From: a virus
IMG/VR virus record: IMGVR_UViG_3300008267_000197
Location: 1 to 32,742 of that record
Length of the DNA: 32,742 nucleotides
Direction: 5' to 3' (one strand)
Each line of letters opens with the position of its first letter. Position 1 is the first letter of the stretch. Below the pieces are notes generated by a model, which was not told the DNA's origin, did no database searches, and saw only the letters and a program-made list of their open reading frames with translations. Below are positions 1 to 32,742 of this stretch, piece by piece. Position numbers and translations under genes: made by a program.

Positions 1-1
1 T

Positions 2-151
2 GATGTTGTAGGGACACATACTATTGCTGGAAATGGTTATGAAGCGTTTCACGCTGTAAGCCAGAGTTCTGGCGTGTCATGGTATACAATGTTTAGTTCT
101 GTTGCGCTATATATGGCCGTTCAAGAGTGGTGGTATAATTTATTGGCATAA
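2..151 (+). CDS. 3' end of a gene of unknown function (partial)
   Basis: An open frame enters from the left edge and stops at a TAA at 149-151, leaving 49 C-terminal residues. The visible tail is rich in aromatic residues (VSWYTMF, QEWWYNLLA) and uncharged over its last 30 residues, so it could be a buried or membrane-contacting end, but nothing identifies a family. The next gene starts 30 bases downstream behind its own ribosome binding site. In T4-like phages a prohead protease or portal often lies upstream of the scaffold gene, but I see no protease motif here and do not assign it. Confidence 0.5.
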   Translation, partial: DVVGTHTIAGNGYEAFHAVSQSSGVSWYTMFSSVALYMAVQEWWYNLLA

Positions 152-181
152 AGTAGTATAATAATAATTTACGAGGTTAAT

Positions 182-571
182 ATGGATAAACAAGAATTAA
201 AAAAAATAATTAAACCGCTAATTAAAGAATGTATTCGTGAAGTTCTTTTAGAAGAAGGTTTAAAAACTTTAACAGGCTCTCAAGAGCTTGTCAAAGAAGA
301 AAAAATTGTTGAAAGAGTAGAACAAAAACCAAAATTAAAACAAAAAGTAGATTATAATAAAGTATTTAAAAAAGATGTTGTAGAAAGAAATAAAAAACTT
401 GGGTTTGATATGTCTGGTGGAAGCTTTGATCCATTTGCAGGTACTATTCCAATAGATCAAGTAAAATCAGTTGAAACTCCAAAAGAAATGAAAGTAAAAG
501 ACATGATCAGCGAAAGCGCTGGTAAGTGGAATAAGATTTTTAATGCCGTTAGCGGCAAGAAAGAAGGATAA
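182..571 (+). CDS. Conserved small phage protein with N-terminal amphipathic helix, head module
   Basis: This 129-residue protein of unknown function starts at an ATG behind an ACGAGG ribosome binding site. Residues 1-27 form a charged amphipathic helix (ELKKIIKPLIKECIREVLLEEG), a type of N-terminus common in small proteins of marine myoviruses and echoed in the gene at 32012. The middle is lysine/glutamate rich and probably disordered. The part from about residue 73 has the pattern LGFDMSGGSFDPFAGTIP. It is two bases from the next gene and lies in the run leading to scaffold and capsid, so a role in head assembly or as a minor head protein is possible, but that is inferred from position only. 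Confidence 0.7.
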   Translation: MDKQELKKIIKPLIKECIREVLLEEGLKTLTGSQELVKEEKIVERVEQKPKLKQKVDYNKVFKKDVVERNKKLGFDMSGGSFDPFAGTIPIDQVKSVETPKEMKVKDMISESAGKWNKIFNAVSGKKEG

Positions 572-573
572 AC

Positions 574-876
574 ATGGCTAGAGCAGCACTACTATCAGTT
601 TCATTACCCCCCGGTGTAAGACCATCAGCAGAATCAACAGAAAATTTAATTAAAAGGTTCTTAAAAGAATGTAATAAAGACTCTTTAGTTTATTATTTAT
701 ATGAAAATTCTGCAATGTCAAGAAGATTTACAAAAAAATCAATTAAAGAAAGACAAAAAAGAATAAATAGACTTAGAAATTCTAAAAAATACAATGAGGA
801 GCTTAATAAAGAAGGTATAGAGGCTCCAAAAAAGAAAAGAAAACATACAAATACTACAAAAAATACAGCCGAATAA
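574..876 (+). CDS. Small basic protein, possible divergent bS21-like ribosomal protein
   Basis: This is a 100-residue, strongly basic protein. Residues 23-66 (ENLIKRFLKECNK, then YLYENSAMSRRFTKKSIKERQK) follow the layout of ribosomal protein bS21: a first helix with a basic RRF/KRF core and a cysteine, a tyrosine/aromatic hinge, then a second Arg/Lys-rich helix. Phage-encoded bS21 is known in aquatic viruses. The N-terminus (MARAALLSVSLPPGVRPS) is longer than in cellular bS21, and the last 20 residues are a lysine-rich tail. It sits between two head-module genes, which would be unusual for a translation factor, so a DNA-binding or internal head protein is a real alternative. The gene call is secure; the function is a guess from pattern. 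Confidence 0.75.
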   Translation: MARAALLSVSLPPGVRPSAESTENLIKRFLKECNKDSLVYYLYENSAMSRRFTKKSIKERQKRINRLRNSKKYNEELNKEGIEAPKKKRKHTNTTKNTAE

Positions 877-894
877 GTCATTTACTTTTCTTTC

Positions 895-920
895 ACACTA
901 TTTAATTAAAATATTAGTGT
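895..920 (+). promoter_or_regulatory. Candidate promoter/regulatory motif ACTATTTAATTA
   Basis: ACTATTTAATTA at 898-909 lies 38 bases before the scaffold start and sits inside a short inverted repeat (ACACTA at 895-900, TAGTGT at 915-920). The same ACTATTTA core recurs upstream of several other virion genes in this window. A promoter role is inferred from position and recurrence only. Confidence 0.3.
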
Positions 921-935
921 AATTTGGAGAAATTA

Positions 936-2276
936 ATGTCATCATTATTGGAACAAGCAATTGTTGATGCTACTGCGCTTAGACAAGCAGCTATTAAAAA
1001 TGCTGAAAAAGATTTAGTTGAAAAATATTCAAATCAGATTAAAGAAGCAGTAGATAAACTCTTAGAACAAGAAATGTCTAGCGAAGTTGCACCAGAAGAA
1101 GATCCAATGGATGTTGCTAGCAGCCTAGAAAATGTTCCAAGTGATCTTGGAAAATCAAAAAAAGGTTCTAAGCCTTCTCTTGAACAACAATTAAAAGAAA
1201 AAACTCCTGATTCATATATGTCAGATGATGACAAATTAATTGAAATCGATTTCTCAGAACTTTCTAAAGAAACTCCAGAAATTGAACAACCAGAAGCACC
1301 AGCTGGAGATTTATCAGCTGGTATGGCTACTCTACCAGTCACTCCAGTTCCAGCAATGGGTGCTGCACCAGCTGCCGCTCCTGTACCAGCTGCTCCAGCA
1401 GCACCATTAGCAGAGGGGTTATATGATCAAAATTCCGATGGTGATGAAGGTGACAGCGATGACTTGGAAGAAGAAATTGGTTATACACAACCAACCGCTT
1501 TAGACGAAGAAGATATGTTTGAATATTCTGAATCTGATTTGGAAGAAGCTGGTGTTGGTTTCGGTGAAGGTCCAGAATATGTAGAACAAGGTTCTGGTCT
1601 TTATAATGAAGAAGAAGTCGATGAAGAACTTTTAGTTAATTTTGAAGGTGAAGGCGAAGAACAAGAAGAAGTAAGTATGACACCACAATATGGTGAATTA
1701 GAAGAAGAAACAACTGTTGAAGTAGATACAGATAATGTTGCTTCTGGTCATCGCGGTGTAACAACAAAAGAAACAAGAGATGCAGTTACTAATGAATTAG
1801 CTCGTCGTAAAGATGACAAATATAAACTAAAGTTAAAAAAATTGCAAGACGCAATTGAAGAAAGCGACAAAGAAATTAAGAGCGCTAAAGAATTAAATGA
1901 AGGATTAAAGAAACAAAATTTAGAATTGAAGAATCTTCTTCGTTCTCTTAAAGAACACATTGAAGAAATGAATCTTTCAAATGCTAAATTATTATATACC
2001 AATCGCGTTTTAGAAGATAGCTCCTTGAATGAGCGACAAAAGAAAACAATTGTCGAATCTATCTCAAAAACATCAACGATTGAATCGGCAAAAATCGCTT
2101 TTGAAACACTTCAAAGTGCAGCGCAGAGTGCAAAATCAGAAATTAAGTCACCAAAATCGCTAAACGAAGCAGTTTCACGATCAAGTAGCCCATTCTTGGT
2201 TCGTCCAAGAGCAAGTCAAGAAACAAATTCATACTCAGAACGTATGAAAAAGTTAGCAGGAATTATCAAAGAATAA
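936..2276 (+). CDS. Prohead core / scaffolding protein (T4 gp22-like)
   Basis: This 446-residue protein is directly upstream of the major capsid gene, the T4 position of the prohead core protein, which forms the internal scaffold and is later degraded. ATG 936 is preferred over an in-frame TTG at 924 because the TTGGAGA ribosome binding site lies between them. Residues 1-45 are a helix (SSLLEQAIVDATALRQAA); about 120-160 is an Ala/Pro linker; 165-260 is extremely acidic; about 295-365 is a coiled coil followed by the pattern LNERQKKTIVESISK typical of gp22-like cores in T4-like phages. The last residues, RMKKLAGIIKE, may be a capsid-contact tail. It is longer than T4 gp22, mainly through the acidic and Ala/Pro parts. 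The family is inferred from position, composition and the C-terminal helix. Confidence 0.8.
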   Translation: MSSLLEQAIVDATALRQAAIKNAEKDLVEKYSNQIKEAVDKLLEQEMSSEVAPEEDPMDVASSLENVPSDLGKSKKGSKPSLEQQLKEKTPDSYMSDDDKLIEIDFSELSKETPEIEQPEAPAGDLSAGMATLPVTPVPAMGAAPAAAPVPAAPAAPLAEGLYDQNSDGDEGDSDDLEEEIGYTQPTALDEEDMFEYSESDLEEAGVGFGEGPEYVEQGSGLYNEEEVDEELLVNFEGEGEEQEEVSMTPQYGELEEETTVEVDTDNVASGHRGVTTKETRDAVTNELARRKDDKYKLKLKKLQDAIEESDKEIKSAKELNEGLKKQNLELKNLLRSLKEHIEEMNLSNAKLLYTNRVLEDSSLNERQKKTIVESISKTSTIESAKIAFETLQSAAQSAKSEIKSPKSLNEAVSRSSSPFLVRPRASQETNSYSERMKKLAGIIKE

Positions 2277-2308
2277 AACTTAACCTATAAAGGTATATGG
2301 AGATTAAA

Positions 2309-4198
2309 ATGGCAAATAATATTTTGGAAACACTAACCGAAGGTATCGTTGAACGCAACGTACTCAAGGAAACCCAAGCCCTAGTCGGTAAATGGGAAAA
2401 ATCAGGTCTATTAGAAGGTCTAGAAAGCGAACAAAAAAAGTCAACTATGGCTCGCTTACTAGAAAACCAAGCACAAGAACTATTGAAAGAAGCTAATACA
2501 ATGGCTGGTGGTGACGTTCAAGGTTTCGCAGCAGTTGCGTTCCCAATCGTTCGCCGTGTATTCGCTGGTTTAATTGCAAACGATCTAGTTTCAGTTCAAC
2601 CAATGTCACTCCCATCAGGTCTAGTATTCTTCCTCGACTTCAGAAGAGGCGAAAGATTAGGTCTTGCTGGCGACGTTGTTAAGAACTCAAGAACATCTGT
2701 TTTCGGTGATCGTATCGGTGTTGAATTAACAGGTGGTGTTCGCCTAGAAGGTCGTGAATCAGCACAAGGTCCAGAATTAGTTGAAGCTGGTTTCTACTCA
2801 TTAGCAAGCGGTTATGGTCGCGCTCGCTTCTCAGGTAGCGTAAGCGGTGATAGCTTTGCTCTAGTTGCTGCACCAATTGATTTGGCAACCACTGCTGATG
2901 TTGAATCACGCGGTAAATTAGTTCGTTTCGATCCAGACGTTCTTTCAGAAACTTCTAAACAAGCATTCGTTCTACGTGCTACCTCATCAGTTGCTGCAAT
3001 TACAACCAACTGGGATCTAGTCGCAGTTCAAGATTTGACTTCACTAGCTCTAGCAACTGGTTCAGCTGGTGCAAATTCAGTATTCGTTACCGCAAGCTCT
3101 GGTGTTGGTCAAAGTGGTACTAAGGCCGCTCTAGTTCGTCGTTTAACCCGTATCGTTGAAGGTAAAGGCGAATTAGCTGTTGCTGATACCGCTGGTGTCA
3201 AATATCTAGAAATCGTTCTAGTTGCAGAAAGCGGCACTGCATATACAAAGACTGCTGGTACAACCCTAAACGGTCTAGCTGGTGCAACTGGTAATTATTT
3301 CATCCAATTCCCAGTCAAAGATCGTATCAGCACTGTTGGCTCTGCACAAGATCAACTTGGCATTCTTCAAGGTGGTGACGGTACTGGCGGTGGCATGGTC
3401 CTTGAAGGTTCAGCAAATCTACCAGAACTAGAACTAAAGGTTGACAGCTTCTCAATCACTGCTCAATCACGCAAGTTGAAGGCAAGCTGGACCCCAGAAT
3501 TAGGTCAAGATTTGAATGCTTATCACAACCTCGACGCCGAAGTTGAATTGACCAGCATCCTATCAGAACAAATCGGTCTTGAGATTGACCAAGAAATTCT
3601 AAACGATCTAGTTAAAGGTGCAACCGCTGGTACACTATACTGGTCACGTCGCCCCGGTAAGTTCTTGAACCGTAAATCAGGCGTTGATATCATGGGTGCT
3701 GCTGCAACTGCTACTTCATATGCTGCTCCTCCTGACTTCACTGGTAACGTTTCAATGTGGTATGAAACCCTAGTTGAAACAATCAACGACGTATCAGCTG
3801 CTATCTACCGTAAGACACTACGTGGTGGTGCAAACTTCCTAGTCTGTGGTCCAGAAGTTGCAAACATCCTTGAATTCACTGCTGGTTTCCGCGCTTCAGT
3901 AACTCACGAAGCTGAAAAAGGCTCAGTTGGTGCAGTTAAAGTCGGTGAACTATCAAAGAAATGGGATATCATCGTAGATCCATACTTCCTACGCAATGTA
4001 ATCCTAGTTGGTCGCAAGGGTGGTTCATTCCTAGAGAGCGGTTATGTTTATGCTCCTTATGTTCCACTACAAACTACACCAACCATCTTTGATCCAGACA
4101 CCTTCGTACCACGCAAAGCCGTTATGACTCGTTACGGCAAAGCGATGGTTAGACCAGACATGTACGGTCTAGTTGTTGTCCGCGATCTAGAAGGCTAA
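2309..4198 (+). CDS. Major capsid protein (T4 gp23 type)
   Basis: This is the capsomer-forming shell protein, 629 residues against 521 in T4 gp23. I chose ATG 2309 because GGAGATT is at the right distance; ATG 2297 is possible and adds four residues. The gp23 landmarks occur in order: FPIVRRVFAGLIANDLVSVQP, then SITAQSRKLKASWTPELGQD with AYHNLDAEVELTSILSEQIG, and near the end VDPYFLRNVILVGRKG and YVYAPYVPL followed by MTRYGKAMVRPD. The N-terminal 61 residues are a charged helix ending in LLKE, a likely maturation cleavage site. Roughly residues 205-350 are Gly/Ala/Thr rich and poorly matched to gp23, suggesting an enlarged insertion domain. Codon use differs from its neighbours (CTA leucine, C-ending codons), as in a very highly expressed gene. 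A strong terminator follows. Confidence 0.96.
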   Translation: MANNILETLTEGIVERNVLKETQALVGKWEKSGLLEGLESEQKKSTMARLLENQAQELLKEANTMAGGDVQGFAAVAFPIVRRVFAGLIANDLVSVQPMSLPSGLVFFLDFRRGERLGLAGDVVKNSRTSVFGDRIGVELTGGVRLEGRESAQGPELVEAGFYSLASGYGRARFSGSVSGDSFALVAAPIDLATTADVESRGKLVRFDPDVLSETSKQAFVLRATSSVAAITTNWDLVAVQDLTSLALATGSAGANSVFVTASSGVGQSGTKAALVRRLTRIVEGKGELAVADTAGVKYLEIVLVAESGTAYTKTAGTTLNGLAGATGNYFIQFPVKDRISTVGSAQDQLGILQGGDGTGGGMVLEGSANLPELELKVDSFSITAQSRKLKASWTPELGQDLNAYHNLDAEVELTSILSEQIGLEIDQEILNDLVKGATAGTLYWSRRPGKFLNRKSGVDIMGAAATATSYAAPPDFTGNVSMWYETLVETINDVSAAIYRKTLRGGANFLVCGPEVANILEFTAGFRASVTHEAEKGSVGAVKVGELSKKWDIIVDPYFLRNVILVGRKGGSFLESGYVYAPYVPLQTTPTIFDPDTFVPRKAVMTRYGKAMVRPDMYGLVVVRDLEG

Positions 4199-4224
4199 AC
4201 TAAAAATTAAAAGCTGAAAAGCTG

Positions 4225-4253
4225 CCCCACCTCCAAAAGAGGTGGGGTTTTTT
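4225..4253 (+). terminator. Rho-independent terminator after the major capsid gene
   Basis: CCCCACCTC (4225-4233) pairs perfectly with GAGGTGGGG (4239-4247) across a five-base loop and is followed by six T. It lies 26 bases after the capsid stop codon and closes the head module. Confidence 0.93.
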
Positions 4254-4317
4254 ATTATTATTGACGATATATGATAAAATAAACTAATTAATCTATAACA
4301 CTAGAGGATTTTTGTGT

Positions 4318-6162
4318 ATGTTAAAAATTAAGTTAAAAACAGATAAATTATTTGAAATAAAAGAAAAAGAATTATCACAAATTGATTTTATTAAATCAGG
4401 TAATCAATTTCCAAATATATTTGGTGATAAACAAAGAATTATTGCTGACTCTGGTAAAATAACAAGCAAAGAACAGATATCTAAATCTATAGAAAATCCA
4501 GTAGAACAAGCATACACAAAGCATTTCTTACAAACATTAATAACAATAATAGATAAATTCTCTATTGATGAACCAGAAAATAGATATATTTATGGTCTTA
4601 ATTTAGAAACTGGTTCAATTATAAAAATATATGATTATGTCATACCAAAAGGTCCAAAACAGGGTGAAAAAATACAAAAAATAGAAAAAATAAAAATTAG
4701 AGATTTGCAAAATATATTAGCAAAAGCAGTTGAATCAATAAGATCTGGTGAGAATTCTTATTCAGATTATGAGAGAGATATCAAAAAAATATTTCCAGTA
4801 GTTAATACACAATTTGAAAAATACTTAAAAGACCCAGAAGAAATGGTTATGTTTATTTTGAGAAGATCAATGCCAGAAATTGATGTTGAAATAGCAAAAT
4901 ATAAAAATGCAACAAGTGCTTTCAATAAAAAAATGTATGAAACAGCTAAAAAACCTATGGATGCATTAATAAATACATTAAGTGTTATAAGTGAGTTAAC
5001 TGGCGATTATGTTATGGTCATATCAAGATCTCCAGTTGATTTGATAAGAATGTCAGACTTCCCCGGTATCCAATCCTGTCATAGCCCTCCAAGACCAAAA
5101 AAAGATGCTGGTGGAAATGTAGTTATGCGTGGAAAAGAAAAACAAATGGAAGGTCAATATTTTGATTGTGCTGTACAAGAATCAAAAAATAATGGTGCTG
5201 TTTCATTTTTGATTCCAAGAAAAACTATTGAAGATAAAAAAGAAAAATTACAAGATAGAGAATTTTTTAAAGACCTTGAAAGACCAGAAGTTCAAGGAAC
5301 TACACCAATGCAAAGAATCCGTTTAAGAAGATATTTGCATAAGCCAACAAAAGCAGAATTACTTGTACCGGAAGTAGAAATATATGGCAATAGCCCTTCT
5401 ATTGCATTTTTAGATGGTCTTAAAAGTTGGGCAAAAACAGTACAAGCATCAGAAATAAATAAAATAACAAGCTCAACAACAAATTTAACTGATTTTATAT
5501 TAGTCGGTGGCTCTTATTCTGATACACCAACAGGAGAGATTATAGAAAACTTTTTAGAAGTAAAAGTAGAAATTGGTAATTTAGATTATGATGAAACTGA
5601 CGATGCAAGAGTCAGTGAAAAATTATTAAATGCTGGTAATTTTTTAAAAGAGTTTATAAGATTGTCTGGTATTACCGGCATGGCAGAAGTAAATACAATA
5701 GCTAAAACAATAGATTTAAAAACCGAAGAGGAAGAAGATTCTATTTTACACGAAATGAAACAACAGATTAGAGGGATATTTTTAGATAAAACAGTCGTTA
5801 ATCAGCTTAAAACTCAGGCTGGTGTTTTACAAGAATTATCACGAAAAGCAATTATAGAAATCATTGGAGCTAATTTTGATCTTAGTAAGCTAGCTTTTAA
5901 TATTAGACCACCCATTTATAATGGGTTGCATAATCAACTTAGTTTTGTTTTAGAGTTAGATTGTGTTCTTCCAAAAGATGGAAATTTTTCTAATGAAGAT
6001 ATAGAAAAAGTGTTAGAAGCTGCTCGTCTTTCTAGATTCTTTTTTAAGCCAAAAGAAAAATTTGAAAAAGAGTTTCATGAAGTACTAAAAGCTCAAACAG
6101 AAAAGTACTTAAATGTCAAAGAGCATAAAGCAAGAATGAGAAATTATTATTTAAGAGGATAA
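4318..6162 (+). CDS. Conserved phage protein of unknown function with an SCHS motif
   Basis: This 614-residue protein has no assigned function. ATG 4318 is preferred over an in-frame TTG at 4312 because GAGGA at 4303-4307 is too close to the latter. The N-terminal 170 residues are helical and charged. The most striking block is residues 243-256, IRMSDFPGIQSCHS, followed by YFDCAVQESKNNGAVSFLI at about 281-299, then RIRLRRYLH and LLVPEVEIYG at about 333-357. The two cysteines and the histidine in small hydrophobic blocks look like a conserved fold core or an active or metal site. The C-terminal half has no motif I know. It opens the transcript after the capsid terminator and is four bases from the first neck gene, so it may be a virion-associated protein; that is inference. 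Confidence 0.7.
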   Translation: MLKIKLKTDKLFEIKEKELSQIDFIKSGNQFPNIFGDKQRIIADSGKITSKEQISKSIENPVEQAYTKHFLQTLITIIDKFSIDEPENRYIYGLNLETGSIIKIYDYVIPKGPKQGEKIQKIEKIKIRDLQNILAKAVESIRSGENSYSDYERDIKKIFPVVNTQFEKYLKDPEEMVMFILRRSMPEIDVEIAKYKNATSAFNKKMYETAKKPMDALINTLSVISELTGDYVMVISRSPVDLIRMSDFPGIQSCHSPPRPKKDAGGNVVMRGKEKQMEGQYFDCAVQESKNNGAVSFLIPRKTIEDKKEKLQDREFFKDLERPEVQGTTPMQRIRLRRYLHKPTKAELLVPEVEIYGNSPSIAFLDGLKSWAKTVQASEINKITSSTTNLTDFILVGGSYSDTPTGEIIENFLEVKVEIGNLDYDETDDARVSEKLLNAGNFLKEFIRLSGITGMAEVNTIAKTIDLKTEEEEDSILHEMKQQIRGIFLDKTVVNQLKTQAGVLQELSRKAIIEIIGANFDLSKLAFNIRPPIYNGLHNQLSFVLELDCVLPKDGNFSNEDIEKVLEAARLSRFFFKPKEKFEKEFHEVLKAQTEKYLNVKEHKARMRNYYLRG

Positions 6163-6166
6163 ATAA

Positions 6167-7453
6167 ATGTCATTACCTATTTTAACACCAACTTCGCAAA
6201 CTAGCAAAGTTATCTTACCAGTTACTGGTACTTTGGCAAATGTTGTTTCCTCTTCATTGCCTTTTGGAGTATACCTATCTGCAAATTATTGGTCAACAGA
6301 TCAAATAAATGCATTTAAGCAAGGAGCAATAGAACAAGTTAGTTATGTTTATAAGAAATTAGGTGGTGATGTTCTTGATCTAGAAATAACAGAGAATCAA
6401 GTTTATTCAGCATATGAAGAAGCTGTTTTAGAATATTCTTATATAGTTAATACACATCAAAGTAAAAATGTTTTGCCTTTCATACTTGGTCAAACAACTG
6501 GTACTTTTGATTCTAGAGGTCAATTAACAGGATCAGAAATAAGCGGAAATGTACATTTAAGCTTAAAGTTTCCAAGATTTACTTTCTCATATCTAAAAAG
6601 TTTGTCAAATGCTGTTTCGACTGAGATAGGGCTTGGCGGTACACAACCAATATATTCAGCTTCTTTTGTTCCGCAAACAGATGTTCAGGATTATGATCTA
6701 CAAACAATTATTTATAGTTCATCGCTAAATTCTGATAAAGATTTTTATACTAAAATTCAAGATAAAAGAATTTTAATTAAAAAAGTATTTTATAAAACTC
6801 CCGGTGCATCTTGGAATTTCTACGGTTATTTCGGTGGTCTTAACGTTGTTGGTAACTTAAGTACATACGGTCAATATGCAGACGACAGTACATTTGAAAT
6901 TATTCCAACGTGGCAAAATAAGTTACAGGCTATGGCTTATGAAGATGCTATTAAGACAAGAGTATCTGACTATTCATACCAAATAAGGGATAATTTTTTG
7001 AGAATATTCCCAACCCCAAATACTATGAGTCCGAACGAAATGTATATTGAGTTTGTTATTTCATCTGATGCTTGGCAAGAAACATCAAGAGTTAAATCTG
7101 GCATTGATGGTATCAATAATATGAATTCAATACCATTTCAAAATATACCATACGATAAAATCAATAGCATTGGTAAGCAGTGGATTCGTAGATATGCATT
7201 AGCACTAGCTAAAGAGATGTTAGGACAAGTGCGTAGCAAATTTGGCAGTATTCCAATCCCCGGCGAGACAGTTCAATTAAATGGCGATAAACTTATCACA
7301 GAAGGTAAAGAAGAGCAAAAAGATTTAAGAGAAGAATTGAAAACAACATTAGCTGAGATGGTTTATTCCAAACTTGGCGAAGAAAATGCAAAAATGCTAG
7401 AAGATGCTACAAAAGCACAAACATTTATACCTACATTAATATTCGTTGGATAA
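6167..7453 (+). CDS. Putative neck / head-tail connector protein
   Basis: A 428-residue protein, first of three tightly spaced genes between the capsid module and the tail genes, where head-completion and neck proteins lie in myoviruses. Residues around 60-95 (GGDVLDLEITENQVYSAYEE, then AVLEYSYIVN) are a helical segment like the N-terminal helices of connector/adaptor proteins. The middle is beta-rich with many Ser/Tyr. Residues around 270-300 (IRDNFLRIFPTPN, MYIEFVIS) and the helical, charged C-terminus fit a virion structural protein. The ribosome binding site is AAGAGGA, overlapping the previous stop. I cannot match it securely to a T4 gene; gp13-like is the best positional guess. Confidence 0.55.
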   Translation: MSLPILTPTSQTSKVILPVTGTLANVVSSSLPFGVYLSANYWSTDQINAFKQGAIEQVSYVYKKLGGDVLDLEITENQVYSAYEEAVLEYSYIVNTHQSKNVLPFILGQTTGTFDSRGQLTGSEISGNVHLSLKFPRFTFSYLKSLSNAVSTEIGLGGTQPIYSASFVPQTDVQDYDLQTIIYSSSLNSDKDFYTKIQDKRILIKKVFYKTPGASWNFYGYFGGLNVVGNLSTYGQYADDSTFEIIPTWQNKLQAMAYEDAIKTRVSDYSYQIRDNFLRIFPTPNTMSPNEMYIEFVISSDAWQETSRVKSGIDGINNMNSIPFQNIPYDKINSIGKQWIRRYALALAKEMLGQVRSKFGSIPIPGETVQLNGDKLITEGKEEQKDLREELKTTLAEMVYSKLGEENAKMLEDATKAQTFIPTLIFVG

Positions 7454-7459
7454 CATAAC

Positions 7460-7960
7460 ATGCCAAGAAGAAAAAAAGAAGACATAGTAGAACAAATTGA
7501 CGCTCCACCACCGCCATTATTTACTGGTAAAAAGGAGCGTGATTTTGTTAAACAGATAAACGATGAATTAATAGAAAGAGTAATAGGACAAGTCATTGTC
7601 TATTATCCAATAGATTTAGAAACAACAAATTATCATCCTTTGTATGGTGAATCATACCAAAAAACATTTCTTTCTCCTATAAAAGTAAATGTTTTAATTG
7701 AATGGGAAGGTATAAAAACTGTGACAAATAAGTTTGGCATTGATAAAAGACCATCAATAAAAATACATTTTCATAAGAGAAGATTAACGGAAGATCAAAA
7801 TTTGTTTGTTAGAGAAGGTGACTTTGTTAGATATGGCGATTCTTATTATGAAATTGTTACATTAAATGAACCAAAACAGTTATTTGGTCAAACAGATCAT
7901 AAATTTGAAATTATGGCAGAGTGCGTGAAGGCACGCGAAGGAGTATTCAATGCAAAGTAA
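7460..7960 (+). CDS. Putative neck / head-completion protein
   Basis: A 166-residue protein in the neck cluster. After a short charged, Pro-rich start (residues 1-25), residues 26-50 form a helix (ERDFVKQINDELIERVIG), followed by a beta-rich body with VIVYYPIDLETTNYHPLYG at about 47-65 and VREGDFVRYGDSYYEIV at about 123-139. A short helix followed by a small beta barrel resembles head-closure and neck proteins (gp14-like by position). Its 3' end overlaps the next gene by 11 bases, indicating coupled translation of the two. The assignment rests on architecture and context. Confidence 0.5.
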   Translation: MPRRKKEDIVEQIDAPPPPLFTGKKERDFVKQINDELIERVIGQVIVYYPIDLETTNYHPLYGESYQKTFLSPIKVNVLIEWEGIKTVTNKFGIDKRPSIKIHFHKRRLTEDQNLFVREGDFVRYGDSYYEIVTLNEPKQLFGQTDHKFEIMAECVKAREGVFNAK

Positions 7961-9026
7961 CACGCCAGAAGAAAAATTTATTGATAATATCAAGCCATGT
8001 ACTCTTGAAACAATAGATTTTGCTCTTTTTAACTGGGTTGATAAAACAATAGATGTAAAAGCTATAACAAATGATGGTTTTAGAAAAATTCCTGTTATTT
8101 GGGCGTCTGCTGAAAGAGCATTTCAAATAAAAAACTATAAAGATTTACGCGATAAAGATGGAACGCTTATCACCCCATTTATTTCTGTAGAAAGAGGAGC
8201 GATAACAAAAGATCCGTCTAGTGTAAAAGGTGCTTTTCAAGCAAATTTAAGAGGTTTTGATAGAATTAGTTTTTCTCAAGTCATAAATCAAGAAAAAACA
8301 TCAAAATATGCTAATAATTCGGCGTATAAAGCTACAAAAAAATTAAATTATGCGTTAACAAAGACTCCGCAAGTAGTTTATCAAACAAAATCTATAAGAA
8401 TACCAACTTATATAAATGTTGATTATACTATTTCCATAAAAACAAATTATTTGCAACAAATGAATGATATTTTACATCCATTTATAGCTTTTTCAAGATC
8501 TACAAAACATTTCTTAGTAAAATATGATGATTTTAGGTTTGAAGCATTCATGGGTGAAAGTTTTGAGACAGAAGAAAATGCATCTGAGTTAGAAACAGAA
8601 GAAAGACAATATATAACGAAATTAACTGTAAAAGTAACTGGCTATTTGATAGGTGATGGAAAGACGCAAGATAGTGAAAGAGTAAAAGTAGAAGAAAATG
8701 CGGTTTCAATTAAATTACCAAAAGAAAATATAATTATTGAAACTAGAAAAACTGAGCCTAGAAAACGTCAACCGGCTGAAAATGCATTAGCTGGCGAAAC
8801 AGTAACTGCAATTAAAAAAACGTTTTTCATAGGTAATGGTGTAGATGTTGTATATCCAATAGTTCACAATTTAAATACAAGAGATATGTATGTTTCAGTT
8901 AGAGAAAATTTTGGAGATTTTGACAAGGTAGAAGTTGGTATAAGTTTTATAGATTTAAATACTATTTCTATAGATACTGGTTTTACGATAAGCGAAAATT
9001 CTCATGTTGTTACGATTATAGGTTAA
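7950..9026 (+). CDS. Putative tail-completion / sheath-stabiliser-like protein with C-terminal fibre-type domain
   Basis: A 358-residue protein starting at an ATG inside the end of the preceding gene, behind CGAAGGAG. The first 245 or so residues contain CTLETIDFALFNWVD, VIWASAERAFQIKNYKDLRD and PFISVERGAI, blocks I associate with neck or tail-completion proteins of T4-like marine phages (T4 gp15/gp3 role by position). A Lys/Glu/Thr-rich linker covers about 245-285. The last 75 residues are a separate beta domain with VHNLNTRDMYVSVREN at about 305-320, a pattern I know from C-terminal domains of phage fibres and spikes. The fusion suggests an exposed virion surface. The first role is uncertain; the two-part architecture is visible. 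Confidence 0.5.
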   Translation: MQSNTPEEKFIDNIKPCTLETIDFALFNWVDKTIDVKAITNDGFRKIPVIWASAERAFQIKNYKDLRDKDGTLITPFISVERGAITKDPSSVKGAFQANLRGFDRISFSQVINQEKTSKYANNSAYKATKKLNYALTKTPQVVYQTKSIRIPTYINVDYTISIKTNYLQQMNDILHPFIAFSRSTKHFLVKYDDFRFEAFMGESFETEENASELETEERQYITKLTVKVTGYLIGDGKTQDSERVKVEENAVSIKLPKENIIIETRKTEPRKRQPAENALAGETVTAIKKTFFIGNGVDVVYPIVHNLNTRDMYVSVRENFGDFDKVEVGISFIDLNTISIDTGFTISENSHVVTIIG

Positions 9027-9040
9027 AACATTAAATTTAA

Positions 9041-9053
9041 ACTATTTAATAAA
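9041..9053 (+). promoter_or_regulatory. Candidate promoter/regulatory motif ACTATTTAATAAA
   Basis: The ACTATTTA core lies 54 bases before the first fibre gene, in a 68-base gap that otherwise holds only the GGGAGAAG ribosome binding site. It is one of several such copies upstream of virion genes. The function is inferred. Confidence 0.3.
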
Positions 9054-9094
9054 GAAATATTTTTTATAGGTCTTTGACCGGGAGAAGTAAATTA

Positions 9095-11404
9095 ATGGCA
9101 AATCCATTAAAGATTTTAACAAATTTAGTAATTTCAGGTTCTACAAATACTAGTGGTTCTTTAACCGTAGGCGGTAATGGTGTTTTAACTGCTCAATCTG
9201 GTTTGGTTGCTACAGGAAGTGTTACTTTAGATACTGCTGGTTCTATTAAGGTTGCAGGCAGAAATTTATTAGCTAAAGACACTGATAACTCAACTTACAC
9301 TGGTAGTACTTTAACTGATGCCTATGGACAAGGCACTGCATATGTTTCTGTTGGTGTTGATGCTGGTGGAGACTACGCAGCCGTAGCCACAGGTCAAAAC
9401 GGTGAATTATCTATAACCTCACAAAGAGCAGTGTTATTACAAGGTACGGGCAACCAATTAGCCCAAGTTCGCATTGACGGTAGTACAAGAGAACTAACTT
9501 TACAAGGTAAAGATGTAACAACAATAAAAACAACAACTGCTGGAGGGACCGTTGCAATTAGTGGGTCAACAGCAACCAGCGGTTCGTTAACTGTTGGAGG
9601 TAATGGTGGTTTAACCGTTTCCTCTGGTACTTCAGCAGTTCAAGCATTAACAGCAACATCTATCAGCGGTTCAGGTAATTTGCAAGCAGGTGGTACAGCA
9701 ACTGTTGCTGGTTTAGTCACAGCACAAAGCGGCGTAACAGTAACAGGTGCGGCCTTAAACGCAAGTGCTGTAGCAGTTAGCGCAAGCGCATTAAGCGTAA
9801 CAAATAATGCCGCAGTTGGCAGTTTAGATGTTGGCGGTGGTTATGGATCTTCTGGCGTAACTGTTTCTTCTGCTGGTGAAATCCAAGCAAATGGTGCTTT
9901 GACGGTTGATGGAGCTTCTACACTAACTGGTCAAGTTACACTTGGTGGTAATGTTGTAGCATCAAACGTAGGTGACAATAAGAGCATCTTCGGAACATCA
10001 ACTGGAACAATTACTGTAGGTGCCAGCGCATCAACTGCAAGTTTCGGTGGTAAAGTAATCGTTGGTGGTGATTTAGTTGTTCGTGGTATAACAACATCTG
10101 TAGACTCGACTACTGTAAACATTGGCGATAAAAACATCAATCTAGGTACAGGTAGTGCGGATTTAGCAGTATTAAGCGGTGGCGGTATTGATTTAGGTAC
10201 TGCTGCGGAAGTTCAATGGAGATATAACAATGCTTCTACCGCTTGGAAATCAAACGTAGACGTTGATGTTGCAAGCACAAAGGTTTATAGAGTTAATGGT
10301 GCGGAAGTATTATCTGCAACTGCACTTGGTTCTGGCGTTACTGCATCTTCATTAACTAGCGTTGGCACACTTGGTTCATTAAAAGTTAGCGGTGCAACTG
10401 AATTAAGCGGCGCTGTTGCTCTAGGTGATGCGGCAGGGGACGTTATTACTGTTAATGGCCAACTAACCGCATCACAAGGTATTGCAGTAGCATCAGGAAA
10501 GAAAGTTTCTCTTGGTGGCGTTGCTGCATTAGGCACAGGTTCAGTTACGCATCCAAACTTAGGTGCAACAAATGCTGTTATTGTTTCTTATAATGGTACT
10601 GAACAAGGCTCTTATTTATCGGTAGCGTCTGCTTCTCAAGGTACATTTGTTGATATTTCATCCTCCTTACAATCACTTGTCAGAGGCGATGGTATTTCTG
10701 GCATGGTTCCCGGTGTTTCACTACAGGGTGGAGCTGGCGGTGTAGAAATTGAATCACAAGGAACAGATCAAGAATCTATAAAATTATATTCACCTGCTGG
10801 TGGTATTAGATTAAATGCCGCAGGAAACTCTTACGGTGTTTATATCAGCTCGCCAAGCAATACTTCAGGTACTTTAGTAGATGGTGCTGTAAATATTAAG
10901 AGCGATGAATCATATACCTATATTACAAAACGCACAGATTTAGGATTTGATACACTTAATATTTCTGGTGCTTTGAAGCAATTAGATACTGCTATAGCTG
11001 GGATGAGTGGCGAATCAGTTACTCCAACAGAATATTACAATGTTAGAACTGTTGTTAAAGGCGTTAAGCAATCAGGTAACGATACAGTAGTATTTACGAT
11101 ATCAGGTTCTGCAAACTCCAATGAAAGCGGAAGAACACCAACTGGTAAAGGATTAATTTCAATGTCTTCAAGCAATGCGGACACTCTAGTGTCAAGTTTA
11201 ATGGCGGGTATGTCATTTGACATTGCTACAAAAGCCCCAAATACTGGTTTGTGGACTAATGATTTAGTTTCTGTACAATTAAGCGCTTCAGCTCTACAAA
11301 ACGGTTTTTATTGGCCTCAAATTACTGTCGATGCTCCAAGCCTAGTAGATAATTCAGAAATTCGTTTAATTGTTGTTAATGAAAATAGCGGTGTTATAAT
11401 ATAA
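9095..11404 (+). CDS. Beta-repeat tail fibre / decoration protein
   Basis: A 769-residue protein of low complexity, rich in Gly, Ser, Thr, Ala and Val. ATG 9095 follows GGGAGAAG; a TTG at 9074 is less likely. Most of the length is short repeating beta units such as GSLTVGGNG, SLDVGGGYG and KVIVGGDLVVRG, the latter followed by TTSVDSTTVNIGDKNINLG at about residues 335-353, a block common in marine phage tail fibres. The pattern suggests a trimeric beta-helix shaft. The last 125 residues form a different domain containing YYNVRTVVKG, LWTNDLVSVQLSAS and IRLIVVNENSG, related to the C-terminal domains of the genes at 11936 and 12505. It lies ahead of the sheath gene and ends at a terminator. Host-binding fibre is more likely than capsid decoration, but the two cannot be separated here. 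Confidence 0.75.
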   Translation: MANPLKILTNLVISGSTNTSGSLTVGGNGVLTAQSGLVATGSVTLDTAGSIKVAGRNLLAKDTDNSTYTGSTLTDAYGQGTAYVSVGVDAGGDYAAVATGQNGELSITSQRAVLLQGTGNQLAQVRIDGSTRELTLQGKDVTTIKTTTAGGTVAISGSTATSGSLTVGGNGGLTVSSGTSAVQALTATSISGSGNLQAGGTATVAGLVTAQSGVTVTGAALNASAVAVSASALSVTNNAAVGSLDVGGGYGSSGVTVSSAGEIQANGALTVDGASTLTGQVTLGGNVVASNVGDNKSIFGTSTGTITVGASASTASFGGKVIVGGDLVVRGITTSVDSTTVNIGDKNINLGTGSADLAVLSGGGIDLGTAAEVQWRYNNASTAWKSNVDVDVASTKVYRVNGAEVLSATALGSGVTASSLTSVGTLGSLKVSGATELSGAVALGDAAGDVITVNGQLTASQGIAVASGKKVSLGGVAALGTGSVTHPNLGATNAVIVSYNGTEQGSYLSVASASQGTFVDISSSLQSLVRGDGISGMVPGVSLQGGAGGVEIESQGTDQESIKLYSPAGGIRLNAAGNSYGVYISSPSNTSGTLVDGAVNIKSDESYTYITKRTDLGFDTLNISGALKQLDTAIAGMSGESVTPTEYYNVRTVVKGVKQSGNDTVVFTISGSANSNESGRTPTGKGLISMSSSNADTLVSSLMAGMSFDIATKAPNTGLWTNDLVSVQLSASALQNGFYWPQITVDAPSLVDNSEIRLIVVNENSGVII
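9137..9181 (+). repeat. Fibre repeat unit, copy 1
   Basis: Encodes GSTNTSGSLTVGGNG. Near-identical copies lie at 9563-9607 in the same gene and at 12847-12891 in the gene at 12505, indicating duplication within and between fibre genes. Confidence 0.85.
9563..9607 (+). repeat. Fibre repeat unit, copy 2
   Basis: Encodes GSTATSGSLTVGGNG, differing from copy 1 by one residue, with many silent third-base differences, so the duplication is old or under protein-level selection. Confidence 0.85.
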
Positions 11405-11424
11405 AAAATCACTAAATGATTTAG

Positions 11425-11454
11425 CAGGGTGGCCCTAAAAAGCCACCCTGTTTT
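11425..11454 (+). terminator. Rho-independent terminator after the large fibre gene
   Basis: CAGGGTGGC (11425-11433) pairs perfectly with GCCACCCTG (11442-11450), followed by TTTTATTTTA. It lies 21 bases after the fibre stop. Confidence 0.92.
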
Positions 11455-11461
11455 ATTTTAT

Positions 11462-11475
11462 ACTATTTATATTTT
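11462..11475 (+). promoter_or_regulatory. Candidate promoter/regulatory motif ACTATTTATATTTT
   Basis: It follows directly after the terminator that ends the large fibre gene and lies 23 bases before the next start, where a new transcript would have to begin. This copy gives the best positional support for a promoter role. Confidence 0.38.
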
Positions 11476-11484
11476 GAGGTTCTT

Positions 11485-11688
11485 ATGAAAAGAAAAATAA
11501 CATATCTTTTAAAAGATTACGATTCAATGATGACTGTGATTTTATCACATACGAAAGATATAAAATCTCAAATTCAATTAATGAAAAATAAACAAGAGAT
11601 TTTTGATGAAATTGATAAAATGTGTAAAAAATACGATAAAATTATAAAAGAAATTGAAGAAGAAAGCGAAGATCAATATGAAGAATAG
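11485..11688 (+). CDS. Small helical protein in the fibre cassette, unknown function
   Basis: A 67-residue, highly charged protein starting at ATG behind TTGAGG. It is predicted to be helical throughout, with heptad-like spacing (MMTVILSHTKDIKSQIQLM, then IFDEIDKMCKKYDKIIKEI) and an acidic end. It overlaps the next gene by 11 bases, so the two are probably translated together. Placed between fibre genes, it might be a fibre-assembly factor or small structural component, but no family is recognised. Confidence 0.6.
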   Translation: MKRKITYLLKDYDSMMTVILSHTKDIKSQIQLMKNKQEIFDEIDKMCKKYDKIIKEIEEESEDQYEE

Positions 11689-11932
11689 TTTTAATTTTAT
11701 ACAAGTCGCAAATTGGATTTATGTAATAAAAATCAAATTAAAAAACTTTAGACTAAGAATAGATAAAGAAAAAATCACTAAACAGGAAGCTTTAAAAATT
11801 TTAAATGAACAAAAGCGTCATTTAGAACTAATTAAAGAAGTATTGAATAAAAATGTTCGTCTAATGGGAATCCAGTCGGATTTTTTAAAAAACTTAAAAG
11901 AAATTAAAAAAGAACATGGTATTGAGGAATAA
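11678..11932 (+). CDS. Small helical protein in the fibre cassette, unknown function
   Basis: An 84-residue basic helical protein. ATG 11678 is chosen over TTG 11654 because it gives the usual short overlap with the upstream gene and a GAAGAAAGCGAAG purine tract precedes it. The segments KITKQEALKILNEQKRHLEL and IKEVLNKNVRLMG suggest a helical hairpin or coiled coil. The end of this gene carries the GAGGAAT ribosome binding site of the next fibre protein, four bases away. It is probably the partner of the preceding small gene. No known family is recognised. Confidence 0.6.
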   Translation: MKNSFNFIQVANWIYVIKIKLKNFRLRIDKEKITKQEALKILNEQKRHLELIKEVLNKNVRLMGIQSDFLKNLKEIKKEHGIEE

Positions 11933-11935
11933 TTA

Positions 11936-12472
11936 ATGGCAACAAAGCCAGTGAAAGTTTTAACTGACTTATTAACTAAAAAACAAATTATAAAACAAGA
12001 CATTGATGGAAATATACTATTCAATGTTAGTGGCGTTTTAGGAAATGGTCACGTTAGTTCTTCTCTTCCAATAACAGCTTCATATTTTGTTGGCGATGGC
12101 AGATATTTAACAAATATCACAGCTTCTGGTGGTGGTGGTGGCGCAGACACAACTATCGTCAATGTAAACTATAAAAAGTTAAGATATAAAGTTACAGGAA
12201 ATTTTAATGTAGAAGGTTACGCTGAAGAAGCTTTACCTTTAACTCAGTACGGTAGTTCGTCATTTCCTATCGCAGATCAAGATTATTTTGTCATTAATTT
12301 AATGGTAAAAGAAAGCAGTTCCGCTAATTGGACTAACGATATAATTGCATATGAATTATTCACAAGTGCATCGCAGGTATATGTTGGAATGTACGCCCCA
12401 GATATAGCAACTTCTGGTTCTTACAAATTATTAGCGATTAACGAGAATCCAACTGCTTATGATGTTTCTTAA
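11936..12472 (+). CDS. Short fibre / virion surface protein
   Basis: A 178-residue protein. Residues 1-30 (KPVKVLTDLLTKKQ) resemble the N-termini of the proteins at 9095 (NPLKILTNLV) and 12505 (RKVRSLTDLNAKQ), suggesting a shared attachment segment. Residues 40-65 (SLPITASYFVGDGRYLTNI) match a common phage fibre motif. A glycine hinge (GGGGG) at about 65-69 leads to a C-terminal domain of about 100 residues (KLRYKVTG, LPLTQYGSSSFP, NWTNDIIAYEL, LLAINENP) related to those of the other two proteins. It looks like a minimal version of the fibre, keeping base and tip without the repeat shaft. A short fibre or a decoration protein are the alternatives. Confidence 0.7.
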   Translation: MATKPVKVLTDLLTKKQIIKQDIDGNILFNVSGVLGNGHVSSSLPITASYFVGDGRYLTNITASGGGGGADTTIVNVNYKKLRYKVTGNFNVEGYAEEALPLTQYGSSSFPIADQDYFVINLMVKESSSANWTNDIIAYELFTSASQVYVGMYAPDIATSGSYKLLAINENPTAYDVS

Positions 12473-12473
12473 A

Positions 12474-12489
12474 ACTATTTATAAAAATA
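12474..12489 (+). promoter_or_regulatory. Candidate promoter/regulatory motif ACTATTTATAAAAATA
   Basis: It lies just after the stop codon of the short fibre gene and 31 bases before the start at 12505. It shares the ACTATTTA core with the other copies. Confidence 0.32.
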
Positions 12490-12504
12490 ATAGAGGAATA
12501 ATTT

Positions 12505-13779
12505 ATGTCTACTACTAGAAGAAAAGTAAGATCTTTAACTGATTTAAATGCAAAACAAACATTTCAAAAAGTTGATGGTAACGATGTAATTTTTGAAGCA
12601 TCTGGTTCTTTAGCTAGCGGTAAAGTAACAATTAATGTTCCATTAAGCGCATCTGCAATTGCGGTTACTGGTGCTTCTGGTCTAATAGTTAATAACGGTG
12701 GCGTAACAATCAATAATAATAGCGGTCTTATCGTTAATTCAAACGGTATTACTGTTAATAGTGGTGGTGCAAGTATAACTGGCGATCTAGTTGCTGGTGC
12801 AAATAACGTTGGCGCTCTTAGATCAAGAGTCAGCACCCAACTTACTGGTTCTACTACAACTAGTGGCTCCATAACTGTTGGTGGAAATGGTTCTTTAACT
12901 GTAACTGGTGGTAATATCAGTGGTTCTTCGGCACTACAAGCTGGCGGTGATTTAACTGTAGGTGGTGATGCTACGATTAGAGGTGATCTAGACGTACAGG
13001 GTAATATGACTGTTCGTGGAACACCAACCATTATAAACACAGAAGTATTAGAAGTCAAAGATAATATTATCGTTGTGAATAAAGTAAGCGGGAGTGAAGC
13101 TGCTTACGATTCTGCTACTGGTGGTCTTTATGTAAACCGGGGTAATTATGAAACTGCTTCTTTGTTATGGGTAAGTTCAAGCAATGATTGGCAATTTCAA
13201 AAAACAACAGGAGGCACGCCATCTTCAGCGGATCTTGTTGTTAATAAATTAAAACCAGTATTAATTAGCGGTTCAGCTGGAGTTGCGGTTAATTCTAGTT
13301 TGACTATCGCAGCCACTGCTTCTTTACACACTTCTGCAAGTTTTAGTAATATCTCTCTTACCCCAAGTAATGTCACTGTAGAAGGCGTAACATATAATGT
13401 AATTAATATAGATACTGCTTTGCACGCAATTGATGCTGCTCTTGCAAATGCAGGTATTTCAGCAGCTTCTGCTCAAAGCGCATATAGAGCATTAAGATAT
13501 CAATATAGCGGCACTCTTGATTCAAATGGCGAATGGTCTGGTTCTTTACCTTTAACTCAAGAGAGCGGAAAAACAGCTTTTCCAACAACAGATTTTAATT
13601 ATATAACAACAGATGTGGTAGTAAATGAAAGTGGTAGATGGGTAAACGATTTAATAGCTATAGATCTGGAAATAAGTTCATCTGCTGTATGGGTAACGAT
13701 CAGCGCAGCAGCGGCAGCAAATACAGGTTTTAGATTGGTGGCTATTAATGAAAATACAAGTAGTTATTCGATAACATAA
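12505..13779 (+). CDS. Beta-repeat tail fibre / decoration protein with shared C-terminal domain
   Basis: A 424-residue protein with AGAGGA before its ATG. N-terminal residues 1-40 resemble those of the neighbouring fibre genes. Residues 45-170 are Asn/Gly/Val-rich beta repeats (GGVTINNNSGLIVNSNG, GSITVGGNG). Residues about 165-215 contain DLDVQGNMTVRG, PTIINTEVLEVKDNIIVVN and GGLYVNRG, a module I know from marine phage tail fibres, ending in LLWVSSSNDWQF. The last 100 residues form the shared tip domain (LRYQYSGTL, SLPLTQESG, RWVNDLIAIDLEI, RLVAINENTSSY). It lies directly upstream of the sheath gene. Compared with the 769-residue protein, the shaft is shorter but the module order is the same. 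Confidence 0.75.
   Translation: MSTTRRKVRSLTDLNAKQTFQKVDGNDVIFEASGSLASGKVTINVPLSASAIAVTGASGLIVNNGGVTINNNSGLIVNSNGITVNSGGASITGDLVAGANNVGALRSRVSTQLTGSTTTSGSITVGGNGSLTVTGGNISGSSALQAGGDLTVGGDATIRGDLDVQGNMTVRGTPTIINTEVLEVKDNIIVVNKVSGSEAAYDSATGGLYVNRGNYETASLLWVSSSNDWQFQKTTGGTPSSADLVVNKLKPVLISGSAGVAVNSSLTIAATASLHTSASFSNISLTPSNVTVEGVTYNVINIDTALHAIDAALANAGISAASAQSAYRALRYQYSGTLDSNGEWSGSLPLTQESGKTAFPTTDFNYITTDVVVNESGRWVNDLIAIDLEISSSAVWVTISAAAAANTGFRLVAINENTSSYSIT
12847..12891 (+). repeat. Fibre repeat unit, copy 3
   Basis: Encodes GSTTTSGSITVGGNG, the same unit as the two copies in the gene at 9095, placed here in a different gene. Confidence 0.85.
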
Positions 13780-13811
13780 CATTAATTTGACTTTAGCAAG
13801 AAATAATACTA

Positions 13812-13823
13812 ATTATTTATAAT
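13812..13823 (+). promoter_or_regulatory. Variant regulatory motif ATTATTTATAAT before the sheath gene
   Basis: It lies in the 79-base gap between fibre and sheath genes, 47 bases before the sheath start. It differs from the other copies (ATTATTTA instead of ACTATTTA). The gap holds no terminator hairpin that I can see. Confidence 0.22.
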
Positions 13824-13858
13824 TCACTGCTTTCTAAGTTTTAAGGAGACTAAAAGAT

Positions 13859-16840
13859 ATGCCAATTAAAGATTATAAATTTGTATCTCCCGGCGTACAA
13901 ATAAAAGAAGTTGATCAAAGTGTTTTAGAGCCAGCACCAATTGTAATTGGTCCAGTTGTTGTTGGTAAATTTTCTAAAGGCCCAGCTTTTATACCAACAA
14001 TCATTCAATCAAAAGATGAATTGAGAGAAGTATTTGGTGGCACAATCACGGGTCAAGATACAGTTAATGATGTTTGGAGAGAAGGAAATTCAAAACTCAC
14101 TCCATCATATGCATCAATCGCAGCAGAAGCCCATTTAGATGCTGCCGTTTCACCAGTAACAATCGTTCGTATGTTAGGTGAACAACATTCAGAAGCAACT
14201 ACTGGCAAAGCTGGTTGGGCTGTTGGCTCCCCAGCGTCTTCAGTTTCTTCTAACGCTGGTGCTTTTGCACTAATCGTTTGCGAAATGAATGGTTCAACTG
14301 GTACAGACTTTAATGGTATGTTATCAAGTTCATATGTCGGTGGTGTCTTCTACGTAGCTGACGGTGGTGGTGTTTTGTTAGAAGGTCTTCCAATTACAGG
14401 TTCAAGTGTTATTTCTGGTTCATCTGTTTGGGTAAAAGCATATAACACATCTGCAAAACAATTTCAAGCAGTAGTTTATAATAAGAATGGTGCAACTGCA
14501 AGAAAATTGTTTGATTTTAATCCAGAAAGCTCAACATTTATTAGAAAAGTTTTCAACACAAACCCCGTTACAACTAATTCAGAGTGTGTAACAACCACAG
14601 AAAACTATTGGTTGGGTGAAACTTTTGAAAAGTTTGTTACTCAAAACTTGACAGCAAATGCCGGTTCAACAAATAACATTGCAGCTGCTATAGTGCCATT
14701 AAAAGCGGTTGATTCTGTTGATCCAAAGAGTTTTGAATTTGGCGCTCAATACGCTAAGTCTGGTTGGTTATTCTCACAACATTTAGATTCTACAGGTTCA
14801 TTTGCTTCTTCAGAAGCTGACTATCTAAGCTCTGATTCATCGACTAATAAAGTTGATGCTGGAACAAAAAATCTATTTAGATTTGTTTCTATCAGCAAAG
14901 GCGAATTTGAACAAGAAAATTATAAAATTTTGATTAGCAATATTCAAGGTCCAAAACAATTACAAAAATTTGGTAGCTTTGATGTAACAATTAGCAAAAT
15001 TAATTCAACTGATTCAAGCTTGGCAGTTGTCGAAGAATTCGCTGGTTGTAATCTAGACGTATCTTCAGAAAATTATATTGCTCGCAGAATTGGTGATAAA
15101 TATGTTGAATGGAATTATACAGAAGAAAGATTATTAGAGTATGGTGAATTTGACAATCAATCAAGTATTGTAAGAGTTGAAATGGCCGAAGGTATTACAA
15201 ACCGCGTTTATGGCGAAGGTCTATTACCATTCGGTTTCTTTGGTCCTCCAAGAGCAGCAAAAATTGAAGTTAAGCCAGCATCTACATTTAGCTCAACTTC
15301 ATATCTATTAAGCTCAAGCTACTTTGGTAGATACGCTGGTACAACTAATGACAATGCTGCAATTATCTATAACTACACTGGTGCCGCTGGAAATCTTACA
15401 TCATCAGTAATATTCCCAAAAATGGAAACAGTAAGTGTAATTGGTGGTGCTAAAGACGATTCAACTGCAAATTATTTTGGTATTGCAAAAGGTGTCAAGT
15501 CAAACGTTGTTTCACCTAACGATATGTTCCATGTAGATGTTCTAAGACCACTTGGAAAATCTAGCTTCTACGTACCAACTGGCAGCTCATTTGAATATTC
15601 ATTCGTCTTTACACTTGACGACGTTTCAGCGAGCATCAATACACCAAATTCAGCACCATCAGCTGCTACTTGGGTTACTGGTTCAAGATACGCTGGTACT
15701 TCATTTACAGCTATAAACGGTAATGGTGCATTAGCCACTGGTTCTCTTGAATTTACTGGTGATACACCAATCAAAATTAATCAATTTGCTCTTAGCTTAT
15801 ATGGTGGTTTTGATGGTTTAGATATAACTGAAGCTGAACCTTTCAAAAATGCTTCTATGTCAGATAATTCAACAGATAAAACTTCTTATGTGTTTAATAG
15901 CTATAAAGTTGCCATCAATTCAGTTAAAGACGCAGAAAGAGTTAATATGAACTTACTAACTGTTCCCGGTTTAACAAACAAAGCGTTAACTAAACTAGCA
16001 GTTGATAATTGCCAAGCAAGAGGCGATGCCCTAGCGATCATTGATTTAACTGGCGATTATAGACCAGCACATGAAAATATTACTGGTCATACAACAGTTA
16101 AGCCAACAAACGTTAGAACCGTGATTTCAGACTTAAGAGCTAGAGTATTAAATTCAAGCTATGGTGCTACATACTTCCCTTGGGTTAAAGTTTCAGTTAC
16201 ACAACCAGCAGCAGCCACAAAAGATGTTTGGGTTCCACCATCTGTTGTTGCAGTCGGTACTTTAGCTAGCTCAGAAGCTAAGAGCCAAATTTGGTTTGCA
16301 CCAGCTGGCTTTAATCGTGGCGGCTTGAAGGAACCAGATACTGACTCAAGAAGAATTGGTAAATACGCAGCTGGTTTCAAAGTTATTGATACAGCGCTAC
16401 AATTGACTGTTAAGCACCGTGATGATCTATATGAAGCTAACATTAACCCAATTGCTAACTTTGTAAATGAAGGTATAGTTGTTTTCGGTCAAAAGACACT
16501 GCAATTAGTACCATCTGCCCTTGATAGAATCAATGTCCGTAGATTACTAATTTACGTAAAGAAGAGAATTTCTTTAATTGCCTCTGGTATCCTTTTTGAT
16601 CAAAACGTTCAAGTTACTTGGTCAAGATTTAAGAGTGAAGCTGAAGGGTTCTTAACTGAAGTTAAATCAGGTCTAGGTTTAACAGACTTTAAGGTTGTTT
16701 TAGATAGCACAACAACAACTGATGACTTGATCGATAGAAATATTCTATACGCTAAGATCTTCTTAAAACCAGCAAGAGCTATAGAATTTATCGCTGTTGA
16801 CTTCATAATTACAAGAAGCGGCGCTTCATTTAACGACTAA
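13859..16840 (+). CDS. Contractile tail sheath protein (T4 gp18 type)
   Basis: This protein forms the outer contractile tail layer that shortens to drive the tube through the host envelope. The start follows AAGGAG. The N-terminus YKFVSPGVQIKEVDQS and VGKFSKGPAFIPTII matches the sheath pattern (SPGI/V-x-KE, GPAF). The C-terminal 200 residues carry the conserved sheath core, including QLVPSALDRINVRRLLIYVK, LFDQNVQVTWSRF and LKPARAIEFIAVDFIITR. With 993 residues it is far larger than T4 gp18 (659); the extra mass is in the Ser/Thr-rich middle, about 110-620, which would form surface-exposed protease-resistant domains. The tube gene follows 17 bases later, the expected sheath-tube pair. Confidence 0.93.
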   Translation: MPIKDYKFVSPGVQIKEVDQSVLEPAPIVIGPVVVGKFSKGPAFIPTIIQSKDELREVFGGTITGQDTVNDVWREGNSKLTPSYASIAAEAHLDAAVSPVTIVRMLGEQHSEATTGKAGWAVGSPASSVSSNAGAFALIVCEMNGSTGTDFNGMLSSSYVGGVFYVADGGGVLLEGLPITGSSVISGSSVWVKAYNTSAKQFQAVVYNKNGATARKLFDFNPESSTFIRKVFNTNPVTTNSECVTTTENYWLGETFEKFVTQNLTANAGSTNNIAAAIVPLKAVDSVDPKSFEFGAQYAKSGWLFSQHLDSTGSFASSEADYLSSDSSTNKVDAGTKNLFRFVSISKGEFEQENYKILISNIQGPKQLQKFGSFDVTISKINSTDSSLAVVEEFAGCNLDVSSENYIARRIGDKYVEWNYTEERLLEYGEFDNQSSIVRVEMAEGITNRVYGEGLLPFGFFGPPRAAKIEVKPASTFSSTSYLLSSSYFGRYAGTTNDNAAIIYNYTGAAGNLTSSVIFPKMETVSVIGGAKDDSTANYFGIAKGVKSNVVSPNDMFHVDVLRPLGKSSFYVPTGSSFEYSFVFTLDDVSASINTPNSAPSAATWVTGSRYAGTSFTAINGNGALATGSLEFTGDTPIKINQFALSLYGGFDGLDITEAEPFKNASMSDNSTDKTSYVFNSYKVAINSVKDAERVNMNLLTVPGLTNKALTKLAVDNCQARGDALAIIDLTGDYRPAHENITGHTTVKPTNVRTVISDLRARVLNSSYGATYFPWVKVSVTQPAAATKDVWVPPSVVAVGTLASSEAKSQIWFAPAGFNRGGLKEPDTDSRRIGKYAAGFKVIDTALQLTVKHRDDLYEANINPIANFVNEGIVVFGQKTLQLVPSALDRINVRRLLIYVKKRISLIASGILFDQNVQVTWSRFKSEAEGFLTEVKSGLGLTDFKVVLDSTTTTDDLIDRNILYAKIFLKPARAIEFIAVDFIITRSGASFND

Positions 16841-16857
16841 TTTAGGAGAACAATAAA

Positions 16858-17487
16858 ATGGCATTTTGGAATTTAGTTTCAATAGAACCAAAAAGAACAT
16901 TCAGATACTTGGTAACATTTGGTGCTGCTAACGGTGTTGGTGGAGATAAGCTATCTAGCCAAATATCTATGTTTGCAACATCAGTTGATAGACCAAAATA
17001 TGAAGTTAGCTTCAAAGAATTTCAATATTTGAATCATCAATTTAACTTTCCCGGTAGAGTTAAATGGTCAGATATTACAATGAAGTTCGTAGATGCTGGT
17101 AGATCTGGCGATGCAACCAACCCAATCTTGGATATGGCAAAGCTAATGATGCAAGTAATCAACAACTCAGGGTATGTTATTCCAGAAGATTCTTCAAAAG
17201 AACTTAGAACTTTATCAAAAGCTGCTTTTAATAAACAAATTGGAGATATTTCAATTAAAATTTTAACAGCAGATGCAGATAACGCTCAAGCATTAACAAA
17301 TGACATGATTGTTGAAGAATGGACATTATACAACAGCATGTTTGGAAATGCTACTTTCTCAGGTTTAAGTTATGATAACGAAGAATTCAGCACAATCGAT
17401 TTAACTGTTAAATATGATTATGCTAAATTGACTGTATTTAATGGTCAAAATGCACCAACACAACTACCAGCTAATCCAGTGAGATAA
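16858..17487 (+). CDS. Tail tube protein (T4 gp19 type)
   Basis: A 209-residue protein forming the stacked hexameric inner tube of the tail through which DNA passes. ATG follows TAGGAGAA. The N-terminus MAFWNLVSIEPKRTFRYLVT and the blocks VDRPKYEVSFKEFQYLNHQF, WSDITMKFVD and MIVEEWTLYNSMFGNATFSG, ending in LTVKYDYAKL, are the order seen in gp19-like tubes: two beta sheets with a helix between. It is somewhat longer than T4 gp19 (163). It lies immediately after the sheath and before the assembly-chaperone-like gene, the standard order in myoviruses. Confidence 0.9.
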   Translation: MAFWNLVSIEPKRTFRYLVTFGAANGVGGDKLSSQISMFATSVDRPKYEVSFKEFQYLNHQFNFPGRVKWSDITMKFVDAGRSGDATNPILDMAKLMMQVINNSGYVIPEDSSKELRTLSKAAFNKQIGDISIKILTADADNAQALTNDMIVEEWTLYNSMFGNATFSGLSYDNEEFSTIDLTVKYDYAKLTVFNGQNAPTQLPANPVR

Positions 17488-17502
17488 GAAAAGAGGTAAT
17501 GC

Positions 17503-18321
17503 TTGCGTAATAATGATCTAACTAGTTTATTTAACAATCAGACAGAAAATACAGATAGTCCCGCCTCAGTAAAAAGCTCTTTAGATTATGTGATGCCAAC
17601 GGAATTGGTAGAGTTACCATCAAAAGGTAAACTCTACCCCGTTGGTCATCCTTTAAGAGATAAAACAACAATAGAAATTAAACAGATGACTGCTAAAGAA
17701 GAAGATATTCTTACTTCTGAAAGCTTCATTAAAAACGGTGTTGTTTTAGAAAAGTTTTTAAATTCTATTATTGTTGACAAATCCATAAAAGGCGAAGATC
17801 TAGTTGTAGCTGATAGATCAGCTATTTACCTAGCTGCAAGAATTCTTGCATACGGTCCAGAATATGTAATAGATTTAATCTGTCCAAAATGTAGAGAACA
17901 AAAGAGTCATACATACGATTTAATGAAGTTTCCAAAAATTAAAAAACTTCAAGAAGAAGCAGCAGTTTCAGATCAAGGAACTATTAGTTTATCTCTACCA
18001 GTAACAAATTGGAAAGTTGAATTAAGATCTGTGTTTGGTAAAGATGAAAATACATTATTTGATAGAAAAAATTCAGCAGACTCGCTTATAACTAGCCAAA
18101 TACTATCTATGGTTGTATCTATTAACGATGTTACAGACAAAGAATTACTTAAAAAAGCAGTAGAAGTTATGCCTGTAAAAGACACAAAATTCTTAAGAAC
18201 AAAATATAAGGAAAATATGCCAAGTGTAACATTTCCTTATGCGATAGAGTGCAAGAAATGTAATCACTCTGAAGAATTGGAGGCTCCAATTACATTGGAG
18301 TTTTTTTGGCCTAAGCAGTAA
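17503..18321 (+). CDS. Four-cysteine tail/baseplate assembly protein (T4 gp26-like, tape-measure chaperone position)
   Basis: A 272-residue protein between the tube and tape measure genes. The start is a TTG at 17503 behind AAGAGG; a nearby ATG at 17499 gives only a three-codon frame, and the next in-frame ATG is at residue 31. Conserved-looking parts are ELVELPSKGKLYPVGHPL at 34-51 and the helical TAKEEDILTSESFIKNG at 63-79. CPKC at 127-130 and CKKC at 250-253 probably form a zinc site joining the two halves. This matches the T4 gp26-like baseplate-assembly family. The gene ends GAG TTT TTT TGG, a run of seven T, next to a 53-residue ORF in the +1 frame, an arrangement typical of tail-assembly chaperones made in two frames. 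Confidence 0.7.
   Translation: MRNNDLTSLFNNQTENTDSPASVKSSLDYVMPTELVELPSKGKLYPVGHPLRDKTTIEIKQMTAKEEDILTSESFIKNGVVLEKFLNSIIVDKSIKGEDLVVADRSAIYLAARILAYGPEYVIDLICPKCREQKSHTYDLMKFPKIKKLQEEAAVSDQGTISLSLPVTNWKVELRSVFGKDENTLFDRKNSADSLITSQILSMVVSINDVTDKELLKKAVEVMPVKDTKFLRTKYKENMPSVTFPYAIECKKCNHSEELEAPITLEFFWPKQ
18301..18307 (+). other. Candidate programmed ribosomal frameshift site (T7 run)
   Basis: TTTTTTT is read TTT TTT T in the frame of the gene at 17503. A +1 shift (or -2 slip) here enters the frame GGC CTA AGC AGT AAA TAC ATG and continues without a stop to 18487, giving a product of about 327 residues. A -1 shift would stop after two codons (TTG GCC TAA). Placement directly before a tape measure gene matches known G/GT-type chaperones. 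The shift itself is not demonstrated. Confidence 0.45.
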
Positions 18322-18325
18322 ATAC

Positions 18326-18487
18326 ATGGAAACTGTTTATGAACAGTTTTTCTTGATGAAACATAAAGGTGGTTGGAGCTTAATAGAATTATACAACCTT
18401 CCAGTTGGCTTAAGAGGTTGGTTTTTTAGAAGATTAGCGCAACAATTTAAAGACGAAGCAGAACAATTAAAAAAATCATCTAAATAA
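18326..18487 (+). CDS. Small ORF, possible frameshift extension of the tail assembly chaperone
   Basis: A 53-residue ORF (METVYEQFFLMKHKGGWSLI, then ELYNLPVGLRGWFFRRL and a charged helical end) lying four bases after the stop of the upstream gene, in its +1 frame. The bases before its ATG (AAGCAGTAAATAC) hold no good ribosome binding site, unlike almost every other gene here, so it is made either by re-initiation after the upstream stop or as a frameshift extension. The conserved-looking GGWSL..LYNLP..LR.W pattern supports a real protein. It precedes the tape measure gene, from which it is separated by a terminator. A role as the T part of a G/GT chaperone is inferred. Confidence 0.65.
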   Translation: METVYEQFFLMKHKGGWSLIELYNLPVGLRGWFFRRLAQQFKDEAEQLKKSSK

Positions 18488-18490
18488 TAA

Positions 18491-18522
18491 AAAACGAAGC
18501 TTAGTATTAGGCTTCGTTTTTT
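18491..18522 (+). terminator. Rho-independent terminator before the tape measure gene
   Basis: AAAACGAAGC (18491-18500) pairs with GCTTCGTTTT (18511-18520) across a ten-base loop, with more T after. The A-run/T-run symmetry would let it act in both directions. It ends the sheath-tube-chaperone transcript. Confidence 0.85.
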
Positions 18523-18529
18523 ATTTGTT

Positions 18530-18546
18530 CACTATTTATTTTATAT
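18530..18546 (+). promoter_or_regulatory. Candidate promoter/regulatory motif CACTATTTATTTTATAT
   Basis: It lies eight bases after a terminator and 37 bases before the tape measure start, where transcription must restart. It shares the ACTATTTAT core with copies at 11462 and 12474. Confidence 0.38.
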
Positions 18547-18566
18547 AATATTTCAGGAAAATAAAT

Positions 18567-21110
18567 ATGGCCCCTAAATTAACACCAGAGCAGATGGAAA
18601 AAAAAATAGACGAACTTGAAAGTAAAATTAAAACGCTTTCAGGTAAAGCTGCTACCAGTGCTGGTTCAGTTGGAGGAGCTGGCGATTTAGAAAAAACAAT
18701 GAATGGTATGTCTTCATTGGCTGGTGAGGTTGAAAGTTTATATAATAAATTAGATTCAGCTAGGGCAGGATTTTCTTCGTTTACTGGTTTGGCAAACGAA
18801 GGAGTGCCTGTTTTAAGAAAATATTCTTCTTCTGTTAGAGGTCTTGGTTTAGACTATGAAACGTCAGCACAAAATTTAAAACAGTTAGTTGAAGGTGTTC
18901 CAGATTTCTTAAATAAATCTCAAGAAATGCAGACTAGTATGGCAATACAGTCTGCAAGATTAAGTAAGCTTGGTGTTGATTTTGCAACAAATGCAAAAAA
19001 TATGACTACCATGACTAAAACTCTTGGTTTAACAGACCAAGAGACAATGAAATTTAATGGTACTCTTTTTAAGTTTGCGAATTCGTTAAAACAACCTCCT
19101 TCTATAATTTTTAAAGAATTTGGTGCCGCTCTACCAAAACTAATACAATTTGGTAAAGCCGCTCCAAAGGTATTTATGGAAACGGAAGTTTATGCTAAAA
19201 AATTAGGTATAAGTGTTGAATCACTTATTGATCAAATGGGTCAATTTGATACATTTGAAGATGCTGCTGAGTCTGCTGGACAATTAAACGTTATCTTGGG
19301 TGAAAATTTATTTGATACTCAAGCAATGTTGTTTGCAGAACCCGGTGAAAAAGTTCAAATGTTCGTTGATAAGATGCAAGAATTTAAAGAAAGAACAGGC
19401 CAGTCCTTTAATGATTTAGATCGTTTTACACAAAAACAATTTGCTAAATCTGCTGGTATGGATTTGGATACTCTTAAAAAATTATCTGGATTAAGTGCAG
19501 AAGAAGCAAAAGAATTAGCAGCCCGAAAAGATAGCGTTCAAATGAATGCAGATGGTAGTGCTGAATTACAGAAAGCGGCAGCAGCTGCAACAACTACTAT
19601 GGATAGATTAGCCTCTAAGAAGGATCAACTAGCTGGTCTAGCTCTACCTTTTGCTGATATTAAAACAAGCCTTGAAGCCAGCGTAGCTCAAACTGAATTA
19701 TTAACTAAAGCTTTTGTCGGTTTAGCAAAAACTGATCCCGGTATTCGTGCTGCCTTTGAATCACAATTATCACAAGCTACTACAGATAAAATGATTAGTG
19801 ACTCTGGCATAAATAATATAAAAGTTGGTTTTGAAAATATATTAAAAGACCTACCAGCTGGATTAGGAACAGCTTTTCAAAAAATTCTACCACTATTAGA
19901 CGATGCTGCAAAAAATACTTTATTATTTAAAGAAGGTGGTGTTAAAGAAATATTAGGAAAAACTATAGGTGGCGTTAATTTAGCAGATGCAACAGGTTTT
20001 TCTGATGAACAGATTGCTTTGTTCCAAAAACAGATGGATGCAAAGCGTAATATGATACAAAAAAGTAGAGAAGGTGTTGCCACAGCCTTCGGTGCCACAC
20101 CAGAAGAAGCAAAAACTGTTGCAGACGCGATAAAAAATAAAGATTTACTTAGCGCAGAAGTAACATTTCAAGGCGCGGAAGTTGTTTCTAATGCTATTAT
20201 CAAAGGAAAAGAAAGAGTAAAACAAGAAATGAAAGACGCACAGGATCAGGCAGCTTTAACAGGTGTACCTGTTCCTATAGCTTCTACTTTTGCTAAGTCT
20301 GTTGCTTTATCCACTAGCGATGTCTTAACTTCGATAGGCACTCAATTAGAAGAATTAAGAACTGGACCAAAAGGTGAAGAATTAAGAAAATTAACAGGCG
20401 AATTAGGTGTATTTGTTAGCGCTGAGATTAATGGTGTTTTTAACACCATATTAGACGTTTTTAATCCAGCGAGTCCAACAGCACAAGCTTTAAATTTAAC
20501 CTCACAACAATCAATTCAAGCTTTGGAGGGAATACTAGCTAGTTTGGTTGGTGTTGTAACAAATGCAAATTCTAATCTTGGGTCAAACATCCCAGCTTTT
20601 ACAAATAATGTTTCTGGATTAAATACTGGTCTGAGCGGTTTAAATTCTTCAATGTCAAATATCGCTGCATTGGGAAGCCCAGCGTTAGCACAACAAGCAA
20701 GCGCAGCCAGCACAAATGCAACAACAATTGGAAGTACTTTAAATACTGTTAATTCCTATCCTACTAGTGCTGGTAATGTGCCACAATATATGGATAGTGT
20801 TGCTGCATCGGCAGGAACTTTAGCAGCTAATTTAGCCGCAGTAGAAAGTAAAATATCTGTGTTAGACAAATTAAAGTTTGATGCAACACAAGCTGCAAAT
20901 ATAAAAGCTTTGGGTGATGCTATGGACCAATATGTAGATGCTCTTAAAGCAATGTCAACATTGAGCGATGAACAAGATAAGTTTATTAAAGCAATGGAAG
21001 CCTTAACTGGAGCTATGGCAGGTAAAACATTTGAAATTAAACTAGACGAAGGTAAATTAGGTGATGCGATAGCAAGAGGAGTCAGAGGTGGAGCTACGAG
21101 AACAAAATAA
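18567..21110 (+). CDS. Tail tape measure protein
   Basis: An 847-residue, mainly helical protein in the tape-measure position, after tube and chaperone-like genes and before baseplate genes. It would set tail length and be ejected through the tube. Residues 1-65 are coiled coil (QMEKKIDELESKIKTL). The Ala/Ser/Leu-rich body has long helices without cysteines (for example QSARLSKLGVDFATNAKNM and FKFANSLKQPPSIIFKEFG at about 130-190). Residues about 610-770 are Ser/Asn/Thr/Ala rich (GLSGLNSSMSNIAALGSPAL). The C-terminus is basic (AIARGVRGGATRTK). It is longer than T4 gp29 (590), which would suggest a longer tail if length scales in the usual way. Start behind TTTCAGGAAA. Confidence 0.82.
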   Translation: MAPKLTPEQMEKKIDELESKIKTLSGKAATSAGSVGGAGDLEKTMNGMSSLAGEVESLYNKLDSARAGFSSFTGLANEGVPVLRKYSSSVRGLGLDYETSAQNLKQLVEGVPDFLNKSQEMQTSMAIQSARLSKLGVDFATNAKNMTTMTKTLGLTDQETMKFNGTLFKFANSLKQPPSIIFKEFGAALPKLIQFGKAAPKVFMETEVYAKKLGISVESLIDQMGQFDTFEDAAESAGQLNVILGENLFDTQAMLFAEPGEKVQMFVDKMQEFKERTGQSFNDLDRFTQKQFAKSAGMDLDTLKKLSGLSAEEAKELAARKDSVQMNADGSAELQKAAAAATTTMDRLASKKDQLAGLALPFADIKTSLEASVAQTELLTKAFVGLAKTDPGIRAAFESQLSQATTDKMISDSGINNIKVGFENILKDLPAGLGTAFQKILPLLDDAAKNTLLFKEGGVKEILGKTIGGVNLADATGFSDEQIALFQKQMDAKRNMIQKSREGVATAFGATPEEAKTVADAIKNKDLLSAEVTFQGAEVVSNAIIKGKERVKQEMKDAQDQAALTGVPVPIASTFAKSVALSTSDVLTSIGTQLEELRTGPKGEELRKLTGELGVFVSAEINGVFNTILDVFNPASPTAQALNLTSQQSIQALEGILASLVGVVTNANSNLGSNIPAFTNNVSGLNTGLSGLNSSMSNIAALGSPALAQQASAASTNATTIGSTLNTVNSYPTSAGNVPQYMDSVAASAGTLAANLAAVESKISVLDKLKFDATQAANIKALGDAMDQYVDALKAMSTLSDEQDKFIKAMEALTGAMAGKTFEIKLDEGKLGDAIARGVRGGATRTK

Positions 21111-21120
21111 GGAGATATAA

Positions 21121-21783
21121 ATGAGTACAAGGTCAGTTCAAGACGCATTAGATAAAAATTTTTCTTTATCTATCACCTATTTACCAACTAATGATATAGT
21201 TAGTTTTTCTGCATATTTAACTAAATTTAACGATAGTTTCCAACAGTCTTGGTCTGATGAACAGGTCTATGGTAGAATGGACCCAATTTATCTTTATAAA
21301 AACACTAGAAGAAAAATATCTATTTCTATGGATGTTCCATCCGAAAGCGAAGAAGACGCAAAATTAAATTTTAGAAAAATTTCAAAGCTAATAAGATTTT
21401 GTTATCCAGTTTATGAAAAAGCAAAACAAACAGAAGCTCAATATGCTAATACATCAACTGATATAGCAACTTCTGTTGCTAAAACATCTCCACCTTCTTT
21501 TACAGGAAATGCATTATTATTATCTACTCCACCATTAGTCGGTGTTAGATTTGCTAATTTTATAAGATCAAGTGGAACTGGAAAATTAGTTTGTAAGCTG
21601 GATGGTGTAACATATGACACAGATACAGAATCTGGTTATTTTTCTAGCAATGGTAATCTATATACAATGTTTTATAAAGTAGATTTAAATTTAGATGTTA
21701 TCCACACAGAGCCACTTGGCTGGGAAAAGGGCGACGACGGAAGAATTACTACAAGAACAAAAAACTTCCCATATGGAGTTTAA
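21121..21783 (+). CDS. Putative baseplate / tail-tube initiation protein
   Basis: A 220-residue protein with a strong AAGGAGATATAA leader 10 bases after the tape measure. The first half, with FSAYLTKFNDSFQQSWSDEQ, VYGRMDPIYLYKNTRRKISI and AKLNFRKISKLIRFCYPVYE, is a beta-sheet-plus-helix pattern reminiscent of tube-fold initiator proteins. The second half has PPLVGVRFANFI and ends with TEPLGWE. T4 gp48/gp54, which cap the baseplate and start the tube, occupy comparable positions near tape measure and hub genes. A tube-fold baseplate protein is inferred from this pattern and the neighbours; a peripheral hub component cannot be excluded. Confidence 0.5.
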   Translation: MSTRSVQDALDKNFSLSITYLPTNDIVSFSAYLTKFNDSFQQSWSDEQVYGRMDPIYLYKNTRRKISISMDVPSESEEDAKLNFRKISKLIRFCYPVYEKAKQTEAQYANTSTDIATSVAKTSPPSFTGNALLLSTPPLVGVRFANFIRSSGTGKLVCKLDGVTYDTDTESGYFSSNGNLYTMFYKVDLNLDVIHTEPLGWEKGDDGRITTRTKNFPYGV

Positions 21784-21787
21784 CTAA

Positions 21788-22129
21788 ATGGCTAAAAGAT
21801 ACGATTATAGCAGAGTATTTGAAAATTCTACTGAAGAATATAAAAATATTCTTGACAACAGAGGAAGACTTTTTATAAACCAATATGGTACACAGGTTTT
21901 TTCTGAGGTTACTGACGATATAAAATTAGCTTTAAATAAAGTTCCTCATATATGGTCTTCTGGAGATAAATATTTTGTTTTATCACAAAAATATTATGAT
22001 GATTTTAGATATTGGTGGCTAATTGCGTGGTTTAATAATAAACCCACAGAACAACATAATGATATTGGTGATTTAATTTATATTCCATTACCTTTAAATA
22101 AAGCTTTAAGTTATTATTACGGTGGTTAA
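21788..22129 (+). CDS. Baseplate wedge protein, T4 gp53-like
   Basis: A 113-residue protein five bases after the previous gene. Residues 66-105 (LSQKYYDDFRYWWLIAWFN, then KPTEQHNDIGDLIYIPLPL) carry the signature of gp53-like baseplate proteins: an aromatic YYxDxRYWWLIAxFNxKPT block followed by a LysM-like GDxIxIP segment. In T4, gp53 joins wedges around the hub. The product is much shorter than T4 gp53 (196 residues), consistent with the small versions found in many marine and non-T4 myoviruses. Its place between tube-initiator-like and hub-like genes fits. Confidence 0.75.
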   Translation: MAKRYDYSRVFENSTEEYKNILDNRGRLFINQYGTQVFSEVTDDIKLALNKVPHIWSSGDKYFVLSQKYYDDFRYWWLIAWFNNKPTEQHNDIGDLIYIPLPLNKALSYYYGG

Positions 22130-22131
22130 AA

Positions 22132-24888
22132 ATGGCTCAACCTTCTCAAAATACTTCGCAAAAGAAAAGTAACGTAAAGCAGCAAAAAAAAGCTGCTCCT
22201 GCTGCTGATTATACAATTGAAGATCAGGGCGCTTTACTTCTTTATGTTGATCATCTTGTAAAATATAGAAATACTCCAAATTCACAAAATATACCTGTTA
22301 AACAATATAAAAATTTTTTAATGGTAAATGCTGTTGATTCAGAAGATAGTAAATATTTTGTTAACTATCTATTTTCTCCTAAAAAAATAAATAAATTTTT
22401 AAATGCATCTCCGTTGTTTTTTAGCAGCATTTTACCAAAAGTAAGAATTTACAAAGTCATTCAAAGAGACACTTTTGATCCAAGCGATAGAACAAAAAGA
22501 ATACTTAATCCAAATTTGATATTTGGAGCTAATAGTAAGAAAACAAGAAACTCTTATAGTTTTTTATTTCCTTTTGAAGATTATTTAAGTTTACCAAATA
22601 AAAATGGAGAAATATCATTAGAAAATTATGGCAAGGCTTATGGTGCTGGTTTACAAAATGTTACTATTGATGATTCTTCTCATCCAAGTACTCCTAGTAA
22701 CCTGATTGTAACAATTAGAACTATTTATACTGATTTTAATATTCTTTTTAAAAAATTTGTAGTTCAGTCCGAAGAAGATCCAGATGTCACTACTGAAATT
22801 TCATTTAGAGATCTTTTTAATAAGGGTTCTGCTGGCGCTCCAAGAGAAACAGATGGTACAAATGCAGAACTCGCTAATACAAGTGCATTTAGGCTTAAAT
22901 TAGAAGTAGGATGGTCTTATGATGAAAAGTTATTAAGAAGAATTAATTATGGATCAACTGAATTAAAAGAATCGGATATACAAGAAATAAAATTTGCATT
23001 ACAAAAATCATCCTATACGTATTATCTTGGTTATAGAAATTTTGAATTGGATATAAATACAGAAGGTAAAATAGGTGCCACTATTACTTGTGGTGGTGCT
23101 GTTATGATGGATTTTAGATCTAATGAGGCAAGCGTATTATATTTTACAGATCCAAAAGATGGCACAACTATAAATTATTATGATATTGAAAGAAGAATAT
23201 CTGCTGTACAAGATAAGATATCAAAAATAGAAGGTATCCAAGTCGGTCCAACAAAACCAGATACAAATAAAAAAGCAAACCGTCTTGAAAGAAAAGCTTT
23301 TGAAGAAGAAAAAAGATTAGAAAAAATAAAAAAAGATACAATAGAAAGTTTAAAAAAAGAAATATCAAAAGATCAGAATAAAATTTATAAAGAGTTTTTA
23401 AGATCTTTATTTGAAAAATCTGCAATTCATAAATTAATAATTAAGAAAAAAACTCTTGATGATCTAAAAAAACATTTTGAGTCTGACGTTAAATCTGACG
23501 TTAAAGTTTTATCCTTGGAATCTAGAGTAGCATTAGATGCACCAACAATTTCAATTGTTACGTCAGACTCACCAGAAGATAAAAAACAAAAAAATGCATC
23601 TGATTTGGTTAAAGAGGATTTAGGTTCAAAAAAAACAAAAGATAACAATAAATCTAAAGAAAAAATAAAGAAAACTGGTTCTTTACTTGATTCAAAATCT
23701 GATAAAACTATATATTATGTTTATTTAGGTGATATTTTAGAATATGCTTTTGGAGCTTTAAAGTCAAAAAATATTGAAGAGTTTGGAAATACAATTCCAA
23801 TGGTTGGTCCTTTTACTTATTCAAATGCAAAGAAAAATATTAATTTAAAAGATAAAGTAGAAGAAAAAGATTTTATAGATCATTTTTATGATCCACCAAG
23901 TGTTGCAAATATAGCAGATATTCCAATCTCTTTAGAAAGATTTAAAAAGTTTTTATTTGAAAAATTCATAAATCCTAGAGTAAAAGTGATAGAGTTAGAT
24001 TTCTTCATACAAGAAATTTTTTATAATTTAGTTTTTGATGGTATGTCTGGTAACGTTTTCGGCGCACATATGAAAAAACATTTTGGAAATATTACCTTTG
24101 GAAATTGCACTGCAAGAACGATACCAGCACAGGATAAATCAAACCCAGATCAACAAAGAGAATTTTTTACATTTGAACTTTACGAAGATATTTATAAAAG
24201 AAAAAATCCGCTTCCTACATTTGTCCTAAGAAGTGTAGATACAGATATATTGTTTAAACAAGAAATAGCAAACAAAAGTCATTTAATAAACTATTATTAT
24301 ATGTTTGCTAATCAAGTTGATAATTTAGTGGGCAAAGTCTTAAAAGAGAACGAAAGACAGCAAAGCGGCATAGTTGATATACAGGTTGGTGCTGAAAAAG
24401 GTATTTTCAAAAAAGTTTCATTTGCAAAATCACAACTTGGTAGCGCATTAGCTCCAGCGGCAGTTAGTAATAATAGAGATTTATCAAGAAATAATCCAAT
24501 TGCATTAGCCGGTATAATGAATGCAGACGTAGAAATGTATGGTAATACTTTCTTTTCTGTTGGTACAAAAGTTCACGTTGATCAATCATTTCTTTTAAGT
24601 TCTCCAAATGCAAGAGCAGATGAAGTTATAGAATTTGGTCTTGGTGGTTTTTATGAAGTTAAAAAAGTTTCTCATGATATAGAGGCTGGTAAGTTTTCTA
24701 CAAAAATGAATATAGTATTAAACCACACTAATAACGGTAAGAAAACTAGTGCTGGTGGTGCAGCAGAAACTCCAAAAACTATTAATTCTTCTGTTAAAGA
24801 AAGAGAACAGCAAATTAATAAAATACTTAAAGAAGGCGAACAAGCAAATCCAGAAAAACCACCCAAAATTGATGGGAGCAAAGCTTAA
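22132..24888 (+). CDS. Large baseplate hub-like protein
   Basis: A 918-residue protein, start two bases after the gp53-like gene. N-terminal 40-160 contains LFFSSILPKVRIYKVIQRD and NSYSFLFPFEDYL, and 225-330 contains TEISFRDLFNKG and FRLKLEVGWSYDEKLLRR, beta-rich blocks of a virion protein. Residues about 360-530 are a lysine/glutamate coiled coil and linker. The C-terminal region 787-880, with NADVEMYGNTFFSVGTKVHV, FGLGGFYEVKKVSHDIE and FSTKMNIVLN, resembles the end of hub proteins of contractile tails (T4 gp27 / XkdQ-like), where a final beta barrel binds the spike. The size suggests a fused or enlarged hub. The stop overlaps the next start (TAATG). Confidence 0.6.
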   Translation: MAQPSQNTSQKKSNVKQQKKAAPAADYTIEDQGALLLYVDHLVKYRNTPNSQNIPVKQYKNFLMVNAVDSEDSKYFVNYLFSPKKINKFLNASPLFFSSILPKVRIYKVIQRDTFDPSDRTKRILNPNLIFGANSKKTRNSYSFLFPFEDYLSLPNKNGEISLENYGKAYGAGLQNVTIDDSSHPSTPSNLIVTIRTIYTDFNILFKKFVVQSEEDPDVTTEISFRDLFNKGSAGAPRETDGTNAELANTSAFRLKLEVGWSYDEKLLRRINYGSTELKESDIQEIKFALQKSSYTYYLGYRNFELDINTEGKIGATITCGGAVMMDFRSNEASVLYFTDPKDGTTINYYDIERRISAVQDKISKIEGIQVGPTKPDTNKKANRLERKAFEEEKRLEKIKKDTIESLKKEISKDQNKIYKEFLRSLFEKSAIHKLIIKKKTLDDLKKHFESDVKSDVKVLSLESRVALDAPTISIVTSDSPEDKKQKNASDLVKEDLGSKKTKDNNKSKEKIKKTGSLLDSKSDKTIYYVYLGDILEYAFGALKSKNIEEFGNTIPMVGPFTYSNAKKNINLKDKVEEKDFIDHFYDPPSVANIADIPISLERFKKFLFEKFINPRVKVIELDFFIQEIFYNLVFDGMSGNVFGAHMKKHFGNITFGNCTARTIPAQDKSNPDQQREFFTFELYEDIYKRKNPLPTFVLRSVDTDILFKQEIANKSHLINYYYMFANQVDNLVGKVLKENERQQSGIVDIQVGAEKGIFKKVSFAKSQLGSALAPAAVSNNRDLSRNNPIALAGIMNADVEMYGNTFFSVGTKVHVDQSFLLSSPNARADEVIEFGLGGFYEVKKVSHDIEAGKFSTKMNIVLNHTNNGKKTSAGGAAETPKTINSSVKEREQQINKILKEGEQANPEKPPKIDGSKA
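23482..23505 (+). repeat. 12-bp tandem duplication in the hub gene linker
   Basis: TCTGACGTTAAA occurs twice in a row, encoding SDVKSDVK in the disordered linker of the hub-like protein. It is in frame and probably harmless; it looks like recent slippage. Confidence 0.85.
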
Positions 24889-26213
24889 TGCCAATTGAGA
24901 GAGACATCACTTTAAACGTTGAAGATAAAGAATCACTTGCTGATTTTTTTAGAAAAAAAGATGAATTTGAAACTATCTTTACAAAAAAAGAAAAAAAGAA
25001 AATTACACATTTAGAATTTGATAATCGTTTTTATGGTAGGATAGACACGAAAAATAATTCTGTATTTGTGGACACTTCTTTTTTAAGTGCTGTTTATAGT
25101 AATAAAGATATTCGTTTATTAGACATTCCAGCACAAGCATACGTTGATCTACAAACATATTTTAGAACTGCTTTTGGAAGAATTTCTAGGGATAGTTATT
25201 TTACAGATTTATATCCAGATAGGGGATATATTTCTGTTCACGAAGAATATCAAGTATATATGCAAGAATATTTTACAGATTTCGTATCTTATATCAGCAA
25301 GGAACAAGACAGAAAAATAACTGATATCAAAAAATTTTTCGATTTGTTTATTGATTTGAATTCTAAATTCATATCTATTCAAGAAATACCTTTTACAAGA
25401 ACAGGGTTTTTACAAAGTATTTATTGTAGCCCATATGTTTCAGGTCTTGTTGTAGATGTTAAAACAGCAGAATTTAACAATGATCAAGTTAAATATGATG
25501 ATTATATTAAAGACATAAACTTTGAATTCTTTTTAGAATCCGCAAACAGATTTGGTTTTCTAGTGGATAAAAATGCTCCTTGGCGTCTTATATTTAATAC
25601 AAAACAATCATTAATGAGCGCTCAAGACCCAGATTTAAATTTACTTGACCAAACAAAAACTGGCTTGATAGATTTATGTGGTTATACAATACAAGATGGT
25701 TACTTCGCTAGAAATGGTATAACAGATGAAGAATCTTTTTATGATAAAAGATATATAAAATCTATGATTGGAAGACGCTATGATGAAACATCAGAATTAG
25801 AACTTTTAAAATTCATGTTTACACAATTTTACAATGGTTATATATTCCCAAACAGAGAAGTTGTTCAAGGTAAAGAGTCTATAAAAAATAAAGATATATT
25901 TATAGAAAAAACAGTTAGAAATGTAATTTCTATAGATCAAGTAAATGAAACATTTGGTAATGAAGTCTGGTTAAGATTATTGCTTTATTTTAGAGCTTTA
26001 GAAACAAAACAAAGATGGAATCAACTAGAATTTGAAAAATATTACAATGCTTCTATTGCATATTATAAAACTTATAATATTAGATCTGCGATTGATTTCA
26101 TAAATAGCAAAACGTCTAATTTATTTGATGTTGACAAGACAAATCTTCGTGCTATAGATAGAGAACGTCTGGTCAACAAAGTCTTTACACAACCAGAACA
26201 ATTTAAATTTTAG
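24888..26213 (+). CDS. Putative baseplate-associated structural protein, unknown family
   Basis: A 441-residue protein overlapping the hub-like gene by one base (TAATG). It is rich in Phe, Tyr, Asp and Lys without Gly-rich repeats. Visible blocks are RLLDIPAQAYVDLQTYFRTA at about 78-97, DLYPDRGYISVHEEYQVYMQ at about 107-126, FLESANRFGFLVDKNAPWRL at about 213-232 and FMFTQFYNGYIFPNREVVQG at about 309-328. No enzyme motif or membrane segment is seen. Position at the end of the tail operon and coupled translation with the hub point to a baseplate or virion role. I do not recognise its family. Confidence 0.6.
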   Translation: MPIERDITLNVEDKESLADFFRKKDEFETIFTKKEKKKITHLEFDNRFYGRIDTKNNSVFVDTSFLSAVYSNKDIRLLDIPAQAYVDLQTYFRTAFGRISRDSYFTDLYPDRGYISVHEEYQVYMQEYFTDFVSYISKEQDRKITDIKKFFDLFIDLNSKFISIQEIPFTRTGFLQSIYCSPYVSGLVVDVKTAEFNNDQVKYDDYIKDINFEFFLESANRFGFLVDKNAPWRLIFNTKQSLMSAQDPDLNLLDQTKTGLIDLCGYTIQDGYFARNGITDEESFYDKRYIKSMIGRRYDETSELELLKFMFTQFYNGYIFPNREVVQGKESIKNKDIFIEKTVRNVISIDQVNETFGNEVWLRLLLYFRALETKQRWNQLEFEKYYNASIAYYKTYNIRSAIDFINSKTSNLFDVDKTNLRAIDRERLVNKVFTQPEQFKF

Positions 26214-26220
26214 GTGGATA

Positions 26221-27423
26221 ATGCTTTTTCAAACTCTTGATGATAAAGAAAATTGTATTGCTGTTTATGTAGATGGAAAACTCTTTAAAGAACTGCCAGA
26301 AAATTTAAGTAAAACTTGGGGTTATTCAGCTTTTTTAAAAGGCAGAGATGTTGATTACGCAGAGCTATATTGTGGTGGTAAAAAACTATCTGAAGTTTGT
26401 CCAGAAAACTTAAAAGAAAACTGGGAACACATCAAACAAAGATTAGTGGCTTTTAGAAACTCTTTTAAAGAAGCAAAAGTTGATTTACGACAAAACTGTT
26501 TTTTTGATCTTGTTCCAGAAAAATTCTTGCTAGAGTATTGCTTTATGAAGAATGAAATCACAAATCATGTTCTGACAACTTATGAAAAGCCAGAGCAATA
26601 TGATTTTTTGAGAAGATTTAATGAATTATTAATTGACATTAAATATCGTGAATTAAACATTGACATTGAAGGATTACACAAAAATGTTCTTACAGAACGT
26701 GATTTATCTTATTATCACAAAATGCGTGATGTACAGAAGCATATAGATTATGATTTGTTTGGAGCAGTCACAGGAAGACTCTCCACTAAGAGAAATAGCT
26801 TTCCAATACAAAGTTTCCAGAAAGCCTATAGACACGCTCTAAAGCCTCAAAACGATTGGTTTGTTGCTATTGATATAAATGCAGCTGAATTAAGAACCTC
26901 GTTATCTTTGTTGAACTGCGTTCAACCCCAAGAAGATCTATATGAGTGGATCGCAAAAGAACTTCTTGATGGTCTTCCAAGGGCTAATGCAAAACAAATT
27001 GTTATTGAGTGGCTATATAATTCAAGTAACCAAACCTATCAAAAATATTCAAAAAATCTTGATAATGTCTTTAAAAAAGAAATTTTAAAGTCTATGTATT
27101 GGGTAAACGGGTATGTTCATACTCCTTTCGGGCGTAAGATTGAGGCAGATGAACATCACGCAATCCCATACTTGAATCAAAGCACTTTCATTGATTTATT
27201 TCACAGACAAGTGATTAAGGTTGATGATCATCTAAAAAACAAAAAAAGCTTTATTGCTTTTTTACTTCACGATGAATTTGTTATAGACTTGGCCGAAGAC
27301 GAAAAAAATGAATTATTAGAAATTCTAAAAATAGTACAAGATACACAATTTGGAAAATTTCTAGCAAGTGTCAAGGTTGGTAAAGATTACGGTAATATGA
27401 AGAAATTAAATATTAAGGCATAA
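26221..27423 (+). CDS. Minimal family A DNA polymerase (palm/fingers, no recognisable exonuclease)
   Basis: A 400-residue protein with the motifs of Pol I-type polymerases in order: TGRLSTKRNSFPIQSF at 184-199 (compare TGRLSS..PNLQNIP), motif A AIDINAAELR with the metal-binding Asp218, a motif B/O-helix equivalent RANAKQIVIEWLY (Arg254, Lys258, Tyr266), YVHTPFGRKI at 298-307, the NQSTFIDLFHRQ helix, and motif C LLHDEFVID with His350-Asp351-Glu352. All key palm residues are present. It is much shorter than E. coli Pol I (928) or T7 polymerase (704), and the 180 residues before the palm show no exonuclease DxE motif. In motif B the usual FG is IE. It starts seven bases after a tail gene, with AGGTGG, and leads into the tubulin-like gene. 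Confidence 0.87.
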   Translation: MLFQTLDDKENCIAVYVDGKLFKELPENLSKTWGYSAFLKGRDVDYAELYCGGKKLSEVCPENLKENWEHIKQRLVAFRNSFKEAKVDLRQNCFFDLVPEKFLLEYCFMKNEITNHVLTTYEKPEQYDFLRRFNELLIDIKYRELNIDIEGLHKNVLTERDLSYYHKMRDVQKHIDYDLFGAVTGRLSTKRNSFPIQSFQKAYRHALKPQNDWFVAIDINAAELRTSLSLLNCVQPQEDLYEWIAKELLDGLPRANAKQIVIEWLYNSSNQTYQKYSKNLDNVFKKEILKSMYWVNGYVHTPFGRKIEADEHHAIPYLNQSTFIDLFHRQVIKVDDHLKNKKSFIAFLLHDEFVIDLAEDEKNELLEILKIVQDTQFGKFLASVKVGKDYGNMKKLNIKA

Positions 27424-27424
27424 A

Positions 27425-28252
27425 ATGACTATTATAGGACTTGGAAATGCTGGTTGTAATATCGCTGAAAAATTTGAAAACGTAGGCGATGATACAAAAG
27501 TTATTCTTATAGACGCAGACATAGAAGGCGAGAATTGCATATCTTTAAAAAGATCTGACTCGCCAGAGGCATATGAACAAACAGCCCCAGATATTTCTAG
27601 TTATTTAGAAACAGTAGATGAAAGAGTTTTTTTAATTGTTGGTGGATCTGGTAAAATATCAGGCGCTTCTTTGAAAATCTTAAAACAATTAAGAGGCAAA
27701 GAGTTAAATGTTATTTATGTAAGACCCGATGTTACTCTATTGCAAAGTAATTCTAAATTACAAGATAATCTTGTTTTTAATGTTTTTCAGGAGTATGCAA
27801 GATCTGGTATTTTTAAAAAATGTTACCTAATTAGTAATAATCTTGTAGAAAAAATACTTGGTGATGTACCAGTAATAGGTTATTATGAAAAGTTAAATGA
27901 TTTAATATTTAATGCTCTTGGCTTTGTCTTAACGCATGAAACTAAAAACGGTTTAGTAAATAATTTATCTATCTTGAAAGAAACAGAAAGAATCTGCACA
28001 GTTGGATTCTTTGACATGGAATCACGAAATGAAGAATTATTTTATGAACTAGAAAATATTGATGATAAACATTTTTATTTTGTTATAAATGAAGAAAAAT
28101 TAAAAACAGATGGTTCTTTGTTGAAAAAAATAAAACAAATAATGTTAGAAAAGTCAGTTGACAACATAAAATGTTCTTATACAATACATTCAACAAAGCA
28201 CGAACAAGATTATTGTTTTATCGCAGCTTATACTAAACGAGTTCAAAAATGA
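27425..28252 (+). CDS. Tubulin/FtsZ-like GTPase-domain protein
   Basis: A 275-residue protein with one non-coding base after the polymerase stop. Residues 3-17 (IIGLGNAGCNIAEKF) match the FtsZ T1 nucleotide-binding loop (GVGGAGCNAVNRM). Residues 68-86 (VFLIVGGSGKISGASLKIL) sit where FtsZ/tubulin has its signature GGGTGTG(A/S) followed by a helix, but only the GG and GAS parts are kept. NVIYVRPD at 95-102 resembles the beta strand after that helix (TVAVVTKPF in FtsZ). YYEKLNDLIFNALGFVL at 153-169 fits the next helix region. No clear T7-loop NxDxxD catalytic motif is visible, so GTP hydrolysis or polymerisation may be lost. The length covers the GTPase domain and part of the second domain. A Rossmann-fold protein of another family is the alternative. 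Confidence 0.62.
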   Translation: MTIIGLGNAGCNIAEKFENVGDDTKVILIDADIEGENCISLKRSDSPEAYEQTAPDISSYLETVDERVFLIVGGSGKISGASLKILKQLRGKELNVIYVRPDVTLLQSNSKLQDNLVFNVFQEYARSGIFKKCYLISNNLVEKILGDVPVIGYYEKLNDLIFNALGFVLTHETKNGLVNNLSILKETERICTVGFFDMESRNEELFYELENIDDKHFYFVINEEKLKTDGSLLKKIKQIMLEKSVDNIKCSYTIHSTKHEQDYCFIAAYTKRVQK

Positions 28253-28503
28253 GTGATATAATAGTTGAAGTTCATACAGGCATCTTTAGAAAAAAAGATG
28301 AAACATTTAGAAAAATGTCTTTTGTAAAATTAAGTGACTTGCCAAAAGAATTCATTGAAAGTAAGCTACTGGGAAAGCGTTCACATAATCTGCAAGAAGG
28401 GCTAGAATTAGTTTGGGATTTAGACTCAAAAGAGTTTCGCACGTTTAATTGGAAAACAGTTATAGGCGCAGTCGAAAAAGAAACTAAAAAGATTGTGCTT
28501 TAA
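28249..28503 (+). CDS. Small conserved phage protein, possibly SH3-like
   Basis: An 84-residue protein whose ATG overlaps the previous stop (ATGA), so it is translationally coupled to the FtsZ-like gene. Residues 56-75 (GLELVWDLDSKEFRTFNWKT) form a pattern, hydrophobic-WDxDxxxFRxFN, that I associate with small beta-barrel proteins in phage replication regions. No catalytic motif is seen. Coupling to the tubulin-like gene suggests a possible partner, but that is inference. Confidence 0.65.
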   Translation: MSDIIVEVHTGIFRKKDETFRKMSFVKLSDLPKEFIESKLLGKRSHNLQEGLELVWDLDSKEFRTFNWKTVIGAVEKETKKIVL

Positions 28504-28574
28504 CTCTAGCGCAGACCGTGTTAGAGTCTTAACAGTTCGGCGGGAGATTTACCGACCGACAAAGGAGTAATAAA
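28504..28574 (+). promoter_or_regulatory. Structured 5' leader of the ssDNA-binding protein gene
   Basis: The 71-base gap has two hairpins. ACTCTA (28504-28509) pairs with TAGAGT (28523-28528). TCGGCGG (28537-28543) can pair with CCGACCGA (28552-28559) with one bulged A and an eight-base loop. The single-stranded CAAAGGAGTAATAAA follows with the ribosome binding site. There is no T run, so neither looks like a terminator. In T4, gp32 represses its own translation through a folded leader next to an unstructured ribosome binding site; this leader has a comparable plan. Confidence 0.4.
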
Positions 28575-29357
28575 ATGGGTATCGACGTAAAGAAAATGAA
28601 GGCCAAGCTAGACGCACTACAAAACAAGGGTGGTTCCACAAGCAAGACTGCTTTTTGGAGTCCAAAAGAAGGAAACAACTATTCAATTCGTGTTGTTCCA
28701 ACACCAGACGGTGATCCATTCAAGGAATACTGGTTTCACTATGAACTAGGCACACAAGGTGGCTTCCTATGCCCAAAGAAGAACTTTGGCGACTCATGCC
28801 CAGCTTGTGAATTCGCTAACAAGCTATACCGCGAAAAGACCGAAGAATCAGCCAAGATGGGTAAGAAGTTTCTACCTCGTCAACGCTTCTTCTCACCAAT
28901 CGTTGTTCGCGGTGAAGAGAAGGACGGTATCAAGGTTTGGGGTTATGGTAAGAACGCTTATCAAGATCTAATCAACCTAGTCCTAAATCCAGACTATGGC
29001 GATATTACTGATCCAGAACAAGGTACTGATTTAGGTTTGATGACAAGCAAGGCTCCCGGTCAAAGCTTCCCAATGACAAAGATTACTCCTGCTCGCAAGA
29101 CAAGCAAGCTTTGTCAAGGAAACTCAGCAGAGTGTAAGGAATTGCTAGAGACTATTCCAGATTTTGAGAAGCTACATACTCGTAAAACAACTGAGGAAGT
29201 TGCTGTAATTCTTGAAGAGTATCTAAATTCAGCTGATAGCACAACCGATGCCGATGCTGAAACTTCTTCAAGAGAAGTAAAGAAGTTTGGTGGTCCATCA
29301 AAAGTTAAACCAAAGAGCGATATTGACTCTGCTTTTGATGATATTCTAAATGCTTAA
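28575..29357 (+). CDS. Single-stranded DNA-binding protein (T4 gp32 type)
   Basis: A 260-residue ssDNA-binding protein expected to coat and organise single strands for replication, recombination and repair. Residues 1-20 are a basic helix (KKMKAKLDALQNKGG), the place of gp32's self-interaction segment. The core has NYSIRVVPTPDGDPF and a zinc site of His55, Cys66, Cys75 and Cys78 (HYELG, GFLCP, SCPAC), the gp32 H-C-C-C pattern. The tail is acidic (DIDSAFDDIL), typical of SSB tails that recruit partner proteins. Codon use shifts to CTA leucine, AAG lysine and C-ending codons as in the capsid gene, indicating very high expression. The start follows AAAGGAG. A terminator follows. Confidence 0.92.
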   Translation: MGIDVKKMKAKLDALQNKGGSTSKTAFWSPKEGNNYSIRVVPTPDGDPFKEYWFHYELGTQGGFLCPKKNFGDSCPACEFANKLYREKTEESAKMGKKFLPRQRFFSPIVVRGEEKDGIKVWGYGKNAYQDLINLVLNPDYGDITDPEQGTDLGLMTSKAPGQSFPMTKITPARKTSKLCQGNSAECKELLETIPDFEKLHTRKTTEEVAVILEEYLNSADSTTDADAETSSREVKKFGGPSKVKPKSDIDSAFDDILNA

Positions 29358-29382
29358 CAGTAAAAGATTGATGTAGTAGACT

Positions 29383-29413
29383 GAGCCACAGACTAAAACT
29401 CTGTGGCTCTTTT
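29383..29413 (+). terminator. Rho-independent terminator after the SSB gene
   Basis: GAGCCACAGA (29383-29392) pairs perfectly with TCTGTGGCTC (29400-29409), loop of seven, then TTTT. The ribosome binding site of the recombinase gene begins six bases later. Confidence 0.9.
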
Positions 29414-29428
29414 ACTTAGGAGAATAAT

Positions 29429-30577
29429 ATGGCTAAAAAGAAAGAAGAAACTGCGGCAGGACGTATATCAATTGATGAAATGCGTAAGATGATTAATAAA
29501 AAAGCTGGTCAAGAAGTTACTTTTGACCTTTTGCAAGAAAGTCCAACTGAAGTTACAGATTGGATTCCAACTGGTTCACGCTGGTTAGATTCAATTGTTT
29601 GTCGAGGTAAGCTTGCTGGTATTCCAGTAGGAAAAATTTCTGAAATTGCCGGTATGGAAGGATCTGGCAAGAGTTATATGGCAGGACAAATTGCGGCTAA
29701 TGCTCAAAAGAAAGGCATTGACGTAGTGTATTTTGACTCAGAAAGTGCTATCGATCCTGAATTTTGGGAAAAAATTGGTCTTGATGTGTCAAGAATGCTT
29801 TATGTTCAAGCCACAAGTGTTGAGTTCGTTCTAGAAACTATTGAAGAGCTACTAAAGACTAACCAAAATAGAATGTTATTTATCTGGGATTCGTTTGCTT
29901 TGACTCCATCAAAGACAGATATCGAAGGAACATTCAATCCAAATGAAAGCATGGCAGTTAAACCTCGTATTATGGCTAAAGGTTTATCAAAGATCATCAT
30001 GCCAATAGCTAACTCACAGTCAACATTGGTTGTCCTTAACCAGCTTAAACACAATTTGAGCGTAACAGGCAATATTAAGTATCTAACAGATTCAGAGAGG
30101 TACTCCACCCCCGGTGGTAAGGGGTTGGCATTTGCATATAGTCTAAGATTGTGGCTAACTGGTAGAAAAGGCAAGGATTCATACGTACATGATCAAAATG
30201 GTTATCGTATTGGTAATCAAGTAAAGGTACGTTTAGAAAAATCACGGTTTGGAACGGTTGGCCGTGAGTGTACTTTCCGTATTTTATGGGCAGGTGAACA
30301 AATTGGTGTTCTAGATAACGAGAGCATCTTTGAAGCTATTAAACCTTTTATCAAACAGATGGGTGCTTGGTATGAAATTGAAGTTAGTGGTCAATCAAAA
30401 AAATTCCAATTTGCTCAATGGGAAGAATTAATGGCAGATCAGGATTTCCGCGAAGCTGTCTACAAGATCATGGAAGAAGAAGTAATTGTTAAGTTTGAAA
30501 ATCGTCAAGGAGAAGCTAAAAACTACTATAATATTGACGGCGAACAAGAAGAGGAAACTTATCAAGAACAAGCTTAA
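29429..30577 (+). CDS. uvsX: UvsX/RecA-type strand-exchange recombinase
   Basis: A 382-residue RecA-fold ATPase (T4 UvsX is 391) that forms filaments on ssDNA for recombination-dependent replication and repair. Visible motifs are IPTGSRWLDSIVCRGKLAG at 47-63, Walker A GMEGSGKS at 75-82, YFDSESAID at 101-109 with the presumed catalytic Glu105, Walker B MLFIWDS at 149-155, and the L2-side block PGGKGLAFAYSLRLWL at 228-243. The C-terminus is acidic (GEQEEETYQEQA), a feature that in RecA moderates DNA binding. It has its own ribosome binding site (TTAGGAGAA), lies between two terminators, and follows the SSB gene, its functional partner. Confidence 0.93.
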   Translation: MAKKKEETAAGRISIDEMRKMINKKAGQEVTFDLLQESPTEVTDWIPTGSRWLDSIVCRGKLAGIPVGKISEIAGMEGSGKSYMAGQIAANAQKKGIDVVYFDSESAIDPEFWEKIGLDVSRMLYVQATSVEFVLETIEELLKTNQNRMLFIWDSFALTPSKTDIEGTFNPNESMAVKPRIMAKGLSKIIMPIANSQSTLVVLNQLKHNLSVTGNIKYLTDSERYSTPGGKGLAFAYSLRLWLTGRKGKDSYVHDQNGYRIGNQVKVRLEKSRFGTVGRECTFRILWAGEQIGVLDNESIFEAIKPFIKQMGAWYEIEVSGQSKKFQFAQWEELMADQDFREAVYKIMEEEVIVKFENRQGEAKNYYNIDGEQEEETYQEQA

Positions 30578-30597
30578 TTAAAATATTAAAACTAATT

Positions 30598-30634
30598 AAT
30601 AGACAGAGCCGTAAAAAAGCTCTGTCTATTTTAT
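30598..30634 (+). terminator. Rho-independent terminator after uvsX
   Basis: AATAGACAGAGC (30598-30609) pairs over 12 bases with GCTCTGTCTATT (30619-30630), loop CGTAAAAAA, then TTATTTT. Confidence 0.9.
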
Positions 30635-30649
30635 TTTAGGAGAAAGGAG

Positions 30650-30934
30650 ATGGAAAACCAAGAAACAGTAGCAAGTGTGGCACAACCACAAAGCATGGCT
30701 GGCGAATTAGCACAATTAAAAGAATTAACTGGCGGCAATCCAGTAGTAACCGTTATTTTAGTTGCAGTAGTTATACTAGGTTCAGGTGCTGGCTGGAAGT
30801 TCTGGCAAAAGAAATCAGAACAAAAGCATGAACTTGAAATGAAAAAACTTGAACTTGAAGCTAAAGTAGCAGAAAGCAAGTCCAAGGCTGACAAACTAAA
30901 AAAGAAGGCAAAGGAAGTCAAGGGCAAGAAATAA
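30650..30934 (+). CDS. Small single-pass membrane protein with charged coiled-coil tail
   Basis: A 94-residue protein starting behind AGGAGAAAGGAG, the strongest ribosome binding site in the window. Residues 1-30 are polar; 31-48 (VVTVILVAVVILGSGAGW) form one membrane helix; the rest is an almost purely charged helix (KKSEQKHELEMKKLELEAKV), ending in lysines. The positive-inside rule would put the tail in the cytoplasm. Holin, inner-membrane spanin and virion-attached membrane protein are all possible; none is supported by a specific motif. It is the first gene after the uvsX terminator and is followed at once by an exported protein gene. Confidence 0.65.
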   Translation: MENQETVASVAQPQSMAGELAQLKELTGGNPVVTVILVAVVILGSGAGWKFWQKKSEQKHELEMKKLELEAKVAESKSKADKLKKKAKEVKGKK

Positions 30935-30949
30935 TTGGAGGTATATAAA

Positions 30950-31384
30950 ATGTACCGCCTATTATTTATATTATTTTTATTATTTGGTTTAAAAGGCCAT
31001 GCAATAGAGAATGGAAATTGTGATTGGACAGGAGTTCCTATAGATAGTGAAGATTGCGTAGATTTCTCTTGGTATAAAAAAGCAGATATTATGAAATGCA
31101 CAAATATGCCAAAATGTTTTAAACTGCAATACGAAGAAATATCTAAAGAAAAACCAAAGAAAAAAGAATTCTTTACTAAAGAAGATGCAGAAGAAAAAAA
31201 GAAAATAATTCCAATACTTGATAATTCCGCTATCGCATTGTTAAAAAACAGCAGTCTTAAAAATATAAAGATCATATTTTATAACAAGACAGGAAAGTTA
31301 AGCAAAGATTTCGCAAAAGAAGCTGAACAATATATATTAGACAAAGGCGTCAAGCGAGATCAATTCATTATAGAGATAAGATAA
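30950..31384 (+). CDS. Predicted exported cysteine-containing protein
   Basis: A 144-residue protein. ATG 30950 follows TTGGAGG; an in-frame TTG at 30935 lies upstream of that site and is not used. Residues 1-18 (MYRLLFILFLLFGLKGHA) are a classical signal peptide, with cleavage likely after HA. The mature start holds four cysteines (GNCDW, EDCVDF, MKCTNMPKCF), suggesting two disulfides in the periplasm or outside. There is no lipobox. A lysine-rich linker follows, then a small alpha/beta end (KIIFYNKTGKLSKDF, ILDKGVKRDQF). Lysis, superinfection exclusion or envelope modification are possible. No family is recognised. Confidence 0.65.
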   Translation: MYRLLFILFLLFGLKGHAIENGNCDWTGVPIDSEDCVDFSWYKKADIMKCTNMPKCFKLQYEEISKEKPKKKEFFTKEDAEEKKKIIPILDNSAIALLKNSSLKNIKIIFYNKTGKLSKDFAKEAEQYILDKGVKRDQFIIEIR

Positions 31385-31385
31385 C

Positions 31386-32015
31386 ATGGCAGAACAAAAA
31401 GCATTAGTAACCCTAAAAGATGGTACAAAGATAGAAGTAACAGATCTTGCAGAATTATCAAAATATTCTGATCGTCAAGATCTAGATTCTATTTCTTTCT
31501 TTGGCGATAATGACGCACCACCTATGGAATCGGCAGCTCCAGCACCAGTTCCAGCTGCATTAATCAACGCTACCCTTTCTATTGATACAAATCCAAAGAC
31601 TGAAACAGTAGCAACGGTCGAGCAACCAAAAGCAGATCCAGTAGTACCAAAACCACAACCAGTTGGTGATGGGGCAACAACTATAACTATTACTATTGGT
31701 GCATTAGCGGGAGCAGCGTCCTCTGCTGGTATGCCAGCTGTTACAAATTTAGTTAAGAATCTTATTAGAAATAAACTAAAGGGTAAAAAAGGCGGTGAGC
31801 AAAAAGAAGAAACAGAAGAACCTACTGATTGTAAAACACATCAAATTAAATCAAACGCTAAATTAGCTAAGATATCAGCAAGAATATCAGCTCTTGAAAG
31901 TAGAACTTCTGAGCAATCAAAACTATTTAATGCAGACTCAAATCCATTAGAAGATTTAGAAGAGCGTATAGAAAAACTTGAAAAACAGTTGAAAACAAAA
32001 GGAAAAAAGAAATGA
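31386..32015 (+). CDS. Hypothetical protein with hydrophobic segment and C-terminal coiled coil
   Basis: A 209-residue protein one base after the exported-protein stop. Residues 1-45 form a small domain (ALVTLKDGTKIEVTDLAELS), 46-95 are Pro/Ala/Val-rich and disordered, and 96-122 (TTITITIGALAGAASSAGMP) are hydrophobic and Ala/Gly rich, a possible membrane or membrane-active segment. They are followed by a basic stretch (LIRNKLKGKKGG), a single cysteine, and a coiled coil at about 150-205 (KLAKISARISALESR, LEERIEKLEKQLK). The linker plus Gly/Ala segment plus coiled coil resembles the previous two genes in being envelope-directed. Function unknown. Its end overlaps the next gene (ATGA). Confidence 0.6.
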   Translation: MAEQKALVTLKDGTKIEVTDLAELSKYSDRQDLDSISFFGDNDAPPMESAAPAPVPAALINATLSIDTNPKTETVATVEQPKADPVVPKPQPVGDGATTITITIGALAGAASSAGMPAVTNLVKNLIRNKLKGKKGGEQKEETEEPTDCKTHQIKSNAKLAKISARISALESRTSEQSKLFNADSNPLEDLEERIEKLEKQLKTKGKKK

Positions 32016-32389
32016 AAATCACAGAATCGCAATTAAGAAAGATTGTTAGTGAAGAAATTCAAGCTATTTTAGAAGAAGAAGGCTTGTTAGATAAAGTAAA
32101 AGCTGGCTTAAAGGGTGCTAAGGATTGGTATAGAAAAGAAACTGGTGCCGCCGGTATGGAACATCTTGAAGAATTAAAACCAGTACCAACTAGATTTCTT
32201 GAAGATATTTATGAAAATGCAACAGGCCAAAGATTTGGTGGTGTTGCTGGCGAATCTGGGGCTGTTTATAGAAACAAATTAAAATACGCAGTTTCAAGCT
32301 TGATTGACGAAGGCGAAGTTGAACATAAAGACGGCAAATTAATTGTCGTTAAAACAGGCTTCTCGACACCAGATCGCGGAAATCCATAA
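32012..32389 (+). CDS. Small phage protein with 'ITESQLRKIV' N-terminal helix
   Basis: A 125-residue protein translationally coupled to the previous gene by a four-base ATGA overlap. The first 22 residues (MKITESQLRKIVSEEIQAIL) are an amphipathic helix found at the start of many otherwise unrelated small proteins of marine myoviruses. The remainder (RFLEDIYENATGQRFGG, YRNKLKYAVSSLIDEGEVEH, GKLIVVKTGF) has the helix-helix-wing look of a small winged-helix domain. A DNA-binding role is possible but weakly supported. A terminator follows. Confidence 0.65.
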   Translation: MKITESQLRKIVSEEIQAILEEEGLLDKVKAGLKGAKDWYRKETGAAGMEHLEELKPVPTRFLEDIYENATGQRFGGVAGESGAVYRNKLKYAVSSLIDEGEVEHKDGKLIVVKTGFSTPDRGNP

Positions 32390-32411
32390 AGAAAACTTTA
32401 CAAGTATCAAT

Positions 32412-32445
32412 CCCTCTGGCATCCTCTATGCCAGAGGGTTTTTTT
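32412..32445 (+). terminator. Rho-independent terminator that contains the next gene's ribosome binding site
   Basis: CCCTCTGGC (32412-32420) pairs with GCCAGAGGG (32430-32438), nine-base loop, then seven T (32439-32445). The ATG at 32446 follows the T run directly, so the AGAGGG of the 3' arm is also the only Shine-Dalgarno sequence for that gene. Confidence 0.9.
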
Positions 32446-32670
32446 ATGTCTAAACTTGAATGGACTACGCTAGATCTTAAACACGCAGAGAAAGTTAAAA
32501 TTATTGGCGACAATGGCCCTATCAAAATTATTATTGGTGGTCCACTAGAGAATGGCGAATATTGGTGGACAATCAAAGTAGAAGAAAAAGGCTTTGCCTC
32601 CTCAATAGAAGAGGCTAGACAGATGGCGCTTGATAGTGTAAAGTACGATCTTGAGGAAGTAAAAGGATAA
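32446..32670 (+). CDS. Small hypothetical protein
   Basis: A 74-residue protein. ATG 32446 is preferred; an in-frame ATG at 32428 lies inside the terminator loop. The pattern IIGDNGPIKIIIGGPLENGE followed by YWWTIKVEEKGFASSIEEA and a C-terminal helix (ARQMALDSVKYDLEEVKG) is a beta-beta-beta-helix layout of a small domain. No function is recognised. Its ribosome binding site is within the terminator stem, so translation depends on how the hairpin folds or opens. Confidence 0.6.
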   Translation: MSKLEWTTLDLKHAEKVKIIGDNGPIKIIIGGPLENGEYWWTIKVEEKGFASSIEEARQMALDSVKYDLEEVKG

Positions 32671-32674
32671 ATAA

Positions 32675-32742
32675 ATGCCTAATTTTACATATTGCTCACT
32701 AAACATTGATGGTAGCAAAGAAGATCTAGAAAAGTTCTACAA
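32675..32742 (+). CDS. 5' end of an ORF, possibly Api92-like (partial)
   Basis: An ATG four bases after the previous stop opens a frame running off the right edge, encoding MPNFTYCSLNIDGSKEDLEK and a few more residues. A Met-Pro-Asn-aromatic start, followed by a hydrophobic strand and GSKEDLEKF, resembles the N-terminus of phage Api92/DUF1281-type ferredoxin-like proteins. Only 22 full codons are visible, so this is a weak identification. Confidence 0.45.
   Translation, partial: MPNFTYCSLNIDGSKEDLEKFY

Follow-up and report, generated by a model that had tools for sequence, protein, structure and literature searches.

Bacteriophage T4 has long been described as an exception to chaperone frameshifting among long-tailed phages. 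Frameshifting of tail assembly chaperones is otherwise well known, and -1, -2 and +1 cases have been described (PMC5009743), in agreement with a sequence-only reading of the DNA analysed here, which had counted -2 and +1 shifts besides the -1 type. In phage lambda, the tape measure is bound by the short form of the chaperone and the tail tube protein is recruited by the long form; +1 frameshifts are known in structural or assembly genes of tailed viruses from the HSTV-2 tail chaperone and from cps/tsh of Listeria phage PSA (PMC5009743). Chaperones of T4-like phages were identified in 2022 (Vladimirov, Gautam & Davidson, Virology 566:9-15), with another mechanism proposed, according to the title as cited in PMC10885494; poly-T -1 signals are mentioned for some of them in a citing paper (PMC12846349). 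In the open-access papers searched, neither a +1 shift nor an upstream hairpin signal is described for the T4-like chaperone family. A further relevant system is prfB, which encodes RF2. At the RF2 site CUUUGA in vitro, an upstream duplex adjacent to the E site stimulates +1 shifting; such a duplex promotes +1 and counters -1, while -1 is favoured by downstream structure and by a Shine-Dalgarno (SD) sequence lying 8-11 nt upstream (PMC6321510).

The sequence analysed here is a 32.7 kb IMG/VR virus fragment, which we call the window. The product of its gene at 17503-18321 (+ strand; 272 aa; TTG start with SD-like AGAGG upstream) matches PF12322 in a profile search (E 2.9e-17, 63.5 bits against a curated cut-off of 24.5) and phrog_150 (E 1.2e-18). 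Judged by these matches, it is a tail assembly chaperone of the T4 gp26 family (PF12322) in a T4-related myovirus, and the gp26-like, T4-like context claimed by the sequence-only reading is borne out. The gene lies between the tail tube gene (16858-17487, phrog_4542 match) and an ORF at 18567-21110 (+ strand), as G/GT-type frameshifting chaperones do. We assign the latter ORF to the tape measure protein from its position, its size and its homology to the relatives' gene at the same place: about 58 relatives have a homologous ORF there, and an annotated tape measure occupies the corresponding place in immuto and SP-15. With lambda G/GT the locus would share its location ahead of the tape measure and the making of two products from one gene by a frameshift, but lambda uses -1 and the window apparently +1. 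We propose that a single gene gives rise, very probably, to a short chaperone of 272 aa and a long one of 327 aa by a +1 shift at TTT TTT TGG.

The 3´ end of the 0-frame gene reads GAG TTT TTT TGG CCT AAG CAG TAA. The seven-T run (18301-18307) forms the codons TTT (18301-18303) and TTT (18304-18306) and the first letter of TGG (18307-18309), and the short product would end at the TAA at 18319-18321 (+ strand). Within this candidate shift site (18301-18309, + strand), a P-site tRNA-Phe can re-pair in +1 on TTT 18305-18307. The run is the only coding-strand T7 within the tail genes (13.9-24.9 kb). The sequence-only reading had noticed the run but had put it at the gene's end, whereas it lies 12 nt before the stop. 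It was right that the +1 frame is open from 18248 through 18487 and that a -1 slip would stop at once (it would read TTG GCC TAA). It had further described a 53-residue ORF lacking an SD sequence, directly upstream of the tape measure gene. The frame of this ORF is indeed +1, the next gene is the tape-measure-position ORF, and no SD precedes its ATG at 18326 (ttttggcctaagcagtaaatacATG), but the translated part would be the full 59-codon extension from 18308. This C-terminal extension (18308-18487, + strand; GLSSKYMETVYEQFF...KKSSK, 59 aa) is delineated by its conservation and by the pattern of third-position substitutions.

In the mechanism we propose, most ribosomes would stay in the 0 frame and produce the 272-aa short chaperone. 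Some would pause when tRNA-Phe is paired with UUU in the P site and UGG occupies the A site, the tRNA-Phe would slip one base forward and re-pair with the overlapping UUU, and reading would continue in the +1 frame (GGC CUA AGC...). The result would be a 327-aa fusion in which ...LEFF is followed by GLSSKYMETVYEQFF..., a T-like domain; its predicted tryptic junction peptide is CNHSEELEAPITLEFFGLSSK. From position and family, the two products would be a short and a long tail assembly chaperone. By analogy with lambda gpG/gpGT, the short form may coat the tape measure and the long form may recruit tail tube subunits.

Using the window protein as query, 80 IMG/VR relatives were fetched, and counts were made on 56 non-redundant close relatives. 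All 56 have an in-frame TTT TGG located 9-18 nt before the 0-frame stop, with the extension in +1, and in several of them the frame can be switched only within a stretch of about 20 nt surrounding the T run. A motif-first scan, using the DNA motif alone and ignoring the downstream frame, yielded 70 non-redundant loci with complete downstream sequence; in all 70, the +1 extension is 40 aa or longer, begins with GL and has Tyr at position 6. The junction-spanning peptide GL[ST]x[ED]Y is largely conserved in the close relatives. Alignment of related phages was the check that the sequence-only reading had suggested, and it shows that both the TTT TGG site and the frame relation are kept: the relation is conserved as +1, not variable. 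The loci share descent, so binomial p values overstate their independence. Taken together, these comparisons strongly support the view that the chaperone gene ahead of the tape measure undergoes a programmed shift into +1.

A wider set of loci was gathered with annotated relatives as queries. The +1 extension is also present in the immuto group, in the L083 group, and in Microcystis phage Mel-JY01, Bacillus phage SP-15, Listeria phage LIS04 and Streptococcus phage GXN1. A deep clade carries the +1 state, isolates included (Microcystis Mel-JY01, Flavobacterium immuto, Bacillus SP-15). In annotated relatives the extension is omitted or annotated as a separate hypothetical protein; the second half of the gp26-family +1 gene is routinely recorded as a small hypothetical protein, or missed. 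Two contigs of the immuto group (L266 and L271) differ: the extension has left the +1 frame and has its own ATG, and the site reads TTC TTG TAT and TTC CTT TGG, respectively, the first Phe codon being TTC. Judging from these sequences, they apparently represent a natural control in which frameshifting would have been lost.

Other members of the family take different routes. In cyanophage S-PM2 and its relatives (62 non-redundant loci), the gene belongs to the same family and occupies the same place before the tape measure, but the distantly related extension lies in frame -1, behind T TTT TTC. These gp26 genes carry a textbook -1 signal, in which T TTT TTC is preceded at about 10 nt by an SD-like GGAGGG and followed by a strong hairpin, and their extension is annotated as "gp51" (L094 4170-4260 and relatives L176-L255). 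The jumbo phages XacN1 and RAS14 (L084 and L089, around 3792 and 3780) also have a -1 extension in this gene, which follows T TTT TTT A and is recorded by annotators as an ORF of its own; searching with the XacN1 protein brought up no relatives. In T4 there are two genes and the frame is not shifted, as opposed to one gene with two frames in the window. T4 gp26 and gp51 both match PF12322, the family of the window chaperone, gp51 being a paralogue of gp26 that is extended at its C-terminus. In profile comparisons, the window-clade extension shows a clear relationship to its counterparts in the immuto and L083 groups (97.5-98.8%) and a weak one to the cyanophage extension (probability 68%, E 5e-5), while the gp51 C-terminal domain is related to the cyanophage extension (hhalign probability 91%). 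Direct profile comparison of the window-clade extension with the T4 gp51 C-terminus gave nothing (probability 0.2%), hence their relation goes via the cyanophage extension. When the frame is mapped as a label on the gp26 tree, 3 changes suffice. A common environmental clade of the T4 gp26 family would use +1, cyanophages -1 and T4 two genes.

Two elements lie upstream of the slip codons in the window and its close relatives. The first is an SD-like GGAGG (18279-18283, + strand), recognized by a codon bias and by its duplex energy with the anti-SD. In 48 close relatives, codons along the chaperone gene are chosen at random (observed minus expected 0.005, sd 0.09). Near the site, codons are almost fixed: the second Phe is TTT in 48/48, the first in 44/48, and Asp -2 is GAC in 42/42. 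The Glu -8 codon, which makes GGAGG, is GAG in 46 of 47 compared with about 28% GAG elsewhere in the gene, and the anti-SD duplex in the close clade reaches -9.9 against a codon-preserving null of -4.4 kcal/mol.

The second element is a hairpin adjoining the slip codons, CTCCAAT-TAC-ATTGGAG (18284-18300, + strand), which emerged from folding against codon-preserving controls and from covariation counts. In the close clade, the 24 nt directly 5´ of the slip codons have an MFE of -5.4 versus -2.0 for the codon-preserving null, with 32 of 48 loci at p<=0.05; no such excess was found 5´ of the site in the -1 clade (0/38), nor in stretches further upstream in the gene, save a weaker one in the adjoining 24 nt. 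Many relatives have the form CCGC-UNACN-GCGG. The percentage paired, the number of double-sided cells and the covariation score all exceed those of all 500 shuffles, and the window lineage supplies part of the double-sided changes. The hairpin is weak, about -6 kcal/mol, and not clear in every relative (e.g. L007, L013 and L014). The full 61-nt region in the window folds no better than shuffles (z -0.45). A second hairpin register (columns 8-12/17-21) was considered and is unsupported.

Directly downstream of the site we found no RNA structure in the +1 clades (mean z about -0.3). The -1 clade has the reverse arrangement: an SD-like element sits about 10 nt before the site and a strong hairpin follows it (mean z -2.6, 71% below -2), with no hairpin upstream. 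The upstream duplex of the +1 clade and the spaced SD with downstream hairpin of the -1 clade match the rule established in vitro (PMC6321510). By analogy with that rule, we infer that the hairpin at 18284-18300 and the GGAGG at 18279-18283 would stimulate the shift. The sequence-only reading had the T run right, but it missed the upstream hairpin, the SD-like element and the family's -1 members. The family can be viewed as a natural experiment: opposite ribosome movements would serve a single protein need, each with the type of stimulator predicted in vitro.

The likeness to prfB concerns +1 re-pairing of the P-site tRNA on an overlapping UUU and an upstream duplex beside the E site; the immuto-group sites even contain CTT T. 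The differences are several. In prfB, the SD lies 3 nt before the P-site codon and a stop codon occupies the A site, whereas in the window 17 nt separate GGAGG from the first TTT, the hairpin lies between them, the A-site codon is TGG and the system is not autoregulatory. HSTV-2 and PSA stand further apart, with an archaeal host or CCC proline shift sites, other genes and other signals. As a tentative idea, on which we would not quite wager, GGAGG and hairpin may form a composite signal: the hairpin, placed between GGAGG and the P site, would shorten the distance, so that stacked duplexes would come to lie at the E site with RF2-like spacing. The layout in the window might then, with equal reserve, be GGAGG-[hairpin]-UUU(E)-UUU(P)-UGG(A). 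If the composite reading is true, one family has evolved opposite signals, an upstream duplex for +1 here and a spaced SD with downstream hairpin for -1 in cyanophages.

The same frame could also be reached by a -2 ribosomal shift on the seven T, as in phage Mu, the fusion then having one extra Phe (FFF-GLSSKY; its junction peptide would contain FFF). The precedent is real (PMC5009743), and with their T7 run both the window and 54 of 58 close relatives permit tRNA to re-pair cognately in -2 at TTT. However, the proportion falls to 31/64 in the immuto group and to 0/13 in the L083 group, i.e. such re-pairing is impossible in 33 and 13 loci, respectively, as it is in the window-clade members with TTC TTT TGG. 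At all 139 +1 loci, an in-frame TTT is followed by T or C at the switch point, and therefore tRNA-Phe can re-pair in +1 in every one of them. The +1 relatives include the sites TTT CTT TGG, TTT CTA TGG and TTC TTT TGG, which favour +1 over -2; for TTT CTT TGG or TTC TTT TGG, a simple -2 slip would be excluded from the letters of the site. A duplex situated upstream, beside the E site, is likewise a +1-type stimulator (PMC6321510). Of the two directions left open by the sequence-only reading, +1 or -2, we consider -2 unlikely and infer that the window itself uses +1.

Alternatively, the small ORF might be a separate protein whose translation starts at ATG 18326, coupled to termination at the stop before it. 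The ATG (18326-18328, + strand), which annotation would use, is only 4 nt past the 0-frame stop, so coupled re-initiation could add a small protein. It corresponds to extension codon 7, a variable position with Met in just 25 of 56 close relatives. Between the upstream stop and 24 codons past the site, 23 of the 56 have no ATG in the +1 frame and 18 have no ATG, GTG or TTG at all; a small ORF with its own ribosome binding site, which the sequence-only reading had named as evidence against a shift, is thus not the rule among relatives. The frame is also conserved ahead of this ATG, since codon 6, past the 0-frame stop, is Tyr in 56/56 (TAT 36, TAC 20). Substitutions in the extension fall at +1-frame codon positions 1, 2 and 3 in 28, 13 and 60%. 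With the missing SD, and with the frame kept in over 100 loci, we regard separate initiation as very unlikely. By comparative evidence, the locus would rather combine the two characteristics of G/GT-type chaperone genes, an overlapping second frame without its own start and a conserved slip site.

Transcriptional slippage at the T7 would produce mRNAs lacking one U, from which the fusion would arise by ordinary translation. The homopolymer is present in the window and most close relatives, but some relatives that still keep frame and extension have TTTCTTTGG, TTTCTATGG or TTCTTTTGG, where no more than four T stand in a row. Because the relatives with TTT CTT TGG, TTT CTA TGG and TTC TTT TGG have no T run of sufficient length, and because the SD-like element and the upstream hairpin are not expected under it, we give slippage only a slim chance. 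Homopolymers are prone to error, yet an assembly indel in what is really one continuous frame has practically no probability, as the same break recurs in more than 100 independent contigs and in isolate genomes, homopolymer-free sites included.

Returning to the chaperones expected from the +1 shift, the AlphaFold model of the 0-frame protein has a pLDDT of 85.5. Its closest solved chain is the HK97 chaperone 2ob9 (Z 4.6 over 91 residues, the next at 2.9), a weak match that is suggestive only; Foldseek gave no significant match against the PDB. The extension alone matched no PHROG or Pfam family beyond a weak phrog_20255. The 17503-18321 product contains two CxxC pairs, CPKC and CKKC, suggesting a zinc ribbon, and a second look at the fold listed several zinc-ribbon-type chains at Z 2-3. 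Most of these cysteines are absent from the immuto group.

A terminator-like element (18488-18523, + strand) separates the extension from the tape measure gene; it is a 16-bp hairpin followed by few T (-18.2 kcal/mol, z -7.1), with a T-rich 3´ arm and tail. Throughout the window, T or A runs of seven number 40, about half of the 82 in shuffled sequence, and A runs on the + strand make up 35 of them.
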